Shown: in pieces, positions 1 through 64,000 of the stretch | Position numbering within the stretch: the first letter of the stretch is position 1 | Layout of the letters: each line of letters begins with the position of its first letter | From: Nonomuraea cavernae | GTDB lineage: Bacteria > Actinomycetota > Actinomycetes > Streptosporangiales > Streptosporangiaceae | Reading direction: 5' to 3' | DNA length: 64,000 bases | NCBI RefSeq assembly: GCF_014646355.1 | Contig: NZ_BMNH01000028.1 | Location: 1 to 64,000 of the forward strand | Program-made: the position numbers and the translations under genes | Notes under the pieces: model-generated | Told to the model about the DNA's origin: nothing | The model's database searches: none | What the model saw: the letters and a program-made list of their open reading frames with translations, nothing else

Positions 1-440
1 TCGTCATACGACGGGCGGCGCTCCGGGGTCTTCGACACCCCAAGATCATCCCACCCTGCTGGCGATGCTCACGCCAGCATGATCACGAACTTCTGAATGC
101 CTACCCGTATGGGCCCCATGGCCGAGCGGCGGTGCCGATCCCGGACGACGAGATCTGCATCCCCCGTGTTGCAGTGATCGTGTTGCGGCCGTGACGATCG
201 CTCACTTCGGTTCTCACATACGGAGGCTGGGGCGATCGGCTGCCGCGGCCCTCCTCCGTCGGGCCTTGCCACCGGATGACCGTGGCTGAGGTGACAGCAG
301 TACTGACAGCAACGTCCCCACACGCCGACGCATCCGCGCCACCATCCACACGCGCCTGACCACGGTCTCGATCACCCGAGCAGGGTGATTGCTCCGCCTG
401 ATATGCGGACGGTCGCAACCACCGCCGCGTCCGCCTCGGC
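1..440. other. Left-edge stretch without a recognisable gene
   Basis: I see no convincing coding region here. Reading frames on both strands are open but Arg/Pro/Ser-rich in the way of antisense frames, and none gives a known motif. The only clear structure is the hairpin at 57-79. The stretch belongs to the worn accessory region that continues to about 8.7 kb. Confidence 0.5.
57..79. terminator. Hairpin, possible bidirectional terminator
   Basis: An 8-bp perfect inverted repeat, TGCTGGCG and CGCCAGCA, encloses a 7-nt loop. No T-run follows, which is usual for actinobacterial terminators. No intact gene end lies close to it, so a terminator role is only suggested; it could be the edge of a lost mobile element. 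Confidence 0.3.
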
Positions 441-923
441 CTACTGGCTGTCGGTCTCCCTTACGTGGGCGGCTGCTGCCTCTGTGAAGTTCAGTAGGGC
501 GCGGCGGGCCTTGCGTCCGAGGTCCCTTCTGTCCGGCTCGTCGGCGGCCAATGCGATTTCCTCGGTAAGTTTCAGCGCGGCAGATGCGAGTTCGCTGAGT
601 GTCCCGTTCGCTGCCACGAGGCGCAGTCTGAAGAGGGCCGAGGTTGCATCGGCTCGCTTTTGATAGGACTCGTCCCGCGCTGCGATGAACGCCTGACTTT
701 GGGGGTCTTCCTGCTCGCGATGCCACCGGTCGTTCTGGCTCTTCCGGAAGTCGGTCAACGCGCCGGCGAAGGCGCTGTATGCGGCTAATCGCTCCTGCCA
801 GAGTCGTTCTTCTCGGGCGGCCTGGCGGGCTTGCCTCGCCGCACGAGTCTGGAACACGTAAGTGATGGTGACTCCGAGCAAGGTTCCTGCGACCGCGATG
901 ATGCTTGGTATCGCGCTTGCCAT
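441..923 (-). CDS. Membrane-anchored coiled-coil protein, unknown function
   Basis: A 160-residue protein. One hydrophobic segment (about residues 6-25) is followed at once by an Arg/Gln/Ala-rich amphipathic helix (about 27-50) and a largely helical, charged remainder. This is the layout of a small single-pass inner-membrane protein with a cytoplasmic helical tail; there is no signal-peptidase site or catalytic motif. The gene at 1384-2025 has the same architecture, an N-terminal anchor followed by Arg/Glu-rich coil, so the two may be distant paralogues or parts of the same accessory module. I do not recognise a named family. The ATG at 923 gives the anchor right at the N-terminus, which supports this start. 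Confidence 0.65.
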   Translation of the reverse strand: MASAIPSIIAVAGTLLGVTITYVFQTRAARQARQAAREERLWQERLAAYSAFAGALTDFRKSQNDRWHREQEDPQSQAFIAARDESYQKRADATSALFRLRLVAANGTLSELASAALKLTEEIALAADEPDRRDLGRKARRALLNFTEAAAAHVRETDSQ

Positions 924-1054
924 CTGACCAGTGGAACACAGGGAGGCTGCTCAGCCTTGCCGACTTCGTGCAGTATGTACTGCCGGGGGATCAGGCGGAC
1001 GGTGAGTATCCTCGGTACAGAGAGGTACGGTCGCGTTCCCGCTCGTGCCCTTCC

Positions 1055-1205
1055 CTGTTCCGTCACTGTTCCGTGGGAACGCCAGAATTGATGAAAGACG
1101 ACGAGAGCCAGCCACAGCCGTAATCCCTGGTCAGCCTCCTGATCGTCGGACTTCCCCAGGTGGCTGGGTAGGGCATCGGAGATCACCCAGATCTACGAGG
1201 GCACC
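1055..1205. repeat. Dispersed repeat, copy A
   Basis: This segment and 4781-4945 are imperfect direct copies. The best-conserved blocks are the start (tgttccgtcactgttccgtg), ACGACGAGAGCCAG about 30 bp later, and the end (GGAGATCACCCAGATCT). On the plus strand both copies encode a similar short C-terminal peptide (FRHCSVG, then DESQxQP and a stop), so the ancestor may have been the end of a gene. The repeat frames decayed mobile DNA. Confidence 0.6.
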
Positions 1206-1250
1206 AACCAGATCCAGGGCATGGTCATGGCCAGCCAACTCCTCAAAATA
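1179..1250 (+). pseudogene. Acyl-CoA dehydrogenase C-terminal fragment
   Basis: The plus frame from 1179 reads EITQIYEGTNQIQ then GMVMASQLLK. That is the strongly conserved C-terminal signature of acyl-CoA dehydrogenases (the R/EITQIYEGTNQIQR helix holding the FAD-side contacts). Nothing upstream resembles the rest of the enzyme, so this is a ~24-codon scrap fused to the dispersed repeat. The second repeat copy keeps only EITQI before diverging. It is not functional; it marks a past recombination with a chromosomal acyl-CoA dehydrogenase gene. Confidence 0.7.
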
Positions 1251-1383
1251 GGCATTGGCCTGCGAAAATCCGGATTCGAGCGCGTACGTTCCGGGTTTCC
1301 CGTATCGCTTGAGCAGCTGAGATGAGCACATGCACGGTGTACTCGGCATTGCAGGAAAACATGACCTCGAGGTAAGAGCAGCC

Positions 1384-2025
1384 TTAGGAAGGATCCTCCC
1401 CATCAGGATTCGAGGGAGGCTGCTTTCGCTCGCGCGCCATGTCCGCGTAGGACCACCTCAGTAGTTCCTCCTGCCCCTCGACAGTGTCGAGTGCATCTAC
1501 GAGGAACTCTGACTTCTCAGGCAGCGGAGCCCCCCTACTGAAACGCCCCAGGCACTCAAGCGCGTGTCGACAGGCCGCGGAGCGTGTCCACGATCCTGAT
1601 CGGCCGATGTACTGCCAATAATGATCGGCATTCCCCACAATCGTGTGCATGTCCTCCAGCCGGGCCCGCAACGAGTCGTCCGAGAAGTCCTGGATCACGA
1701 TCTGTAGATCCAGCAGTAGCTCACGAAGCTGCTTCTCCCAGGCGTTATCCTGATCCTGCAGCTGAATTATTTTATTGAAGAGACCCTGATCTCCAGGTCG
1801 GCGGTAGTGGTGGAGGGCGACCGGTTGACTTGGCATGGCCCCCATCCGTTGGAGTCTGGCGAATCCCTCGCGGGCTTGGGCAAGAGCAGCCCTCTCCCGC
1901 TCCTCGGCCCTCTTCTGTCGCTCAAGACGGACCTGATGTCGCATAGTCATGAACGTCGTCCCTAGCGAGATGAGCCCACCTAAGACGGTGCCAACGAGTA
2001 CCGGAACAACTGCAGCCCAGTTCAT
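1384..2025 (-). CDS. Membrane-anchored coiled-coil protein, unknown function
   Basis: A 213-residue protein. A Gly-rich hydrophobic segment (about residues 5-27) is followed by a strongly charged Arg/Glu/Gln helix (about 28-52), then a soluble domain rich in Leu, Asp and aromatic residues (WEKQLRELLLDL, DHYWQYIG). The topology suggests an inner-membrane anchor with a cytoplasmic domain. No catalytic motif is evident and I recognise no family. Its layout matches the gene at 441-923, and a HEPN-like gene and an integrase remnant lie nearby, so an accessory, possibly defence-related, role is conceivable but unproven. The ATG at 2025 places the anchor at the very N-terminus. Confidence 0.65.
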   Translation of the reverse strand: MNWAAVVPVLVGTVLGGLISLGTTFMTMRHQVRLERQKRAEERERAALAQAREGFARLQRMGAMPSQPVALHHYRRPGDQGLFNKIIQLQDQDNAWEKQLRELLLDLQIVIQDFSDDSLRARLEDMHTIVGNADHYWQYIGRSGSWTRSAACRHALECLGRFSRGAPLPEKSEFLVDALDTVEGQEELLRWSYADMARERKQPPSNPDGEDPS

Positions 2026-2430
2026 AACGTGACTGTCCTATAGCTCTCTGTGTCTGTCACGAGGAATGCAAGGAACGCTGGCTGCGAGCAGCTCACATCT
2101 GGTGGACACTGCCCCGAATACAGGACCCAGGCAGAAGATGACGGGGCGGACCGCTGGCCAGAGCGATGTGTACAGCAACGCCGCCATACACGATCACATG
2201 TCACCGACTCGCATCTACCACTTGAGCAGGGCTAGGAGCCCTCTACGTCGTGACTGGCTCTCGTTTGCAAGTAGGCGCTCATGTGACTGGCCCGGGTGAC
2301 TTGCAGCATCCGACGGTCGAGGGGGTGCTGTGCGGTGCCACCCAGCCCCGCCGTGTTCAGCCGACCGATTCCGCAGGTCCGTCCGCGTACTGCTCCATCC
2401 GAGCATTCTCGGGCTCGCTTGCGATCATCG
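2026..2430. other. Intergenic stretch, no gene recognised
   Basis: Short reading frames on both strands have no motif, no ribosome binding site of note and no family resemblance. It probably contains the promoter of the minus-strand gene starting at 2025, but I cannot point to convincing -35/-10 boxes. Confidence 0.45.
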
Positions 2431-3108
2431 CTACTTGAGTCCAGCGATGGTCTTGAGCACGTCGTACACCGCGTTCCCGCTTACACCGCTTCCGATGGAG
2501 TTCGAGAGCCAGATCAGTGCAGGTCCGAGGGACAGTACCCCCTCGCCGGAGGGAACCTCACCTGGAGCAAGGTCACGCAGGCCAGTGTGGGCATCTTCGC
2601 GCCAGTTGGTCATCACCTCGACGACCTGGTTGAGGTTGTGCCCTCGATAGCTGCCATTCGAATCCAGCAACTGCACCGAACGTAGCGACCCCCAGTCGAA
2701 ACCATCTGGGTAGGCCATAACGCTCACAAGGTCCGTAGTGCCGGAATAGCGCCACGGTTCTCCAATGAAGGGGCTCATGCCGCCGTCAATCGCCTGTTGA
2801 TGCTTTCGGTTCACCCAGTCAGTCCATTGGATGAATTCGGTCGGGACCTGGACCAGCTTGCCTAGCCGCTTCCGATACCCGGCGATATAGAGATCCCAGC
2901 GTTTGCCGGATTTGGCATTCAAATAACCGAAGTTGCCGCGCAGATCGTTCATCACCCGCGAGTCGGGCGATGTGAATAGGAACGTGGCTAGCCAGGACGG
3001 CTCGCTATGCTCCTTGAGGCGACGCGCCACCAAGGGATGGATGTCGGGCGGGCGTTGGACTGGGAGTGCCTCGTACATAGGAGGAGGCGCGTAGTGGTCT
3101 TCTGACAC
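2431..3108 (-). CDS. Hypothetical protein
   Basis: A 225-residue protein if started at the GTG at 3108 (VSEDHYAPPP); the frame stays open further upstream. An ATG at 3078 is preceded by an anti-Shine-Dalgarno-like CCTCCTCC and is a poor choice. The protein has no signal peptide. A Gly/Ser-rich hydrophobic C-terminus (ALIWLSNSIGSGVSGNAVYDVL) could be a short membrane or amphipathic segment. The middle is rich in Trp and Tyr with no catalytic pattern that I recognise. It lies between a membrane-anchored coil protein and a HEPN-like gene, all on the minus strand. Function unknown. Confidence 0.55.
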   Translation of the reverse strand: MSEDHYAPPPMYEALPVQRPPDIHPLVARRLKEHSEPSWLATFLFTSPDSRVMNDLRGNFGYLNAKSGKRWDLYIAGYRKRLGKLVQVPTEFIQWTDWVNRKHQQAIDGGMSPFIGEPWRYSGTTDLVSVMAYPDGFDWGSLRSVQLLDSNGSYRGHNLNQVVEVMTNWREDAHTGLRDLAPGEVPSGEGVLSLGPALIWLSNSIGSGVSGNAVYDVLKTIAGLK

Positions 3109-3472
3109 TGCGCTACTTTCTGTTGGAGAACCCGGACACCACATTCGACGCCCTGTCAGGCATCCTCCGCAACCGCTTCGCGTCAATTGCGTGAAGGATC
3201 CACTCCGGTCTGTCCTACATGCGGGCCCTTGCCGTGTTTGTGAAGTGGTGGCGTTCCCTGTCCGGTGTGGTCTGACGAGAGTGGACTGGCCTCACTCAAG
3301 CAGAGTGGCTGAAGGACAAGAGCCCGCAAGGTCACCCGTTGCCCTTACTGGCGCAGCACTTGGATGGCTTCCGATTATTGTCCCATCCGCGGTGGCAGCA
3401 CTGCAGCCGATCACCTGATGGGCGCTCGGCTGACCCTCAGGGCGGCGCGGATTGAACCCTGTGGGTCTGCGT
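3109..3472. other. Intergenic stretch, no gene recognised
   Basis: I find no supported gene. A plus-strand frame near 3115-3190 reads LLENPDTTFDALSGIL but has no start or family support. This is probably leftover accessory DNA between two minus-strand genes. Confidence 0.4.
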
Positions 3473-4195
3473 TCAGGTTTCGGCGGGAGTGACGATATGA
3501 AGGCTGGCGAGCCTACGCAGGAGCAGGTTGGTGTGCTGCTCCATAAGCCCCGCGCGCTCGCGGCTCAGCTCGTCGTGCTCGCCGTGCGCCGCAGCGTTCC
3601 GCAACCCCGCACAGGCGGTGATGTCCTTATGGTCTTGCTTGGTGATCACGCCGTTGCTCTGAAGCAGGGCCGCGTACGCATTGATGGAAGGGTTTTTCTG
3701 TTCGAGTGCGAGCCCTCGCGCTTCGACCAGGGCACGCAATGCCATTTCCAGCGCAGCCCCGCACAGCACGATAGGCGCTGCAGGATGAGTCTCTCGATCT
3801 GCGAGCAGACGACGGGCCTGCTCCATAAGGTCGGTGCCAGCTTCTCCGTACTCTTGCCAGGCGTGCGCGCCGACGATCTCGGCGATGCCGGCCTCGACTT
3901 GGTCGCACCAGGCCCTCAACAAGTCTCCGATCGCGTGAATACCAGTCTCCAGCGACTGCCGGTCACCCTTCTCGAGGTAGACCTGATTCGCGCGTTCAGT
4001 CCAGTGGCTTTCGGGCCCTGCGTACTGCCGGAAGAACTCCAGCGCGGCCGCTGCCCGTCCGAACAGGATCGACATGAGCTTCTTGTCGTCTGCTACCCAG
4101 TAGCCGCCCCGATCAGAAGCCTTCCAAGACATGTCCTTCTGGAGTTGCTCAGCGAGACTGCGGGCATAGTCCAGCACGGTCTGTTGGGTGCGCAT
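3473..4195 (-). CDS. HEPN-like domain protein (putative RNase or toxin/abortive infection type)
   Basis: A 240-residue, all-helical protein. Near the C-terminus it has GLRNAAAHGE, giving Arg199 and His204 in an RX4H arrangement preceded by a helix with CGAALEMALRALVEARG. This is the hallmark of HEPN domains, whose Arg and His form the RNase active site and which are common in toxin-antitoxin, abortive-infection and CRISPR-linked proteins. The N-terminal ~120 residues are a separate helical domain without known motifs. I chose the ATG at 4195, preceded by GAGAGG, because upstream codons fall in an integrase-like scrap. No partner antitoxin is obvious. It could also be a non-catalytic HEPN scaffold. 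HEPN assignment is moderately sure; defence role is inferred from context. Confidence 0.6.
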   Translation of the reverse strand: MRTQQTVLDYARSLAEQLQKDMSWKASDRGGYWVADDKKLMSILFGRAAAALEFFRQYAGPESHWTERANQVYLEKGDRQSLETGIHAIGDLLRAWCDQVEAGIAEIVGAHAWQEYGEAGTDLMEQARRLLADRETHPAAPIVLCGAALEMALRALVEARGLALEQKNPSINAYAALLQSNGVITKQDHKDITACAGLRNAAAHGEHDELSRERAGLMEQHTNLLLRRLASLHIVTPAET

Positions 4196-4319
4196 CCTGA
4201 CCTCTCGAAACGAGTGTGTTAGACGAGCACCAGATTGGCAGGTTCCGCAGGGAGTGCGGGCGTTTTCGTTTCTAAGGAGTGGGCCCAGCGCGGCCCGAAC
4301 CTTCTTGAGTCTCCCGGCC

Positions 4320-4400
4320 GCAGCCGTAAAACGTGATCGAGGGGTCGGTGTGGACGAGGCGGCTGCGACGACGTGGATGGGCGCACCGGCCAGGAAGTTA
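4320..4400 (-). pseudogene. Degenerate tyrosine-integrase scrap
   Basis: The minus strand here reads FLAGAPIHVVAAASSTPTPRS, which parallels LAGVPVHVVATRLGHADPSIT in the better-preserved integrase end at 5332-5637. The nucleotide match to 5405-5480 is also clear (gatcgaggggtcggtgtgga against gatcgaggggtcggcatggc). The catalytic His and Tyr boxes are lost. It is a remnant of a second integrase copy, fused in frame to sequence upstream of the HEPN-like gene. Confidence 0.6.
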
Positions 4401-4655
4401 TCTCCGCATGAAAGGGACGTCGTACGTAGGCGGGCCATTCATCACGTTGGTCAGGTCACCATCGGTGAGTTTGAGGTTGAAGGCGCTGCCTGTTTGCCGT
4501 GGATCCCAGCCGCGATCAAGCGGTATGCGTACGGTCACGAGCGCCGGGCGTATGGCGGTCGTCCGCTCTCTCCACCACGGGTCCGGCCGTGAACAAGGAA
4601 GCGACACCAGGAGCACGCGGCCCGACGCGTCGGCCAGTTCCACCGCGAACGTCAT
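4398..4655 (-). CDS. Conserved-looking hypothetical protein, possibly 5'-truncated
   Basis: The frame from the ATG at 4655 encodes 85 residues. The same frame is open upstream to a TAG at 4749-4751, and this extension (ITVDGARFRWRIRRKPTYCQ, then GNSWDP) runs smoothly into the protein and looks genuine. It reads like actinobacterial hypothetical proteins that begin near an ITVDG strand. No ATG, GTG or TTG is available in the extension, so the native start seems lost, or translation begins internally at 4655. It sits between the integrase scrap and repeat copy B. Function unknown. Confidence 0.4.
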   Translation of the reverse strand: MTFAVELADASGRVLLVSLPCSRPDPWWRERTTAIRPALVTVRIPLDRGWDPRQTGSAFNLKLTDGDLTNVMNGPPTYDVPFMRR

Positions 4656-4780
4656 GGGGTCCCAACTGTTCCCCTGGCAGTACGTGGGCTTGCGACGAAT
4701 GCGCCAGCGGAATCTAGCGCCGTCGACAGTGATGAGCCGCGAGCCCTTCTACGGGATCGCCATACGGCAACCTCCTGCCG

Positions 4781-4945
4781 TGTTCCGTCACTGTTCCGTG
4801 GGATGGCCAAGAGCAGCGAGAAACGACGAGAGCCAGTCGCAACCGTAACCCCTGCAAGCTCCTGGTCGACAGGTTTCCTCAGGTGGGCGGGCAGGGCACC
4901 GGAGATCACCCAGATCTGCGAGGGCAGGGCACAACGAGGGCACAT
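4781..4945. repeat. Dispersed repeat, copy B
   Basis: An imperfect direct copy of 1055-1205 in the same orientation, sharing the tgttccgtcactgttccgtg block, ACGAGAGCCAG, and the terminal GGAGATCACCCAGATCT. The acyl-CoA-dehydrogenase-like frame is broken after EITQI. The two copies are 3.7 kb apart and enclose the HEPN-like and neighbouring genes. Confidence 0.6.
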
Positions 4946-5188
4946 GAGTGTGTGAGGAGCGCGGAAACGTTGAGAGCTGGTGAGTAGACGAACCGCAGGT
5001 CAGGGTCATCATCGTTACATCGGTGCAGGTCTCAGCCGCCGCCCTTCGAGAAGTGCTGGTAGTCCTCACGAGTCATCTGCTGTACAGCAACCGAGTACAG
5101 CAACCGCGCCTTACGCGATCACGCGGCGGCGACCCGCATTCACCGCTTCACCAGCGCGGGAAGCCGCTGTCAAGGCGTCCGCCCTTCC

Positions 5189-5231
5189 CTACGGATCAGA
5201 AGGTTGGGGTTTCGAGTACCTCCGGCCGCAC
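5189..5231 (+). other. 3' half of tRNA-Arg(ACG): integration-site (att) remnant
   Basis: The segment begins CTACGGATCAGAAGGTTG, the anticodon loop (ACG), 3' anticodon strand and variable loop of tRNA-Arg. It continues through a T-arm with a one-base disturbance (GGGGTTTCGAGTACCTC) to a 3' acceptor strand and CGCAC. No matching 5' half lies upstream. A lone 3' half-tRNA next to a tyrosine-integrase remnant is what site-specific integration into a tRNA gene leaves at one end. The other end and the intact tRNA must be outside the window. Confidence 0.7.
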
Positions 5232-5239
5232 GCAGCATC

Positions 5240-5275
5240 AAGGCCCGTTACCAGGGAAAGCCTGGAACGGGCCTT
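5240..5275 (+). terminator. Terminator of the tRNA-Arg locus
   Basis: A perfect two-part stem, AAGGCCCGTT ... AACGGGCCTT with an inner CCAGG ... CCTGG, closes on a 5-nt loop and is followed by TGCGTTTG. It lies nine bases after the half-tRNA, which is where a native tRNA terminator would be, so this side is probably original chromosome or a faithful att copy. Confidence 0.75.
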
Positions 5276-5303
5276 TGCGTTTGTCAGGACAATCTCGGGA
5301 TCT

Positions 5304-5322
5304 TGCTAACACCACTGCTAAC
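5304..5322 (+). repeat. Paired TGCTAAC sites, copy 1 (putative integrase arm sites)
   Basis: Two direct TGCTAAC heptamers lie 12 bp apart, preceded by GATCT, between the half-tRNA and the 3' end of the integrase remnant. The same GATCT-TGCTAAC-N5-TGCTAAC arrangement recurs at 6376-6393. Short direct repeats beside the core site are typical arm-binding sites for tyrosine integrases. Confidence 0.5.
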
Positions 5323-5331
5323 ACGGTGTCC

Positions 5332-5637
5332 TCACTCGCTGATCGCCCGAGCGAAGACGTCGGCCGCTGAGGCTTCCGCCGCGCGGATCACGTGGGCGTA
5401 GACCCCGAGGGTGATCGAGGGGTCGGCATGGCCGAGCCGGGTCGCGACGACGTGGACGGGGACGCCCGCCAGGAGCAGGGTCGTCGCGTGGATGTGCCGG
5501 AGGTCGTGCAGGCGGGCCCTGGGCAGAGGTGTCTTCGGGTTCTGCGCGTTGTGGCGCTTGATCAGGGCAGCGCGGACCGCTCCAGAACTCGGGCGACATG
5601 GGGGCTTGTCGTCTTGGGCGCCAACTGGACTCCTCAT
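5332..5637 (-). pseudogene. int: Tyrosine integrase, C-terminal remnant
   Basis: About 85 recognisable residues of a tyrosine site-specific recombinase survive: LHDLRHIHATTLLLAGV (Arg box), VVATRLGHAD (second His) and ITLGVYAHV (the Tyr nucleophile). The last third of the catalytic domain is therefore intact, but the SAM-like N-terminal domain and first catalytic Arg are gone. The 3' end faces the half-tRNA and paired TGCTAAC sites, the arrangement of actinomycete integrative elements (AICE type). The upstream break lies close to the stop of the SUKH-like gene at 5699. The protein cannot be active. Confidence 0.85.
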
Positions 5638-5698
5638 GGTGTTCCTACGTCATCAGCGGCCGAGAGGGGACGGTCGGCAGTCCGTCCCTACCAAAGCT

Positions 5699-6301
5699 TC
5701 AGAGGAAGTCACCCCAGAAGGAAACCAGCGGTGGCGTGATCCAGTCTTCACTGGTCGACCAGCCTGTTCCGCTGAACTCGTTCGTGATGTAGTCCGCCAA
5801 GTCAGTGCCGTAAAAAATGATGTCGGTCTGGTAGACCGACAACACCGGATGTCCGTGCGTACCGCGGCCGGCGGGTACATACCGGTGCCCGTAGATTGGG
5901 ATGAGGGTAGGCACCTGGGTCAGCTGACTGCGCGCTACAGCGAGCGCTGCCGTTAGGTCATCGGGGCGGTCGCCCCAGGTGTTGTGCCAGAAGGCGTTGT
6001 GCTCGACATCGAACAGAGTCCCGTCGATGGGCCAGGCGAGTTGCTCGCGAAGTTGGTCAGGATCGCCAGCGCGCCAGTCCGGCCATGGTTTCGTCCAAGT
6101 GGCCCCGGGTTCTGGTTCCTGCCTCAAAGGCAGTCCGGCTGCTAGGAAAGCCCTGTGATCATCAGCGAACTCGAAGCCGAAGTCGCGTTCGATGCGGTTG
6201 AACTCCGCCGGGCTCAGCCCCGGCTCGATCTCACAGCAGTCCAGTTCGGCCAATCTGCGTGCGGCTCGCACGCCTAGGAGTTCCCCTTCTCGGCTGATCA
6301 C
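5699..6301 (-). CDS. SUKH (SMI1/KNR4)-like protein
   Basis: A 200-residue soluble protein. Residues about 28-62 (GLSPAEFNRIERDFGFEFA and on to AAGLPL) have the SUKH pattern: a helix with a conserved Glu, then a Gly-Phe-x-Phe segment and a short helix leading to Leu-Ala-Ala-Gly. SUKH proteins in bacteria often act as immunity proteins to polymorphic toxins; others have unknown roles. No toxin gene is next to it. It is bracketed by two copies of the paired TGCTAAC site and abuts the truncated integrase, so it looks like cargo captured by an integrative element. Family moderately sure, immunity role only inferred. Confidence 0.6.
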   Translation of the reverse strand: MISREGELLGVRAARRLAELDCCEIEPGLSPAEFNRIERDFGFEFADDHRAFLAAGLPLRQEPEPGATWTKPWPDWRAGDPDQLREQLAWPIDGTLFDVEHNAFWHNTWGDRPDDLTAALAVARSQLTQVPTLIPIYGHRYVPAGRGTHGHPVLSVYQTDIIFYGTDLADYITNEFSGTGWSTSEDWITPPLVSFWGDFL

Positions 6302-6373
6302 GATCGCAGCGTACCGACAGCACCTGTTGAGCAGTCAACGCCTGCTCACGAGCCGGGTGGTACAGAACTGATC

Positions 6374-6393
6374 TTGCTAACGGAGTTGCTAAC
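6374..6393 (+). repeat. Paired TGCTAAC sites, copy 2
   Basis: This repeats the arrangement at 5304-5322: GATCT, TGCTAAC, five bases, TGCTAAC. Here no integrase end or tRNA piece is adjacent, so it is probably a leftover of a second att region. Together the two copies bracket the SUKH-like gene. Confidence 0.5.
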
Positions 6394-6504
6394 CATGGCC
6401 TTGGATGAATGTGGACGGAGCTGGAGCCGAAGACCTGCGGGAGGCCGTCTGAGCAGGCTGTTCTGTTCGCTGCGGATGCTCGTGGACGTCCTTCCAGGCC
6501 AGGA

Positions 6505-7005
6505 CTATCCGGAAGAAAGCGCGAGGAAGGTGCAGAGCAGCAGGAAGAGGGCCAGAACCAGACTGCGCCGCCGCCACGACAGGCGCGGCGCGCTGACCAG
6601 GGTGGCCAGTGGGTAGGCGAACAATCCGGCGACCACGCTGACCGGGAAGTCGGTGAGCTCCCGGATTGGCACCAGGAAGAAGGGTGCCAGCACGGCGACG
6701 AACCACGCCGGGCGCACCCGAAGGAGGTGCAGCAGCGGCCAGGCGAGCACGACCGCCGCCCAGTTCCCCACCGTCCACGCGTCGGCCAGCTGGCTGACAC
6801 AGCCGAAGTGGCCGCAGCGCGAGTCGTCGGACAAGGCGGCTACAAGCAGCAACCAGCCGAACTGGACGAAGGGCAGGATGATGCCGGCGAGCCCGGCGGC
6901 GACCACCCGCTCGGCAAGCCGCCCCTCGGCGGCGGGTGAGACACTCGCGTTGCACGTATCCACACCGCAAGCATCTGATTCGACTGTCTCGCGATGCACA
7001 CGCAT
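6505..7005 (-). CDS. Four-helix membrane protein, unknown function
   Basis: A 166-residue protein with about four membrane spans: residues ~34-57, ~80-97, ~101-118 (AWFVAVLAPFFLVPI) and ~145-165, plus a weak one near 120-138. The segment SDDSRCGHFGCVS between spans 1 and 2 carries two Cys that could pair outside the membrane. The N-terminal ~28 residues are polar and may be over-extended; a later start is possible. No family recognised and no operon partner. Confidence 0.55.
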   Translation of the reverse strand: MRVHRETVESDACGVDTCNASVSPAAEGRLAERVVAAGLAGIILPFVQFGWLLLVAALSDDSRCGHFGCVSQLADAWTVGNWAAVVLAWPLLHLLRVRPAWFVAVLAPFFLVPIRELTDFPVSVVAGLFAYPLATLVSAPRLSWRRRSLVLALFLLLCTFLALSSG

Positions 7006-7391
7006 TGATCACGGTTCATGTGGGGCGCAGCAGGCAATTCACCACGCCGCGGACCATGCTACGGCACTCAGCAGCGTTGGCACTGAATGCCAACTATGGT
7101 CGCGGGCCACGCTTTTCCGGGATGTCCCACTCGGAGGTCCACATCCCCCTGCCATCCTCGTTAAGGATCTTGTTCAGCACCCAGGTAAGGCCGCTACTCA
7201 GGATGAAAAGTGCTCACTGCTCACGATGCGGCGCGTCTGTTCGCGTCGAAGGGGAGCGGCTTCAGGAGCGAGGTCCGTTCGCACGTGATCGGCGCAAGCG
7301 CTGGCTGGTATTTCAGTCGTGGATCAGTCGCGCGATCAATAATGTATCCGCCATGCGAGGCCGGATCGGGAGAAGTCGGAAGGCGGCCGTT
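7006..7391. other. Intergenic stretch, no gene recognised
   Basis: Nothing convincing is encoded here. The frame of the following plus-strand gene is open through it but reads as low-complexity Arg/Ser/His sequence. It presumably holds the divergent promoters for the genes starting at 7005 and 7392. Confidence 0.4.
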
Positions 7392-8351
7392 GTGAGGCTG
7401 CGTCACCATGCGGACTTGGCTCCACCATCCCGGGGCGCGGAGATGGTGAGTGCGGCGGCAGGTCCCGAGGGAGAACTCGTCGTTGTGTGGGCCTCGCAAG
7501 AGAACGCCGATGCGCTGACCGCTCGGACTGTCACACCCGCTGGGGCATCTTCTGCCGATTCACCTACGGCCGCGCCCGTCTCGCTGCATGTCTCCACGTA
7601 CCGTCCCCATCTGGCGAGGTCGGTTTCCATCGTCGGGCAGTCACTGGCGCACATCGCTGTCCAGCCGCTGCCGGGCGGGGGCGTGCTCTTGGTGGGGGCA
7701 CGGTGCCGTTGGCGTAACGGGGCGGCTGAGTACAACGCTGCCGTCTACGATGCCGATGGGCAGCTCCTGCGGAAGGGCGTGCTGGGAGACGGAATCGCTG
7801 ACGTGCAGACGACGCTTTCCGGCGACATATGGGTGAGCTATTTCGACGAAGGCGTGTACGGCAACTTCGGATGGGGAGAGGCAGACAGTCCTGCACCCAT
7901 CGGCTCCCCCGGGCTGATCCGCTTTCGGTCTGACCTGAGTCTCGCATGGCGGTACCCGTACCAGCGCGAGTTCGGTGCGATCTCCGATTGCTATGCGTTG
8001 AACGTGACGGGGGATGAAGCGTGGGCTTACTACTACACTGACTTCCCGATTGTGCGGGTCCGAGCTGCCGCGGTTGCCGGCTGGTCCACGGAGGTGCGTG
8101 GCGCTCATGCGCTCGTTGTCGCCGATGACCGGGTGGCGCTCGTCGGCGGGTATGGCGAGCATCGGCACAGGGTGGTCGCGGGGAGTATTCAGGGAGAAGC
8201 CTTTTCGGTGGATCGTCCTACCCGGCTGGTAATGCCCAATGGACGACCGGTTCCCAGGACAGCGACCCTATTGGGCCGAGGCAGTGAGCTCCACGTCGTC
8301 GCAGGCCTTAGTTGGCTGAAGCTGGGTTTCGAGGACCTGACGACAGGCTGA
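7392..8351 (+). CDS. Hypothetical protein, likely beta-propeller-like
   Basis: A 319-residue cytoplasmic protein started at the GTG at 7392, preceded by GGAAGG at good spacing; the frame is open further upstream but not protein-like. It is made of repeated short beta-rich stretches with Gly turns: GPEGELVVVWAS, LPGGGVLLVGARC, LSGDIWVSYFDEGVYG, DDRVALVGGYG, RGSELHVVAGLSW. This reads like a six- or seven-bladed propeller without catalytic residues. The segment DIWVSYFDEGVYGNFGWG is notably Trp/Tyr/Gly rich. Similar proteins seem common in actinomycetes as hypotheticals. No operon partner. Function unknown. Confidence 0.65.
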   Translation: MRLRHHADLAPPSRGAEMVSAAAGPEGELVVVWASQENADALTARTVTPAGASSADSPTAAPVSLHVSTYRPHLARSVSIVGQSLAHIAVQPLPGGGVLLVGARCRWRNGAAEYNAAVYDADGQLLRKGVLGDGIADVQTTLSGDIWVSYFDEGVYGNFGWGEADSPAPIGSPGLIRFRSDLSLAWRYPYQREFGAISDCYALNVTGDEAWAYYYTDFPIVRVRAAAVAGWSTEVRGAHALVVADDRVALVGGYGEHRHRVVAGSIQGEAFSVDRPTRLVMPNGRPVPRTATLLGRGSELHVVAGLSWLKLGFEDLTTG

Positions 8352-8439
8352 GTGGTCAACTGGCGCTCCCTGGCACAACGCAGGGACACCGCGTCGCGCC
8401 AGTCAAGGTCGTGACGGCTCCGCCCGGCACGAAAGCGGA

Positions 8440-8530
8440 CCCGCGCCGTCGACGACCTGGTCAAAGCGCCGACAGCGGCATCTCCAAAAGCGAGGTCTCG
8501 CGCATCTGCCAGGACCTGGACGCCCAGGCG
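8440..8530 (+). pseudogene. IS256-type (mutator) transposase fragment
   Basis: The plus strand encodes DSGISKSEVSRICQDLDAQ, a conserved helix of IS256-family transposases (usually followed by the DDE core). Just upstream, in a different frame, VDDLVKA is readable, so a frameshift separates two pieces of the same motif. Only about 30 codons survive. Confidence 0.65.
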
Positions 8531-8549
8531 CAGCCCGGCGTGCACCGGG

Positions 8550-8690
8550 CGCCTTCTGCGCGAGTGCTGGTGGATCCGCCGGATCAGGTCCGTCAGCCAG
8601 GCGTGCCGGATGGCCCCTGTCGAGGGCGGCCGGTCCCCGCCAGGCGTAGTAGCCGGACACCGACACGGCCAGGACAGGCATGGTGCCCGT
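8550..8690 (-). pseudogene. IS3-type OrfB transposase fragment
   Basis: The minus strand reads MPVLAVSVSGYYAWR, the start-of-catalytic-region signature (VSxSGYYxWR) of IS3-family OrfB. In another frame it reads RHAWLTDLIRRIHQHSR, the segment that normally follows. Frameshifts break the gene and no DDE triad is left. It touches the IS256 scrap, so two elements decayed at one spot. Confidence 0.7.
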
Positions 8691-8738
8691 ATGCCGCAGA
8701 TCGTGTGGACGCCGGTCGCCCGCGAGCGGGAGACGGCG

Positions 8739-9698
8739 TCAGATCGGGGGCAGGAGCCGGGCGAGCCAGTCGGTACGGGTTCTGCGGGCCGTGGCCGAGA
8801 TGTGTGCCTGCGGGTACAGGGCGTCGAATCCGTGGAAGCCGCCCGCCCAGACGTGGAGTTCGGCCTGGCCGCCGGCCGCCCAGATACGGGTGGCGTAGTC
8901 GGTGTCCTCGTCGCGGAAAACCTCGGCTGAGCCGGTGTCGATGTAGGTGGTCGGCAGGCCCGAAAGGTCGTCGGCCAGCGCGGGCGAGACGTACTCGGAC
9001 ACCTTGTCGTCGGTGAGGTCACCGAGGACGGCACGCCAGCCGAACTCGTTCATCTCACGGGTCCAGACGCCGGGGACGCCGGAGTACTGGCGGCTGGAGG
9101 TGCTGGTGTTGCGGTGGTCGAGCATGGGGCAGATCAGCATCTGCGCGGCGATCGCCGGGGCGCCGAGGTCGCGGGCCAGCAGGGTGACGCCGGCGGCGAG
9201 GCCGCCGCCGGCGCTGGCGCCGGCGACGACGATCCGGGCGGGGTCGATGCCCAGTTCTTCGGAGTGTTCGGCGATCCAGAGCAGTCCCTGGTAGCAGTCG
9301 TCGACGAGGGCGGTGCCGGTGGCCTCGGGTGCGAGCCGGTAGTCCACCGAGACCACGACCGCGCCGAACTCATCGAGCCACTCCAGCGGGATGTCGATCT
9401 GCGAGAAGCGGTCGCCCATGACCATCCCGCCGCCGTGCATCCAGTAAACGCAGGGGGCGGCGCTGATGCGATCGGTGCTCGCGGGGCTGAAGACCGACAG
9501 GGGAATCGGGGCGCCGTCCTTGGCGGGCACGGTGATCTCGCGCCGGTCGACCTGCCGGTGTGCGAGCAGGGACTCGACAGGCGTCGATGGGAGCCGCCGC
9601 AGTTGCGCGAGCACTTCTGGGGTGAGCTGGGACATCAGCGGCATGTCGGCCAGCAGCTCACGCAGTTCGGGGTCCAGGTCGGGTCGTGCCGTGGTCAT
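8739..9698 (-). CDS. Alpha/beta hydrolase, HSL-type esterase
   Basis: A 319-residue hydrolase of the hormone-sensitive-lipase (HSL, family IV) group. It has the oxyanion motif HGGG at 88-91, the nucleophile elbow GASAG with Ser162, and a likely Asp263 and His289 (GGFHGFD) completing the triad. Such enzymes cleave short-chain esters in the cytoplasm. The ATG at 9698 follows an AAAGG box. The ABM monooxygenase gene lies just upstream on the same strand (83 bp), and a divergent AraC regulator beyond it probably controls both. The substrate cannot be told from sequence. No signal peptide. Confidence 0.88.
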   Translation of the reverse strand: MTTARPDLDPELRELLADMPLMSQLTPEVLAQLRRLPSTPVESLLAHRQVDRREITVPAKDGAPIPLSVFSPASTDRISAAPCVYWMHGGGMVMGDRFSQIDIPLEWLDEFGAVVVSVDYRLAPEATGTALVDDCYQGLLWIAEHSEELGIDPARIVVAGASAGGGLAAGVTLLARDLGAPAIAAQMLICPMLDHRNTSTSSRQYSGVPGVWTREMNEFGWRAVLGDLTDDKVSEYVSPALADDLSGLPTTYIDTGSAEVFRDEDTDYATRIWAAGGQAELHVWAGGFHGFDALYPQAHISATARRTRTDWLARLLPPI

Positions 9699-9781
9699 GC
9701 TTGTTGCTGCCTTTCGTGGGGTGGTGCCGTCGGCCGGACGAGGACGGGGCCCTCCTCGGCGGGCTGGGGATCGATCCGGGG

Positions 9782-10099
9782 TCAGAAGGCGGCCTTGCCG
9801 CGGACCGGAACGTAGTCGGTGTACTCGGATTCCTTGGCGAGAAGTACGTCGATCTGCGCCACGATGGCCTGGGCCGCCTCGCCGGCGAAGATCCGGTGGT
9901 GGTCCTCCGCACTGCTCCACCCCTCGATGACGTGGACGACGTCGGGATCGGACACCGAACGGGAGACGAGGTAGACGATGCAGTGTTCGCTCGCGCCAGG
10001 ACTGCCCTCGTTCAGTCCGGTCAGCAGCAGGTCGACCAGCCGGTCGCCCATTCCGGGCTTGGCGGTCAGGGTGGCGTTGAAGCCGTAGTTGACAATCAT
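9782..10099 (-). CDS. Antibiotic biosynthesis monooxygenase (ABM) domain protein
   Basis: A 105-residue protein with the small ferredoxin-like ABM fold: a first strand with MIVNYGFNATLTAK, a helix GMGDRLVDLLLTG, strands CIVYLVSRSV and VVHVIEGWSS, and a final helix. Members act as cofactor-free monooxygenases on polyketide or quinone substrates, or in other small-molecule oxidations. I chose the ATG at 10099, preceded by GAAGAAGG; an in-frame upstream ATG at 10138 would add 13 poorly placed residues. It is probably co-transcribed with the esterase downstream and regulated by the divergent AraC gene. Confidence 0.8.
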   Translation of the reverse strand: MIVNYGFNATLTAKPGMGDRLVDLLLTGLNEGSPGASEHCIVYLVSRSVSDPDVVHVIEGWSSAEDHHRIFAGEAAQAIVAQIDVLLAKESEYTDYVPVRGKAAF

Positions 10100-10242
10100 G
10101 GAGGCCTTCTTCTCGGTGATGGAGTGAGGTGATTCCATCCAACCGAGATGACCTGTGGAAACGCTAGAACATTACTCGCTCGTACTTGCACGATCCTCGC
10201 AGTGATGGGAGTCGAAGCGTGGAGTGGTGCTGCAATGGACAC

Positions 10243-11148
10243 ATGTACCTCGAAGAGCTCCGCACCCTCCTGGCCCGGCACGCCCGCCCTGACTGGACCA
10301 CCGCCATCGACGGCGTGCTGATCTCGAAGGTCGACCGACCGGATCCACCGGCGCCCTCCATGACCGGTACGGTGCTCGCGGTCATCGCCCAGGGCGCCAA
10401 ACGCCTCGCGCTGGGAGACCGGGTCTACGAGTACGGCCCCGGGCAGTACCTGATCGCGTCCGTCGACCTGCCCGTCACCGGACAGTTCACCCAGGCCGAA
10501 CCCGGGCAGCCGGCCCTCGGCTTCGGTCTCACGCTGAAACCGTCCGCCGTCGCCGAACTGCTGCTGCAGGCCGGTCCCGGAGACACCCCCCGCGCCGGCG
10601 GGGGCGCGCCGTCCGGGATCGCCGTCAGCGACGCCCCGCCCGCTCTGCTCGACGCGGCGGTCCGGCTGCTGCGCCTGCTCGACGAACCCCGCGACCGCGC
10701 CGTACTGGCCCCGCTGGTCAAACGCGAGATCCTGTGGCGCCTGATCACCGGCGAGCAGGGCGCGGCGGTGCGCCAGCTCGGCCTCGCCGACAGCAGTCTC
10801 AGCCATGTCTCCCGGGCCGTGCGCTGGATCCGGGAGCACTACGCGGAACCCTTCCGGGTCGAAGACGTGGCACGCCTGTCCGGCATGGGCGTCTCCGCCT
10901 TCTACCGCAACTTCCAGGCGGTGACCGCGATGAGCCCCATCCAGTTCCAGAAACAGATCCGGCTCCAGGAGGCCCGGCTGCTGCTCGCCACCCACCCGGG
11001 CGACGTCACCGGGGTCGGCCATCGCGTCGGCTACGACAACCCGTCGCAGTTCAGCCGTGAGTACCGCCGCCAGTTCGGCGTCCCCCCGAGCCGGGACGCG
11101 GCCCGCCTGCGGAACACCGTACGCACTCCCGAGAGTGTCCTGCCCTGA
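10243..11148 (+). CDS. AraC-family transcriptional regulator
   Basis: A 301-residue regulator. The N-terminal ~150 residues are an AraC_N (type II arabinose-operon-like) sensor domain (SMTGTVLAVIAQGAKRL, then YEYGPGQYLIASVDLPV). The C-terminal ~100 residues hold two helix-turn-helix motifs (RVEDVARLSGMGVSAFYRNF and VGHRVGYDNPSQFSREYRRQ). The start at 10243 gives the usual N-terminus (MYLEELRTLL); a frame extension upstream is not conserved-looking. It is transcribed divergently from the ABM monooxygenase and esterase genes across a 143-bp gap and probably controls them. The ligand is unknown. Confidence 0.9.
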   Translation: MYLEELRTLLARHARPDWTTAIDGVLISKVDRPDPPAPSMTGTVLAVIAQGAKRLALGDRVYEYGPGQYLIASVDLPVTGQFTQAEPGQPALGFGLTLKPSAVAELLLQAGPGDTPRAGGGAPSGIAVSDAPPALLDAAVRLLRLLDEPRDRAVLAPLVKREILWRLITGEQGAAVRQLGLADSSLSHVSRAVRWIREHYAEPFRVEDVARLSGMGVSAFYRNFQAVTAMSPIQFQKQIRLQEARLLLATHPGDVTGVGHRVGYDNPSQFSREYRRQFGVPPSRDAARLRNTVRTPESVLP

Positions 11149-11274
11149 GCGGGGCTGGACCGCAAACGAGGATCGTGCAAGAGGTGCGAGGACAGTTCTC
11201 CTGAGGTTGTCACCTCTCGATTCGGCGGTTTCACCACTTGCCTTGAAGATTCGACCGGTTGCTAGCCTGCTCGC

Positions 11275-11487
11275 GTGGCACTCACCGTTGATCGACAGTT
11301 CCCTGCCGCGCTCGCCGCCGCGATGGCGGTTCCGTTCGACTATGACGGCGGTGAGGGGTCGACTTCGAGCCCTTCGCGGCATTCCTGTCCGCTGAGGAGA
11401 CCACCTGTTGTCTTCCTCGGTTCCGAAGGGGAGACCGGCGTCGTCGCGCGTGACCTGGGCGACACCATCATGAAACTCTGTCGATGA
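11275..11487 (+). pseudogene. Decayed conserved hypothetical gene
   Basis: A GTG at 11275 opens ALTVDRQFPAALAAAMAVPFDY. After a one-base frame change the match continues as VDFEPFAAFLSAEETT, then, after an internal deletion, as PVVFLGSEGETGVVARDLGD in the first frame. These three blocks read like consecutive parts of one common actinobacterial protein with its centre missing, so the gene is broken by a frameshift plus deletion. It has been likened in annotation to SUKH-type proteins, but I cannot confirm that. Not functional. Confidence 0.5.
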
Positions 11488-11511
11488 GCCCGACAGCTGT
11501 CTCATTCCCTT

Positions 11512-11688
11512 GAGGATGTGGGGCGAGTTCAAGTGCAGGCGCATCGGCCCGTCGAGTTACGGCTCCCGTATTCAGGGAGATAACGCATGTGGCCGGTCCG
11601 CGAACTGAGGACGCCTTTCTCGACGCCTTCGGCTTCGAGTTGAATGAAAGAATCGTCGATTACGCGGACACGTGATAAGTGCGCCATG
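11512..11688 (-). pseudogene. Truncated paralogue of the gene at 25761-26513
   Basis: The minus strand from the ATG at 11688 encodes MAHLSRVRVIDDSFIQLEAE and, further on, GHMRYLPEYGSRN. This parallels MAHLSTVRAVDNSIIQLEVE and GHVRYLPKYGSRN in the intact gene. After a frameshift the match continues as ADAPALELAP (intact copy ADVWALELAP) and stops near 11512. Only ~60 of 250 codons remain. The homology continues into the upstream region to about 11782, so the 5' end and its promoter were duplicated together. Confidence 0.8.
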
Positions 11689-12022
11689 CAGCATTTCCCT
11701 GACAGGCGGCCAGTAGTGGGATCTGGGCGAGGTCGAGGCCTGGGCGCAGTCTTACATGATCACAAGTCGCCGTCAAGACTGTTGCGCTGTCGGTGAAGTC
11801 TCCTGGTCAAGCGACTGGAGGCGTCGGGCGGGTCACTCGAATGAGGGTCGACGTAACTCTGAACGACCGTGTAACCACTCACCGAAGCGGACCGGGTCCA
11901 AATGAGCGCGGGCCCGGGTTTCGTGCGCTGAAAGTTACGCTAAGTGCCGAGAAATACCCTATTGATCATCCGGGCGCCGCCGTGTCATAGTCGCTCCGTT
12001 GTACACGGGGAAGGAGACGAAA
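11689..12022. other. Duplicated upstream region and promoter space
   Basis: 11689-11782 aligns with the region upstream of the gene starting at 26513 (shared block GCCTGGGCGCAGT and ATGATC, then GTCAAGAC). The rest shows no gene and ends in the promoter of the secreted protein at 12023. I cannot assign its -35/-10 boxes with confidence. Confidence 0.55.
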
Positions 12023-12412
12023 TTGTTTTCTCGTAAGATCGGTCGCCGGACGGCGGTCGTCGTGGCGCTGGTCGGCCTGGCGATGTCGCCCGCGGCCGTA
12101 GCCAACGCGCAAACGGCCTCCGCCGCTCTGGCCTGCGGGGGCCCCACGGCCAAAACACCGTGGAAGGTGGGCACCAACATCTGGGGCGAAGGGTTCGCCG
12201 GCTCATGCGCCGGCGACTACCGGATCTTCGTCGAGCGTTCGCGGTACTACGGGTGGGAGACCATGGCCGCGTCGCAGTGGATCAAGGCCAACGAGGGGAC
12301 GGTGGTGACGTACAACTGCTCGGGCACAGGGACGCACACGTTCAGGTCCGCCGTCTGGAAGAGCGGCACGGGCATCATCAAGACGTCGGGCACCTTCCGG
12401 ACCTCGTGCTGA
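12023..12412 (+). CDS. Small secreted protein, unknown function
   Basis: A 129-residue precursor with a TTG start at 12023, seven bases after a strong GGGAAGGAG; an in-frame TTG at 11999 precedes that site and is unlikely. The N-terminus is a classical Sec signal (FSRKIGRRTAVVVALVGLAM, then AVANAQTASA), cleaved after about residue 36. The mature ~93 residues have four Cys, enough for two disulphides, and many Gly, Thr, Ser and Trp residues (KVGTNIWGEG, FRSAVWKSGTG), suggesting a compact beta fold. There is no catalytic motif. It stands alone on the plus strand. It could be an inhibitor or cell-surface protein; I do not recognise it. Confidence 0.75.
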   Translation: MFSRKIGRRTAVVVALVGLAMSPAAVANAQTASAALACGGPTAKTPWKVGTNIWGEGFAGSCAGDYRIFVERSRYYGWETMAASQWIKANEGTVVTYNCSGTGTHTFRSAVWKSGTGIIKTSGTFRTSC

Positions 12413-12617
12413 CCCCATCCTGACCGTCGGGGAAGCGGCCGCAGCTCGCGTGCGTGAGAGGGGCGCACGTCTCTGGTCCGGAAGATCGACCGCCGCGGGC
12501 CATGGCGGCGCCGGCGGATGAGCACACCCAGCGGTTCGGAGAAAGCTGAGTTCGGAGGCGGCGTCCAGGGTTGGCGTCGTCTCCGAAACTCGGACTGCTA
12601 CACCTGCGCAGGAATTC

Positions 12618-12713
12618 CTACCGCGTCGGCGTGAAGGACGAGACGATCAGCCAGATGCCGGCGGCCGCGATCACGACGACGATGGCGACTTCCCTTGTTC
12701 GACCGGGAATCAT
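12618..12713 (-). CDS. Possible 31-residue single-span peptide, or tail of the frameshifted gene upstream
   Basis: An ATG at 12713 opens MIPGRTREVAIVVVIAAAGI, and then WLIVSSFTPTR, a tidy single-span membrane peptide. It lies in the same frame as the TM-like continuation of the membrane gene upstream, so it may be the last span of that gene rather than a separate one. No clear ribosome binding site precedes it. Confidence 0.3.
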   Translation of the reverse strand: MIPGRTREVAIVVVIAAAGIWLIVSSFTPTR

Positions 12714-12733
12714 GCTGGTCGACCGTTCCCTGA

Positions 12734-13651
12734 TCACGTTTCGTGCCAGGTGGACGGTCCCGGCCCAGGAGATTCGCGCCAGGGGGCTCCGAACGGCCGC
12801 TGCGACGAGAAGGGCCGCGAAAGCAGCGGCCACCGTATCGAATCGACGAAAGGCGTCATCTCGACATCGCCGCTGTACTGGCTGATGTACGTCACGACGT
12901 CGAGCAGCGGGAAGAGAAGCAGGGCCGCCGCGGCCGCTGTGCCGGCAAGTCTTCCCCATCGGATGGAGGCGGTGACGTTCGCGGTCGCCGCCAATACGAC
13001 GAGAACGACCGGCAAGCCGATCCCGTCGGCCTCGCAGGTCCACCAGGCGAGGTCGTCCCAGAAGGATTCCGAAATCTGGATGTAGACGCCGCTGAGCAGG
13101 CGGTTGTCGGATGCGACCGTCCAGCGGTGGAACATCGGTGTCCACGCCGCCGCGACGACGGCGCCCGCCCACAGGATGAACCCGTGCCGCCTCCGAGGCA
13201 GGGGTGACCGAGCCGCCAGGCGCAGCGCCCCTGCGGCCACCGGATAACAGACGATCAACGGCCAAGGTGGCACGACCGCACGATCCTGTCCGGTGCATGG
13301 GTCGGGGCCCGGCAGAAGGAACGCGGTGACGAGCCCGAAGGCGAGCACGGCGCCGACCGCGGCGACGGCGGTGAGCGTGGCCCGGCGTGACCCGCGTAGG
13401 AGCAGTCCGGCCACGACGACCGGCAGCAGGAGAACGCCCCAGAACAGCAGCTCTCCCGGCACGTTCTCCAGCGCGTAAGGGCCTTCGACTTGGTAGGGGG
13501 CGGTGTCCGTCACGGAACAGAACCAGCCGACGCTCTGCCTGCCGACCCCGAAGGTCGTCAGGATCACCGGTCCGGACGCGGCCAGAACCGCACCTAAGCG
13601 CAGCACCGCCGCCGCCGGAGATGGCGCTTCTGCCGCGGGGCCCGGCATCAC
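12734..13651 (-). CDS. Polytopic membrane protein, 3' end possibly frameshifted
   Basis: A 305-residue membrane protein with about six spans: residues ~12-35, ~67-85, ~92-113, ~131-146, ~162-176 and ~215-255 (two). Cys in the loops (WFCSVTD, DPCTGQ) may pair. After YISQYSGDVEMTPFVDSIR near 12850 the sequence becomes Pro/Arg/Trp-rich and unlike a membrane protein. The neighbouring frame at the same point reads TVAAAFAALLVAAAVRS, a good span, and stays open to 12618. A single-base frameshift at about 12840-12860 is therefore likely; the restored protein would have two more spans. Function unknown. Confidence 0.55.
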   Translation of the reverse strand: MMPGPAAEAPSPAAAVLRLGAVLAASGPVILTTFGVGRQSVGWFCSVTDTAPYQVEGPYALENVPGELLFWGVLLLPVVVAGLLLRGSRRATLTAVAAVGAVLAFGLVTAFLLPGPDPCTGQDRAVVPPWPLIVCYPVAAGALRLAARSPLPRRRHGFILWAGAVVAAAWTPMFHRWTVASDNRLLSGVYIQISESFWDDLAWWTCEADGIGLPVVLVVLAATANVTASIRWGRLAGTAAAAALLLFPLLDVVTYISQYSGDVEMTPFVDSIRWPLLSRPFSSQRPFGAPWRESPGPGPSTWHET

Positions 13652-13760
13652 GGCACCTTCTCCCGGAAATGATCAATCCGGGCCAGGGTAGCGGATGACC
13701 GCCGACTGAACGGGGTCCTTTTTCTGTCGACGGTGTAGGCCGATCGCCGGAGGGCGGGAA

Positions 13761-13793
13761 CCTCGGCTCGTCATCCATGAGGACGAGCCGAGG
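13761..13793 (-). terminator. Terminator of the protease gene
   Basis: A perfect 12-bp inverted repeat, CCTCGGCTCGTC and GACGAGCCGAGG, with a 9-nt loop lies ten bases past the stop of the minus-strand protease gene. It is a strong factor-independent type hairpin without a T-run, and could also stop transcription from the other side. Confidence 0.8.
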
Positions 13794-13803
13794 CGCCCAG
13801 CGG

Positions 13804-15315
13804 TTACGGTTTCCGGTAGCCCAAGGAGTAGGGGCCGGAGCCGCTGGCCGAGTTCACCAGGTAGCTGTAGTAACCGGCGGTGCCGGTGTAGGTGATCTTC
13901 TCGTCAGGGCCCGGGCCGTCGGAGCTGGCGACGGTGCGCCAGGTCTGGCCGTTCCACTTCTGCAGGTACAGGTCGAAGTCCGCGCCGTTGGGGCCGTCCA
14001 GGCAGGCGGAATGGACGCCTGAGGTGTTGGACCAGTAGTACGAGCCGGGTGGCTGGTAGGCGTACTGGCCGTTGGCCAGGGAGCCGGTGACGGTGCTCGG
14101 GTAGCCGGTGCAGGTGCTCGTGGCGGTGGTGGTCTTCAGGGTCAGGCCGTAGGCGGTGAGGATCTCGCCGATCGGCTGGAAGTAGGTGGTGCCGCCCGAA
14201 GTGCAGTCGCCCGAACCGCCGGAGGTGACCCCTTGGGCCTGGTCGACGGAGATGAACGAACCGCCCGAGTCGCCGGGTTCGGCGCAGACGTTGGTACGGG
14301 TCAGCTGGGTGACGGTGCCCTGGGGGTAGGTGACGCTGGCGTCGCGTTGCTGGATGAGGCCGCAGTGCCAGTCGGTGGTGGAGCCGGACCGGCAGACCGA
14401 CGCGCCCTCGATGGCGACCCTGGCGCCGGCGACGGGCACGGTGCCGCCCTGGCCGTTGTCCACCGCGGGCTTGGGGGTCCAGCTGGAGTTCACCGCGACC
14501 CAGGCGTAGTCGTTGCCGGGGAAGCTCGATCCCTGGAACACGCCTTGGGTGACGCGGTTGAAGCCGGTGGTGGTGGCGCCGGCCGCACCGCAGTGACCGG
14601 CGGTGACGAAACCGTTCACGGCGCCCTTGACCACGGGGAAGCCGATCGAGCAGCGGCTGGTGGTGCCGATGTAGTAGGCGTCGCCGCCCACCAGGTCGTA
14701 CAGGGGCTGGGGGATTTCGGTGGAGGGCAGCACGAGCACCGCGTCGGTGTCCACGCCGGCGCCTTCGACGACGATCCGGGTCTGCTCGAGGTGCGGGGCC
14801 AGAACGACCACTTTGTTGCGCTTGACGTCGACGTAGCGCACGCTCGACACCGGGTAGTCGGTCGCTCTCTGCGGCTTCGAGGGCAGAGCCTGGTCGAGCT
14901 TCCTCTTGATCGCGGTCAGTTCCGTCAGTGACCTGGCGACCACTTCGGCCTGGGCGCCCGCGTCGAGGATCCGCGGAATGTCGGCGTCGCTCGTGGTGGC
15001 CACCACGAGGGTGTGCGCGCTGTCTCCTCGGAGCCAGGCGCCGGCGAAGCGGCTGCCGAGCGTCCTGCTCAGCTGCGTCGCGATCGGGGTCAGGCGGGTC
15101 TCGTTCAGCAGGCGGGCCCGTGCCTGGGTCATGCTGATCTTCAGGTCGCGGACGAGCGCCTCCAGCATGCCCGGCGGTGGTTCGAACGCGCTCGCGGTGG
15201 TCGAGGCGGTGGGGATGCTCGCGGGCCGGCCCTCGGCGGCGGCCGGGACGGTGGACAGGGTAAGGGTGGCGATCGCTAGGGCGCATCCTGTGCTTACGGC
15301 ATGTCGGCGGGGCAT
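13804..15315 (-). CDS. Streptogrisin-like secreted serine protease (family S1)
   Basis: A 503-residue secreted protease. In order: a Sec signal (~1-28), an alpha-lytic-protease-type propeptide (~45-200; it folds the enzyme and is then removed), a chymotrypsin-fold domain (~210-395), and a Gly/Tyr-rich beta domain (~405-503) like bacterial pre-peptidase C-terminal domains. The triad is His241 (TAGHC), Asp269 (GNDYAWV) and Ser350 (GDSGGSF). Cys222/Cys242, Cys308/Cys318 and Cys344/Cys371 look paired. The ATG at 15315 follows TTGAGGAGA and begins the signal; upstream in-frame ATGs lack such a site. The gene stands alone and ends in a strong hairpin. Confidence 0.93.
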   Translation of the reverse strand: MPRRHAVSTGCALAIATLTLSTVPAAAEGRPASIPTASTTASAFEPPPGMLEALVRDLKISMTQARARLLNETRLTPIATQLSRTLGSRFAGAWLRGDSAHTLVVATTSDADIPRILDAGAQAEVVARSLTELTAIKRKLDQALPSKPQRATDYPVSSVRYVDVKRNKVVVLAPHLEQTRIVVEGAGVDTDAVLVLPSTEIPQPLYDLVGGDAYYIGTTSRCSIGFPVVKGAVNGFVTAGHCGAAGATTTGFNRVTQGVFQGSSFPGNDYAWVAVNSSWTPKPAVDNGQGGTVPVAGARVAIEGASVCRSGSTTDWHCGLIQQRDASVTYPQGTVTQLTRTNVCAEPGDSGGSFISVDQAQGVTSGGSGDCTSGGTTYFQPIGEILTAYGLTLKTTTATSTCTGYPSTVTGSLANGQYAYQPPGSYYWSNTSGVHSACLDGPNGADFDLYLQKWNGQTWRTVASSDGPGPDEKITYTGTAGYYSYLVNSASGSGPYSLGYRKP

Positions 15316-15610
15316 GGGTCTCCTCAACCTCGGCTTTGCAGGCATGAGGGGGGAATCGCCGCGTATCGCAGAGTGATCATGCGATATCGGCAGCGCCACC
15401 TTAATCCAGCCGTTGCCGACCAAGGTCGCGAAACGCGCGCGCCACGCGTAAGGAATGTTCTAGGTGAGTGGTCCGCAAGCTGCGGGTGTGGCCGTGTCGA
15501 TTCCGGTGGCGCGCGATCGACGCGTTGGCGAGACGACAGGTGAGTGGCCGGACAGCCCGGTCCCGCCTGGCGAGCCGGGTCGACGGGCTCGCGACGATGA
15601 ACGAGATGAC

Positions 15611-15844
15611 ATGAGCAAGGTCAAGTCCTCGGAACACGTAGGAGATGGTGTGAGCACCGTGGTCGGAGGTCAGGCATTCGCCCTCGGACTGGTGGACGAG
15701 GTGGCGATGGACGTCGTGCCCGTGGTCTTCGGCTCAGGCAAGCGGTACTTCGGGTCGGTCGACGCCCAGTATCTGCTCGAGGACCCGCACACGGTGATCC
15801 AGGGCGACCGGGTGCTGCACCTGCTCTATCGAGTCCGCCGTTGA
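15611..15844 (+). pseudogene. RibD/DHFR-like reductase, 3' remnant
   Basis: From about 15655 the plus frame reads VVGGQAFALGLVDEVAMDVV, then PVVFGSGKRYFGS and LLEDPHTVIQGDRVLHL. This is the C-terminal third of a dihydrofolate reductase/RibD-C-family protein, where GGxxLA...GLVDE is the typical signature. The upstream part, with the substrate and NADPH sites, is absent and replaced by Arg-rich non-homologous sequence. An ATG at 15611 could start a ~77-residue peptide but it would be inactive. The stop overlaps the 3' end of the convergent thioesterase gene by 19 bp. Confidence 0.65.
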
Positions 15845-16296
15845 ACCGTCGAGGAGATGCCGGCCTCACGGGGCTGGAGGCCCAGAAGTGCGGGCCGCTC
15901 CGCTCGGATTCGCCATTCGTGGACGGGGTCGGCGATCAGGCGGCGTGTCCTGAGGTCGAGCAGTCCGCTCACATGGCTGACTTCGGCGGCCACGGTGCCG
16001 TTCGGTTGCCGCAACCGATGGTGCACTCGGTAGGTCTTGCCGCCGCCCCATTCCCACCCGCATGAGACGTCGACCTGGTCGCCGCCACGTAGCTCGCGGT
16101 GATACTTGATGACGGTCTCCAGGTTGACCGGGCCGATGCCGCTGCCGAGAAGGTCGTCGACGGAGACTCCCGCGGCTTGGACGCAGGCGAAGCGAGCATG
16201 ATCGGCGTACTGGATGTAGAAGCCTCCGTTGAGATGGAGTTGCGGGTCGACCTCGTAGCTGCGGACCTCCAGGCGGACGCTGAACGGCTCGGTCAA
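15826..16296 (-). CDS. Hotdog-fold acyl-CoA thioesterase (4HBT type)
   Basis: A 156-residue protein with the hotdog thioesterase pattern: VRSYEVDPQLHLNGGFYIQY, where Asp and the following Gly/Tyr region match the 4-hydroxybenzoyl-CoA thioesterase active site. A long helix follows (YADHARFACVQAAGVSVDDLL), then strands VIKYHRELRGGDQVDVSCGW and TVAAEVSHVSGLLDL. Such enzymes hydrolyse acyl-CoA thioesters as homotetramers in the cytoplasm. Its ATG overlaps the stop of the upstream 108-residue gene (ATGA), so the two form a coupled unit behind the palindrome at 16627-16654. Substrate unknown. Confidence 0.85.
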   Translation of the reverse strand: MTEPFSVRLEVRSYEVDPQLHLNGGFYIQYADHARFACVQAAGVSVDDLLGSGIGPVNLETVIKYHRELRGGDQVDVSCGWEWGGGKTYRVHHRLRQPNGTVAAEVSHVSGLLDLRTRRLIADPVHEWRIRAERPALLGLQPREAGISSTVQRRTR

Positions 16297-16619
16297 CGGG
16301 AGTCTCCCTGCTCGGCAGGCCAGCGCAGCGAACGATCAGTCAGGTAGCGGCGGCCGTCATCGCGGATCTCCAGCCAGTCGCCACGGACCCAGCCACCCGC
16401 CGCCTGGGGCGAGAAGCCGTGCTTGCGGAACAAGGCACTGGCCTCGGCTCTTGTCAGGCCTCGCCGCCCCCATTCGGAGATGAGTGTGCGATAGCGGGTC
16501 TCGGCTGGGGTTTCAGTCGCGTCGGCGGAGATGGCGTCGGCCAGTGCCGCGAATCCAGCACTGATCTGGCGTAGCGCCGCGGCTACCTGGCGCATGTGCG
16601 ACGAGGACGGCTCTTCCAT
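16293..16619 (-). CDS. Small protein coupled to the thioesterase, unknown function
   Basis: A 108-residue protein. An N-terminal helix (MRQVAAALRQISAGFAALAD) is followed by RGLTRAEASALFRKHGF and SPQAAGGWVRGDWLEIRDDG, which has the look of a small winged or helix-turn-helix-like DNA-binding domain with a beta wing at the end. I chose the ATG at 16619, just downstream of the palindrome; frame extension upstream is not protein-like. It overlaps the thioesterase start by four bases. It may be an autoregulator binding the palindrome, but this is inference. Confidence 0.6.
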   Translation of the reverse strand: MEEPSSSHMRQVAAALRQISAGFAALADAISADATETPAETRYRTLISEWGRRGLTRAEASALFRKHGFSPQAAGGWVRGDWLEIRDDGRRYLTDRSLRWPAEQGDSR

Positions 16620-16626
16620 GGCAATA

Positions 16627-16654
16627 GCATAGCAATCGATGGCGATCGCTATGC
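16627..16654. promoter_or_regulatory. Palindromic operator candidate
   Basis: GCATAGC and GCTATGC form a perfect 7-bp inverted repeat separated by 14 bases, and the next bases inside (AATC and GATC) extend it with one mismatch. It is AT-richer than its surroundings and ends 7 bp before the minus-strand start at 16619, where a repressor would block transcription or translation. Confidence 0.55.
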
Positions 16655-16828
16655 AATGACCGCGTTCTCGCCGGTGGAGGAGGAAGATGGCCGGCATCGG
16701 TCTCATCCCCTGCGCGAACGTCGGGAGGACCGACGACGGCGGCGACCGGGCAACTTTTCGAATCGAACGAACTGTGTCACCATCGAGGTCTCGCATCTCA
16801 GAATTCTGATTTTGTCTGCGAGGGAGCC

Positions 16829-17977
16829 GTGCTTGACGCGCGAAAACTCTTGAGCGACTCGGACGGCACGCGAAAAGAAAATCGCACCAAAATCATCAGG
16901 GCCATCATGTGTCGCCCGGGATCGCAGAGCGAGCTGGTACGACGGACCGGGCTCTCCCCGGCCACCATTTCCTCAGCGGTGCAGGAAATGCGCGCCGACC
17001 GCATCGTCAAGAACACCAACCGGCCGATCGAGCTCGAACAGACCACCGGCGTCGCCCTCGGGATTTCGGTCGGGCTGCACGGAGTCCGGGTCGCGGGTCG
17101 CCTGGTGCACGAGCCCAAGGACGACATCCAGCTGATGACGGTCAGTCAGGGAATCTCCGGTGGCAACGGATGGGTGGCCGAGACCGCCGAAGCCGTCCAC
17201 ACGATGACCCAGAGCATCGGAAGGCATCGCGCGGACATAGCCACGCTCGGGATGGCGGTTCCGTGGGCGGTTCACGCGCGCACCCTGTTACCCAGCGACC
17301 CCGTGCCGACCTGGGCGGACACGAGGCCGGTCGGGCGATTGCTGGCTGAGGCGCTCGCGCTCCCACCGGGCGACCGGATCCAGGTCGTGATCGACACGGA
17401 CGCGCGCCTGGCGGCCTTCTACGAACAGACCTACAACCACGCCTTCGAGACCATGCTGTCGGTCCAGGTGTCGGCGCACGTCACCGGCGGCCTGATGCTG
17501 GCCAACACGCATGTGCGCGGCGCCCGGGGCAGGGCCGTGAGCGTGGGGCATCTGTCCGTCGACCTGGCGGGCAGGGAGTGCTGGTGCGGGCTCAGGGGCT
17601 GCCTGGAGGGGTACGTCACCGCGCCCGCGCTCCTGGAGGAGGCCTTCGTCAAGTGCCACGCCCGGCAGGTCGCACCGCCGGGCACGATCGAGGAGTTCAT
17701 CACTCGTGCACGGGACCGTGATCTGGTCTGCCTCGACGTGCTGCGGCGGGCGGCGGTCCAGTTGGGGCGTGGCCTGGTGAGCGCCACGGTCGCGGCCGAC
17801 CAGCACGCCATCGTGCTCGGTGGTACGGTCGCGCCCGGCTTCGAGCTGGTGCTGGACGAGTGTCGCAGGGAGATGGACCGTTCGGGGTGGGCCCGAGAGG
17901 TGCCGGTGCTGATCGGCGAGCTCGATGCCGCCACTCACGGCGCCCTCCTGCTCGGCCTGGCCGGCCACCTCAACTGA
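16829..17977 (+). CDS. ROK-family transcriptional regulator
   Basis: A 382-residue ROK protein. An N-terminal winged helix-turn-helix (~20-62; SQSELVRRTGLSPATISSAV) is fused to a sugar-kinase-like fold. The ROK zinc motif ECWCGLRGCLEG lies near residues 250-260, and a late Gly-rich segment HAIVLGGTVAPGFELV matches the phosphate-2 region. The GTG at 16829 follows GAGGGAG at good spacing. ROK regulators usually respond to sugars or their phosphates and repress catabolic genes. It lies 175 bp upstream of the lasso-peptide precursor on the same strand, so it may control that locus, but no operator was identified. Confidence 0.88.
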   Translation: MLDARKLLSDSDGTRKENRTKIIRAIMCRPGSQSELVRRTGLSPATISSAVQEMRADRIVKNTNRPIELEQTTGVALGISVGLHGVRVAGRLVHEPKDDIQLMTVSQGISGGNGWVAETAEAVHTMTQSIGRHRADIATLGMAVPWAVHARTLLPSDPVPTWADTRPVGRLLAEALALPPGDRIQVVIDTDARLAAFYEQTYNHAFETMLSVQVSAHVTGGLMLANTHVRGARGRAVSVGHLSVDLAGRECWCGLRGCLEGYVTAPALLEEAFVKCHARQVAPPGTIEEFITRARDRDLVCLDVLRRAAVQLGRGLVSATVAADQHAIVLGGTVAPGFELVLDECRREMDRSGWAREVPVLIGELDAATHGALLLGLAGHLN

Positions 17978-18066
17978 CGGCCCAACGGCGGCTGCGACGG
18001 CGACCCAGCGGCGGCCCAACGGCGGCCCAACGACGGCCCAGCGGCGGCCCAACGGCGGCTCGACGG
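17978..18066. repeat. Degenerate 12-bp tandem repeat
   Basis: About seven units of a 12-bp GC-rich motif (CCCAACGGCGGC with A/G and C/T variants) run head to tail directly after the ROK stop codon. The tract fills most of the gap to the lasso precursor. It may be simple slippage expansion, or a regulator-binding or transcript-structuring tract. Confidence 0.7.
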
Positions 18067-18152
18067 CCGGGCACCGGATTGCCCGGCCGGCCGGTGCCAG
18101 GAGCCGCGGGTGAGTAGAGTCCGTACAGCCACAGCCGGACTCCCAGAAAGAG

Positions 18153-18317
18153 ATGATCGCCGTGTCGGACACCCCGTCCGAAGATCGTGCTGACGCGCCG
18201 TCGCCGGAGCCTGCTTATGAACCGCCGGTCATCATCGATCTGGGACGCATCAGGGCTCTCTTCCGCGGCAACGCCTCCAGCGGCAACGCCGACGCCAACT
18301 CGCAGTATTACTGGTGA
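18153..18317 (+). CDS. Lasso peptide precursor, RES-701-like core
   Basis: A 54-residue precursor from the ATG at 18153; a GTG at 18162, better spaced from AGAAAGAG, would give 51. The leader holds the RRE-binding signature Tyr22-x2-Pro25-x-Ile27-x3-Gly31 (YEPPVIIDLG). Seven residues later the core starts at Gly39: GNASSGNADANSQYYW. Gly1 and Asp9 would close a 9-membered ring, leaving a 7-residue tail. Length, Gly1-Asn2, Asp9 and terminal Tyr-Tyr-Trp agree with the known RES-701 peptide (GNWHGTAPDWFFNYYW); most other positions differ. The usual Thr at leader position -2 is Phe here. Cyclase and fused maturation genes follow at once. Product type is well supported; activity is unknown. Confidence 0.85.
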   Translation: MIAVSDTPSEDRADAPSPEPAYEPPVIIDLGRIRALFRGNASSGNADANSQYYW

Positions 18318-20097
18318 ACGGTCACTTCCCGGGCTCCTCGTCCACCTGCGCGACGGTCGCCTGAGCGGTGATCCCGAGCTGCCGGGCCATCCCGTCTGGT
18401 CCGGGATCGAGGGCGTCAGGGCCTACGGGCTCTGGCCGCCCGGACACCTCTCCACGGCCACGTACGGCTCCGCCCGCCTGCTCGTCGCCGGTCACTGTCT
18501 CGCCTCCCAGGAGGAGATCGCCGCCCGGCTCGCGACCGCGATCGACGGCGCCGGCCCCGCCCTGCTGACCGAGTTGCCCGGAGCGTACGCGTGTGTCCTG
18601 GTGGAACGGGACAGGGTCCAGATCTACAGCGATCTCGCGGGACAGTTCCCCTTCTATCTGGCCGCCCGCGGCGGAGGGTGGCTGGTCTCGTCGCACGCCT
18701 GGCCGCACGGGCGCGAGCCGGACCCGCTGGCGGCCGCGGTCGACGTCGTCTGCCCGCACGTGCTGCCGCTGGCGGAGGGCAGGTCGTTCCTGCGGGGTGT
18801 TCGCGAAGTCGGCGGCGGTCACCTGATCTCCGCCGGGTCCGGTGGCGTCGAGGTGCGGCGTTACGCCCCATGGCTGCCCGAGCGGGTGACCGATCCGGCC
18901 GAGGGGGCTCGGGCGTTGCGGTCGGCTCTGGTGGAGGCCGTGCGTCTGCGGCGCCGCTCCGGCGTCGTCACCTCGGATCTGAGCGGCGGCGTCGACTCCA
19001 CCGCGCTCGCCCTGCTGGCCGCGCGGCTGTCACCGGAGGTCATCGACGCCGTCGTCTATCACCATCTGTCCGCTCCGGCGGACGACCTGGCCCAGGCCGT
19101 CCGGGTCGCGGGGGCCGATCGGCGCATCAGGCTCGCGACCGTTCGCGGCACCCCGGACACCCTCCCCTATCAGCGGCTGGACCAGGCCTGGGCCGATCGC
19201 CCCGCGCCGGGGGCTCTGGCTCATCGCAGGGCGATGCTGCGGCTTCGCTGGGCGGCCGCTCACGGATCCGGGGCGCATCTCACCGGCGAGGGCGCCGACG
19301 CGCTGTTGCACCCTTCGCCCGCGTATCTGGCCGACCTGGTCAGGGCGGGTTCGGTGGCCCGGCTCGCCAAGGACAGCGCCGCGCTCGCCCAACTGCGCAA
19401 GATCTCGCCCGGCGGGCTCATGCTCCGGGCGGTACGGCTCGCCCGTACGTCACCCGCGACGGCGCTGCGCCAGCTGGGACGGAGTCTGAGCGTTCCGCCA
19501 CGCGCGGCAGGGTCACCCGCGGACGCCGTGTCGTGGTGGAGCGTCTCGGGAGAGGCCATCGGCTGGTTGGCGCCCCGGGTGCGGTCGGAGCTCGCGGACC
19601 TCGCGACCGACCCCGCCACGACCAGGGCCATGCCCGAGGGCGCGGGCCCGGCCGACCACGCCGCGCTGGCCGAACTTCGCTCGGCCGCGCACGCCCAGCG
19701 TTACCTCAGGGAGCTGGGCGCCGGGGTGGGGGTCGCGGTGCACGCCCCCTACCTCGACCGGGCCGTGATCCGCGGCTGCCTGGCCGTCCCCGCCGTGCTG
19801 CGCGCCGAGCGGGGCCGCTTCAAACCGCTGCTCGTCGCGGCGCTGCGCGACCTGGTGCCGAACGACGCGCTGTCCCGTACGACCAAAGGCGCCTATCAGG
19901 CAGAGGAGTACCTGGGCGCACGCCGGGCGCGTCGTGAGATCTCCGCGCTCCTGGCGGATTCGAGGCTGGTGGATCTCGGTGTCGTGGACCCGCGCGCGGT
20001 CACTGTCACGCTGACCCGCCTGTGTCACGGTGCCCCTGTGCCGCTCGGTTCGTTCAGTCGCCTCCTGGCGCTGGAAATCGCGCTTCGCGACACTTGA
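18217..20097 (+). CDS. Lasso peptide cyclase (asparagine synthetase-like, LasC)
   Basis: A homologue of asparagine synthetase B that adenylates the ring Asp and forms the isopeptide bond with Gly1. The N-terminal glutaminase-like domain (to ~residue 190) lacks the catalytic Cys, as in lasso cyclases. The ATP-pyrophosphatase signature SGGVDSTALALLAA lies near 19000, and the C-terminal region keeps PYLDRAVIRG and RTTKGAYQAEEY. Homology starts at about 18325 (LPGLLVHLRDG), right after the precursor stop. In this frame the only ATG/GTG/TTG is the ATG at 18217, inside the precursor. A GTG at 18314 overlapping the precursor stop reads VNGHFPG but is out of frame by one base, so a frameshift or base error at the CCCGGG near 18328-18333 is possible. 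Confidence 0.85.
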   Translation: MNRRSSSIWDASGLSSAATPPAATPTPTRSITGERSLPGLLVHLRDGRLSGDPELPGHPVWSGIEGVRAYGLWPPGHLSTATYGSARLLVAGHCLASQEEIAARLATAIDGAGPALLTELPGAYACVLVERDRVQIYSDLAGQFPFYLAARGGGWLVSSHAWPHGREPDPLAAAVDVVCPHVLPLAEGRSFLRGVREVGGGHLISAGSGGVEVRRYAPWLPERVTDPAEGARALRSALVEAVRLRRRSGVVTSDLSGGVDSTALALLAARLSPEVIDAVVYHHLSAPADDLAQAVRVAGADRRIRLATVRGTPDTLPYQRLDQAWADRPAPGALAHRRAMLRLRWAAAHGSGAHLTGEGADALLHPSPAYLADLVRAGSVARLAKDSAALAQLRKISPGGLMLRAVRLARTSPATALRQLGRSLSVPPRAAGSPADAVSWWSVSGEAIGWLAPRVRSELADLATDPATTRAMPEGAGPADHAALAELRSAAHAQRYLRELGAGVGVAVHAPYLDRAVIRGCLAVPAVLRAERGRFKPLLVAALRDLVPNDALSRTTKGAYQAEEYLGARRARREISALLADSRLVDLGVVDPRAVTVTLTRLCHGAPVPLGSFSRLLALEIALRDT

Positions 20098-20102
20098 CCG
20101 CC

Positions 20103-20927
20103 ATGGCCTCGTCCACGCTTCCGGAGCTCTACCGCCACACCGACGAACACGGCGTGGTGGTCGTCGACGTACGAACGGAGCACTGCCACGCGCTGAATTC
20201 CACCGCGGCTCTGGTGTGGGAGGTGCTGCGGAGCGGTGGCACCGTCGCCGACGCGGTCGAGGCGCTCGCGGACCGGCATGTGGACCAGCCGCGCGAGCGC
20301 CTCCGGGCCGATGTCACCGGGTTCGTGGCCGAGCTGCGCGAAGCGGGCCTCCTGCGTCCGGCCCCACCTTCGGTGAGTACGAGCGCGCCCGGGATCGAGA
20401 AAACCGAGGAGACCGAACAAGCCGAGGAGGTTGAGGGGGGCGAACGGCGGGCCAGCGGGGTGCCGATGGCGCGCGGCCCGGCGGGCCGGCCGAGTCCGGC
20501 GAGCGTCGTGTTCCTGCTGGCCGCGGTGACGCTGCTGGCCTTGCCCGTGCGCTTCTCCTCCCGGCTCGCGCGTCGGGCGCATCGTCGGCTGGGCCACCGG
20601 CCGCTCCCGGTCGACAGAGCGGAACGCATGACGGCAGAGGTGAAGAAGGCGGCGGCGATCTTCCCTGGACGCGCCGCCTGCTTCGAGATCTCCCTGGCGA
20701 CCGTGCTGTGGGCCGCGGCCCTGGGGCACCGGCTCGACTGGTGCTGGGGAGTGCTGCCCGACCCCTTCACCTTCCACGCCTGGGTCGAGACGCAGGGACA
20801 GCGCGTAGAGGACGACGAAGACCGTCTTTACGGCCCGCCCTATCACCGGCTCCGTCCGCTGGACACACAACAGTGGCCGCTTCGTTCTGAACGCCTGTTT
20901 CGGTGGCCCACCTCGTTCCGGCGCTGA
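20103..20927 (+). CDS. Fused lasso maturation protein: RRE (B1) plus leader peptidase (B2)
   Basis: A 274-residue fusion. Residues ~5-85 are a PqqD-like RRE domain that binds the leader (VVVVDVRTEHCHALNSTAAL, with AVEALADRH and VAELREAGLL). A Glu-rich linker follows (~96-118), then a transglutaminase-like peptidase (~130-274) with catalytic Cys193 (GRAACFEISLAT) and His225 (PFTFHAWVE). It would bind the precursor and cut before Gly39. In many actinobacteria B1 and B2 are separate genes; here they are one. The ATG at 20103 follows the cyclase stop by five bases. A hydrophobic stretch at 133-148 is probably part of the fold. No lasso ABC transporter gene follows. Confidence 0.9.
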   Translation: MASSTLPELYRHTDEHGVVVVDVRTEHCHALNSTAALVWEVLRSGGTVADAVEALADRHVDQPRERLRADVTGFVAELREAGLLRPAPPSVSTSAPGIEKTEETEQAEEVEGGERRASGVPMARGPAGRPSPASVVFLLAAVTLLALPVRFSSRLARRAHRRLGHRPLPVDRAERMTAEVKKAAAIFPGRAACFEISLATVLWAAALGHRLDWCWGVLPDPFTFHAWVETQGQRVEDDEDRLYGPPYHRLRPLDTQQWPLRSERLFRWPTSFRR

Positions 20928-21099
20928 TTCGAAAGGGACGGCACCAAATCTCGCGGCTCCCGCGCGGATTCATGTTGTGTCGTTTTCTGGTGCGACTGAA
21001 CGGGCGTTGTTCTCTAGAGAACCATCGGCCTACGATCCGAGCAAGGAGACCCTGAGAAAGGGCCCCGGACAATGGGGCCGGCCGAAAAGGTGATGGGAA

Positions 21100-21297
21100 A
21101 TGGGGCGCTATCTGCGCCGTTCCACCGGACGTGACAGAGGACCCGACTGGAAACTGCTCCTGCTGATCGCGGCGGCCACGGGCACGGGAGGTGTCGTGAT
21201 CTTCCAGCCGTCTCTCGCCGCACCCGTCGCCATCGCCGTCGGCGTGGCCACGCTCTTCAACGACCTGCTCTCCCGCCGTAAAAGGGAGGACGACTGA
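21100..21297 (+). CDS. Small membrane protein
   Basis: A 65-residue protein with a basic N-terminus, two hydrophobic segments (~17-35, WKLLLLIAAATGTGGVVIF; ~38-54, LAAPVAIAVGVATLF) and a charged tail (SRRKREDD). The ATG at 21100 follows AAAAGGTG. It lies 172 bp after the lasso maturation gene on the same strand, with a GGCCCC/GGGGCC hairpin at 21061-21079 between, so it is probably transcribed separately. A role in lasso export or immunity cannot be excluded but nothing shows it. Confidence 0.6.
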   Translation: MGRYLRRSTGRDRGPDWKLLLLIAAATGTGGVVIFQPSLAAPVAIAVGVATLFNDLLSRRKREDD

Positions 21298-21562
21298 CGC
21301 GGGGACGTCCGGCACGCGGAGTGGCGTCGCGGGGTCCTTGGGCAACGGCCCGGAAGCGCGTACGTGATGCCGCGAAACCGGTGGCCGGACCCGGGGCGTT
21401 CGTTATGATCATGGTCGAGCTTCTCCGCCGAGGAGATGTCTCCAGCGTGCCTGTGGTCGGGGCCTCGGTGCCTCGACAGCCGATCAGGCACTGCGGGCGC
21501 ATCACTGATCGTCTGACTCCGCGTGGTGTTCTTTCGCCATGCCTCTTTCCGGAAGGTGTCCT

Positions 21563-21904
21563 ATGCGTTTTTCGCGTGTCGCTCGTCCTGCCTCGCTGGC
21601 GTTCGTGACTCTGGCTCTGGCCTCCGCCCTCGCGGCCTGCGGAGGCGGCGCCGAGGACACCTCGGGTGCGCCTGCCGCGGCGGGCGTCGACAAGGCCGCT
21701 CTGGTCGCGAAGCTGAAGGAGACCCCGGAGGCGAAGGACGTCCCGGATTCGACCTGGGACTGTATGGCCGCTGCCATGCTGAAGCACGGCGACCAGGCCA
21801 CGTTGCAGGGCTTCGTCGACGGCAAGGTGGACGTGACGAACGACTTCAAGGCCTTCGGCGACAAGGAGGCGCAGATCCAGCGCGAGGTGTCGGAGTGTGA
21901 GTAG
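21563..21904 (+). CDS. Small lipoprotein
   Basis: A 113-residue precursor with a lipoprotein signal: SLAFVTLALASALAAC places the lipobox Cys at 26. The ATG at 21563 follows GGAAGG. The mature protein is short, charged and helical (DKAALVAKLKETPEAKD, DSTWDCMAAAMLKHG), with two further Cys (near residue 73 and close to the C-terminus) that may pair. It resembles many small actinomycete lipoproteins of unknown role. It converges with the minus-strand sigma-linked gene, 12 bp apart. Confidence 0.75.
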   Translation: MRFSRVARPASLAFVTLALASALAACGGGAEDTSGAPAAAGVDKAALVAKLKETPEAKDVPDSTWDCMAAAMLKHGDQATLQGFVDGKVDVTNDFKAFGDKEAQIQREVSECE

Positions 21905-21916
21905 CGACGCCTGAGG

Positions 21917-22990
21917 TCAGTGCCTGGCGCCGCCGGGGATGACGATCTCCGCCTCGCCGGGGAACTCGTGGAGGAGGCGGCCGGCTGACAGCAGCCGCAA
22001 ACGTCCGGTCCGCTGGTCAGGGGGGAGCTGGATGACGGCATAGCCGTCCGGCGTGGGGCCCACGGCATAGTGGCCGTCCGCCAGGGGCGTGCGCGACACG
22101 AGGGCGCCCCCTTGGCCGAACTCCAGGACCGCGACCTTCTCCCCGGTGTACTCCAGCAGGAAGATGCGGCCGCCGCTGACCTGCACCGACAGGCCGTGGT
22201 CGGCGTCGGCCAGCACCCCGTCTCCGGTCGCCTGGAGGGTCACGGTCGAGCCGTCCGTACGCAGTTTCACCTGCCTGCGCGTGCTCTCGCCGTCCTGTGA
22301 CCGGTCCAGGAGGACCAGCTCGCCCGAGGGCAGGATGCCGACGGGCTCGTACCCGTCCGGCAGGCGCGGCGTGGTGAGGCGGCCGGTGGCGAGGTCCACG
22401 TCGGTGTATTCGGCGACCTTCCCGCTCGCGTGGTAGCCGAGGATCACGCGCCGGGAGTCGGCGGACCAGGTCCAGGGGCTGTAGGCGGTGTCCGGCCCGC
22501 CGGTCGACGGGGAGGCGACGCGGTGGGTCGTGTCGCCCAGCAGGTCTCTGAGCTCGTAACCGCTCGCGGTCGGCCTGCCGAGCCAGCGCCCGTCGGGGGA
22601 CAGCGTGAGGTTGCCCGGCGGGTTGACGGTGCGGGTGCCGAGCAGGTAGCGCCGGCCGTCCGTGACGGCCAGCAGCGTGGGGCAGGCGTGTCTGCACGGT
22701 GTGTAGACGGCCGCGCCCCGGCCGATCGGGCCGCTCGCGGGCAGTGCCGGGTAGGCCGGAGAGGGCTCCGCGGAGCCGGACGTCGCCGGGACCGCCACGA
22801 TGGTGTCGCCGGACGGGTGCGTCAGGCTCTGTCGCAGGCCGACTCCACCGACGATCACCAGCGCCGCGCAGGCGGCTCCCGCTGCGGTCCGCGCGATCCG
22901 GCGACGGCGCAGGACGCGCAGCGCGCGGCCCGCGTCGGCGTAGTCACGCGCGTCCTGTTCGAGCTCGTGGTACGTGTCGCGAAGGTTCAC
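21917..22990 (-). CDS. Membrane-anchored partner of the SigE-type sigma factor
   Basis: A 357-residue single-span protein. The N-terminal ~32 residues are cytoplasmic, rich in charged residues (LEQDARDYADAGRALRVLRR), followed by one span (~35-52) and a large outer domain. The outer part consists of WD/YncE-like beta repeats (LTLSPDGRWLG, YSPWTWSADSRRVILGY, VGILPSGELVLLD, YAVGPTPDGYAVIQL), probably a propeller. Its ATG overlaps the stop of the sigma factor by four bases, and this pairing is standard for the SigE-type group, so it may act as an anti-sigma or sensor protein. No zinc-binding anti-sigma motif is present. Confidence 0.75.
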   Translation of the reverse strand: MNLRDTYHELEQDARDYADAGRALRVLRRRRIARTAAGAACAALVIVGGVGLRQSLTHPSGDTIVAVPATSGSAEPSPAYPALPASGPIGRGAAVYTPCRHACPTLLAVTDGRRYLLGTRTVNPPGNLTLSPDGRWLGRPTASGYELRDLLGDTTHRVASPSTGGPDTAYSPWTWSADSRRVILGYHASGKVAEYTDVDLATGRLTTPRLPDGYEPVGILPSGELVLLDRSQDGESTRRQVKLRTDGSTVTLQATGDGVLADADHGLSVQVSGGRIFLLEYTGEKVAVLEFGQGGALVSRTPLADGHYAVGPTPDGYAVIQLPPDQRTGRLRLLSAGRLLHEFPGEAEIVIPGGARH

Positions 22991-23490
22991 GGATGCACCC
23001 TCTCCAGCAGTTGCGGAGCCACTTTTCTCAGACGGTTGAGCGCGTCGTGCGCGTGCCGCTTGACCGTCCCGACGGAGCAGTCCAGCCGAGCGGCGACCTC
23101 CGCCTCCGGGAGGTCCTCGTAGAACCTCAGGTAGAGCACGATCCGCTGCCGGGGACTGAGGAGGGCGAGGGCGTGCCGGAGCATGATCTTCAGCTCGGTC
23201 TGCGTGGACCGGTCCTCGTGGGCCGGAGCCTCGGGCAGGTCGGCGGTGGGGACGAAGGTCAGCCGGCGGGGGCGGCGCCAGGTGCGCAGCTGGTTGAGCA
23301 TGATCTTGCGTACGTACGCCTCGGGATCGGCCACCGTCATGATCTTGCGCCAGCGGGCCGCCGCCTTGACCAGGGTCTCCTGGAGCAGGTCCTCGGCGTG
23401 GGTGTGGTCACCCGTGAGCAGGAAGGCCGTCCGGGACAGGGCCAGGCCGCGCGCGGCCACGAACTCTCGGAAACTCTCGGTGTCGGTCAC
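22987..23490 (-). CDS. ECF RNA polymerase sigma factor, SigE-type
   Basis: A 167-residue ECF sigma factor. Region 2 is at ~5-75 (LLTGDHTHAEDLLQETLVKA, the region 2.2-2.4 helix, then YVRKIMLNQLRTWRR) and region 4 at ~105-160 (LSPRQRIVLYLRFYEDLPEA, then VAARLDCSVGTVKRHAHDAL). The GTG at 23490 follows GGAAGGG; upstream in-frame codons are not conserved-looking. The membrane-anchored partner gene follows with a 4-bp overlap. The Cys-rich/mau-like operon lies immediately upstream in the same direction (137 bp) and could be part of its regulon or transcript; this is inferred from position only. Confidence 0.9.
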   Translation of the reverse strand: MTDTESFREFVAARGLALSRTAFLLTGDHTHAEDLLQETLVKAAARWRKIMTVADPEAYVRKIMLNQLRTWRRPRRLTFVPTADLPEAPAHEDRSTQTELKIMLRHALALLSPRQRIVLYLRFYEDLPEAEVAARLDCSVGTVKRHAHDALNRLRKVAPQLLERVHP

Positions 23491-23626
23491 CCGGACACAG
23501 CCCTTCCGTTGGACGGCCTCACCATTGAAGACTCCGTCCGCCCGCGAAAGGTTGAGGCCGTCAGAGGTGACGCGGAGGCGCGCACGGTACGGCATCGCGC
23601 AAGCGGGAGCCCGTGGAGCGGCGCGC

Positions 23627-24004
23627 TCAGGCCGCGCCGAGCAACACCAGGCCCATCACCAGGACCAGGGCCGCTCTGACCCAGGTCCATGCGGACACCG
23701 TCTCGCGGACGCCGAAACACTGGCAGGCAGCGGGTCTCCCGGCGGCCAGCAGGTAGGTCTGCGCTCCGGTGAACGCGATGCCCAGCAGGGTGCCGGCCAC
23801 CCCTACGGCCAGGTCGGGCACGGAGGAGAACAGGGCCGCGGCCGTCAGTGCCTCGACGGCGACGATCGCGCCGGCCGCCGCCGCCGCGATCCGGAACCGG
23901 AGCCCGAAGTTCGCCAGGCTGTCGCGGAAAGCCCCGAAGGCTCGGAGCTTTCCGACGACGGCGAGGACCAGGACGACTCCCAGGGCGTACCGGACGATGA
24001 TCAC
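23627..24004 (-). CDS. MauE/DoxX-like redox membrane protein
   Basis: A 125-residue protein with four membrane spans (~3-20, ~35-58, ~65-88 and ~105-124). It has the MauE pattern: GKLRAFGAFRDSLANFGL after span 1, and ACQCFG after span 3, giving a CxC near the membrane surface. MauE and related proteins are thought to help disulphide formation or redox supply for cysteine-rich periplasmic proteins, as in methylamine dehydrogenase maturation. It is the last gene of the operon and overlaps the preceding membrane gene by four bases. The nearby thioredoxin-like and Cys-rich genes fit this role. Confidence 0.8.
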   Translation of the reverse strand: MIIVRYALGVVLVLAVVGKLRAFGAFRDSLANFGLRFRIAAAAAGAIVAVEALTAAALFSSVPDLAVGVAGTLLGIAFTGAQTYLLAAGRPAACQCFGVRETVSAWTWVRAALVLVMGLVLLGAA

Positions 24005-24543
24005 GCGATCACCAGCAGCACGATCATCGGAATCGCCAGGATCACGAACAACGGCCTCAACCGCGGCAGTTCGAAGTAGAAGGCGGTGTCAGCGGCCATC
24101 TTGCTCCGGGCGGCCACGAACGTCAGGAGCATCACCGCCCTGCCCAGCGCGAAACCGGCCCCCGCCAGGAGCGCCTCCGGCCATGAGGCGAGGAACACGA
24201 TGGAGATCGCCATGATGTGCGGCAGCGCGGTCGGGGAGTAGGTCCGCATTCCGGTGCCCATTTCCATGCCGAACTGCACCGACCCCCAGAAGGGGATCCC
24301 GGTGACGAACTGCGGGACCAGGCGCGCGTTCTGCAGTATCGGGAACTTGAGCACGCCGAGTTCCTGAAGCAGCAGGACGACGGCCGCGAGGGCGACCAGA
24401 ATCTGGAGGACGAGTAAGGGGAACGGCGCACGGACGAGTGAGCCGACCACGACGAAGGCGAACGCGGTGGCCATCGCCCCCACGAAAAGCCCGAAGACGA
24501 AACCGGAAACGTCAGAACCCCGCCGGACCGACGAGGACAGCAC
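24001..24543 (-). CDS. Membrane protein of the mau-like operon
   Basis: A 180-residue protein with four or five spans: ~12-36, ~40-60 (FPLLVLQILVALAAVVLLLQ), ~108-122, ~124-145 and ~160-180. Between spans is FVTGIPFWGSVQFGMEMGTG, a conserved-looking Gly/Pro/Phe-rich loop without Cys. The start is a GTG at 24543 with a modest upstream site; a later GTG is possible. It overlaps the MauE-like gene (4 bp) and follows the 56-residue gene by 18 bp. I do not recognise the family; its place is where MauF or CcdA-type proteins occur in related operons, but the CcdA Cys pair is absent. Confidence 0.65.
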   Translation of the reverse strand: MLSSSVRRGSDVSGFVFGLFVGAMATAFAFVVVGSLVRAPFPLLVLQILVALAAVVLLLQELGVLKFPILQNARLVPQFVTGIPFWGSVQFGMEMGTGMRTYSPTALPHIMAISIVFLASWPEALLAGAGFALGRAVMLLTFVAARSKMAADTAFYFELPRLRPLFVILAIPMIVLLVIA

Positions 24544-24561
24544 CCAGGCGCTGTTGAGGCT

Positions 24562-24732
24562 TCAAACGGATCCGGACAGCGAGAACCCGGCGACCAGGGC
24601 CGCGACCAGCCAGGTGAAGCCGGTCGTGCCGGCGCCGAGCGCCCGCGCGGCGAGCACGGCCGCCTCCCCCGCCACGATCAGCGCCAGACCCGGCGCCAGC
24701 AGACGGAGGGAGGCCGTCGTGGTGGTACGCAC
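24562..24732 (-). CDS. 56-residue two-span membrane peptide
   Basis: A GTG at 24732 begins directly after the TAG of the Cys-rich gene (TAGGTG), so translation is probably coupled. The product is RTTTTASLRLLAPGLALIVA, then a second hydrophobic stretch (TTGFTWLVAALVAGFSLSGS) and a stop at 24562, giving two short spans and little else. It is too short for usual gene finders but fills the gap between two operon genes exactly. Function unknown; probably a membrane component of the same system. Confidence 0.6.
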   Translation of the reverse strand: MRTTTTASLRLLAPGLALIVAGEAAVLAARALGAGTTGFTWLVAALVAGFSLSGSV

Positions 24733-25254
24733 CTAGATCGCGGTCCGGCAGATCGAGAACCGGCCGGAGCCGCTGCTGCCGCAGGTGACCGAGTAGTAGT
24801 AGCCGTCGGAGCACTTGCGTCGCGTGCTGGTGGTGCTGCCGCCGGTCCAGCGCCACGCGTTGCGGCCGGCGCAGGTGTCGGAGTAGGAGGTGTAGTTGAT
24901 GCTGACACAGGTGCCCGAGTAGCCGTCGTCCCGGTGCCAGCCACTCGTGCAGTTGTCGGAACCGTAGTAGGCGGTGGGGGGCACGCAGACCGTGCTCGCG
25001 TTGACGAATCCCTTGCAGGTGTCGTGGTAGGTCTTGTAGACCACGGCCGCCGCGCTGCGCGGCCGGGACCCCGGCAGCAGGTCCAGGGCGCCGAGCCCGG
25101 CCGCCGTCGCCACGCCGAACGCCATGCCGAACATCCGCCTGCGGCTCCAGCGTTCCTTGACCGGGGCCACATGGGACGGGAGCGCCGCTTCGGGTGGCTC
25201 CTGCGCGCTCGGTATCTGGTCGAGGATCGATCTCTTCTGGCCGGCCATGGTCAC
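24733..25254 (-). CDS. Tat-exported Cys-rich protein of the mau-like operon
   Basis: A 173-residue precursor. SRRRMFGMAFGVATAAGLGA (~37-56) is a twin-arginine signal preceded by a long polar N-region. The mature part (from ~70) has eight Cys (80, 90, 102, 116, 128, 148, 158, 169), enough for four disulphides, and many Tyr, Ser and Thr. Two internal segments match each other: YKTYHDTCKG and YTSYSDTCAG. The size, Tat signal, Cys-rich body and the MauE and MauD-like neighbours recall the methylamine dehydrogenase light chain, but its spacing of Cys and Trp (106, 134, 136) does not match that chain as I know it. Likely the cargo matured by this operon. Starts overlap the upstream gene by 4 bp. 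Confidence 0.75.
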   Translation of the reverse strand: MTMAGQKRSILDQIPSAQEPPEAALPSHVAPVKERWSRRRMFGMAFGVATAAGLGALDLLPGSRPRSAAAVVYKTYHDTCKGFVNASTVCVPPTAYYGSDNCTSGWHRDDGYSGTCVSINYTSYSDTCAGRNAWRWTGGSTTSTRRKCSDGYYYSVTCGSSGSGRFSICRTAI

Positions 25255-25760
25255 GGCTGTGTTTCCCTTCGTCTCAGTACTGTTCGTTCGACGACGTCCA
25301 CCAGCGCGTCGCCGGACCCCAGCGGGGCCGTGAACACCACCAGCCCAGCTGCGTCGACGATGAGGAGGGCGGGCGCGTAGGGGACGGTCACGGACCGCCA
25401 GATCGCCGGGTCCTTGATCACCCGAACCTCCGCGGGGAGGCTCTTGTCGAATCCCGGATCGTCGGAGACCACGGCGAAGGAGTGGTCTCCAGGCAGCTCG
25501 GGAGCCAGCTTGCCGACGGCGAGCAGGACATCCTCACAGGTCGAGCACTGCCGGTTGACCTTGACGACGAGGGTCGTGCCGTTCGGGGTCGTGACGGCGG
25601 ACCGTACCTGTTCGTCCTGTCCCGCGCCGAAACGCACGCCGACGCCGTTGTAGGTGGCCATCTCCAGCTCGCGAACCCGGCGATACAGGCCCGCCCCGGC
25701 CGCGAACAGCAGGGCGACGAGTATGCCGAGCACGATGACCGCGGCTGACGTGGGGTCCAC
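25251..25760 (-). CDS. MauD-like membrane-anchored thioredoxin-fold protein
   Basis: A 169-residue protein with an N-terminal span (~5-25) and an outward-facing thioredoxin-fold domain. The active-site-like motif is QCSTCEDVL (Cys72, Cys75) after strand TTLVVKVNRQ, followed by HSFAVVSDDPGFD and a cis-Pro-type VTVPYAPALLIVDAAG strand. MauD/TlpA-like proteins reduce or isomerise disulphides in exported proteins. The next operon gene, the Cys-rich Tat protein with four likely disulphides, is the obvious client. Its start abuts the stop of the upstream gene, and its stop overlaps the next start by four bases. Confidence 0.8.
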   Translation of the reverse strand: MDPTSAAVIVLGILVALLFAAGAGLYRRVRELEMATYNGVGVRFGAGQDEQVRSAVTTPNGTTLVVKVNRQCSTCEDVLLAVGKLAPELPGDHSFAVVSDDPGFDKSLPAEVRVIKDPAIWRSVTVPYAPALLIVDAAGLVVFTAPLGSGDALVDVVERTVLRRRETQP

Positions 25761-26513
25761 TCAGGCCGTCCAGGCGAGGCGCTTGATCTTGGTCAGGAAG
25801 TCGGCGGCGGACTCCTCCGGTGCGATCCCCTTCGCGCGGACCGAGACGCCCGGCTGTGATTCGCGGGGGGCGTCCCACGGGGTCAGGGTCACCACGGCCG
25901 AGTCGGTGACCATGAGCAGCGGCTGCGTCTGGGAGTCCGGCGCGGCCTCCAGGCGCCAGATCTCACCCGCGGGGGCCTCGTAGCCGCGCCACTTGGGGAT
26001 CTGCTTCGCTCCCGCCTGCTTCGTCTGGACGTGCAGGGTTCCGACGCCCGCGATGGTCTGGATGTAGAGGGCCATCGACAGGTCGAACCGCTGCCCGGCA
26101 TCCGCGGTCAGGCCCTCGGGAGTGTCGGTCCAGGCCACCCTGGTGAAGGTCTCGACGATGTCCTGCGACTCCCACATGGGGGCGTAGAACATGCCGTGCG
26201 CCATGTGCCAGGGCCCGAGCCAGGCCGCCCATCGGGCGTCCTGAGGGGTCTTGCAGTCGTAGATGACGAGCTCGCCGCCGGCCAGGGAGAAGCGCTCGCG
26301 TTCGCGCCCGCCGACCGAGAACACCGCCGAGCCGAGCGAGGACTTCGGGGCGAGTTCGAGTGCCCATACGTCGGCCGTCGTGTTACGGCTCCCGTATTTA
26401 GGGAGGTAGCGCACGTGACCGCACCATGAATGCAGGGCGTCTTTGTCGGCGTCTTCGACTTCTAGTTGAATGATGGAGTTATCGACCGCGCGGACTGTGG
26501 ATAAATGTGCCAT
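25761..26513 (-). CDS. First gene of the mau-like operon, unknown function
   Basis: A 250-residue cytoplasmic protein started at the ATG at 26513 (MAHLS), as in the truncated paralogue at 11512-11688. It is rich in Trp, Ala and Asp with beta-like repeats (YGSRNTTADVWALELAPKSS; FYAPMWESQDIVETFTRVAW; GRERERFSLAGGELVIYDCK) and has no signal or catalytic motif I recognise. It directly precedes the thioredoxin-like gene with no gap, so it is the lead gene of the six-gene operon. A second, decayed copy of its 5' end and upstream region lies 15 kb away. It may be a cytoplasmic component handling the substrate or cofactor of the exported partner; function unknown. Confidence 0.6.
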   Translation of the reverse strand: MAHLSTVRAVDNSIIQLEVEDADKDALHSWCGHVRYLPKYGSRNTTADVWALELAPKSSLGSAVFSVGGRERERFSLAGGELVIYDCKTPQDARWAAWLGPWHMAHGMFYAPMWESQDIVETFTRVAWTDTPEGLTADAGQRFDLSMALYIQTIAGVGTLHVQTKQAGAKQIPKWRGYEAPAGEIWRLEAAPDSQTQPLLMVTDSAVVTLTPWDAPRESQPGVSVRAKGIAPEESAADFLTKIKRLAWTA

Positions 26514-26786
26514 ACAGCTGTCCCTTGTCGAATGACCAATAATGGGATTAGGGGCTGCCTGGGCGCAGTGTTTCATGATCGAACCAGGCGGTCAAGACCT
26601 GTCTACCAGGGGTTGTAAAGTGCCTGATCATGAGCCTCGCGGCCCATCGGATGAAGGCCCGTAATGGGTTCTCCACGCCAAAGGCGGGCCGGAGGAGTGG
26701 CGAATTGCGCGCGCCGGAAATCGCATGGGCCATTCCCGCCGATGGGGCTGCTTTCGCGGGCGATCCCGCCTCGGAAAGGCGGTGGG

Positions 26787-27980
26787 TCACCGCGCCGTGC
26801 GGGCGAGCACGCCCAGCGGGTCGGCCAGCAACTCGGAGAAGCCGAGTTCGGAGGCGCCGACCAGGGTGGCATCGTCTCCCAGCGCCGAGATGCGCAGCCG
26901 TACTCGCTCCCGGGCGACGGGCAGCGCGTTGGTGGCTATGCGGGCGCGCACCTGAGCCGCCGCGCCCGGGTACATCTCGCGCAGCATCCCACCGAAGATC
27001 ACCATGCCGGGGTTGAAGAGGTTGCAGAGATTCGCCACCCCGATGCCGAGCCAGTCGCCCACGTGCCGCAGCGCGCCCTGAGCCACCGGGTCGCCACGGT
27101 CGGCGTCGTCCACCACGGCCCGCACGGCGTCGCGGCCGAACCACTCGGCGGGCCGGCGGGCCGCGTCGAGCAGGGCCCGCTCGCCGACCTCCGCCTCCAG
27201 GCAGCCACGTGAGCCGCACCCACAGGGACGCCCGTTGTACGGGTTGACCACCATGTGCCCAAGCTCGCAACCGTATCCACTGTCGCCGTCCAGCAGCTTG
27301 CCGCCGACGATGATGCCACCGCCCACGCCGACGTCGCCGTGTAAATAGATCAGGTTCCGCAAGCCGAGGCCCGCTCCGCGCTGCTGTTCGGCCAGTGCGC
27401 CGAGATGCGCCTCGTTGCCCACCGGCACCGGCAGGCCGAGATCGAGCCGGCGGCCGAGCTCGGTGCCGAACGCCTGGTCCACCCAGCCCATGTCCGGCCC
27501 GAAGCGCACCATGCCGTCGCCGGGGCGGATCATTCCGCAGTACGACGCGCCGACGCCGACGCACACCGACCCCGGCGGCGCCGCCTGGTGCAACTGCTGA
27601 CCGAACTGGGCGAGCACCTTGACCACGCAGTCGAGGTCGGCCCCGGCGCGCGGCCGGACCGCCTCCCTGCGGTCCAGCATGATCCCGCCCAGCGCCACCC
27701 GGGCGGCCACCAGCCGGTCCACGGCGACGTCGAAGGCCAGCACGTACACCCGGCTGGAGTCAGGCCGGACCACCAGCGACGGGCGGCCCGCCCGGCCGGT
27801 CTCCGTGGGACGCTCCTCGCGGACCAGGCCAGCCGCGGTGAGCTCCGCCGTCAGCGCCATGATGGTGCTGCGGTTCAGCCTCATCCGCTCGGCGAGCGCC
27901 GCGCGGGAGAGCGAGCCGCTCAGGTGCACGTGTCGGAGCAGGGTGCCGACATTGTGCCGGCGGATCTCCTCCTGGCCCAA
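26787..27980 (-). CDS. ROK-family transcriptional regulator
   Basis: A 397-residue ROK repressor. Residues ~10-65 are a winged helix-turn-helix (RAALAERMRLNRSTIMALTA); the rest is the ROK fold with the zinc motif GRPCGCGSRGCLEAE, an ATP-site-like DVGVGGGIIVGGKL, and the Glu-rich GNEAHLGAL in the active-site region. The start is a TTG at 27980 preceded by GGAGG at good spacing. Such proteins usually sense sugars. No sugar catabolic gene is adjacent; the divergent gene is a secreted protein at 28179. Confidence 0.9.
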   Translation of the reverse strand: MGQEEIRRHNVGTLLRHVHLSGSLSRAALAERMRLNRSTIMALTAELTAAGLVREERPTETGRAGRPSLVVRPDSSRVYVLAFDVAVDRLVAARVALGGIMLDRREAVRPRAGADLDCVVKVLAQFGQQLHQAAPPGSVCVGVGASYCGMIRPGDGMVRFGPDMGWVDQAFGTELGRRLDLGLPVPVGNEAHLGALAEQQRGAGLGLRNLIYLHGDVGVGGGIIVGGKLLDGDSGYGCELGHMVVNPYNGRPCGCGSRGCLEAEVGERALLDAARRPAEWFGRDAVRAVVDDADRGDPVAQGALRHVGDWLGIGVANLCNLFNPGMVIFGGMLREMYPGAAAQVRARIATNALPVARERVRLRISALGDDATLVGASELGFSELLADPLGVLARTAR

Positions 27981-28178
27981 CCTGACCTCCGAAACCGTCT
28001 GGCCACTCAGCTGGAAAAAGCGTGTCTGAACCGGACGATACTCCGGTGGGCCGCGACCGGAGTCCCCGGCGGCACGACCCCATCAGAACCGTCAGCGGAC
28101 GATCGGACCAGGACGTCGGTGGGGCGGCTCCAGCCGAATGCAAGATCACTCCAAGTCGCGTCTCCTACCGTCCTGGCC

Positions 28179-28625
28179 ATGCGAAAGACACTCGTCATCA
28201 GTGGAGTCCTGGCCTTCGTGATCGGCGCGGCCGTCCCGGCCTCGGCGCAGGCGGCCTCGGCCTCCCGCATCCATTGGGGCCCCGTCACGTCGTCGGCGGG
28301 ACACTCCGGCCAGGCCAGGGCCGACGTCTGGATCACCGACTTCAGCGCCGAGACGTTCGCTGTGTACGGCAAGCTCTACGACCGCGACGCTCACCGGGGC
28401 CACTGCGCCTACCTCCGTGCCCGCTTCCACTACGTGGGCGGGGGCACCGGATGGAGCCGGCCTCGCACGACCTGCTCGGCCAAGAGCCCCTTCCGGCTCA
28501 CCTCGGACGGACAGATCAGGCGGGTGGACGTCAAGGTCTGCCTGTACGACTCCCATCGGCGCAAGACCGTCTGGTGCCACGCCGACGCCATCAAGCCCGA
28601 GATCATCGCGAACTGGCCCCAGTGA
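28179..28625 (+). CDS. Small secreted protein, unknown function
   Basis: A 148-residue precursor with a Sec signal (KTLVISGVLAFVIGAAVP, cut after ASAQAASA near 26). The mature protein has four Cys and is rich in His, Arg and aromatic residues (HWGPVTSSAGHSG, RARFHYVGGGTGW, VCLYDSHRRKTVWCH), probably beta-rich. The ATG at 28179 begins the signal, but the ribosome binding site is weak. It is followed by a clear hairpin at 28637-28661. Role unknown. Confidence 0.7.
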   Translation: MRKTLVISGVLAFVIGAAVPASAQAASASRIHWGPVTSSAGHSGQARADVWITDFSAETFAVYGKLYDRDAHRGHCAYLRARFHYVGGGTGWSRPRTTCSAKSPFRLTSDGQIRRVDVKVCLYDSHRRKTVWCHADAIKPEIIANWPQ

Positions 28626-28636
28626 CCAGGTCGCGG

Positions 28637-28661
28637 CGGGGCATCCTCGGGGGACGCCCCG
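28637..28661 (+). terminator. Terminator of the secreted-protein gene
   Basis: CGGGGCATCC pairs with GGACGCCCCG (one G-U) around a 5-nt loop, 11 bp after the stop at 28625. No T-run follows. Confidence 0.65.
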
Positions 28662-28724
28662 GTGATCAGCTGAAGATGGCTTATTGGCAGGGATAGCCGA
28701 TCAATTCAGGATACTCTGCCGGGC

Positions 28725-29267
28725 GTGCGCCGATTGATCACCTCCCGTGGGGTATGGCTCGCGCTCGGGGCCGCCGTGGTGGCGGCCACGGTCGTCGTGA
28801 TCGTGCGTGCTCGGACGCGTCGCCGGCCGATCCAGGGAGGCAGGGCGGTTTGCGAGGCCTCGCTTCCGGTCCAGGCCGAGAGCGGACCCGGGTCGCCGTG
28901 GCCTCCGGTCCCGATCCTCGGCACGCCCACCCCTGAGGATCTCGCGCGTTACGCCGCCAGGCCGCCGGCCTTCGACGGTGGCGTCGCCACCGCGATCTTC
29001 GGCCGTGCCGAGCCGAGAGAGCCGCTGGACGAGGGTTTCCGCCGCCGCCTGAAGCGCTGGGGCATCGCCGGATTCACACTTCTGGTGCTGGCTGTCGGCA
29101 CCCAGGCCGTCGAATCCGCGGTCTACTCCAAGGAGCCGGAGGAAGCGGTTGTCGTGGAGCCCTACGGGTGGTCCCCGGACGACTTCCACGAAGAGCCGTG
29201 CATCGCCTCTTCGTGCTATGACTCTGAGCTCGGGTTGCGTGTCGTACTCGATTCAGCCCACCCATGA
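28725..29267 (+). CDS. Two-span membrane protein, unknown function
   Basis: A 180-residue protein. A span at ~9-27 (VWLALGAAVVAATVVVIV) leads to an Arg-rich loop, a Pro/Gly-rich middle and a second span at ~113-131 (IAGFTLLVLAVGTQAVE). The C-terminal ~45 residues contain PCIASSCYD, a CxxxxC pair that could be oxidised outside the cell. The start is a GTG at 28725 with weak upstream support. It converges with a methyltransferase gene 27 bp away. I do not recognise it. Confidence 0.55.
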   Translation: MRRLITSRGVWLALGAAVVAATVVVIVRARTRRRPIQGGRAVCEASLPVQAESGPGSPWPPVPILGTPTPEDLARYAARPPAFDGGVATAIFGRAEPREPLDEGFRRRLKRWGIAGFTLLVLAVGTQAVESAVYSKEPEEAVVVEPYGWSPDDFHEEPCIASSCYDSELGLRVVLDSAHP

Positions 29268-29294
29268 GAGCGATGCCGTCGATCCCAGGGCCGG

Positions 29295-30242
29295 TCAGTG
29301 GCCGCGGAGGTCCATGCCGGGGCCGGTGCCGTCAAGAGCTCGCCAGTCGGGATTCCGCGGGGTCGGCCTGGGCGTCGCACTCGCCATGCTCGTCGCGGTG
29401 ATCAACCAGAGCCCCGCCGGGAGCCGGTAGCCGGCGCCGGGATCACGGAACCGGCCGAGCAGCCGGGCCGCCGCCGCCCGCGCAGTGGCCTGCCCTGGTG
29501 GCGCGGTCGCACGGTACGCCGCCCCGGCGGGGCCCATCTCGATGAGCCATTCGGCCACGGCGTCCGGCTCGTCGGGGGCGTCCAGGGTGACCTCGTGCGG
29601 TTCGATCGCGACGGCGCCGAAACCCGAGGCGCTCAGGACGCGCTCCAGCCGCGCCGGGTCGGCGAAGGCGAACGGGCCGGGCTCCGCACCGATCGGCAGC
29701 GGCGGCAGCGCTCCCACGTGCGGCGCGGCGCCGAGCATGACCGCCGACAGCCACGGGGTGGAGCCTCCGTCACGGAAGACGGTCGCGGCGAGCCGGCCGC
29801 CCGGACGCAGCGAACGCCGGATCGTCGCGCACCCCGCCCGCGGGTCGGCCAGCAGCATCAGTGTCATGCGGGAGAACGCCGCGTCGAACGGCGCCCCCGG
29901 CACGACCTCGACCGTCTCGATGTCGGCCGTGACGAACTCCAGGCCGGGATGCCGGGCGCGGGGGAAGCGCGTGCGGGCGGCGGCCACCATCGGGGCGGCC
30001 AGGTCGACGCCGACCGCCGCACCGCCGGGCCCCACCGCCGCCGCCAGCTCGGCCGTGGTGCCGCCGCAGCCGCAACCGACGTCGAGGATCCGCTCGCCCG
30101 GCCGCGCGCGCAGCCGGTCCATCGCCACCGCGCCCAGCGGCCGGCCGGTCCTGTCCTGCCGGTCGGCGTGCCGGATCCAGCCGGGCGCGGCCCGGGCCCA
30201 GAAGTCGGCGTTACGGGCTCGCAGGGTCTCGGTGCCGGCCAT
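29295..30242 (-). CDS. SAM-dependent methyltransferase (class I)
   Basis: A 315-residue methyltransferase with the class I fold. Motif I is ILDVGCGCGGTTAELA, the acidic end of strand 2 is VGVDLAAPM, motif II is LEFVTADIETV and motif III LRPGGRLAATVF. It resembles UbiE/small-molecule methyltransferases that act on polyketide or quinone substrates. The ATG (30242) overlaps the stop of the ABM-like gene (TGATG), so the two are translationally coupled, and both diverge from a TetR gene. Substrate unknown; a role in detoxifying or modifying a small phenolic is a guess. Confidence 0.88.
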   Translation of the reverse strand: MAGTETLRARNADFWARAAPGWIRHADRQDRTGRPLGAVAMDRLRARPGERILDVGCGCGGTTAELAAAVGPGGAAVGVDLAAPMVAAARTRFPRARHPGLEFVTADIETVEVVPGAPFDAAFSRMTLMLLADPRAGCATIRRSLRPGGRLAATVFRDGGSTPWLSAVMLGAAPHVGALPPLPIGAEPGPFAFADPARLERVLSASGFGAVAIEPHEVTLDAPDEPDAVAEWLIEMGPAGAAYRATAPPGQATARAAAARLLGRFRDPGAGYRLPAGLWLITATSMASATPRPTPRNPDWRALDGTGPGMDLRGH

Positions 30243-30535
30243 CAGAACGGCATTTCGGCGCCGTCGACGGAGACCGAGCGGAACCCGGCGGCCTTGCCGG
30301 GATCGAACCCCTCGTCCTGCGCCGCCAGGCCGGCGGCCCGGATCAGCCGCTCCGACTGGAACCGGCGGAACGCGTCCTCGCTCTCCCAGATGTTGATGAT
30401 CCGCCAGCCGTCCTCGGCCGGGCCGGCGACGTGGGCGAGCAGGCCGGGCGGCCGATCAGGGCCCAAGTGCCTCTCCACCTGCCGGTATTCCTGCTCGCTG
30501 ACCCCGGGCATCTCCTGGAGGACTCCGTACGGCAT
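30242..30535 (-). CDS. ABM-like dimeric alpha/beta barrel protein
   Basis: A 97-residue protein with a ferredoxin-like fold: strand MPYGVLQEM, a helix EQEYRQVERHLG, then GWRIINIWESEDAFRRFQ, a typical ABM/EthD strand-helix, and a short C-terminal segment. Such proteins are small oxygenases or degraders. I chose the ATG at 30535, preceded by AAAGGGG; an in-frame GTG at 30544 is also possible. It is coupled to the methyltransferase gene and lies behind the putative TetR operator, so it is probably repressed by the divergent TetR protein. Confidence 0.7.
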   Translation of the reverse strand: MPYGVLQEMPGVSEQEYRQVERHLGPDRPPGLLAHVAGPAEDGWRIINIWESEDAFRRFQSERLIRAAGLAAQDEGFDPGKAAGFRSVSVDGAEMPF

Positions 30536-30551
30536 GGCACCCACCCCTTTG

Positions 30552-30570
30552 GATAGAGTAAAACTCCATC
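30552..30570. promoter_or_regulatory. TetR operator candidate
   Basis: A 19-bp dyad, GAT-a-GAGT-aaa-ACTC-c-ATC, symmetrical except for one base in each arm, lies midway between the divergent starts at 30535 and 30594. It overlaps AT-rich sequence that would hold both promoters, as expected for a TetR-type autorepressor controlling the ABM-like protein and methyltransferase genes. Confidence 0.6.
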
Positions 30571-30593
30571 TAATAGAGCACTACACTGCGAGC

Positions 30594-31235
30594 GTGGCTG
30601 TCAAGAGGCGATACCAGTCGGCGCGGAGGCAGGATCAGGCCCGCCAGACCCGGCGGGCGATCCTTGACGCCGCGGCCAGGCTGTTCGTCGATCCCGGCTA
30701 CGCCGCGACACCGCTGACCGCCGTGGCCGCCGAGGCGGGGGTCGCGATCCAGACGGTGTATGCGGTGTTCGGCAGTAAACGCCAGTTGCTGTCAGAATTG
30801 GTCGATGTCACCATCGCCGGCGACGACGAGCCGCTGAGCCTGCCCGACCGGCCCTTCGTCGCCGAGATCACGGCACTCGCCGACCCGGTGGCCAAGCTCG
30901 CGAGATACGCCCGGCACCTCACCGAGACCCACGTCCGTCAGGCCGATGTGATGATCGCGCTGGCCGGGGCCGCGACCGCCGACCCGGACGCCGCCGCCAT
31001 CTGGCGCAAGAACGCCGAGGAACGCCGGCGTGGCATGGGCATGCTGGCCGCCGACCTCGCCACCACCGGCCGGCTCCGCCCCGGCCATGACGCCGACAGC
31101 GTGGCCGATGTCCTCTGGCTGGCCATGGACGTCCGCAACTACGACTGGCTCGTACGTCAGCGCGGCTGGAGCGTCGAGAGTTATCAGCACTGGTTCGTCG
31201 ACACCGTGGCCGGAGCGATCCTCGACCGCGCCTGA
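30594..31235 (+). CDS. TetR-family transcriptional regulator
   Basis: A 213-residue TetR protein. The N-terminal helix-turn-helix (~20-65) reads RRAILDAAARLFVDPGYAAT, then VAAEAGVAIQTVYAVFGSKR, the classic signature. The C-terminal helical ligand domain has hydrophobic helices suited to a small molecule. The GTG at 30594 gives VAVKRRYQSARR, a usual N-terminus; the frame stays open far upstream but is antisense to the methyltransferase there. It is divergent from the ABM-like/methyltransferase pair and the dyad at 30552-30570 lies between them. Confidence 0.9.
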   Translation: MAVKRRYQSARRQDQARQTRRAILDAAARLFVDPGYAATPLTAVAAEAGVAIQTVYAVFGSKRQLLSELVDVTIAGDDEPLSLPDRPFVAEITALADPVAKLARYARHLTETHVRQADVMIALAGAATADPDAAAIWRKNAEERRRGMGMLAADLATTGRLRPGHDADSVADVLWLAMDVRNYDWLVRQRGWSVESYQHWFVDTVAGAILDRA

Positions 31236-31284
31236 TGCTGCGATCGGAGAGGATCACCGGGGTTGGCGCGCAGGGCGCGGCTGC

Positions 31285-31746
31285 CTAGCCGAGCGAGACC
31301 AGCGCGACGACGGCCAGCATCAGCAGGATCAGCGCGCCGATGATCGCCAGTAGAGCGATGACGCACCCCTTGCCGTTCCAGGGCTGTGGAGCCGGGCCGA
31401 GGGCGCCGCGCGCGTAGGTCCACAGGGGGGCGCGGTATTCGAGTTCGAGTGGCATGCCGGGCTGGAGCCAGACCGTCGCGTCCGCAGGACCGATCTGCGT
31501 GGGGAGGATATAGGGCAGATGGAGGTGAAGGTGATGCTGGCCGGGCGGGAGCGGGACCGTGTTGCGGCCCCATCTGCCTGGCATCGGGTGGCCGTTGATG
31601 ACGATCATCGGTGTGATCATGGCCAGCATGAAGCCGAGCCAGTGCCGCTTCACGTCGAGGATGAGATGCGCCTGCGCCCCGTGGGGTACGGGTGGGGGTG
31701 GTCGGTTCCATGGGGTGTACGAGGGGGGCGGATGCATGGCACTCAT
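31285..31746 (-). CDS. Membrane protein with Pro/His-rich soluble part
   Basis: A 153-residue protein. An N-terminal Pro-rich stretch precedes LILDVKRHWLGFMLAMITPM, then a strand-rich region with HHLHLHLPYILPTQIGPADA. The last ~25 residues form a span (VIALLAIIGALILLMLAVVA), so it is probably tail-anchored with the rest in the cytoplasm. The alternating HLHLHL patch could be a strand that binds metal. I recognise no family. The ATG at 31746 is plausible but M4 is equally possible. It converges with the TetR gene. Confidence 0.55.
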   Translation of the reverse strand: MSAMHPPPSYTPWNRPPPPVPHGAQAHLILDVKRHWLGFMLAMITPMIVINGHPMPGRWGRNTVPLPPGQHHLHLHLPYILPTQIGPADATVWLQPGMPLELEYRAPLWTYARGALGPAPQPWNGKGCVIALLAIIGALILLMLAVVALVSLG

Positions 31747-31952
31747 GCTAGTGCCATCACCTACACCCTCAAGGTCGACCGCAAGGGCCTGCCGAGCAGG
31801 CTGACCACCTCGTGGCTGGCCACCGACCTCGCGGCCATCCCCGCCTGGGACGAGAAGACGGTCGTGACCGAGACCCGCTACACCGGCTGGGGGCGAAGGT
31901 GTCGGTCAAGCGACCGCCCGCGAACAAGGTCACCGACAAGCTCAAGGACTAG
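31740..31952 (+). pseudogene. LppX/LprG-like lipoprotein, C-terminal remnant
   Basis: The plus strand reads YTLKVDRKGLPSRLTTSWLA, then LAAIPAWDEKTVVTETRYTG, and, after a one-base shift, AKVSVKRPPANKVTDKLKD with a stop at 31952. This looks like the last third of an actinobacterial LppX/LprG-like or LolA-fold lipoprotein in which such a beta-strand repeat is followed by VKAPPASKVT. The signal, lipobox and N-terminal half are missing, and a frameshift breaks the tail. It overlaps the start of the gene on the opposite strand. Confidence 0.5.
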
Positions 31953-31965
31953 CGGCCGGCGCGCG

Positions 31966-32841
31966 TCAGCTCGCCTGGAGGCTTTCGTGGAGCCGGACGG
32001 CGAACTCCTCCGGATGGGAGCCGAACCCCCCGTGGTCGCCGGGGAAGTCGACGACCCGGGTGCCCAGCCGCTCGGCCAGGGCGACGGCGACCCGGTAGGG
32101 CGGCTCACCGTCCGAGGCGACGCCCACCGCGGGGAGCACCCGCACCCGGGACGCCCGCAGCGTGTCGAGGTCGGGGACGTACCTGGAGAACGGCGGCACC
32201 TCGTAGCCGATGAAGAACTCCATGTTCGCGCCGAGGCGCGCCATCATCGCCATCGTCTCCGGATCGGGCTCGCTCGCCGTGCCGCCTCCCGGGATGCGGC
32301 CGGAGCCCTCCTCGTCCGGCTCGGCACCCTCCGTCGGCCCGCCGTCGCTCATCTGGAGGCCCTCGCTGAGGACCTGGCCCGCGGCCTCGGCCCCTTCCTT
32401 GCGGAAGGCCTCCTCCACGTCCCGCATGACCACCCGCCAGTGGTCGCGGTCGGGCAGCAGCTCGAACATGGACGGCTCGTGGGCCACCAGGGTGCGCACC
32501 TGCTCGGGATGGCGGGTGGCCAGCTCCACGCCGATCACCGCGCCGGAGCTGTTGCCGAAGACGTACGCGGGAGCCGCCGCCGTGACGCCCACCGCCGACA
32601 GCACGCGATGCGCGTCGTCGCCGTGGACCTCGATGCTCTGCGGCTCCGGTGGACCGTCGAGCGGGCTGCGCGAGTTGCCGCGCCGGTCGTACCTCACCAC
32701 CGTGTAGCGGTCGGACAGCTGCCTGGCCAGGGCGGCGTAGCCGGCGGCGTCGTAGACCCCGCCGCAGATCAGCAGCAGCACGGGCCCGGACCCGTCGACC
32801 TCGTAGTGCAGGGTCGCGCCGGGCACTGTCAGGGCGTTCAT
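31966..32841 (-). CDS. Alpha/beta hydrolase
   Basis: A 291-residue hydrolase of the alpha/beta fold. The nucleophile elbow GNSSG holds Ser98 (AYVFGNSSGAVIGVELA). YTVVRYDRRGNSRSPL is the typical first helix-turn after strand 4, the oxyanion segment is ICGGVYDAAG, and a late Asp-His occurs at DFPGDHGGFG (His270). A long Glu/Gly/Pro-rich insert (about 160-200) suggests a variable lid. I chose the ATG at 32841, preceded by GGAGAG; ATG 32844 is too close to it. No signal peptide. It is downstream of the MFS gene on the same strand and may belong with it. Substrate unknown. Confidence 0.85.
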   Translation of the reverse strand: MNALTVPGATLHYEVDGSGPVLLLICGGVYDAAGYAALARQLSDRYTVVRYDRRGNSRSPLDGPPEPQSIEVHGDDAHRVLSAVGVTAAAPAYVFGNSSGAVIGVELATRHPEQVRTLVAHEPSMFELLPDRDHWRVVMRDVEEAFRKEGAEAAGQVLSEGLQMSDGGPTEGAEPDEEGSGRIPGGGTASEPDPETMAMMARLGANMEFFIGYEVPPFSRYVPDLDTLRASRVRVLPAVGVASDGEPPYRVAVALAERLGTRVVDFPGDHGGFGSHPEEFAVRLHESLQAS

Positions 32842-32959
32842 CATCTTCTCTCCTCGATGGGCACAGTTGATCACAAGGTGGGGGACTGCCGCGGGTTTCG
32901 CGGCCGGTCACAGGGGAGTCGGAGCCCGGTTCAGGCTCTCGACGTCTCCTGACGACGTT

Positions 32960-34459
32960 TCAGACACCGGTCGCGTCCCGGCGCAGCGCCAGCCGGAGCA
33001 GGACGGCGAGGGTGAGGAAGAGGACGACCCCGATCACCGCCACCGAGTTCACCGCCGTGGTGAAGGCTTCGCCGGCGGCGCGGAGGAGGTCGTCGCCCGC
33101 TTCGGGGGGCAGCCGCTCGGCCATGGCCGTGGCGGTGGCGATGTTCTCCCGGGCGGCGTCCGGGGCGGTCATCTGCTGCCGGTAGACGGCCGCCCCGACG
33201 CTGCCCAGCACGGCCAGGCCGAGCGTGGAGCCGAACATGTTGCTGGTCTCCGACAGCGACGCCGCGGATCCGGCCTTTTCCGGCGGGGCGGATCCGACGA
33301 CCAGGCCGGTGCCCAGCACGAACAGCGGTCCCACGCCGAACGCCGCGATCGCGGCCCCCACCACCACGGGCACGAGCGAGTCGGCGCCCGCCTGGACGAG
33401 CAGGAGCAACGCGAGCGCCGACAGCGAGAGGCCGGCCACCATGGTCGTGACGGGCTTCAGCCGGCGCACCACCAGCGGGGCGAGCAGGGTGCCCGCCGCG
33501 ATGCCGAGGCCCGTGGGCGCCTGCCACAGACCTGCCTCGCCGGGCGCGAGCCTGATCACGCTCTGGATGTACTGGGTGGACAGCAGGCCGGTGCCGGCCA
33601 GCGCGGCGGAGGCGATCATCATGGCGGGCAGCGCCGCCCGGATGGCGGGAAGCGCGAACAGCGACAGGTTCAGCAGCGGATCCTCCAGCCGGAACTGCCG
33701 GCGGACGAACACCACGCCCAGAGCGAGCCCCACGGCGATCGCTCCGGCGGCCGACGTGCCCGCGTCGCCCGCCGCCAGCTCCTTGATGCCGTAGACGACG
33801 GGCAGGACGGTGGCCAGCGACAGGGCGACGCTGGCGAGGTCGAGCCGGCCGGCGGTCGGACTGCGGTACTCGGGCAGCAGGAGCGGGCCGGCCACCAGCA
33901 GCAGGCACATCACCGGCACGCCGAGCAGGAAGACCGACCCCCACCAGAAGTGCTCCAGCATCAGCCCGCCGACGACCGGCCCGAGAGCGGCGCCGCCGAA
34001 CTGGCTGGTCGCCCAGAAGGAGATCGCGACGCCCCGCTGGCGCTCGTCGGAGAACATGTTGCTGATCAACGCCAGCGTCGAGGGCGCCAGCGTGGCCCCC
34101 GCGACGCCGAGCAGGGCCCGCGCCACGATCAGCATCTCGGCGCTGGTCGAGTACGCCGCCATGACGGACGCGGCGGTGAACGCGGCGGCCCCGATCAGCA
34201 GCAGCCTGCGCCGGCCGACCCGGTCGCCCAGGGTGCCCATGGTGATCAGGAACCCGGCGACCATGAACCCGTAGACGTCGGTGATCCAGAGCTGCTGGGT
34301 GCCGCTCGCTCCCAGGTCGGCGCTCAGATGCGGCAGTGCCAGGAACAGCACGCCGATGTCCAGGGCCACCAGCAGGGTCGGCAGGATCAGCACGCCCAGC
34401 CCGGTCCACTCCCGCCAGCCTGCTCGCCGGCCGGTCTCGGCCGAAGGCGCGTGTCGCAT
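32960..34459 (-). CDS. MFS drug exporter, DHA2 (EmrB/QacA) type
   Basis: A 499-residue transporter with about fourteen membrane segments, the DHA2 layout. The signature after span 2 is TMGTLGDRVGRRRLL (motif A), and LGPVVGGLML is the motif-C antiporter-type Pro/Gly stretch in span 5. Such proteins export cationic or lipophilic compounds using the proton gradient. The ATG at 34459 follows GAGGAAGGA. It is preceded by the luciferase-like gene (158 bp) and followed by the alpha/beta hydrolase (118 bp) on the same strand. An 18-bp tandem duplication lies in the upstream gap. Confidence 0.9.
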   Translation of the reverse strand: MRHAPSAETGRRAGWREWTGLGVLILPTLLVALDIGVLFLALPHLSADLGASGTQQLWITDVYGFMVAGFLITMGTLGDRVGRRRLLLIGAAAFTAASVMAAYSTSAEMLIVARALLGVAGATLAPSTLALISNMFSDERQRGVAISFWATSQFGGAALGPVVGGLMLEHFWWGSVFLLGVPVMCLLLVAGPLLLPEYRSPTAGRLDLASVALSLATVLPVVYGIKELAAGDAGTSAAGAIAVGLALGVVFVRRQFRLEDPLLNLSLFALPAIRAALPAMMIASAALAGTGLLSTQYIQSVIRLAPGEAGLWQAPTGLGIAAGTLLAPLVVRRLKPVTTMVAGLSLSALALLLLVQAGADSLVPVVVGAAIAAFGVGPLFVLGTGLVVGSAPPEKAGSAASLSETSNMFGSTLGLAVLGSVGAAVYRQQMTAPDAARENIATATAMAERLPPEAGDDLLRAAGEAFTTAVNSVAVIGVVLFLTLAVLLRLALRRDATGV

Positions 34460-34526
34460 GATGGAGTCCTTCCTCGGTCACACGTTCGTGCCTGTGAGGC
34501 ACCTGTTGTGACCGGGTCGGACCAGA

Positions 34527-34562
34527 CGGCCGCGTCTCGACATGCGGCCGCGTCTCGACATG
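34527..34562. repeat. 18-bp tandem duplication upstream of the MFS gene
   Basis: CGGCCGCGTCTCGACATG occurs twice head to tail, followed by a partial third CGGCCG. It lies in the 158-bp gap before the MFS gene start and could be a regulator-binding pair or simple slippage. Confidence 0.7.
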
Positions 34563-34617
34563 CGGCCGGAATACGCCACCACCGCCGCCGGCGAGATCCC
34601 GGACGGCGGAGACGGGC

Positions 34618-35607
34618 TCAGCCGGCGCGCTGGTCGCGGGCCTGCGCGAGCAGCTCGAACGAGCGCAGCCAGACCTTCCGGTCGGGCGCGGAGGAGACGG
34701 CGATCAGCTCGTCGGCCTGCGCGTGCTCGGCGAACCGGTCGAGGTAGTCGGTCACCTCGGCCGGAGTGCCGACGGCCGAGTAGGTGGTCATCTGGAGGAT
34801 CTGCCGTCCCGCCGGTGATGCGAGGATGTGGTCGGCCTCCTCCGGCGTGAACGTCCGGCCCCGGCCGAGCAGCAGGCCGACCCGGCTCCGCTTCGTGGCC
34901 AGGAACTGCTCCTGCGCCTCGGCCGCGGTGTCGGCCGCGATGACGTTGACGCCGGCCATGACGTACGGGTGATCGAGCTGCCTCGACGGCTTGAAATCGC
35001 GGCGGTAGAGGGCGACGGCCTCCTCCAGCGCGTTCGGCGCGAAGTGGGAGGCGAACGCGTACGGCAGCCCGAGGGCGGCGGCGAGACCGGCGCCGAACAG
35101 GGAGGAGCCGAGGATGTACAGCGGCACGTCGGTGCCCTTGCCCGGCGTCGCGTCGACGCCCGGGATCCGCGACTCGCCCGTCAGGTAGCCCTGCAGCTCC
35201 AGGACGTCCTGCGGGAAGCCGTCGGCCGACGCCGGGCTGCGGCGCAGTGCCCGCATCGTCTGCTGGTCGCTGCCCGGCGCCCGGCCGAGGCCCAGGTCGA
35301 TGCGGCCGGGGTGCAGGGACGCGAGGGTGCCGAACTGCTCGGCGATGGTCAGCGGCGAATGGTTGGGCAGCATGACGCCGCCCGCTCCGAGGCGGATCGT
35401 CCGGGTGTGCGCCGCCACGTGGGCGATGAGGACGCTGGTCGCCGAGGAGGCGATGGTGGGCATGTTGTGGTGCTCCGCGTACCAGATCCGCTTGTATCCC
35501 CACTCCTCGGCGCGTTGGGCCAGAGTCACGCTGGCCCGCAGGCTGTCGCCCGCCGTCTCTCCCTCGCCGATGTGCGCCAGGTCAAGAATCGAGAGGGGAA
35601 GAGCCAT
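34618..35607 (-). CDS. LLM-class flavin-dependent oxidoreductase
   Basis: A 329-residue bacterial-luciferase-like monooxygenase of the MsnO8-type group. It begins [20 protein letters not shown], with [20 protein letters not shown] (the conserved Glu-His-His flavin region), [19 protein letters not shown] and the phosphate-binding [20 protein letters not shown] and [15 protein letters not shown]. It uses FMNH2 or F420H2 with oxygen on an unknown substrate. The ATG at 35607 is the clear N-terminus. It diverges from the amino-acid permease gene and precedes the MFS exporter on the same strand. Confidence 0.9.
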
Positions 35608-35834
35608 GGGGAACAAGCCTTTCGCGGTGGACCAAGAGGAGCCGGGTGGGGCATTCACCTCGCCATGGGCCGTACAACCGCGGCGGCTTACCGGATATTT
35701 CGCCTGGTGCCGGATTCGGTGCGGAGGTCGTACCAAGCGCGCGGCGGCGGCGGGCCGGTTGGGCCCCTCGCATGGGAAAAGGCGCAGGCGGGAAGGGGGA
35801 GGTGCAAGGTACGACAGGTGGTCAGGAGGCCGGC

Positions 35835-37226
35835 ATGGCTGCTTCGCGGAGCATCTTCCGCCGCAAACCGGTTGAGCAGATCGCCGGCGAGCACGAGGGA
35901 GAGCTGGAGCGGACGCTCGGTCTGTGGCAGCTCACCGCGATCGGCGTCGGGGGCATCATCGGGGCGGGCATCTTCGCGCTCGCGGGGGCGGTCGCCAACG
36001 AGACGGCCGGCCCGGCCGTGATCCTGTCGTTCCTCATCGCCGGAGTGGCCAGCGCGGCGGCGGCCTTCTCCTACGCGGAGTTCGCCGGGATGATCCCGAA
36101 GGCCGGATCGGCCTACACCTACGGCTACGCGGTCCTCGGCGAGATCGTGGGCTGGTTCATCGGCTGGGACCTGCTGCTCGAATACACCGCCATCGTCGCG
36201 GTCGTGGCCATCGGCATCTCCGGCTACTTCGGCTTCCTCGTCCAGAACCTCGGCTTCACCCTGCCCTCCTGGATGCTCGGCGCGCCGGGCACCGGCAACG
36301 GGCACGTGGTCGACCTGTTCGCGGTGATCCTGTGCCTGCTGATCGCCTACCTGCTCAACCTCGGCATCAAGACGGCGGCCAGGTTCGAGACGTTCGTGGT
36401 CGCGGTCAAGGTGGCCGTGGTGCTCCTGGTGATCGCGGTCGGCTTCTTCTACGTCAACACCGCCAACTACACGCCGTTCTTCCCGTTCGGCATCAGCGGG
36501 GCCATCACCGGCGCGGCCACCGTGTTCTTCGCCGTCTTCGGCTACGACGCGATGAGCACCGCGGCCGAGGAGTCCAAGGACGCCCGCCGTCACATGCCCA
36601 AGGCGATCATCTATTCACTGGTCATCTCGATGGTGCTCTACGTGCTGGCCACGCTCGTGCTCACCGGCATGCAGAACTACCGGGAGATCGACCCGGAGAG
36701 CGGATTCTCCTCGGCGTTCGCCTCGGTCGGCCTGTCCGGGCTGGCGTCCGTCATCGCGGTCGGCGCCATCGTCGGCATCCTGACCGTGATGTTCACCTTC
36801 ATGCTCGGTGTCACCCGGGTGTGGTTCTCCATGAGCCGTGACGGCCTGCTGCCGATCTGGTTCGCCAAGCTGCATCCCGTGCGCCGGGTGCCCACGCGCG
36901 TCACCTGGATCGTGGGCGTCGGCTCGGCGCTGATCGCCGGGTTCCTGCCCATCCGGGAGGCCGCCGAGCTGACCAACATCGGGATCCTGCTGGCCTTCGT
37001 GGTGGTGTGCGTGGCGGTGATCGTGCTCCGCTACCGCAGCCCCGACCTGCCGAGGGAGTTTCGTACGCCGTGGATGCCGGTCGTGCCGGCCGTCGGGGTG
37101 ATCTTCTCGCTCTGGCTGATCACCTTCCTCGACCCGGTCACCTGGCTCCGCTTCGCGGTCTGGTTCGTGCTCGGCCTGATCATCTACTTCGCCTACAGCC
37201 GCCGCCACTCGGCGCTCGAACCGTAG
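35835..37226 (+). CDS. APC-family cationic amino acid permease
   Basis: A 463-residue transporter with about twelve spans. The APC signature is [20 protein letters not shown] in span 1 and [20 protein letters not shown] in the loop before span 3; [20 protein letters not shown] is the span-6 region with the conserved Glu pair. It resembles the cationic amino acid transporter (CAT) group. The ATG at 35835 follows AGGAGG; the long open frame upstream is not membrane-like. Probably an electrochemical-gradient-driven amino acid importer. Divergent from the LLM gene; no operon partner downstream. Confidence 0.92.
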
Positions 37227-37320
37227 ACCCGGTCGGCGGAGGCGGGACGCCGGATTGGGCGAACTGGCTTCGCACGCCAAGCATGGACGGTTAGTGTCAC
37301 TCCGGACACGAGGAGTGATG

Positions 37321-38430
37321 ATGAGCAAGGTTGCGCGGGCCGTCGAGTTGAAGGCCGAGCTGGTCCACTTCGCCACGTCGGGCAGGTTCGGCCGTGAGCT
37401 GGGCGCGGTGCTCGACCGGTTCTACGCCGACGGGCCGCCGGCGGACGAGGCCGCCGCCTTCCTGCCCGTCGACTTCTTCGCCCACCAGCACCGGCTGCCG
37501 TCGGGCGAGACGGTCGTGGACCGCTTCGTGGCCGAGCGGGCCGGGCTCGACCGGTCCGACGTGGAGCTGCTGCTGAGCTGGAAGACCGTGGTCGAGGGAG
37601 TGTTCGAGGTGCGGGCGGTGGACGGCCCGGCCGTGCTGCTGTTCAACCTGGTCGACGAGCTGGTCTACCGGGCGTTCTCCAACCTGGGCGAGGGCGCCTT
37701 CGAGTCGTTGACGCCGGGCATGCACCTGGTGGGCAGGCTGATCCCGCTCGGGGCCGACTGGCTGATCAGCGGCACTCCGGCGGTGCACCCCGCGGAGGCG
37801 CGCGAGACGCTGGGGTCCGTGGCCGCGCACGTGGCGCTGGCCAATCCGGCGTGGGTGTTCCGCAACCCGGTGCTGCTGGCCCAGGCCCGTGAGACGCAGC
37901 GAGAGCAGCGCCGGTGCTTCGTCGGCTACTTCGGCACCGACCTGGTCGTGCTGGAGGGGGCGGACGTGGCCGCGTTGATGCGGGCCTACCTGGCCTACCA
38001 GGCGGCGCGGCTGGGCGGGGAGCCGCCGGAGGCGCTGGAGCTGCCCGAGCGCGTGACGTCGGCCGACACGGTGGCTCTGATCTTCGACGAGCTGGGCGGG
38101 CTCGGCTACCACGTGGACTTCGGCAGGCTGGAGGAGGTGTTCGAGGACCCCCGGCTGATCGTCAGGCGTCAATACCGCGAGCTGCTCACCACCTACCTGC
38201 GGGACGAGTCCGTCTCGCCGGTGCCGATCGAGCGGCTGGCCGAACGCGATCCGGCGAAGGCGGGGGCGGTGTTCGCCGGGCTGCTCAACCGGAAGGGGTT
38301 CGACTGGGAACGCAGTGGCGAGTTGCTGCTGCGCACGCACAAGCCGGGCTACTTCAGCGAGCCCCCACTGCCCACGGTCACCCCGATGACCGCCGCGATC
38401 GCCGAACACCTGCGAGCCCCGGCCCGTTAG
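37321..38430 (+). CDS. Conserved hypothetical protein, helical
   Basis: A 369-residue soluble protein. It begins MSKVARAVELKAELVHFATS and is mostly helical, with WKTVVEGVFEVRAVDGPAVL followed by LFNLVDELVYRAFSN, and a C-terminal TPMTAAIAEHLRA. No catalytic motif is visible to me. I chose the ATG at 37321 after GAGGAG, rather than the ATG directly before it. The gene is alone on the plus strand between a permease and PadR. Homologues seem to exist in actinomycetes, but I cannot name the family. Confidence 0.7.
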   Translation: MSKVARAVELKAELVHFATSGRFGRELGAVLDRFYADGPPADEAAAFLPVDFFAHQHRLPSGETVVDRFVAERAGLDRSDVELLLSWKTVVEGVFEVRAVDGPAVLLFNLVDELVYRAFSNLGEGAFESLTPGMHLVGRLIPLGADWLISGTPAVHPAEARETLGSVAAHVALANPAWVFRNPVLLAQARETQREQRRCFVGYFGTDLVVLEGADVAALMRAYLAYQAARLGGEPPEALELPERVTSADTVALIFDELGGLGYHVDFGRLEEVFEDPRLIVRRQYRELLTTYLRDESVSPVPIERLAERDPAKAGAVFAGLLNRKGFDWERSGELLLRTHKPGYFSEPPLPTVTPMTAAIAEHLRAPAR

Positions 38431-38460
38431 TGCCGCACCTCTGGGATTGACTGCAAACGA

Positions 38461-38490
38461 CTACTCGTGTTTGAGTACTCGCGTGAGTAG
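38461..38490. promoter_or_regulatory. PadR operator candidate over the start codon
   Basis: CTACTC and GAGTAG form the outer arms, 18 bp apart, with a perfect central palindrome GAGTACTC at 38473-38480. The start GTG of the PadR gene (38483) lies inside the right arm, so binding would block both transcription and translation. The dyad is striking in this GC-rich DNA. Confidence 0.65.
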
Positions 38491-39049
38491 CGTACGAGTT
38501 TTCATCCTGGGCACGCTCGCCAGGAGAGGGGCCATGCATGGGCACCAGATCAGGCAGAGCGCGCAGAGGGACCACACCGAGCTGTGGACCGACATCAAGG
38601 TCGGCTCCCTGTATGGCGCCCTGCACAGGATGGCCGGGGAAGGTCTGATCGAAGAGGTGCGTACCGAGCAGGAAGGGAGCCTGCCCGCGCGCACGATCTA
38701 CGAGATCACCGAGGACGGCCGTCTTGAGCTGGAGTCGCTTCGTGACGCGGCCCTGCGCGACACCAAGCTGGCCCCCGACCCCGTCGACCTGGCCCTCCAG
38801 CTCAGCGAGGACGTCCCCACCCCGATCTTGGCCTCGACGATCAGAGATCGCCTGGGAGCGCTGACCTGCAAGCTGGAGGAGTGGAGACGGCTCAAGGAAG
38901 TGGCCGCCCCCTACCTCACCCCCTTGGAGACGCACGGATTCGATCACACGCTCATGCGCCTGGAGACCGAGGTCACCTGGCACGAGGGCCTGCTGAAAGC
39001 GCTGTCCGTGACCCCGGCCGGCGTCGTGGAACGGGGAGAGGATGAGTGA
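38483..39049 (+). CDS. PadR-family transcriptional regulator
   Basis: A 188-residue PadR regulator. The winged helix-turn-helix (~1-85) begins SSVRVFILGTLARRGAMHGH (the PadR signature), then TDIKVGSLYGALHRMAGEGL and an acidic-basic wing (TIYEITEDGRLELESL). The C-terminal helical domain is of the Vir_act_alpha_C type. The GTG at 38483 gives the family N-terminus and lies within the palindrome at 38461-38490, suggesting autorepression. The stop overlaps the start of the FAD monooxygenase gene by eight bases, so the regulator and enzyme are co-translated. PadR proteins usually respond to phenolics or drugs. Confidence 0.9.
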   Translation: MSSVRVFILGTLARRGAMHGHQIRQSAQRDHTELWTDIKVGSLYGALHRMAGEGLIEEVRTEQEGSLPARTIYEITEDGRLELESLRDAALRDTKLAPDPVDLALQLSEDVPTPILASTIRDRLGALTCKLEEWRRLKEVAAPYLTPLETHGFDHTLMRLETEVTWHEGLLKALSVTPAGVVERGEDE

Positions 39050-40433
39050 GATGAGAGCCATCGCCGCATCCGGCATCGAGGTCATGGTGATCGGCGGCGG
39101 CATAGGCGGGCTGTGTCTGGCGCAGGCGCTGAATGGCGCCGGTGTGCGCGTCCAGGTCTACGAGCGCAACGAGGACCCGCGCGACTGGGTGCGGGGATAT
39201 CGCATCCACGTCAACCAGCTCGGCAGCCGCTCTCTCCGCCAGTGCCTGCCCACACCGCTCTGGGAGGCCTTCGTCGGCACCGCCGGACACCCGGGGCCGG
39301 GCTTCCGCTTCCAGACCGAACGGCTGGAGGAACTCGTGTTCGTCGACGAGGACGTAATGACCGGCGGTGCCACGGAGCCCGCCGATGCCCACTACGCGGC
39401 CAGCCGCGCGGTGCTGCGCGAACTGCTGCTCGCGGGCATACGGGACGTCGTCCGGTTCGGCAAGACGTTCGAGCGCTACGAGACCAGGCCGGACGGCCGC
39501 GTCACGGCTCACTTCGCCGACGGGACTTCAGCGACCGCGGACGTGCTGGTCGGCGCGGACGGCGCGAACTCCGCGGTGCGCGGCCAATACCTGCCTGGCG
39601 TTGATCGCGTGCTCACCGGCGCGGTCGCGGTCGGCGCGCGTCTGCCCCTGACCGAAGCGACCCGGCGATGGGTGCCCGCCCATTTCCAGGCCGGCCTGAA
39701 CGTCGTCTTCCCTGCCAGGAGATGCGCCCTGTTCACGGCGTCCTTCACGGCCAAGCGACGCGCGTCGGCCCGCGGCGGCGCGGATGATCTCGCCCTCGAC
39801 CCCGGCCTGGCCTCGTTCGGGCTCGACATCAGATCGCTGGTGGACGAGATGGAGGACTACGTCCTCCTGGCCTTCATCGCCCACCGGCGGGCGTACCCGC
39901 GGAACGCCTCCGCCTTGGCAGGCGAGGACCTGAAGCGGCTGGTCGCGGACATGACGGGCGGCTGGCACCCCGATGTCCGCCGGATGATCGCCGAGGCCGA
40001 CCCCGCCACCGTCCAGCTCATGCCCTTCAAGACGTCGACCCCGATCTCCGCATGGCCGAGCACGCCCGTCACACTGCTCGGCGACTCCGTCCACAGCATG
40101 ACCCCCGTCATGGGGTTCGGCGCGAACGTCGCGCTCCGCGACGCTGCCCTGCTGTCGAGCCGTCTCGCGGCGGTGTGTCGCGGGGAGGAGGCCCTCGTGC
40201 CCGCCGTCGCCGCGTACGAGAAGGAGATGCGCGACTACGGCTTCCGCGCCGTTCAGATGTCCCGCCGGATCTCCGACCTCATCGTCTCGGACAACACGCT
40301 CGTCAGGAGCGTGGCCAAAGGCTGGTTTCGCGCGTGCGACGCGGCCGAGCCGCTGAAGCGGATGACCTTCGGCAGGCAGTGGACGGACCACACGCCCCAA
40401 GAGCCGGAAAGGCGGCACGCCGTGAGGTTATGA
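39042..40433 (+). CDS. FAD-dependent aromatic monooxygenase
   Basis: A 463-residue flavoprotein of the class A hydroxylase group. VMVIGGGIGGLCLAQALNGA is the GxGxxG dinucleotide fold, DVLVGADGANSAVRGQ the DG motif, and VTLLGDSVHSMTPVMGFGAN the GD motif binding FAD. It would hydroxylate an aromatic or polyketide substrate using NAD(P)H and oxygen. The ATG at 39042 overlaps the end of PadR; a second ATG at 39051, nine bases after GAGAGG, is also possible. Controlled by the PadR protein, it may inactivate a phenolic or antibiotic, as related enzymes (for example rifampicin or tetracycline monooxygenases) do, but this is inference. Confidence 0.88.
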   Translation: MSEMRAIAASGIEVMVIGGGIGGLCLAQALNGAGVRVQVYERNEDPRDWVRGYRIHVNQLGSRSLRQCLPTPLWEAFVGTAGHPGPGFRFQTERLEELVFVDEDVMTGGATEPADAHYAASRAVLRELLLAGIRDVVRFGKTFERYETRPDGRVTAHFADGTSATADVLVGADGANSAVRGQYLPGVDRVLTGAVAVGARLPLTEATRRWVPAHFQAGLNVVFPARRCALFTASFTAKRRASARGGADDLALDPGLASFGLDIRSLVDEMEDYVLLAFIAHRRAYPRNASALAGEDLKRLVADMTGGWHPDVRRMIAEADPATVQLMPFKTSTPISAWPSTPVTLLGDSVHSMTPVMGFGANVALRDAALLSSRLAAVCRGEEALVPAVAAYEKEMRDYGFRAVQMSRRISDLIVSDNTLVRSVAKGWFRACDAAEPLKRMTFGRQWTDHTPQEPERRHAVRL

Positions 40434-40670
40434 CTACTGGTCGTCGTCGGCGGCGAGGTGGTCGAGGGCGCGGGTCAGGGCGTCGCCCAGGGGGCGGAAC
40501 GCCTCGGTGAGCGCGTTGGCGAGCGGGCTGAAGATCTCGGTGACCTCGCTCAGCAGGTCTGCCTCTTTTCTCTCCGGAGGCGCCCAGCGCATGGCGTCGG
40601 CGCTCAGCGCCTCCCATTCGTCGACGACGCCGTCGATGGCGTCGAGCACGTGGTCAGGGTCGCTCGGCAT
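40434..40670 (-). CDS. Small acidic helical protein
   Basis: A 78-residue protein from the ATG at 40670, ten bases after GGAG; a frame extension to 40709 is less likely. It is acidic and helical (DPDHVLDAIDGVVDEWEALS, then EIFSPLANALTEAFRPLGDA), with the last residues AADDDQ. It converges exactly with the FAD monooxygenase gene. No family recognised. Confidence 0.5.
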   Translation of the reverse strand: MPSDPDHVLDAIDGVVDEWEALSADAMRWAPPERKEADLLSEVTEIFSPLANALTEAFRPLGDALTRALDHLAADDDQ

Positions 40671-40748
40671 GGCCGTTTTCTCCAGGACGAAGGAGTCCGA
40701 CAAGGCCACGGTACCGCGCGAACCAGGCCTGATCCGGCCCGGGGAGAA

Positions 40749-41258
40749 CTACGCGGGGATCGAGACCCCCACGCCCCCACGGGTCTGCCCGCCGTACCTC
40801 TGCCTGTCGGCGGCGAGGTCGAGCGGCCGGATGGTGGTGCGCGCGGTGAGCAACTCCTCGGTGAGCAGGGCGGCGGGCACCAGCCACGAGACCTCGAACT
40901 CCAGGCCGTCGGGGTCCTGCGCGTAGAGGGCCTTGGTGGTGGCGTGGTCGGACGCGCCGACCAGGGCGCCGAGCTCGCCGAGTTTGGTCGCGATGCGCTC
41001 CAGCTCGTCGAGCGTGTCGACCTCCCAGGCCAGGTGGTAGAGCCCGACGGAGCCGCGACCGGCCCGGGACGGCGCGGCCTGGGCCCCGATCTCGAACAGG
41101 CCCAGGTCGTGGTCGTTGGTCGAGCCGGAAGCCTGCAGGAAGGCGGCGCCGCGCATGCCCATGACGACCTCGAAGCCCAGGGCCTCGCGGTAGAAGGTGA
41201 CGCTGCGCTCCACGTCGCGCACGTAGAGGACCGCGTGATTGAGCCGTTGGACCGGCAT
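40749..41258 (-). CDS. VOC-family dioxygenase-like protein
   Basis: A 169-residue protein with the vicinal-oxygen-chelate fold. Metal ligands are likely His7 or His8 region (LNHAVLYVRD), the His of GLYHLAWEVD and the Glu of DPDGLEFEVS. The domain resembles catechol 2,3-dioxygenase-like and glyoxalase proteins; SVTFYREALGFEVV is the typical first beta-alpha unit. It lies divergent from a MarR regulator 60 bp away and is probably its target. The ATG at 41258 follows AAAGGGG. Substrate unknown: ring cleavage, thiol transfer and binding-only roles all occur in this family. Confidence 0.85.
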   Translation of the reverse strand: MPVQRLNHAVLYVRDVERSVTFYREALGFEVVMGMRGAAFLQASGSTNDHDLGLFEIGAQAAPSRAGRGSVGLYHLAWEVDTLDELERIATKLGELGALVGASDHATTKALYAQDPDGLEFEVSWLVPAALLTEELLTARTTIRPLDLAADRQRYGGQTRGGVGVSIPA

Positions 41259-41301
41259 GAGGAACCCCTTTCCCTGGTTTCAGCACCAAGTATATGAGAG
41301 T

Positions 41302-41314
41302 TCAAGTAAATTGA
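41302..41314. promoter_or_regulatory. Possible MarR operator
   Basis: TCAAGTAAATTGA is a short inverted repeat (TCAA ... TTGA) in an unusually AT-rich gap between the divergent VOC and MarR starts. The position suits a MarR site controlling both genes, but the dyad is short. Confidence 0.4.
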
Positions 41315-41318
41315 CGGC

Positions 41319-41768
41319 ATGACCCGATGGCTGGACGCGGACGAGCAGCGCACCTGGCGCAACTTCCTGTCCGCCACGCAGCTGGTGAACGAGGCGCTCG
41401 ACCGCCAGTTGCAGCGCGACGCGGCGATGCCGCACGCCTATTACATGATCCTGGTGGCGCTCTCCGAGGCGCCGGAGCGCCGGATGCGGATGAGCGAGCT
41501 GGCCGCGCGGGCGCAGAGCTCGCAGAGCCGCCTGTCCCACGCGGTGGCTCGGCTGGAGGAGCGCGGCTGGGTGCGCCGCGACCGCTGCCCAGAGGACCGG
41601 CGCGGCAACATCGCCGTGCTCACCGACGACGGCTTCGCCGCCATCGCCGCCGCCGCGCCGGGTCACGTGGCGGAGGTCCGGCGCAGCCTGTTCGACGTGC
41701 TCACCCCCGATCAGGTACGCGCCCTGGACGAGATCTGCGCGACCGTGCGGAACACGCTGGAGCGATAA
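41319..41768 (+). CDS. MarR-family transcriptional regulator
   Basis: A 149-residue MarR protein. The winged helix-turn-helix is MRMSELAARAQSSQSRLSHA, then VARLEERGWVRRDRCPEDRR (recognition helix and wing with the Asp-x-Arg signature), flanked by dimerisation helices. MarR proteins are released from DNA by small phenolic ligands. It is transcribed divergently from the VOC dioxygenase-like gene. The ATG at 41319 gives MTRWLDADEQRTWRNFL, a common N-terminus for this group. Confidence 0.9.
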   Translation: MTRWLDADEQRTWRNFLSATQLVNEALDRQLQRDAAMPHAYYMILVALSEAPERRMRMSELAARAQSSQSRLSHAVARLEERGWVRRDRCPEDRRGNIAVLTDDGFAAIAAAAPGHVAEVRRSLFDVLTPDQVRALDEICATVRNTLER

Positions 41769-41808
41769 CGGGAAACTGTCGGCGTGAGGCCGTACCGTTC
41801 TCCCGGAA

Positions 41809-41965
41809 TCGAACTCTTCAGGGGCGGACATCGGGAGTCGAACTCCTCGGGAATCGAACTCCTCGGGAATCGAAGTCCTCGGAGGCGAACTCTTCGGAGG
41901 CGAACTCTTCGGAGGCGAACTCTTCGAGGGCGAACTCTTCGAGGGTCGAACTTCGGGAGCGAACA
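41809..41965. repeat. 15/16-bp tandem repeats
   Basis: About nine or ten head-to-tail units share a TCGAACTC or GCGAACTC core: first 16-bp forms (GGGAATCGAACTCCTC), then 15-bp forms (GGAGGCGAACTCTTC) three times nearly unchanged, then a degrading tail. The tract fills the gap between the MarR gene and the small gene at 41977, directly before its ribosome binding site. Confidence 0.8.
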
Positions 41966-41976
41966 AGGAGACGGGC

Positions 41977-42165
41977 ATGCACGACACGGATGAGGCGCTG
42001 TTCAGGGCGGTCCACGGGATCGCGGGCCGGTTGGCGGGCCAGCCCGTGCCCGTGGTGATGGGCGTGTTGCTGAGCCAGTTGCCCGAGGCGCCCGGTCTTG
42101 AGGCGCCGGAGATCCGCCGGATCGCCGAGGAGATCAGCGTGGGGCGTGATCCCTCGGGCTTGTGA
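41977..42165 (+). CDS. Small hypothetical protein
   Basis: A 62-residue soluble protein from the ATG at 41977, preceded by AAGGAGA at good spacing. It is helical, with a long hydrophobic centre (GRLAGQPVPVVMGVLLSQLP, and then EAPGLEAPEIRRIAEEI). It lies right after the tandem-repeat tract, whose length may affect its expression. Unknown family. Confidence 0.6.
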   Translation: MHDTDEALFRAVHGIAGRLAGQPVPVVMGVLLSQLPEAPGLEAPEIRRIAEEISVGRDPSGL

Positions 42166-42235
42166 TGCGGCGGCCGCTCGTGGAGCATCGAGGCATGTCC
42201 AATATTGAGGCCGTTCGCGGTGTTCTGTCCGGCAG

Positions 42236-43660
42236 GTGCGCGTGACCCTCGTCGCGGGAGTCGACTCGTCGACGCAGAGTTGCAAGGTCGTCATCCGTGA
42301 CGCCGCCTCCGGCCGGCTGGTGCGCCAGGGCCGGGCCGCCCATCCCGACGGCACCGAAGTCCACCCGTCCCACTGGTGGGCCGCGTTGCTGCGGGCCGTC
42401 GACGAGGCGGGCGGGCTCGACGATGTCGCCGCGATCAGCGTGGCCGGGCAGCAGCACGGCATGGTCTGCCTCGACGAGTCGGGCGACGTCGTGCGCGACG
42501 CGCTGCTGTGGAACGACACCCGCTCCGCCGGGGCCGCCGCCGCGCTGGTCGCCGAGCTGGGCGGCCCGGTGGCGTGGGCCGACGCGGTCGGCAGCGTGCC
42601 GGTGGCGTCCTTCACGGTGGCCAAGCTGCGCTGGCTGGCCGAGCACGAGCCCGAGCACGCGCGCCGCACCGCGGCGGTGTGCCTGCCGCACGACTGGCTC
42701 ACCTGGCGGCTGGCGGGCGCGCTCGGCCTGCCCCGGGCGGCCTGGGCCGCCGCGCCGCCGCCCGCCCTCGACCGGCTGACCACCGACAGGGGCGACGCCT
42801 CGGGCACCGGCTACTGGTCTCCGGCCACCGGCGACTACCGCCTCGACCTGCTGAAGGCCGCCTTCGGCTCGGTCCCGCTGCTGCCCCGGGTGCTGGGTCC
42901 GCTGGCGGAGGCCGCGCCGGAGAGCCCCCTCCGACTCGCGCCCGGCACCGGAGACAACATGGCCGCCGCGCTCGGCGTGGGCGCGCGGCCCGGCGACGTC
43001 GTCGTGTCGATCGGCACCTCCGGCACCGTGTTCGCGGTGTCCGACGTGCCGAGCGCCGACCCGAGCGGCGCGGTGGCCGGGTTCGCCGACGCCACCGGGC
43101 GCTTCCTGCCCCTGGTGTGCACGCTCAACGCGGCCCGCGTCATGGACGCGGCCGCCCGGCTCACCGGGGTCGAGCTCGACCGGCTCGGCGAGCTGGCGCT
43201 CCAGGCCCCGCCGGGGGCCGGTGGGCTCACGCTGGTGCCCTACCTGGAGGGCGAGCGCACCCCCAACCTGCCGACCGCCACCGGCTCGATCCACGGTCTC
43301 ACCCTCGCCACCGCCACCCCCGCCCACCTGGCCCGGGCCTCGGTCGAGGGCCTGCTGTGCGGCCTCGCCGACGCGCTCGACGCGCTCGGCCTGACGCCCG
43401 AGCGGATCCTGCTGATCGGGGGCGGCGCCCGCTCGGAGGCGGTCCGCCGCGTCGCCCCCACGGTCTTCGGCCGGCCGGTCCTGGCGCCCGCGCCGGGCGA
43501 GTACGTCGCCGACGGCGCCGCCTACCAGGCCGCCCGGCTGCTCGACGAGGACGTCCACTGGTCCACCGACGAGCCGGCCCGCTACGAGGCCGAGGCCGAG
43601 CCCGCCATCCGCGACCGCTACGCCGCCGCCCGTCCCCACATCCTGCACCAGTCGCGCTGA
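42236..43660 (+). CDS. xylB: Xylulokinase (FGGY family)
   Basis: A 474-residue FGGY carbohydrate kinase. The N-terminal ATPase fold starts [18 protein letters not shown] (phosphate-1 loop). [19 protein letters not shown] is the substrate-binding motif typical of xylulokinase, with [13 protein letters not shown] and then [20 protein letters not shown] and [13 protein letters not shown] (phosphate-2 region). It phosphorylates D-xylulose with ATP. The start is a GTG at 42236 with only a modest ribosome binding site; GTG 42242 is an alternative. No xylose isomerase gene is next to it, so it may be expressed alone or serve another pentulose. Confidence 0.9.
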
Positions 43661-43827
43661 CCGCCCGGCCGGGGATCGCCGTCACCTCGTCTCTCCTGTC
43701 CCAGCCGGCGCCATGCCGTGAAAGGAAATGATCTTTAAAGGGGGGTGAAAGCCCTAGTGGTCATCTCAGGGTGGGGTCAGGGGCGGAGCCTGATGGATCA
43801 GGGCCGCGAAAGCTACAGAATGCGGCT

Positions 43828-44502
43828 ATGACCGCAGTAAAAAGGCTCTATCCGCTTGTCGCCTGTGTCGCGATCGTGTTCTCCGTGGGCGCGATCGTGG
43901 TCGGGCAACTGGTGCCGGACCCCTATCTCGATCCGATGAACGTGACCGTGAGTGAATACGCCGTGGCCGACCGCGGGGGCGTCACCGAGGTCGCGATCGC
44001 GGTGCTGGGGCTCGGGTCGCTGGCGTTGCTGGGCGGATTGCGGGCGGCGGGGGCGCCGGTCCGCGGGGTGCCGGAGCGGCTGTTGGCGGTGTGGTCGGGG
44101 GCGCTGGTCGTCGCCGCGGTCGTTCCGACCACGCCGATCGGGGCGGACCTGACCCTCACCGCGCAGGTCCACCGGTACGTCTCCGTCGCGGCGTTCGTGA
44201 GCCTGCCGGTGGCGGCGGCCCTGCTGGTGCCGAGGCTGGCCGCCGACCCCGACTGGAAGCCGGTGGCCAGGGTGGTGGAGTGGCTGGCGCTGGCCGGCGG
44301 GCTGGGCGTGCTGGCGATCACGTACGTGGCGCTGCCGGGCGACCGGGTGCTCATCGGGCTCGTCGAGCGGTTGCTGCTGGGGGCCGAGGTGGCGTTGCTG
44401 GGGGTGCTGGCGGCGTGGCTGGTGCGTCTGTGGTGGATACGGTCTGTCGGTAAGGCCGTGAATTTCACGACATATCACAGATTTCTAGCTAGTAGATCTT
44501 AA
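43828..44502 (+). CDS. DUF998-like membrane protein
   Basis: A 224-residue protein with six spans: ~7-29, ~51-70, ~83-103, ~110-126, ~150-168 and ~180-200. The segment DPYLDPMNVTVSEYAVADRG after span 1 is typical of DUF998 proteins (the xxSEYA motif), and HRYVSVAAFVSLPVAAALL is in the third or fourth helix. The family has no known function. I chose the ATG at 43828; the frame upstream is not conserved. It lies directly upstream of the first conservon but is probably separate. Confidence 0.8.
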   Translation: MTAVKRLYPLVACVAIVFSVGAIVVGQLVPDPYLDPMNVTVSEYAVADRGGVTEVAIAVLGLGSLALLGGLRAAGAPVRGVPERLLAVWSGALVVAAVVPTTPIGADLTLTAQVHRYVSVAAFVSLPVAAALLVPRLAADPDWKPVARVVEWLALAGGLGVLAITYVALPGDRVLIGLVERLLLGAEVALLGVLAAWLVRLWWIRSVGKAVNFTTYHRFLASRS

Positions 44503-44558
44503 GGCTGCCCGTATCGGTGCTATTCTCTCCGGCGATCTTCTATCCGGGAGCAGGTGTC

Positions 44559-46892
44559 ATGGCATCGGGCAGATCCATCAGATCCAAGATCTCGACGCTG
44601 CTCGTCGTCCCCCTGGTATCCCTGATCGCCCTGTGGGGCTTCGCCGCCGCCACCACCTCCGGTGAGGCGCTGAACCTGCTCAAGGTGCAGACCATCTGGA
44701 ACGGCGTGATCGACGACGCCGACGGGCTGGTCTCCCATCTGCAGGTGGAGCGCCTGGCCTCGGCCGAACGGATCGCGGGCACCGCCTCCGACGGGACCGC
44801 GCTGGCCGAGAGCCGGGCCGCCGCGGACCGGAGCAGGCAGAGGCTGGCCAAGTCGGCGTTGTCGGAGGAGGTCCAGGACGCCCTCACGGCGGAGATGAAG
44901 GGCCGGCTGAAGGAGGCGCTGGCCGCGATCGACCGGCTGCCGGAGATCAGGCGGCTGGTAGACACGGGCCGGCTCACCCCGGGCACCCTGATCACCGAGT
45001 ACGCGACGATTCCCGACGCCGTGCACCTGCTCTACTCCACGATCACGGTCAGCAGCGACGTCGAGCTGGCCCGGCAGAGTCAGGGCCTGATCGCCGCCGA
45101 CGGGGTGCGCGAGCTGCTGAGCCGCGAGCACGCGCTGATCGTCGCGGCGAACGGCCGGGCGACCATGCACGACGTGCACCAGCTCGCCGGCATCGACGGC
45201 GCCCGGACCCACCTGTGGCCGCAGGCCATGGCCAACCTCGACGCCGACCTGCGGGCCCCGTTCGAACGGCTCGCCGCCACCTCCCGCTACAACACGATGG
45301 AACGGGCCCTGGAGTCGGCCATCTCCGGCAAGCCCGTCGACATGCAGCTCTGGCGCGGCACGGCCGACCCGGTGATGAAGGACTACACCCGGGTCATCTG
45401 GGACGGCGGCGACCGCCTGCTCGCCAAGATGGAGCCGGCCGGGATCGCCATCCTGCTGCGGGCGGGCATCGCCGGCGTGCTCGGCCTGCTGGCGGTCGTC
45501 TTCTCGGTCGTCATGTCCATCCGGGTGGGCAGGCGCGTCACCGGTGAGCTGACCGGCCTGCGGCGGTCCGCGCTCGACCTGGCCGAGGTCCGGCTGCCCG
45601 GCGTCGTGACCAAGCTGCGCAAGGGCGAGAACGTCGACGTCGAGACCGAGGCGCCGCCCATCGAGGTGTCCCGAGGAGCCACCAGCGAGGTCGCCGACCT
45701 GGCCGCCGCGTTCGGCAGCGTCCAGCGCACCGCCGTGGACGCGGCGGTCGAGCAGGCCAGGCTGCGGCAGGGCGTGTCGGAGGCACTGCGCAACCTGGCC
45801 AGGCGGAGCCAGTCGCTGCTGCAACGCCAGCTCAGGCTCCTGGACGAGATGCAGCGCGACACCGAGGAGCCCGAGGCGCTGGAGCGGCTGTTCAAGCTCG
45901 ACCACCTGACCACCCGCATGCGCCGCCACGCCGAGGGCCTGGTGCTGCTGTCCGGCGGCGCGGCGGGGCGCCGCTGGCGCGGCACCATCCCGGTCGAGGA
46001 CGTGCTGAACGGCGCCGCCGCCCAGGTCGAGGAGTACACCCGGGTCCGGGTCTACCCGATGCCCGAGTGCGGCGTGTCCGGCGCCGCCGTGGCCGACCTG
46101 ATGCACCTGTTCGCCGAGCTGATCGAGAACGCCACCTCGTTCTCCTCGCCCGGCAACGAGGTGTCGGTCCGCGGCGAGCTCGTCGGCAGGGGCTTCGCGG
46201 TGGAGATCGAGGACCGGGGTCTCGGCCTGCCGCCCGAGATGCGTCAGGCCATCAACGAGCGGCTGGCCAGCCCGCCCGACTTCGACGCGTCGCAGACCGA
46301 GCGGCTGGGGTTCGCGGTGGTCGGCATGCTGGCGGCCAAGCACGGCATCGTCGTGACGCTCAAACCGTCGCCGTACGGCGGGACGACCGCGATCGTGCTG
46401 GTGCCGGGGGCGCTGGTCGAGGCGCTGCCGCCGCCGATCGAGCTGCCCGAGCTGGAGTCGGTGTCCGTGTCGGTCGTGCGTGACGACCAACCGGGCCTGA
46501 ACCAGCCGGGCCAGGGCCGGCCGGGTCTGAGCCAGCCGGGTCTGAACCAGCCGGGTCTGAACCAACCGGGCCAGAACCAGCAGGTGCCGAACCCGTCGGC
46601 CCAGAATCCGCCGCCGGCGGGCGGTCTGCCGCGCCGGGTCCGCGTCTCCAAGCGCGGCTCCCAGACGGGTTCCGAGTCGGGGCTGCCCCGCCGTACCCGG
46701 CAGGCCAACCTGCCCGAGCAACTCAGGCAGCCGCAGCCCACCGACCTCCGCGAGGACGCGGAGCTCGCGGAGCTCGTGGAGCCCGTGCGGGAGCGCTCAC
46801 CCGAGGAGACCAGGGCACTGCTCTCCTCACTGCAGTCAGGCTGGCAGCGGGGGCGCCAGGAGAGCGATCAGGATGGGGGATCTCTATCGTGA
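44559..46892 (+). CDS. Conservon sensor-kinase-like protein CvnA (reduced conservon)
   Basis: A 777-residue membrane protein. After a first span (~10-32) is a long extracellular nitrate/nitrite-sensing-type helical domain (to ~300), a second span (~305-325), and a HAMP-like linker. A dimerisation helix follows (RRSQSLLQRQLRLLDEMQRD, then DHLTTRMRRHAEGLVLLSGG) and a histidine-kinase-type ATPase domain with LFAELIENATSFSSPGNEV (N box), EDRGLGLP (G1), ERLGFAVVGMLA (G2 region) and PYGGTTAIVLVP. No canonical phospho-acceptor His box. The C-terminus holds QPGLN-type repeats. Conservons link such a protein to a small GTPase and roadblock protein. Here only CvnC follows (GTGA overlap). Confidence 0.88.
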   Translation: MASGRSIRSKISTLLVVPLVSLIALWGFAAATTSGEALNLLKVQTIWNGVIDDADGLVSHLQVERLASAERIAGTASDGTALAESRAAADRSRQRLAKSALSEEVQDALTAEMKGRLKEALAAIDRLPEIRRLVDTGRLTPGTLITEYATIPDAVHLLYSTITVSSDVELARQSQGLIAADGVRELLSREHALIVAANGRATMHDVHQLAGIDGARTHLWPQAMANLDADLRAPFERLAATSRYNTMERALESAISGKPVDMQLWRGTADPVMKDYTRVIWDGGDRLLAKMEPAGIAILLRAGIAGVLGLLAVVFSVVMSIRVGRRVTGELTGLRRSALDLAEVRLPGVVTKLRKGENVDVETEAPPIEVSRGATSEVADLAAAFGSVQRTAVDAAVEQARLRQGVSEALRNLARRSQSLLQRQLRLLDEMQRDTEEPEALERLFKLDHLTTRMRRHAEGLVLLSGGAAGRRWRGTIPVEDVLNGAAAQVEEYTRVRVYPMPECGVSGAAVADLMHLFAELIENATSFSSPGNEVSVRGELVGRGFAVEIEDRGLGLPPEMRQAINERLASPPDFDASQTERLGFAVVGMLAAKHGIVVTLKPSPYGGTTAIVLVPGALVEALPPPIELPELESVSVSVVRDDQPGLNQPGQGRPGLSQPGLNQPGLNQPGQNQQVPNPSAQNPPPAGGLPRRVRVSKRGSQTGSESGLPRRTRQANLPEQLRQPQPTDLREDAELAELVEPVRERSPEETRALLSSLQSGWQRGRQESDQDGGSLS
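46488..46582 (+). repeat. 15-bp coding tandem repeats in cvnA
   Basis: About six units of a 15-bp motif (CAGCCGGGTCTGAAC with variants) encode a QPGLN/QPGQ-type peptide repeat near the C-terminus of the plus-strand CvnA protein. It is a flexible Pro/Gly/Gln linker; copy number is likely to vary between strains. The other CvnA copy lacks it. Confidence 0.8.
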
Positions 46893-47266
46893 GCCGCGAG
46901 CCCGACGAATGGGTCGACGAGGAGGCCGGTCCGGTCGTGCGGCCGTACGCGGTCGCCCGCGGCCGCACCCGGCCCTCCTCGCCGGCGATCGACCTGCTCT
47001 CGCACATCTCGGCGACGACCGAGCCGATGCCGTCCAAGGCCGAGCTGAGCGCGCAGCACCGGCGCCTGATCGGCTCGGTCTCGGGGCAGTCGAGGCCCGT
47101 GGTCGAGGTGGCCGCCGAGATGAACCTCCCGGTGGGAGTGATCAGGGTGCTGCTCGGCGACCTGCTCGACTACGGGCTGGTCACGGTACGGCCGCCGCAC
47201 GCCAAGGCCGGCGTGGCCACGGAGAGCCTCCTCCGCGAGGTGATCAACGGCCTCAAGGCGCTCTAG
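46889..47266 (+). CDS. Conservon DUF742 protein CvnC (reduced conservon)
   Basis: A 125-residue DUF742 protein. The signature is the N-terminal EWVDEEAGPVVRPYAVARGR, followed by a winged-helix-like domain (EVAAEMNLPVGVIRVLLGDL, then LDYGLVTV) and a final EVINGLKAL. In conservons CvnC is the putative DNA- or effector-contacting partner of CvnA and CvnD. Its GTG start overlaps the CvnA stop by four bases. No roadblock (CvnB) or GTPase (CvnD) gene follows; instead the stop overlaps by four bases that of the convergent CvnD, so the pair may use the components of the neighbouring set. Confidence 0.9.
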   Translation: MSREPDEWVDEEAGPVVRPYAVARGRTRPSSPAIDLLSHISATTEPMPSKAELSAQHRRLIGSVSGQSRPVVEVAAEMNLPVGVIRVLLGDLLDYGLVTVRPPHAKAGVATESLLREVINGLKAL

Positions 47267-47835
47267 CCGGCCGCGGTCAGGGTGCGCAGGGAGTGTTCGA
47301 CCAGCGTCACCATGACCTCCTTGGCCGAGGTCCGCCGCCGCACGTCGCACAGCAGCACGGGCACGTCGGTGTCGAGGTCGAGCGCGATCCGCACGTCGTC
47401 GACGCTGTGCTGGTCGGCGCCGTCGAAGCAGTTGACGGCCACCACGAAGGGGGTGCCGCGCTGCTCGAAGTAGTCGACCGAGGGGAAGCAGTCGGTCAGC
47501 CGCCGGGTGTCGGCGATCACGACCGCGCCGAGCGCGCCGTAGGACAGCTCGTCCCACATGAACCAGAAGCGCTCCTGCCCCGGAGTGCCGAACAGGTAGA
47601 CGACCAGGCCCTCGCGGATCGTGATGCGGCCGAAGTCCATCGCGACCGTCGTGGTCGTCTTGGCCTCCACGCCGTCGAGGTCGTCCACACCGATGCCTCG
47701 GTCGGAGAGCACCTCTTCGGTGCGCAGCGGCTTGATCTCGCTGATCGACCCCACCAGGGTGGTCTTGCCCACGCCGAAACCGCCGGCGATGAGGATCTTC
47801 AGCGCGACGGGGTCCTCAGAGAGCCCGGAGTCCAT
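47263..47835 (-). CDS. Conservon small GTPase CvnD
   Basis: A 190-residue Ras-like GTP-binding protein. G1 is IAGGFGVGKTTLVGS, a Thr-rich switch I (EAKTTTTVAMDFGR), G3 FGTPGQERFW (with the prenylation-independent bacterial form), G4 VNCFDGAD and G5 CDVRRRTS. CvnD cycles on and off the membrane complex of CvnA, CvnB and CvnC. It is the last gene of the minus-strand conservon and overlaps CvnC by 20 bp. Its start at 47835 reads MDSGLSEDPVALKILIAGG. Confidence 0.92.
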   Translation of the reverse strand: MDSGLSEDPVALKILIAGGFGVGKTTLVGSISEIKPLRTEEVLSDRGIGVDDLDGVEAKTTTTVAMDFGRITIREGLVVYLFGTPGQERFWFMWDELSYGALGAVVIADTRRLTDCFPSVDYFEQRGTPFVVAVNCFDGADQHSVDDVRIALDLDTDVPVLLCDVRRRTSAKEVMVTLVEHSLRTLTAAG

Positions 47836-48178
47836 TGATCACTTCCTTGAGAATGCCCTCGTTCGCACGCGGCCGGGCCGCTGAGGGGGACTTCACCGAG
47901 ATGAGACCGCCGTCGAGCAGGTCGCCGAGCAGCACCCGGACCACTCCGATGGGCAGGTCGAGCTCGACGGCCAGGTCGGCCACCGTGATCGGCTCACACG
48001 CCACCCGCAGGATGAGCTGCTGCTCAGGTCCGAGGCCGTCCGGCGGGTCACCGATGGCGCTCACGGTCGCGATGAGATCGAGCATCTCCCCCGAGGACCT
48101 CGTACGGCCGCGGATGAGAGCATAGGGCCGGACGATCGGCCCCGCGTCCTCATCCAGCCATTGCGCCGGCTCCGTCAT
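47816..48178 (-). CDS. Conservon DUF742 protein CvnC (complete conservon)
   Basis: A 120-residue DUF742 protein, clearly a paralogue of the one at 46889-47266: QWLDEDAGPIVRPYALIRGR, then VADLAVELDLPIGVVRVLLG, DLLDGGLISVKSP and EVINGLRAL. It overlaps the CvnB stop by four bases and the CvnD start by 20 bp. It is the third gene of cvnABCD and probably joins the membrane-associated complex. Confidence 0.92.
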   Translation of the reverse strand: MTEPAQWLDEDAGPIVRPYALIRGRTRSSGEMLDLIATVSAIGDPPDGLGPEQQLILRVACEPITVADLAVELDLPIGVVRVLLGDLLDGGLISVKSPSAARPRANEGILKEVINGLRAL

Positions 48179-48582
48179 GGCGCGGTCGTCCGTGGATTGG
48201 TCGAGATGTGCTGGCCGACCCGCTTGACGAGCATCGCCATCTCGTAGGCGATGTGGCCGACGTCCACGTTCGCGTCGGCGAGCACGGCCAGGCAGGTGCC
48301 CTGTCCGGCCGCGGTGACGAAGAGGAACGCCGACTCCATCTCGACGATGGTCTGGCGGACGTCGCCGCCGCCGAAGTGGCGTCCCGTGCCGCGGGCCAGG
48401 CTCTGGAACCCGGCGGCCACGGCCGACATGTGTTCGGCGTCCTCGCGGGTCAGCCCCTTGGAGTAGCCGACCGCGAGGCCGTCGGTGGACAGGATGACCG
48501 CCTGGCGCACCGCCGCGACCCTGGTCGTCAGGTCGTCGAGTAGCCAGTTCAGTTCGCCGGTGTTGGTCGTCGGCACGCTCAT
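48175..48582 (-). CDS. Conservon roadblock/LC7 protein CvnB
   Basis: A 135-residue roadblock/LC7 protein. LNWLLDDLTTRVAAVRQAVI is the N-terminal helix, followed by LSTDGLAVGYSKGLTREDAE, the beta hairpin typical of MglB-like proteins, and QTIVEMESAFLFVTAAGQGT with a final helix. Such proteins act as GTPase-activating or scaffold partners of CvnD. The ATG overlaps the CvnA stop by four bases. In the second, plus-strand conservon this gene is missing. Confidence 0.92.
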   Translation of the reverse strand: MSVPTTNTGELNWLLDDLTTRVAAVRQAVILSTDGLAVGYSKGLTREDAEHMSAVAAGFQSLARGTGRHFGGGDVRQTIVEMESAFLFVTAAGQGTCLAVLADANVDVGHIAYEMAMLVKRVGQHISTNPRTTAP

Positions 48583-50741
48583 GCCTCCCCCTTTTCGGTT
48601 GCTTCTTCTTGTGCGCGCTGGGTTCCCCGTTGGAACGCGGAGAACAGATCGCGTATCTCGTCGGGAGAGCGTTCGGGTTTTCGCTCGGGCTCCGGCTCGG
48701 GTGGTGGCTTCGCCTGGAGCTGGGGTGCGAGACTCGCCTGCCGGACCCGGGTGGGCAGGCCGGCGTGGGTGCCGCCGCTCACCACGGCCAGGGCCTTCTT
48801 CCTCGTACGGCTGGGCAGCGTGCGCCCGCGTGTCGTGGACGACGGCTCCTTGACGGCGGGCGGCAGCGCCGGCTGGCTGTTGACCAGGGAGCGCGGCACC
48901 AGCGCGATCGCGGTGGTGCCGCCGAACGGGGAGCGCCGCAGCAGCACTTTGATGCCGTGCCGCTCGGCCAGTCTGGCCACCACGAACAGGCCGAGCCGGT
49001 CGCTGTCGGCCAGGTCGAACTCGGGCGGGTCGGCCAGCAACTTGTTGAACGCCCCGTACTCCGCCTCCGACAGCCCGAGCCCGCGGTCCTCGACCTCGAT
49101 CGCGTAGCCGTTGCTCACCAGGTCGCCTCGGACCTGGACCTGGGTGTTGGGCGGCGAGTAGATGGTGGCGTTCTCGATCAGCTCGGCGACCAGGTGGGTC
49201 AGGTCCGCCGCGACCTCGCCGTCGATGGCGCCGGCGGGCATGGTCTCGACGGCGACGCGGGTGTAGTCCTCGACCTCGGCGACCGCGGCCCGGACGATGT
49301 CGAGCACCGGCACCGGGTTGCGCCAGGCGCGGCCGGGGGCGGCGCCGGACAGGATGATCAGGCTCTCGGCGTGCCGTCGCATGCGGGTGGTCAGGTGGTC
49401 GAGGCGGAAGAGCTCCTCCAGCCGGTCGGGGTCGTGCGTGCGGCGCTGCATGCTGTCGAGCAGCCCCAGCTGGCGGTGCAGCAGCCCCTGCTTGCGCCGG
49501 GCGAGGTTGAGGAAGACCTGGCCGACTCCGCGCCGCAGCGCGGCCTGACCCACGGCGGCCCGTACGGCGGTGCGCTGCACGGAGCCGAAGGCCCTGGCCA
49601 CGTCGGTGATCTCGGCCGACCCGCTGACCTTGAGCGGCTTGGCCTCCTTCTCGACGTCGACGTCCTCGCCCCGGCGCAGCCGTTCGACGATGCCGGGGAG
49701 CCGCTTCTCGGACAGCTCCAGCGCGGACGAGCGCAGCTCGGCCAGCTCGGCGGACAGGCGGCGGCCGAAGCGTACCGAGATGACGATCGAGGCGAGCACG
49801 GCGGCGAGCCCGAGGCAGCCGGCGACGCCGATCCGGACGAGGGTCGCGGTGGCGGCCTCGGCGGCGCGGGCGGCGACCACCTGGGAGGAGGAGGCGCCGA
49901 CCCGGTCGAGCTGGGCCATGACCTGGCTGACGGTCGCGTTCCAGGCGGTGGCGTCGGGCGGCGGCGCCCCGGTGGTGACGATCCGCGCCTCCATCAGGGT
50001 GAAGTCCCGGAAGGCCGGGCCGGCGAACACCTGCTCGTACGGCCGGCGGAGCTCCACGTCGAGTGCCGCCTGGCCGCGCGCGTGCATGAACCCGCGGGTG
50101 GCGGCGTACTCGGTGAACGCGGTGGCCTCGTCCGGGGTGAGCCGCCCGTCGATGAGCGCGCCGCCGATGAGCGCCTGCTCCCTGGCGATGACCTCCCGGG
50201 CGTTGCCCATGGTCTGCAGCGACGAGGCCTGTTGGAAGAGCGCCAGGTCGGGCACGGGGGCCAGGTGGTCGTAGAGGCGGAAGAGGGCGTCGAGCACGCG
50301 GTTGTACGCGTTCAGCGCGGTCAGCCGGGAGCTGAGGCCGGTGTCGATGTCGGCCCGGATGGCGGTGAGGCGGTCGAGCTCGCGGTCGAGGGTGCCGAGC
50401 CGGCCGCGCAGCTCGTCGTCGATCGCGTCGCCGGCTTCGGCGGCGGCCCGCCGGAAGCCGGTGACGGACGTGTCGGTCCGCGTGCGCTGCTCGCCGAGAT
50501 CTTCCGTGAGATCACGGGTGGTGACGGCCACGACGGACCGGGCCCGCTCGGCCTGGAGCTGAAGTCCCAGCTCGGTGGAGGTGACGCCGACCGTCTGGTA
50601 GACGGTGTTGGACCGGAGCAGGCTCAGCCCGTCGCCCACGGTGAGGTTGAGCACGAATCCCCAGAGCGCGCTCAGAGACAGGAGGGGTAACAGGAGTAAT
50701 AAGAAGATCTTGAACCGAATTGACCGGTTTTGCGAGCCCAT
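48579..50741 (-). CDS. Conservon sensor-kinase-like protein CvnA (complete conservon)
   Basis: A 720-residue protein homologous to the one at 44559-46892. It has a span at ~11-30 (FKIFLLLLLPLLSLSALWGF), a long nitrate/nitrite-sensing-type helical domain, a second span (~300-320), and the histidine-kinase ATPase region (LVAELIENATIYSPPNTQVQ; EDRGLGLS; DRLGLFVVARLAERHG; PFGGTTAIALVP). The C-terminus is rich in Pro, Lys and Glu (PPPEPEPERKPERSP), unlike the QPG repeats of the other copy. I took the ATG at 50741; the much longer open frame upstream is antisense to the SDR gene. It heads the complete cvnABCD operon. Confidence 0.92.
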   Translation of the reverse strand: MGSQNRSIRFKIFLLLLLPLLSLSALWGFVLNLTVGDGLSLLRSNTVYQTVGVTSTELGLQLQAERARSVVAVTTRDLTEDLGEQRTRTDTSVTGFRRAAAEAGDAIDDELRGRLGTLDRELDRLTAIRADIDTGLSSRLTALNAYNRVLDALFRLYDHLAPVPDLALFQQASSLQTMGNAREVIAREQALIGGALIDGRLTPDEATAFTEYAATRGFMHARGQAALDVELRRPYEQVFAGPAFRDFTLMEARIVTTGAPPPDATAWNATVSQVMAQLDRVGASSSQVVAARAAEAATATLVRIGVAGCLGLAAVLASIVISVRFGRRLSAELAELRSSALELSEKRLPGIVERLRRGEDVDVEKEAKPLKVSGSAEITDVARAFGSVQRTAVRAAVGQAALRRGVGQVFLNLARRKQGLLHRQLGLLDSMQRRTHDPDRLEELFRLDHLTTRMRRHAESLIILSGAAPGRAWRNPVPVLDIVRAAVAEVEDYTRVAVETMPAGAIDGEVAADLTHLVAELIENATIYSPPNTQVQVRGDLVSNGYAIEVEDRGLGLSEAEYGAFNKLLADPPEFDLADSDRLGLFVVARLAERHGIKVLLRRSPFGGTTAIALVPRSLVNSQPALPPAVKEPSSTTRGRTLPSRTRKKALAVVSGGTHAGLPTRVRQASLAPQLQAKPPPEPEPERKPERSPDEIRDLFSAFQRGTQRAQEEATEKGEA

Positions 50742-50852
50742 GTCCCAACCTCGGAGTCGAGGGATATTTCCACGTTTCGTGTAAATACGCCTCCGGAAGA
50801 TCGCACAGGAGACTAGCACCGAATAGGGTTCCGGCGCAGTGGGAGGAACACG

Positions 50853-51635
50853 ATGATTAGCGTGATAACTGGGGCAAGTGCTGGCATCGGTGCGGCCGCG
50901 GCGGAGGAGCTTTCGCGGCGTGGACACCGGGTGGTCCTCGTCGGGCGCGACCAGAGCCGGCTGAACGCCGTGGCGGACACGCTCACCGGACCTGAGGGCG
51001 ACGTGGTGACCTGCGACTTCAGCTCGCTGGACGACGTGCGCCGGCTGGCCGCCCTGCTGCGCGAGCGGTACGAGCGCATCGGCGTGCTCGCCAACAACGC
51101 GGGAGTGATGAGCCCGGACCGGCGGATGACTCAGGACGGGCACGAACTGATGGTTCAGGTCAACCATCTCGCGCCGCTTCTGCTGACCTCTACCCTGGCT
51201 GATCGGGTGGACCGGGTGGTCACCACCTCCTCGCGAGCCGGGCAGAGCGGCCGGATCGATCCCGATGACCTGTCGCGCGAACACCGCCGGTGGAACGGCT
51301 GGCTGCAGTACGGCGACACCAAGCAGGCCAACGCCCTGTTCACCGTCGCACTGGCCGCCCGCGGGGTGGCCGCGACCTGCTTCCACCCGGGCGTGATCCG
51401 CACCGGGTTCGCCGGCGACGCGCGGCTCATGCGGTTGGCCCTGGCGCTGCCGGGCTTCGCCAAGCCGCCCGAGCACGGGGCGCGCCCGCTGGTGCACCTG
51501 GCCACCCACCCCGACGGCGTCGAGCGCGCGGGCGGCTACTACTCCGGCGGGAGATTCGAACGGGTGCCCTCGATGTCGGATCCGGAGCTGGCAGAGCGGC
51601 TCTGGCAGACCAGCCTGGCCGCGCTGGCCGGCTGA
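50853..51635 (+). CDS. Short-chain dehydrogenase/reductase
   Basis: A 260-residue SDR. TGASAGIGAAAAEELSRRGH is the NAD(P)-binding motif, NNAGVMSPD the NNAG stretch, and YGDTKQANALF supplies the catalytic Tyr and Lys (YxxxK); TTSSRAG holds the likely Ser. After the core, HPGVIRTGF and RFERVPSMSD are typical of the retinol-dehydrogenase-like group. It diverges from cvnA. Substrate unknown. The ATG at 50853 begins the Rossmann strand directly (MISVITGAS). Confidence 0.9.
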   Translation: MISVITGASAGIGAAAAEELSRRGHRVVLVGRDQSRLNAVADTLTGPEGDVVTCDFSSLDDVRRLAALLRERYERIGVLANNAGVMSPDRRMTQDGHELMVQVNHLAPLLLTSTLADRVDRVVTTSSRAGQSGRIDPDDLSREHRRWNGWLQYGDTKQANALFTVALAARGVAATCFHPGVIRTGFAGDARLMRLALALPGFAKPPEHGARPLVHLATHPDGVERAGGYYSGGRFERVPSMSDPELAERLWQTSLAALAG

Positions 51636-51673
51636 CCGCCGCGCCGCCGCGCACCGCCACGGCCTGGGGGCGC

Positions 51674-53476
51674 TCACGTCGACAGCTCCGTGACGGCGCG
51701 GCAGGCGGCGGTGATGGCCGCGTCGGCGCTCGCCGCCGGGATCGCGTCGGAGCCCGCGATGGCGATCCTGCCGAACGGCCGGCGGGCGAGGTCCGCCGGG
51801 AACGGGCCGTCGGGATAGAAGGCGTGCCACGGCCGGCAGTACTCAGGCGCCTGAGCGTGGCCCCACCGGTCGATCGTGATGGCCTCGATGTCGGTGGCCG
51901 GGTCGAAGCCGCCGGGCCCGAGCAGCCGGGTGAGCTGGTCCCTGACGGTGTATTCCAGGTGGTCGTACGGCGTTCTGAGCAGCGCGTGCCGTCCCGCGAC
52001 GGCGCCCTCGGCGGGGCCGAGCTCCGACCGGCACGGCGTCGCGACGAGGCGCGCGGTGACCGGGCCGGCGGGGTCGGCCCTCCCGTCGAGCTCCGACAGG
52101 CACCAGTAGGCGCCCGTCCAGCGGGTGCGGTGGACGCCGACGCGCCGCCACGCCTCCCCGTCGCGGAGCCGTACGGTCGCCTGGAGCAGCGGCTGCTTGA
52201 CCGCCTCGCGCAGCGCCCGCCTCTGGTCGTCCGGCAGCTCCGGGACCAGGTGGGGGATGACCGTGTGCCAGCAGGCCATGATCACCGAGCCCGCGCCGAC
52301 GGTCCTGACCGCGTGACCGTCGAAGTAGCCGACGGTGACCGACGACGCGGTGTCCGGCGGGCCGTCGTGACGCACCGAGACGACCGGGCTCGACAGCCGG
52401 AACCGGACCGGGTTGGCGGGCAGGTCCAGCAGCCGCCGGTCGGCCGGTTCGTGATCGCGGGAGCCGGTGAAGCCGGGGATCATCCGGGCCAGCATCGTCC
52501 GCACCAGCGTCCGGCCGCGTTGCGGGAGGCAGTGGACGCGCGGTTCGCCCCACTCCTTCTGCACCGTGGGGGAGTTGAACCTGGACGGCTTGTCACGGTC
52601 CAGGTGCAGGCCCCGGAACCCGGGGAACTCCCAGCCGTCCGCGCGGCCCCAGGCGTCGATCGCGCCGAACGCCCGCGCGTCGTAGGCCCAGTCGGCGTTC
52701 GGCATGGTCCGGCAGAACCGCTCGACGTCGGGGTGCGTCCCGCAGACGTCGAGCAGGAAGGCGGAGTAGGTGAGGCCGGCCAGCCGTTCCTGCTTCCGCT
52801 CCCGCGACAGCCCGGGGAACCAGTCGACCGGGTCACGGTAGAGCGCGAGCAGGTCCCTCCTGGCCCGGTCGGCGATCGGCAGCCGGCCCACCCACTGCTC
52901 GGCCTCGATCTCCGGGGTGAAACAGACCAGCCGCTCCACCGGGTAGGTCTCCCGGTCGCACAGCACGCTGTCGTACATGCCGAGGGCGGGGTAGTGCCGG
53001 CCGTCCGGCTCCCGCACCGCGATGTCCAGCCGGTCCAGCAACTCCCTGCCCTCGGGGGTCCACACCGAGACCGAGCCGAGCTGCGGCTCCTCGCTGAGTT
53101 CGTCGTGGTTGTCCAGGATGAGGACGCGGGCGGCCGGGTCGCGGCGCAGCCACTCGTGGGCCGCGCTCACCCCGCTCACGCCGCCGCCGACCACCACCAG
53201 GTCATAGGTCTCGCCGGTGGGCTCGGGGGCGCCCGCGTGCTGCCAGAAGCGGTCGTCGCGGAGCGCGTGCGGCACGCTCAGCGCGGCGGCGGTGTCGCCC
53301 CGCACCCCCGGCTGGACGGCCCCGGCGCCGCCCGGCGGTCCGTCGCCGGAGCAGCCGGTGAGCGAGCCCAGCGTGGCGACCCCGACGGTCATGGCGACGC
53401 CGTCGAAGAAGTCGCGGCGCGAAATCGTCCGGCTCATCCCGAGATCGCGCGCCTCACGCGGGTTGATGTCGCTCAT
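51674..53476 (-). CDS. Tat-signal flavin oxidoreductase (spermidine dehydrogenase-like)
   Basis: A 600-residue secreted flavoprotein. MSRTISRRDFFDGVAMTVGV is a twin-arginine signal, and LGSLTGCSGD after it looks like a lipobox, so it may be a Tat-exported lipoprotein. Then YDLVVVGGGVSGVSAAHEWL is the FAD-binding fold, and the C-terminal PFGRIAIAGSDAIPAASAD is the second FAD-contacting motif of the amine oxidase/spermidine dehydrogenase type. It probably oxidises an amine outside the cell, with the electron acceptor unknown. The ATG at 53476 begins the signal; upstream codons are not conserved. The gene stands alone. Confidence 0.82.
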   Translation of the reverse strand: MSDINPREARDLGMSRTISRRDFFDGVAMTVGVATLGSLTGCSGDGPPGGAGAVQPGVRGDTAAALSVPHALRDDRFWQHAGAPEPTGETYDLVVVGGGVSGVSAAHEWLRRDPAARVLILDNHDELSEEPQLGSVSVWTPEGRELLDRLDIAVREPDGRHYPALGMYDSVLCDRETYPVERLVCFTPEIEAEQWVGRLPIADRARRDLLALYRDPVDWFPGLSRERKQERLAGLTYSAFLLDVCGTHPDVERFCRTMPNADWAYDARAFGAIDAWGRADGWEFPGFRGLHLDRDKPSRFNSPTVQKEWGEPRVHCLPQRGRTLVRTMLARMIPGFTGSRDHEPADRRLLDLPANPVRFRLSSPVVSVRHDGPPDTASSVTVGYFDGHAVRTVGAGSVIMACWHTVIPHLVPELPDDQRRALREAVKQPLLQATVRLRDGEAWRRVGVHRTRWTGAYWCLSELDGRADPAGPVTARLVATPCRSELGPAEGAVAGRHALLRTPYDHLEYTVRDQLTRLLGPGGFDPATDIEAITIDRWGHAQAPEYCRPWHAFYPDGPFPADLARRPFGRIAIAGSDAIPAASADAAITAACRAVTELST

Positions 53477-53816
53477 ACCACGAGCTTCGCGACTGGGAGC
53501 AAATGCGGCACTACGCCGCGCACCCTTTCGAGAACTTTTTACGTGACCTATTACGGCCTTTGCCCGTTTGGAGGAACGTTCGGAACATCGCGGCGGGGGA
53601 GTCCGAGTGGTCGGCGAGCAGGGCCGTGTCACCGGCAAGATCAGCTTTGGCCTGGTCAGTGAGGTCATGATCCCAGTCAGGGGTGGCGTCATGGCTCTCG
53701 CGAACAGCGTGCCGTCGAATGGGGCAGAAGCCGAGAGCCTCCGTAGAACCGCTGAATCCCGCGAATAGCGACGTTAGTCGGATGCCCGCCGCGCGGCTCC
53801 TCTAGCGTTTATCCAT
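53477..53816. other. Intergenic stretch with a weak gene remnant
   Basis: Between the oxidoreductase start and the lipoprotein start I find no complete gene. A plus-strand piece (53608-53768) resembles part of a small membrane-protein family and is listed separately. The promoter of the lipoprotein gene must lie at the right end. Confidence 0.45.
53608..53768 (+). pseudogene. Possible NfeD-like/OB-fold protein remnant
   Basis: The plus frame reads VVGEQGRVTGKISFGLVSEV, then MIPVRGGVMALANS, before turning into unrelated sequence and a stop at 53768. GRVTGKI-x-GLVGEVMIPVRGG is a pattern I associate with small actinobacterial membrane proteins with an OB-like domain. The N-terminal span and the C-terminal half are not there, so it is probably a decayed fragment. 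Low certainty. Confidence 0.3.
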
Positions 53817-54551
53817 ATGCTGATAGCGCGAAATCCGAAATTCATTTTCAAGGCTCTTTCCGGCATATGTCTGGGCGCCGTGGTGATCGCGGGCTGCTCG
53901 GCGGGGAGGGCGGCCGAGCCCGTCGCCGACGCCACGCCCTCAGCGCCCACGACGCCCGCCACCTCGGTTGCTTCCTCGGCGCCTCCCGTCGACGCGGGCC
54001 GGCTCCGCCTGGCGCTGCTGCCGGCGCCCCAGGGCATGCGCGTCGTCCACGGACCCGAGACGGGGGCGTTCGGGTCGCTTGAGTCGACGAAGAAGGGGCT
54101 GGCGGCCGCGCGCCAGGTCAGCCTGGCCCGGCCCGAGTGCGCTGGTGCCGCTCAGCTCGACGCCGGCGAGCCGGCCCTCGCCAACGCCCCGGCCGCCGTC
54201 GTCGCCTACGCCTCCGACCGGGGATCGATCACCCAGGCGCTGGTCGCGATGCCCTCGCCGGTCTTCCCGCCGCCACTGCCCGCGCAGTGCGCCGACTACA
54301 CCGCCGACGTGGAGGGCACCCGGGTGACCTACGGCACGCGGCAGCTGACCATGCCCAGGCAGGGCGACGAGTCGCGCGCCTACCTCACCACGGCCGTGGG
54401 CGGCGGCCAGAACGCCCAGGTCGGGTCAGTGGTGATCAGGCGGGGCAACGTGATCCTGAGCCTGCTCGTCGTGGGCCGGAAGGTGAAGTCCGGGGGCCTG
54501 TTCCAGCTCGCCCAGGTGGCCGACCGTCAGCTCGCCAAGATCAGCCGATAG
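53817..54551 (+). CDS. Lipoprotein, unknown function
   Basis: A 244-residue precursor. FKALSGICLGAVVIAGCSAG places the lipobox Cys at 27, so the protein is anchored on the outer face of the membrane. A Thr/Pro/Ala-rich tether (~30-57) leads to a soluble domain (~60-244) with short strands (GSITQALVAMPSPVFP, GTRVTYGTRQLTM, VGSVVIRRGNVILSLLVVGR) and two Cys (PECAG, AQCADY). It looks like the sensor-like or PknH-type extracytoplasmic domains of actinomycetes but is not clearly one. Its start at 53817 is the first ATG before the signal. It converges with the glycosyltransferase gene. Confidence 0.75.
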   Translation: MLIARNPKFIFKALSGICLGAVVIAGCSAGRAAEPVADATPSAPTTPATSVASSAPPVDAGRLRLALLPAPQGMRVVHGPETGAFGSLESTKKGLAAARQVSLARPECAGAAQLDAGEPALANAPAAVVAYASDRGSITQALVAMPSPVFPPPLPAQCADYTADVEGTRVTYGTRQLTMPRQGDESRAYLTTAVGGGQNAQVGSVVIRRGNVILSLLVVGRKVKSGGLFQLAQVADRQLAKISR

Positions 54552-54568
54552 CCGGCGGGCCAGGCCGA

Positions 54569-54584
54569 GGCCGTCAGGACGGCC
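54569..54584. terminator. Bidirectional hairpin between convergent genes
   Basis: GGCCGT-CAGG-ACGGCC forms a 6-bp stem with a 4-nt loop in the 59-bp gap between the lipoprotein and the minus-strand glycosyltransferase. It probably ends both transcripts. Confidence 0.4.
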
Positions 54585-54610
54585 GGCGGCCTGAGGTCGG
54601 CAGGTGGCCG

Positions 54611-56647
54611 TCAGATCAGCACGTGGTCGTCGGGCCGGCCGACGAAGGAGAACTGCGCGTTCCTGGTCAGCTTGATGTGGTCGGCCTGCCAGGTGTGCAT
54701 GCTCGCGTCGGCGCCGCGCCAGTAGACGAAGTTGAAGCGGTCGGCCGAGTAGATCTTGACGCTGTCCTCCTTCAGCCTGCGCACGAGATGGGTGTCCTCG
54801 CCCCGGGTGAGGTCGGGGAAGCCGTAGGACCGGAACATCTCGGCCTTGCCGAGGAACGTGCCGCCCTGGACGAGGAAGGAGTAGCGGTGCTCCAGCCCGG
54901 GCAGGCGGAGCATCGTGGTGTTGCGGCCCTCGAAGTAGGCGTAGTGCGCGCCCTTGCCGACCAGCTCCGCGTCCGTGTAGTCGAAGGCCCGGGCCAGGTC
55001 CGACAGGTAGTGCTCGCCGTACAGGTTGTCGTCGTCCATCTTGGCGATCAGCTCGCCCTCGGCGGCGGCGATGCCGAGGTTCATGCAGGCGCCCAGCGAC
55101 AGCTCGGCGGCGGCGGGCAGCACCACGACGTCGGAGATGCCCGCCATGCGGGCCTTGTCGGCCACCACGACGGGGTCGATGTCGAGCCCGTGCAGCACCA
55201 TGACGAGTTGCAGCGGCCGGTGGATCTGCTTGGCCACCGAGGAGATCGCGTGCTCGATGTGGGAGGCGCGGTTGGTCGGCAGCACCACCGAGATCGACCG
55301 CGACCGTGCCGGCGCCGGCCGGCCGAGCAGCTGGAGGATCTGGTCCACCCGGTGCGAGAACAGGTGCTTGTCGAACACCTCCCGCATGGCCAGGTGGCCC
55401 ATCCGGGCCCGCAGTTCGGGGCTGTTGATCAGGTGCAGCACCTGGTTGTACGACTCGACCGGCTCCCGGGCGATGGGCACCAGGTCGCCGAACGTCTCCT
55501 CGATCGCCCGCGACCAGCCCGAGACGACCGGGGTGGAGCAGGCCGACAGCTCGAAGACGCGGCGCGCGCACATGGTGGGCGAGTCGAGCACCGAGTTGAC
55601 GTTGAGGAAGACCTTGTACATCCGGTAGGCGGCGAGCATCTGGTCGTAGGGCAGCTCGCCCACGATGTGCGGGCGGTACTTCTCGGGCCAGCCGTACTTC
55701 TCGTCGACCTCGCCGTTGCGGGCGAAGATGTGCAGGCCCAGCTCGCGCACCGGGTCGAGGACGACCTCCATCTGCTCGCGCCGCTCGGGGTGCTTGTCGC
55801 GGAAGTACATCCCGGCGAAGACCACGTCGTGCAGTCGGCCCTGCTTCTGCTGGATCGGGTTGTGCACGCGGGGCTGGGCGGCGAACTGCAGCACGTCCAC
55901 CCGGTCGTGACCCAATATTTCCCGATATTTCGGCACCATGTCACCGTCACAGGTGAACACGTAGTCGAACAGCTTGGCCGTGTCGATGAAGAAGTCGAAG
56001 TTGGGCGGGTCCTCCTTGTTCCAGAAGACCGTCGGGATGCCCTCGGCCCGGCACCAGGCCACCAGGTCGCGCAGCGGCTCCTTGGGCGCGTTGGTGCCGG
56101 TCATCTGATAGCGCCAGCGGCCCTGGTTGCCGTGCCAGGCCGACTCGCAGAACAGCAGGTCGGGCCGCTTGTCGGCGAAGATCTCCGGCCAGTCCTTGAG
56201 CCCGAACTCGATCTGGTCCCACTCGTACCGGAACGCCATCCGGGAGAAGTCGTCCAGGATCACCGCGACGCGCAGGCCGGGCCGGTTCACCGGGCCGGCC
56301 GGCCACTTCACCGCGGGCACCTCGACCGGCGGCGGCCGGTGATTGGCCACCTCGACCGCCTCGCTGACCGGGACGGGCGGCTTGGGCGCCCTGTCCTTGG
56401 AGCGGACCGCCTCCAGCACCTTGCCGGGCTTCTTGGAGCCGATCGCCTCGCCGAGCTTGAACGTCCGCTTGGCCTGGGTGGCCTCCAGCTTCCAGGACGC
56501 GTAGGCGGCCCGCGCCTCGGAGATCTCCAGACGCCGGCGCAGCTCCCTGATCTCCGCCTCGTACCTCTCGACGAGCTTGCGCTCCTCAGGCAGCCAGTTG
56601 ACGGGGCCGAGCCGCTGGTACGTGGGCTCTTCGGGGGTTTCGGCCAT
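54611..56647 (-). CDS. Two-domain glycosyltransferase (CgeB-like plus GT2)
   Basis: A 678-residue cytoplasmic protein. A coiled N-terminus (~20-60) leads to a GT-B-like CgeB-type domain (~125-420; GLRVAVILDDFSRMAFRYEW, GIPTVFWNKEDPP, YDQMLAAYRMYKVFLNVNSV, RRVFELSACSTPVVSGWSRA). A GT2 domain follows (~450-660): ISVVLPTNRASHIEHAISSV, then GELIAKMDDDNLYGEHYL, giving the DxD-like Asp-Asp-Asp, and GGTFLGKAEM with TRGEDTHLVRRL as the acceptor-side ED motif. It could add two sugars in turn to a surface polysaccharide. It belongs to the locus with the epimerase and dehydrogenase. Confidence 0.85.
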   Translation of the reverse strand: MAETPEEPTYQRLGPVNWLPEERKLVERYEAEIRELRRRLEISEARAAYASWKLEATQAKRTFKLGEAIGSKKPGKVLEAVRSKDRAPKPPVPVSEAVEVANHRPPPVEVPAVKWPAGPVNRPGLRVAVILDDFSRMAFRYEWDQIEFGLKDWPEIFADKRPDLLFCESAWHGNQGRWRYQMTGTNAPKEPLRDLVAWCRAEGIPTVFWNKEDPPNFDFFIDTAKLFDYVFTCDGDMVPKYREILGHDRVDVLQFAAQPRVHNPIQQKQGRLHDVVFAGMYFRDKHPERREQMEVVLDPVRELGLHIFARNGEVDEKYGWPEKYRPHIVGELPYDQMLAAYRMYKVFLNVNSVLDSPTMCARRVFELSACSTPVVSGWSRAIEETFGDLVPIAREPVESYNQVLHLINSPELRARMGHLAMREVFDKHLFSHRVDQILQLLGRPAPARSRSISVVLPTNRASHIEHAISSVAKQIHRPLQLVMVLHGLDIDPVVVADKARMAGISDVVVLPAAAELSLGACMNLGIAAAEGELIAKMDDDNLYGEHYLSDLARAFDYTDAELVGKGAHYAYFEGRNTTMLRLPGLEHRYSFLVQGGTFLGKAEMFRSYGFPDLTRGEDTHLVRRLKEDSVKIYSADRFNFVYWRGADASMHTWQADHIKLTRNAQFSFVGRPDDHVLI

Positions 56648-56713
56648 GAGGATGCTCGCCTATCGCTCGCGGAGGTATGTCATGGTACGGCGTAACCCGT
56701 ACGGAATGGGGGG

Positions 56714-57844
56714 TTATTCGGAACGCGTGCCCTGGGCGGCCGGCGAGAGGTTGTCCCCCTTGAGCCAGGCCGAGATCACCCGGGCGATGCGCGGACCGGC
56801 GGCCCCGTCCCAGAGCGGCGGCAGCTCCCCGGACGGCGTCGAGGCCCCGTCGGCCAGCGCCTTCTCCGCGGCGGCGGGCAGCAGGGCGGGCGTGACGAGG
56901 CGGTTGGTCCCGTGCGTGATCGTGATCGGCCGCTCGGTGTTGGGCCGGACCGTCAGGCACGGCACACCCAGCATGGTCGTCTCCTCCTGGACGCCGCCCG
57001 AGTCGGTCACGACCAGCGCGGCCCCGCGCACCAGCGACAGGAAGTCCACGTAGCCGAGCGGGTCCACGACCCTGACCGAAGGCCCGTCGACCAGCCCGGC
57101 CTCCGCCAGCCGGGTGCGCCCACGGGGATGGATCGGCACCACGACCGGGATCTGCCGCGCGACCTCCAGCACCGACGAGACCAGCTCGCGCGCGGCCTCC
57201 GGGGTGTCCACGTTGGCCGGCCGGTGCAGCGTCGCCACGGCATACCGGTCCGGGAGGCCGAGCCGCGCCACCACCGGCGCCGGGTCCAGCGACGGCAGCG
57301 CCGAGAACAGGCTGTCGATCATGGGGTTGCCGACCAGGTGCACCTTGGCGGCCGGCACGCCCTCGGCCGCCAGGTGCGACAGGGCGTCGGGGGAGGTGGC
57401 GAAGAGCAGGTCGGACAGCGAGTCGGTGACGATCCTGTTGACCTCCTCGGGCATGCCCCGGTCGAACGAGCGCAGCCCCGCCTCCACGTGCGCCGTGCGG
57501 ACGCCCAGCTTGGCGCAGACGAGGATGGCCGCCAGCGTGGAGTTGACGTCGCCGTAGACCACGACCAGGCCGGGGTCCTGCCCGAGGACGATCTCCTCCA
57601 GGCCGACCAGCAGGGCCGCGGTCTGCTTGGCGTGGGTGCCGGAGCCGACCCCCAGGTTGGCCACGGGCTCGGGCAGGCCGAGGTCGGCGAAGAACACATC
57701 GGACATCAGCGCGTCGTAGTGCTGACCGGTGTGGACGATGCCCTGCCGCACGCCCAGCTCGCCGAGGGCCCGCACCACCGGGGCCGCTTTCACGAAGTTG
57801 GGACGCGCTCCCAGCACGTGCAGGACCAGGGGGTTCTCCCTCAT
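56714..57844 (-). CDS. wecB: UDP-N-acetylglucosamine 2-epimerase, non-hydrolysing
   Basis: A 376-residue GT-B-fold enzyme converting UDP-GlcNAc to UDP-ManNAc. The N-terminus LVLHVLGARPNFVKAAPVVR is diagnostic; VVYGDVNSTLAAILVCAKLG, AHVEAGLRSFDRGMPEEVNR and LVVTDSGGVQEETTMLGVPC are the conserved active-site blocks, including the Asp and Glu residues. I chose the ATG at 57844 over an upstream extension. It reads away from the glycosyltransferase at 57901. With the dehydrogenase at 59690 it would supply UDP-ManNAcA for the cell-surface polymer. Confidence 0.93.
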   Translation of the reverse strand: MRENPLVLHVLGARPNFVKAAPVVRALGELGVRQGIVHTGQHYDALMSDVFFADLGLPEPVANLGVGSGTHAKQTAALLVGLEEIVLGQDPGLVVVYGDVNSTLAAILVCAKLGVRTAHVEAGLRSFDRGMPEEVNRIVTDSLSDLLFATSPDALSHLAAEGVPAAKVHLVGNPMIDSLFSALPSLDPAPVVARLGLPDRYAVATLHRPANVDTPEAARELVSSVLEVARQIPVVVPIHPRGRTRLAEAGLVDGPSVRVVDPLGYVDFLSLVRGAALVVTDSGGVQEETTMLGVPCLTVRPNTERPITITHGTNRLVTPALLPAAAEKALADGASTPSGELPPLWDGAAGPRIARVISAWLKGDNLSPAAQGTRSE

Positions 57845-57900
57845 TGACCTCGCCTTTCGGAGCGGAAGGGAAAAAACGCTGCCTATGGTACGGTCACCGC

Positions 57901-59574
57901 GTGGCATCCGACGCCAGTCGTCCAGACTCCCCCAAGGTTTCCGCCAAGTCCGCGCGTGCCGGTGTCAGTGGGCTTCTGAAGGGCTTCGTCCAGCACCCGA
58001 TCATCGTCTCCCGGGTGGTCTTCACCAAGGTGAAATCCGACCCGGTGCGGGTCGCGCAGGCCGCCGCCGACGCCCTCCCGCCCCGGCTCCGGCCGATGGT
58101 GGGCCGGGTCGCCTGGCCGGCCGCCCGCCGGGCGAGGCTCGCGGCCCGCAAACTCGGCATGCGGATGATCAAGGCGCCGTGGAACGAGGCCAAGGAGCAC
58201 TGGGACGCCGGGCGGGTCAGCCGGGCGGCCGAGGTGCTCGACGCCCACGCCAAGTACCCCTTCGTCAAGCGCCGGGCCGCCTACTACCGCGGTGAGCTGG
58301 CCGCGATCAGCCCCGACCCCATCCCGCCCGGCCCCAAGGTGGCCGTCGGCGAGCGGGTCGAGGGCCGGGTGCTCCACTGCGTGACCAACGCCCTGCCCTA
58401 CACCCAGGCGGGCTACACCGTCAGGACCCACCGCATCGTCACCGCCCAGCGGGCCCTCGGCCTCGACCCGCACGTGGTCACCAGCTGGGGCTGGCCGATG
58501 TTCCAGGGCCACGCCGACGCCACGCCGTACGAGGAGATCGACGGCACGCCCTACCACCGGCTGCTGCCCGACGGGCACGGCGAGATGCCGTTCGAGATGC
58601 GCGGCCGGATGGTCAAGGGCGCCGAGTCGGTCACCAGGCTCGTCGCCGAGCTGCGGCCGCAGATCCTGCACGCGGCCACCGACCACCGCAACGGCTCCGT
58701 GGCCCACGCCGTGCGCGAGCGCACCGGCACCCCCTTCGTCTACGAGGTGCGCGGCTTCCTGGAGGAGACCTGGGCCTCGCGCGACCCGGTCCGGGTCGGC
58801 AGCGAGCGGCACGTGCTCCAGCGCGAGCGCGAGGCGTTCCTGATGCGCGAGGCCGACGCGGTCGTCACGCTGGCCGAGACGATGGCCACCGAGATCGTCG
58901 AGCGGGGCGTGCCGAGGGAGCGCGTCTTCCTGGCGCCCAACGCGGTCGACGACACGCTGCTCACCGCCCACTACGACGGCGCGTCGTTCAGGTCGGCCAT
59001 GGGCATCGGCGCCGACGAGATCGTGGTCGGCTCGGTGTCGAGCATCGTGGCGTACGAGGGGTTCGCGACGCTGCTGCGTGCGGCGGCGCTGCTGCGCGAC
59101 GAGGGCGCGCCGGTGCGGGTGCTCATCGTGGGCGACGGCACCGAGCGGGACAACCTGCTGGCCATCGTCGAGGACCTGGGGCTCAAGACCGCCATCCTGC
59201 CGGGCCGGGTCGGCCCCGACGAGGCGCTGCAGGCCCAGGAGGCCATCGACATCTTCGTCTGCCCGCGTGAGGATCTCCGCGTCTGCCGGCTCGTCACGCC
59301 GCTGAAGCCGGTCGAGGCGATGGCGCTGGGCAAGCCGGTCGTGCTCAGCGATCTGCCCGCGCTGTCGGAGCTGGTCGGCTCCGACGGCGCCGGCCTGCTG
59401 GTGCCGCCGGGCGATCCGGCCGCGCTCGCCAAGGCGATCGCGGGCCTGCGCGAGGACCCTGCCCGGCGCGCTGAGATGGGCGAGGCCGGACGGGCCGAAG
59501 TGGCGACCAAGCGCACGTGGAGCCGCGTAGCCGAAACCTATCGATCCCTCTACCGGGACCTTGCCGAACGATGA
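57901..59574 (+). CDS. Glycosyltransferase, GT4 type with N-terminal extension
   Basis: A 557-residue protein from the GTG at 57901. Its first ~155 residues are a basic helical domain of unknown type (RMVGRVAWPAARRARLAARK; AGRVSRAAEVLDAHAKYPF). Then comes a GT-B retaining transferase: LHCVTNALPYTQAGYTVRTH (acceptor domain) and VVGSVSSIVAYEGFATLLRA; the donor site has DDIFVCPRED-like FVCPREDLRVCRLVTPLKPV and EAMALGKPVVLSDLPALSEL, with the Glu-x7-Glu spacing. The donor is probably a UDP-sugar. It diverges from wecB and starts the plus-strand run that includes the dehydrogenase. Confidence 0.87.
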   Translation: MASDASRPDSPKVSAKSARAGVSGLLKGFVQHPIIVSRVVFTKVKSDPVRVAQAAADALPPRLRPMVGRVAWPAARRARLAARKLGMRMIKAPWNEAKEHWDAGRVSRAAEVLDAHAKYPFVKRRAAYYRGELAAISPDPIPPGPKVAVGERVEGRVLHCVTNALPYTQAGYTVRTHRIVTAQRALGLDPHVVTSWGWPMFQGHADATPYEEIDGTPYHRLLPDGHGEMPFEMRGRMVKGAESVTRLVAELRPQILHAATDHRNGSVAHAVRERTGTPFVYEVRGFLEETWASRDPVRVGSERHVLQREREAFLMREADAVVTLAETMATEIVERGVPRERVFLAPNAVDDTLLTAHYDGASFRSAMGIGADEIVVGSVSSIVAYEGFATLLRAAALLRDEGAPVRVLIVGDGTERDNLLAIVEDLGLKTAILPGRVGPDEALQAQEAIDIFVCPREDLRVCRLVTPLKPVEAMALGKPVVLSDLPALSELVGSDGAGLLVPPGDPAALAKAIAGLREDPARRAEMGEAGRAEVATKRTWSRVAETYRSLYRDLAER

Positions 59575-59689
59575 CCTCCCGTTTGGCTGTCTGTTGTGAC
59601 ATGTTCAGTCGCATTAGGCGTGAGCTAGGTGGACTTGAGATAACCTTTGCCACCATGAAGTGTTGTTTCCGGCCCTCCAAGGTACAGCT

Positions 59690-60952
59690 GTGACAGAAAT
59701 CGACTTGGCTGTCATCGGCTTGGGGTACGTCGGCATGCCGCTCGCGAAGGAAGCGGTGGCCGCCGGACTCCGGGTCGTCGGCGTGGACGTCGACCCTCGC
59801 AAGGTCGACGCGCTCAACGCCGGGCAGTCCTACATCGATGACCTGACCGACGCCGACCTCGATCACATGCTGGTCAGCGGTTTCCGCGCCACGCTCGACG
59901 AGTCGGTGCTGGCCTCGAGCAACACGATCGTCATCTGCGTGCCGACCCCGCTGGACGAGGACCACCGGCCGGATCTGTCCGCGGTCGAGGGGGCGACCTC
60001 CACCGTCGCCCGCAACCTGACCAAGGACACGCTGGTCGTGCTCGAGTCCACCACCTGGCCGGGCACCACCGACGAGGTGGCCCGCCCGCTGCTCGAAGCC
60101 TCGGGCCTGACCGCGGGCGTCGACTTCCACCTGGCCTTCTCGCCCGAGCGGATCGACCCGGGCAACCCCAAGTTCGGGCTGCGCAACACCCCCAAAGTGG
60201 TCGGTGGCTACACCGCGACCTGCCGCGACCGGGCGACCGCCTTCTACGGCCAGTTCATCGAGCAGGTCGTGCCCGTCAGCGGCACCCGCGAGGCCGAGAT
60301 GGCCAAGCTGCTGGAGAACACCTACCGGCACGTCAACATCGCGCTCGTCAACGAGATGGCGATCTTCTGTGACGAGCTCGGGATAGACCTGTGGGAGTCG
60401 ATCGAGGCCGCGGCCACCAAGCCGTTCGGGTTCCAGAAGTTCCTGCCCGGCCCCGGGGTCGGCGGGCACTGCATCCCCGTCGATCCGTCCTACCTGTCCT
60501 ACACGGTGCGCAAGCTCGGCTACCCGTTCCGGTTCGTCGAGCTGGCCCAGGAGATCAACGAGCGGATGCCGTCCTACGTGGTGGCCCGCGTACAGCGATT
60601 GCTGAACAGGCATAAGAAGCCCGTGAACGGCGCCAGAGTCGTTATGCTCGGCGTTACCTACAAACCGGACATCGCTGACGAACGCGAGACCCCGGCCCTA
60701 CCGGTGGCGCGTGCGCTGCTGGAACTGGGCGCCGATCTCTCGTTCGCCGACCCGCATGTCAAGGAGTGGTCGGTCGACGGCACACCCGTGCCGCGTGAAG
60801 AGGATCTGGCCGAGGCCGTGGCCGGTGCCGACGTGACACTGCTGCTCCAGCAGCACGCCGCGTTCGACCTGGACATGGTGGAGGCGAAGGCCCGGCTCGT
60901 GCTCGACACCCGCGGTGTTCTCACCGAGGGTGAACGCGTCGAGCGGCTGTAG
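59690..60952 (+). CDS. wecC: UDP-N-acetyl-D-mannosamine (UDP-sugar) dehydrogenase
   Basis: A 420-residue nucleotide-sugar 6-dehydrogenase. DLAVIGLGYVGMPLAKEAVA is the NAD fold, ESTTWPGTTDEV and FSPERIDPGN the substrate-side motifs, MAKLLENTYRHVNIALVNEM the central helix with the catalytic Lys region, and GPGVGGHCIPVDP holds the catalytic Cys. Two NAD-dependent steps oxidise C6 to the uronic acid. Together with WecB nearby, the likely product is UDP-ManNAcA, though a UDP-Glc or UDP-GlcNAc substrate cannot be excluded from sequence. The GTG at 59690 follows AAGG. Confidence 0.88.
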   Translation: MTEIDLAVIGLGYVGMPLAKEAVAAGLRVVGVDVDPRKVDALNAGQSYIDDLTDADLDHMLVSGFRATLDESVLASSNTIVICVPTPLDEDHRPDLSAVEGATSTVARNLTKDTLVVLESTTWPGTTDEVARPLLEASGLTAGVDFHLAFSPERIDPGNPKFGLRNTPKVVGGYTATCRDRATAFYGQFIEQVVPVSGTREAEMAKLLENTYRHVNIALVNEMAIFCDELGIDLWESIEAAATKPFGFQKFLPGPGVGGHCIPVDPSYLSYTVRKLGYPFRFVELAQEINERMPSYVVARVQRLLNRHKKPVNGARVVMLGVTYKPDIADERETPALPVARALLELGADLSFADPHVKEWSVDGTPVPREEDLAEAVAGADVTLLLQQHAAFDLDMVEAKARLVLDTRGVLTEGERVERL

Positions 60953-60971
60953 CGACGGAGGGCTGCGCGCA

Positions 60972-62060
60972 GTGCACGTGCTCGTCATGACGGTGGTGCA
61001 TAACCCCGAGGATGCGAGGATCTTGCATCGGCAGATCCGCGCCCTCGTGGATGCCGGTCATGAGGTCACGTATGCGGCTTCTTTCACGGCTCACGGGGTC
61101 GTCCCCAGGCCGTGGGTCACCGGCGTCGATCTGCCCCGGGCCGCCCAGCGCAAGCGCGTCGCGGCCGTGCTGGCCGCCCGCCGGGTGTTCAAGCGGATGC
61201 GCGGCAAGGTCGACCTGGTGCTGATCCACGACCCCGAGCTGCTGTTCGCCGTCTGGGGCGTGCGCAACAGCCCGCCCGTGGTGTGGGACGTGCACGAGGA
61301 CACTCCGGCGACGCTCTCGCTCAAGCCGTGGCTGCCCTCGCTGCTGCGCCCGCCCGTCCGCTTCCTGGCCCGCATGCTGGAGAGCACGGCCGAACGTCGG
61401 ATGCACCTGCTGCTGGCCGAGACGGCCTACGCGGGCAGGTTCAAGCACGCCCACCTGATCGTGCCGAACGAGACGTGGGTGCCCGACTCGGTCACCCCGC
61501 CGGGCGACGACCGGGTGGTCTACCTGGGCTGGCTGTCGCGGGCGCGGGGTGTGCTGGAGGCCATCGAGGTGGCCCGGCTGCTGCAGCCGTACCGGGTGGC
61601 GGTCGAGCTGATCGGCTACGCCGACCCGCAGAGCCGTCCGCTGCTCAACCAGGCGGTGACCGAGGGCCTGCTGGAGTGGCGTGACTTCATGCCCAACGAC
61701 GAGGCCCTCAAGCGGCTCGACGGGGCGCTGGCCGGGCTCTCCCTGCTGCACGACGAGCCCAACTACCGGCACTCGATGCCCACCAAGATCGTCGAGTACA
61801 TGGCGCACGGCATCCCGGTCATCACGACTCCGTCCCCCCGCGCGGTCGAGCTGGTCGAGCGGTACGAAAGCGGCGTCGTGGTGCCCTGGGAGGACCCCAA
61901 GGCCGTGGCGCAGGCCGTGCTCACGCTGCGGGACGACGTACGGGAGCGGCGGGCGCAGGGCGCGCGCGGCTACGCGTCGGCACGTGCCAACCACCACTGG
62001 CCCAATTCGGCGAAACGGTTCGTGGCCCAGCTCGAAGACTGGGCCGGGCTGCTGAAATAG
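60972..62060 (+). CDS. Glycosyltransferase, GT4 type
   Basis: A 362-residue GT-B protein started at the GTG at 60972 after GGAGGG. VLVMTVVHNPEDARILHRQI and ALVDAGHEVTYAASF are the acceptor-domain start, HDPELLFAVWGVRNSP and VVWDVHEDTPATLS a conserved core, and VYLGWLSRARGVLEAIEVAR with MPTKIVEYMAHGIPVITTPS and PRAVELVERYESGVVV the donor domain. The latter holds a Glu-x-Tyr-Met-Ala motif. It follows the dehydrogenase by 19 bp and precedes the DUF4434-like gene by 43 bp, so the three are probably co-transcribed. Confidence 0.88.
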   Translation: MHVLVMTVVHNPEDARILHRQIRALVDAGHEVTYAASFTAHGVVPRPWVTGVDLPRAAQRKRVAAVLAARRVFKRMRGKVDLVLIHDPELLFAVWGVRNSPPVVWDVHEDTPATLSLKPWLPSLLRPPVRFLARMLESTAERRMHLLLAETAYAGRFKHAHLIVPNETWVPDSVTPPGDDRVVYLGWLSRARGVLEAIEVARLLQPYRVAVELIGYADPQSRPLLNQAVTEGLLEWRDFMPNDEALKRLDGALAGLSLLHDEPNYRHSMPTKIVEYMAHGIPVITTPSPRAVELVERYESGVVVPWEDPKAVAQAVLTLRDDVRERRAQGARGYASARANHHWPNSAKRFVAQLEDWAGLLK

Positions 62061-62103
62061 CGGCTTATCTCCGGCAGATCCCGAGAGCGGTAGGTTCTTC
62101 AAC

Positions 62104-63891
62104 GTGCGCTGGCTCTTTGTGTTCCTGGGCGCAGTGATCCTGGCCGCCGTGGCGGCCGTGATCGTCGTCCTTCCCGATGACCCTCCGTCCGAGCCCGTGA
62201 GCCAGCGGGTCAGCGCCACCCCGACCCGCGACGACCCCACGCCCCAGGTGAGCGAGTTCACCGACCCGTGCGGCACGTTCGACACCGGCGAGAAGGCCCC
62301 CTACGCCGTCACCGGCTACTGGGTCACGCCCAAGTCCAACCCCTGCACCTGGCGCAAGCAGATGCAGGAGATCCACAGCCTCGGCGGCGACACGGTGATC
62401 AGGATCGGGTACGGCCTGCAGTACCGGGAGCTCGACGACCGGGGCCGCGTCCGGGCCAAGGACGGCAAGGTCGACTCGCTCTACGAGCCGTGCGAGGAGG
62501 ACGGGCTCAGCTGCCACGCCGCGGCCGAGCGCGACCTCAAGGAGGCCAACCCGGGCAACCGGATCGCCCGCACCTACGTCTACCGCACAGACGAGGCGTT
62601 CGGCCCCGACCTGTTCCGCTGCGCCCAGATGGAACGATCGATTCCGGCGGGCAAGCGCGTCTACTACCGGGTGCTCGCGCCCATGGACGGCTCCGACGAC
62701 GCCACCTGCGACTTCGGCAAGGCCAAGCCGTACGACCTGATCCTCATCGCGGGCGCGGCCAAGGACAGCCTGACCGAGCTGCTCGACCTCGGCGACCGGT
62801 TCGGCCTGCGGGTCTTCCCCGCGCTGCCGCTCGCGCCGCGCGACCCGGAGATGCCGACCCGGGCCAACCCCAAGCACCTCGGCACGCTGACCACCCTGAC
62901 CCGCCGCATCCTGCAGGACTACGGTGTGCGCTTCGCCGACCGGGCCTCGCTCGGCGGCGTCTACCAGCCGTTCGAGGTGCAGATGTCGAGCACCCTGGTC
63001 TCCAATCCCACGCTGAGGGTCTACGCCGACCAGCACACGATCGTGGAGCAGGAGCTGCCCAACAAGCCCATCCTGATCAGCCCCTACCTCGACGCGCGCA
63101 AGCGGGTCGCCTTCGGCCAGACGCCCAAGCAGGTGGCCGAGGGCTTCACGGCGCTCGCCCAGACCGGGGTCGGCATCATCGCGCCGCAGGACAGCCGCGG
63201 CACCGGCAAGGTGGGCCTGTTCTGGCCGGACGAGCGCGGCGAGGAGGTGGACGAGCGGCTCCGCCCCGTCGTGGGGGAGAGCACGTACGACACCGCCTAC
63301 CACGGCTCGACGCGCGACTACTACCGCGAGATGTCGCTGGCCCGCGAGAAGATGCTGGAAGCCGGTCACGAGGTGCAGCTGTGGGCCAACGTCGAGGCGT
63401 TCGAGCCGTCGGGCGACCAGCCGTGCGCCGCCAGCGGCACCCGTGGCAAGACCGACAAGAAGCGCCTCGACCAGGCCGTCACCATGGCCGGCCGATACGT
63501 CCAGAAGATCGTCTCGTACATGTGGAGCGACTTCATGACGTGCGGCTCGCCGTCCCTGGAGACCGAGGTCATGAAGGACTGGGGCCGGCCGATCGCGGTG
63601 GACGCGATCCGGCGCGCGCGCGACGTCCAGGACGGCATCGAGGTGCGCGGCTACAACTTCACCGACGGCACGGTCACCGTCGAGTGGCCGGGCGGCTCCG
63701 TCGACCTCGACGTGGCCACCGCCGGCTGGCTCGACGACGACCCGCTGGAGGAGCTGCCCGAGGGCATGCAGACCGCCTGGGTGCCGTTCGACTGGGGGCA
63801 GGCCGAGCCCGGCGACTGGCTCAGGATCGGCGTCCGGCTGCCCTCGGGGCAGGAGACCACGGAGCGGCTGCACGTCCGGGTCGGCACGTGA
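62104..63891 (+). CDS. Membrane-anchored DUF4434-like extracytoplasmic protein
   Basis: A 595-residue protein. An N-terminal span (RWLFVFLGAVILAAVAAVIV) anchors it outside the cell, followed by a Pro/Thr-rich tether (~28-52). The main domain (~60-480) reads as a TIM-barrel-like glycoside-hydrolase relative: YAVTGYWVTPKSNPCTWRKQ, MQEIHSLGGDTVIRIGYGLQ, FGLRVFPALPLAP, SLGGVYQPFEVQMSS and EVQLWANVEAFEPSG. This pattern fits DUF4434-like proteins. Cys at several places may pair. The C-terminal ~80 residues form a beta domain (RGYNFTDGTVTVEWPGGSVD). It lies at the end of the polysaccharide locus and may trim or anchor the polymer. The start is a GTG at 62104. Confidence 0.7.
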   Translation: MRWLFVFLGAVILAAVAAVIVVLPDDPPSEPVSQRVSATPTRDDPTPQVSEFTDPCGTFDTGEKAPYAVTGYWVTPKSNPCTWRKQMQEIHSLGGDTVIRIGYGLQYRELDDRGRVRAKDGKVDSLYEPCEEDGLSCHAAAERDLKEANPGNRIARTYVYRTDEAFGPDLFRCAQMERSIPAGKRVYYRVLAPMDGSDDATCDFGKAKPYDLILIAGAAKDSLTELLDLGDRFGLRVFPALPLAPRDPEMPTRANPKHLGTLTTLTRRILQDYGVRFADRASLGGVYQPFEVQMSSTLVSNPTLRVYADQHTIVEQELPNKPILISPYLDARKRVAFGQTPKQVAEGFTALAQTGVGIIAPQDSRGTGKVGLFWPDERGEEVDERLRPVVGESTYDTAYHGSTRDYYREMSLAREKMLEAGHEVQLWANVEAFEPSGDQPCAASGTRGKTDKKRLDQAVTMAGRYVQKIVSYMWSDFMTCGSPSLETEVMKDWGRPIAVDAIRRARDVQDGIEVRGYNFTDGTVTVEWPGGSVDLDVATAGWLDDDPLEELPEGMQTAWVPFDWGQAEPGDWLRIGVRLPSGQETTERLHVRVGT

Positions 63892-63918
63892 ACGGCCGCT
63901 GAGTGTAACGTGCCTGCC

Positions 63919-64000
63919 ATGGTTCCGTGCGTGCCGGTCAGCGTCGACCTGGTCGTGCTGACCGTGCGCGGCCAGGCGCTCTGCGCCCTCGTCTGGCGGC
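63919..64000 (+). CDS. NUDIX-hydrolase-like protein, partial (cut by window edge)
   Basis: The last 82 bases open at an ATG at 63919 and encode VPVSVDLVVLTVRGQALCAL, then VWR, the typical first strands of NUDIX proteins with the ADP-ribose/NADH pyrophosphatase-like N-terminus. The NUDIX box itself lies beyond the window. It is probably a separate gene after the polysaccharide locus. Identity is tentative. Confidence 0.55.
   Translation, partial: MVPCVPVSVDLVVLTVRGQALCALVWR

Follow-up and report, generated by a model that had tools for sequence, protein, structure and literature searches.

A predicted selenocysteine-containing MauF-like membrane protein in a conserved Mau-type operon of Nonomuraea cavernae

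In the 64,000-nt stretch of Nonomuraea cavernae DNA that was analysed here (the window), sequence and ORF reading revealed a tightly packed operon on the minus strand, spanning positions 23627-26513. It encodes a cytoplasmic-looking protein (A), a MauD-like protein (B), an exported Cys-rich protein (C), a membrane protein formerly read as two genes (D and E) and a MauE-family protein (F). The first-pass annotation had described six overlapping or abutting genes. The tight arrangement held, but D and E form a single reading frame interrupted by TGA, and hence the operon has five genes rather than six; the Mau-like operon is real, but was wrongly segmented. Neighbourhood conservation, proposed earlier as a check, was assessed by profile and gene-call comparison in 80 related loci of the window's branch, kept from 119. 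The order A, B, C, E is retained in 68 of them, and the shared operon order therefore exceeds chance. The other 12 are contig ends, loci with genes missed by the caller or the profiles, or rearranged loci (e.g. L071). F was detected by profile at 36 of the 80 loci.

Separate genes had been proposed for a 56-residue two-span peptide (D, 24562-24732) and a further membrane protein (E, 24001-24543). Both belong to one frame at 24001-24732 on the minus strand, which is predicted to encode a 243-aa membrane selenoprotein, here called Sec-MauF, with selenocysteine at residue 57. The predicted selenocysteine codon lies at 24562-24564 (minus strand, TGA 24564-24562), and two proteins were seen because this UGA was taken for a stop codon. 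An in-frame TGA was found at the same site in 79/79 loci with E called by script and, by direct translation, in L064, that is in 80/80 loci, and never TAA or TAG. The surrounding motif SGSx-U-[ST]xNSA is likewise present in all 79 scripted loci and in L064. An alignment of 49 sequences revealed conserved coding on both sides of the UGA, with Sec57 as the sole column holding Cys or Sec in at least 10 of the 49; a second conserved Cys was not found in Sec-MauF. Matches that seemed to carry two TGA codons were inspected in L038 and L085, and the second TGA is an ordinary stop in both. The internal UGA almost certainly encodes selenocysteine, and the product would be a MauF-related redox protein of the membrane, found again in many actinobacteria.

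Downstream of the UGA, the centroid fold contains a bSECIS-like hairpin with a 7-bp stem and a 4-nt loop (24537-24554, minus strand; nt 11-28 counted from the U of UGA). Since the stem register shifts between subtypes, we used a synonymous-codon test, in which codons were randomised over nt 9-31. In the window branch, where 79 loci yielded 74 distinct windows and every one was used, codon choice favoured the hairpin with a z of -16.75, and in a second, distant branch the z was -5.27 over 26 Sec sequences. No such signal was detected when the five Cys homologues were taken together (z -0.54); these 26 and five sequences are those that passed the script filter. RNAalifold gave little covariation, and single-sequence folding z-scores of 12 sequences were mostly unremarkable. 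From the hairpin alignment, 12 of the 80 sequences were left out by eye as identical or nearly identical (L049, L053, L054, L071, L078, L081, L103, L106, L107, L108, L109 and L115), with L071 omitted for its different spacing. Judged by codon choice, the hairpin after the UGA is under selection.

The host genome carries SelA (425 bits), SelD (379 bits) and tRNA-Sec (76.9 bits), all above cut-off, and, adjoining selA, a SelB-like gene that falls short of the TIGR00475 cut-off (228 against 242 bits). The tRNA-Sec is located on another contig, and tRNA and Rfam scans did not find one in the selA-selD region. A formate-dehydrogenase-like gene of the host (molybdopterin oxidoreductase) also has an in-frame UGA, at U-H-S-S-T-V-P-G. 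A SelB family search presumably picks up elongation factors, for it matches every one of the 148 genomes and of the 14 controls; SelA was therefore taken as the marker. A full-length TGA-bearing gene is present in 28 of the 148 genomes, including the host itself, and all 28 pass the SelA cut-off, compared with 79/148 overall (hypergeometric 1.5e-9, with genomes counted without correction for phylogeny). A Sel gene is present at 28 of the 80 fetched loci.

In the second branch, the residue at the site follows the Sec machinery. In the class sample, U was found in 7/7 readable SelA-positive genomes (G138, G249, G269, G345, G241, G101 and G113) and C in 2/2 SelA-negative genomes (G105 and G201), a small table with a Fisher p of 0.028. 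The phylum sample of this branch holds 28 loci, with U in 22, C in three and an unreadable site in three. The count of seven is confined to the class sample, and two SelA-positive Sec-type relatives stand outside it: G002, where the motif SGAIU is a partial match, and G006, which has a second gene with SPUG. G359 entered no count; it gave a weak second-branch profile match (4.9e-5), and an SPxG motif was not found. The gene of G113 is divided over two contigs.

Profile comparison placed the merged D and E with MauF of Paracoccus denitrificans (L153), with an hhalign probability of 95.6 and an E-value of 1.1e-8 for this single pair. Two other membrane proteins of the Paracoccus mau cluster, used as negative controls, gave E-values of 0.21 and 0.29. 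Sec57 aligns over the Cys of the MauF motif SPCG, and the Sec/Cys column is invariant across a joint alignment of 13 sequences; with the Cys homologue of G105, the match is strong but begins past the Sec site. Sec-MauF and MauF belong to the same membrane family by profile, have their redox residue at the SPCG position and are encoded alongside MauE- and MauD-like genes. They differ in that Sec takes the place of Cys, within SGSxUSxNSA instead of SPCG, and in that methylamine dehydrogenase genes, searched for by eye, were not seen beside Sec-MauF. Second-branch relatives match DsbD_2 of the DsbD/CcdA superfamily (PF13386, PF02683), L165 with 26.2 bits against a gathering score of 24.9, and the window protein itself matches no Pfam model, PF13386 included. 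DsbD/CcdA proteins carry a second conserved transmembrane Cys, whereas Sec-MauF has one conserved redox residue only. On these alignments, we regard the window protein as a predicted selenocysteine MauF of the DsbD/CcdA superfamily, with Sec replacing the conserved SPCG Cys.

Among known selenoproteins, TsoB, a rhodanese/DsbD fusion-like protein (NF045694), is DsbD-like too. Its model, however, describes a two-Sec fusion of 572 positions and gave no significant match to the Sec-MauF family, the weak hit of one related locus (L091) having an E-value of 0.098. None of the NCBIfam models matched the eight family members tested. A 2026 table covering 119 families and subfamilies of prokaryotic selenoproteins includes TsoB but not the Sec-MauF family.

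The genes on either side of C and Sec-MauF fit a Mau-type setting. F (23627-24004, minus strand) had been called MauE-like, and this is borne out by its match to PF07291 (4.8e-18; 66.1 bits, gathering score 27) and to Paracoccus MauE (hhalign E 1.4e-10, a single-pair value); its CxC motif, C94 and C96, is invariant in 12 sequences. B (25251-25760, minus strand) has an N-terminal hydrophobic anchor and a CxxC thioredoxin-like domain, in which C72 and C75 are invariant in 14 sequences. Its earlier description as a MauD-like thioredoxin is backed by the CxxC and by similarity to MauD (hhalign E 2.9e-5 for the single pair, probability 73.7), but not by family models: B has no Pfam match and no NCBIfam match at E 1, including the MauD model TIGR02661, to which Paracoccus MauD scores 383.7 bits as a control.

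A (25761-26513, minus strand) is a 250-aa protein that looks cytoplasmic and, as supposed before, has no recognisable family in Pfam, NCBIfam, profile or fold searches. Its AlphaFold model has a mean pLDDT of 94, and a PDB fold search gave nothing at E 0.001; in a VIA second look, the best structural neighbour, with a Z of 7.3, lay within the stated background. MauJ (hhalign E 0.68), MauB (hhalign E 0.34) and encapsulin were rejected as identities of A, the last because weak hits over about 70 residues (Pfam 0.016, NCBIfam 0.0064) had no support from profile and fold searches.

C (24733-25254, minus strand) is a predicted Tat substrate with eight Cys, as first described, and an invariant WxW. 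Across 72 sequences, the twin-arginine residues R38 and R39 are nearly invariant, C90, C102, C128, W134, W136, C148 and D150 are invariant, and the mature part has an even number of Cys in 69. PG_binding_1 was found in 5/5 long C proteins scanned, and the fusion of C to peptidoglycan-binding domains in some lineages makes the cell wall its probable site of action. Structure prediction of the eight-Cys domain, which had been suggested, produced a model that is poor overall (mean pLDDT 69) and gave no PDB match at E 0.001, with a best Z of 3.4 that is within the stated background (VIA second look). These null fold searches do not make the fold of either A or C new. A plasmid search with C found no matches.

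In the window's subtype, the operon is directly followed by a gene for an ECF sigma factor (22987-23595, minus strand; PF04545 6.2e-16), and L025-L031 have a homologue in the corresponding position. The next gene (21917-22990, minus strand), conserved beside the sigma factor in L025-L031, has no Pfam match and is anti-sigma-like by position only; it may act as the anti-sigma factor. The regulator differs between subtypes, as the type II cassette of L034 has a BTAD regulator alongside.

Given these genes, the operon is rather probably a selenium-dependent Mau-type maturation module centred on Sec-MauF. The most likely role of such a module would be membrane selenol/thiol-disulphide exchange that matures exported C. 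The single membrane selenol of Sec-MauF would exchange electrons with the CxC of F and with B, whose extracytoplasmic CxxC could then form or reshuffle disulphides of C outside the membrane. C would be the product of the module, and A, as a guess, a dedicated escort of C before export. With one conserved redox residue in Sec-MauF, the relay would need to be a mono-selenol one.

Several other readings were weighed. If the UGA were a true stop, D and E would be distinct small membrane proteins, translationally coupled and making a two-chain MauF-like carrier, in line with the ORF callers that divide the frame there and with a GTG seven codons past the UGA in the window. This is extremely unlikely, as the stop is TGA in every one of the 80 loci, the conserved coding continues across it, the selected hairpin lies after it, homologues from SelA-negative genomes have Cys at the site, and an in-frame ATG, GTG or TTG occurs within 15 codons past the UGA in only 30/79 loci. 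The module might also work in the oxidative direction. Sec-MauF would then be DsbB/VKOR-like and hand the electrons of B on to a quinone or another acceptor, with disulphides being introduced into C instead of reduced or reshuffled; the even Cys count of C is what a fully disulphide-bonded product would have. The similarity to MauF and to DsbD_2/DsbD_TM points instead to a DsbD/CcdA-type conduit, and we consider this direction doubtful. Known conduits of that type move reductant outward. In a module for metal or thiol stress, C would serve as a scavenger after secretion, and sensing of the redox state would fall to the ECF sigma factor. The sigma factor and its partner do adjoin the operon in the window's subtype, but the variation of the regulator with subtype and the lack of a metal-binding family found for C make this improbable.

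C could finally be a divergent light chain like that of methylamine dehydrogenase, with a Trp-derived cofactor, and the module would then mature a dehydrogenase. Like MauA (PF02975), C has a Tat-type signal, is Cys-rich and is encoded with MauD- and MauE-like partners and a MauF; two invariant Trp (WxW) lie beside an invariant Cys, and an alignment of second-branch Tat proteins pooled with PG-binding-fused C fits MauA along 58 columns (probability 85, E 5.7e-6). The HMM search proposed in the first-pass annotation, however, gave no match of C to Me-amine-dh_L, to which Paracoccus MauA scores 180 bits, and in hhalign the alignment of C with MauA is confined to the Tat signal. Pfam, NCBIfam, phmmer and profile searches of the PDB, and hhalign yielded nothing beyond this signal, and C was rejected as the light chain itself. 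The Trp pair is just two residues apart, and mauA, mauB and mauG were not seen by eye among the listed operon neighbours. Genome searches with PF02975 and PF06433 returned no matches in the host, but nothing in any of the 14 control genomes either, and so do not show absence. We regard a light-chain-like C as very unlikely. The earlier view, in which the operon copies the maturation section of a mau locus but lacks methylamine dehydrogenase, gains strength from F as MauE, B as MauD-like and the merged D and E as MauF-like, with dehydrogenase genes unseen by eye.

Sec-MauF, read as one predicted selenoprotein, adds a widespread candidate family, with 80 loci of the window branch and 22 Sec-encoding loci of the 28 in the phylum sample, whose gene is turned into two hypothetical proteins by ORF calling. 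Selenocysteine would here serve in a MauF/DsbD-type carrier for thiol-disulphide exchange that is integral to the membrane. The natural exchange of Sec and Cys at this site, following the Sec machinery, makes the role of the MauF SPCG cysteine directly testable. The sel genes found beside the operon suggest a reason why some soil actinobacteria retain Sec machinery. It is conceivable, though unlikely, that a phylum-wide actinobacterial Sec-MauF family powers the selenium-dependent export-maturation of a new class of wall-associated redox proteins (C), in which the WxW might be covalently modified. If so, an extracellular redox enzyme of soil actinobacteria would be governed by the supply of selenium.

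We found that the compact minus-strand operon at 23627-26513, six frames in the ORF listing and six genes in the first-pass annotation, holds one gene fewer. On sequence grounds, frames D (24562-24732) and E (24001-24543) are a single gene (Sec-MauF, 24001-24732, minus strand), predicted to encode a 243-residue membrane protein with selenocysteine at position 57, because an in-frame TGA, its motif and invariant flanking residues span the D/E boundary. SelA-, SelB- and SelD-like neighbours had been seen in many of the loci related to E, so that the stop codon between the frames was re-examined; BLAST with the Sel proteins of the Nonomuraea cavernae genome showed that 28 of 80 loci contain one or more Sel genes. 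These loci, the window branch, are the best 80 of 119 relatives from an E-profile scan of named genomes, and judged from organism names all belong to Actinomycetota, with Microtetraspora, Sphaerisporangium, Nonomuraea, Pseudonocardia, Micromonospora, Amycolatopsis, Streptomyces and Mobilicoccus among the genera. The window frame reads through the TGA at 24564-24562 as ...ALVAGFSLSGSV-U-SLNSAWVLSSSVRRG..., and all 79 script-handled loci share this TGA, always followed by A, within the motif SGSxU[ST]xNSA. The remaining locus, L064, likewise has an in-frame TGA. Invariant in 49 aligned sequences are A48, S53-S55, Sec, N60, S61 and A62.

In a SECIS test, synonymous codons were redrawn by local usage and folding energy was compared with 200 randomisations. 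Nucleotides 9-31 from the UGA in the window branch fold with a mean of -7.95 against -3.09 kcal/mol at random (z -16.75, 0/200), and nucleotides 32-60 fold more weakly than random (z +6.83). The fourth codon after the UGA is TCA in 18 of 74 sequences, a codon accounting for only 2.6% of serine codons in these loci. RNAalifold detected little covariation in the window-branch hairpin. A second, distant branch, with the motif SP[UC]G, has a hairpin at the same place in 26 Sec sequences (z -5.27; nucleotides 34-62, z +4.31), and its stem reads GATGCT/AGCATC in most and GATGGT/ACCATC in others, a compensatory change. Five Cys homologues gave as a group no hairpin signal (z -0.54).

The second-branch residue at the site matches SelA status in all nine class-sample genomes where it was read (Fisher p 0.028): seven with Sec (G138, G249, G269, G345, G241, G101, G113) pass the SelA cut-off, and two with Cys (G105, G201) are without a SelA match. 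Among 148 relatives, 79 pass this cut-off; the full-length TGA-bearing gene is present in 28, own genome counted, and all 28 are SelA-positive (1.5e-9, uncorrected for phylogeny). In the class sample, which has three genomes in common with the 148, the count was 8/8 SelA-positive against 92/296 overall. The second branch is matched by 29 of 396 genomes in the phylum sample, where 28 loci from 27 genomes comprise 22 Sec, 3 Cys and 3 unreadable sites, and it is apparently larger than the window branch within the phylum. Its Sec/Cys MauF-like proteins carry SP[UC]GxSM (L131, L164-L168, L175, L176, L184-L208; Cys form, L130).

The own genome has SelA and SelD, a tRNA-Sec (76.9 bits) and, adjoining selA, a SelB-like gene scoring 228 bits, below the cut-off of 242. 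Adjoining these selD, selA and SelB-like genes on contig C1 (L129, 10523-13684, -) is a molybdopterin oxidoreductase gene (PF00384, 3.1e-27). Its frame contains a single UGA, at U-H-S-S-T-V-P-G, a context shared with formate dehydrogenases; it is probably a formate dehydrogenase and a second selenoprotein of this genome.

Profile comparison matched Sec-MauF to Paracoccus MauF (probability 95.6, E 1.1e-8, 163 columns), with Sec aligned over the Cys of WSPCG, which MauF has where the window protein has Sec. As controls, two further membrane proteins of the Paracoccus mau cluster scored E 0.21 and 0.29. G105's Cys homologue also matched (E 2.2e-9, columns all after the Sec site), and when 13 sequences are aligned together the Sec/Cys column stays invariant. 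DsbD_2 and DsbD_TM are weakly matched by second-branch proteins, of which L165 alone exceeds the gathering score for DsbD_2. With the eight family members tested, as with MauF itself, all NCBIfam models stayed well below cut-off. A 2026 review's table of 119 prokaryotic selenoprotein families and subfamilies has no entry for MauF or an equivalent (PMC13188914). No paper on a selenoprotein MauF was among the matches listed in full-text searches of open-access papers, with few from subscription journals.

The MauE-like and MauD-like proteins proposed earlier both held up: F (23627-24004) is MauE by profile comparison and Pfam (4.8e-18), the sole Pfam identification among A-F, and B (25251-25760) is MauD-like by profile comparison. 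A to E gave no Pfam or NCBIfam family above cut-off. The neighbourhood is conserved, A, B, C and E keeping their order in 68 of 80 loci. Gene calling in 17 fetched regions revealed two divergent subtypes with identical gene order. Type I is the subtype of the window, whose operon has an ECF sigma factor gene (Pfam) downstream; sigma factor and partner gene come next in L025-L031, and in L033 the pair does not follow the cassette. Several type II loci have a regulator gene upstream, of the BTAD kind in L034, and those inspected downstream often have a lipoprotein-like gene there. Behind the cassettes of L057, L060 and L068, a gene pair of ~168 and ~200 residues resembles, on visual inspection, a further ECF sigma factor with its partner, comparable to the arrangement of the window subtype. 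In L059, L063, L080 and other Pseudonocardia loci the cassette adjoins genes that resemble by eye two succinate dehydrogenase/fumarate reductase pairs (read in L080) and finishes with a small CxxC thioredoxin-like protein in F's expected place (read in L059). Immediately upstream of the window operon, a ROK-family gene with a MarR-type N-terminus (26787-27980, minus strand; PF00480, 5.6e-43) is probably unrelated to it. Elsewhere in the window (18574-20927, plus strand), an asparagine synthetase-like gene (PF00733, 2e-31) overlaps a PqqD and transglutaminase-like fusion (PF05402, PF13471); these look like lasso-peptide maturation genes.

Homologues of the exported protein C (24733-25254) occur in 21 of the 148 relatives, own genome counted. 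Across 72 sequences the twin-arginine pair is near-invariant, C90, C102, C128, W134, W136, C148 and D150 are invariant, and the mature protein has an even number of Cys in 69. Peptidoglycan-binding domains are present in each of the five long C proteins (L084, L098, L113, L115, L121; 303-311 residues), and second-branch cassettes L130 and L132 encode a Tat protein with a Cys-rich region and LGFP repeats. The usual light chain had been noted as missing, and in the HMM check C did not match the MADH light chain. Pooled second-branch and peptidoglycan-fused proteins matched MauA partially (E 5.7e-6, probability 85, 58 columns) in a small alignment, a match that Cys content may inflate. Protein A (25761-26513) has a confident AlphaFold model (pLDDT 94) with no significant match in the PDB.

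In known mau systems, production of the dehydrogenase beta subunit requires MauF, MauE and MauD. Computation has established the recoded UGA within one gene, the MauF homology, the conserved partners and the Tat signal and Cys-richness of C. Sec57 at the membrane may exchange with F's CxC and B's CxxC, and this exchange would set the disulphides of C, with electrons flowing in either direction.
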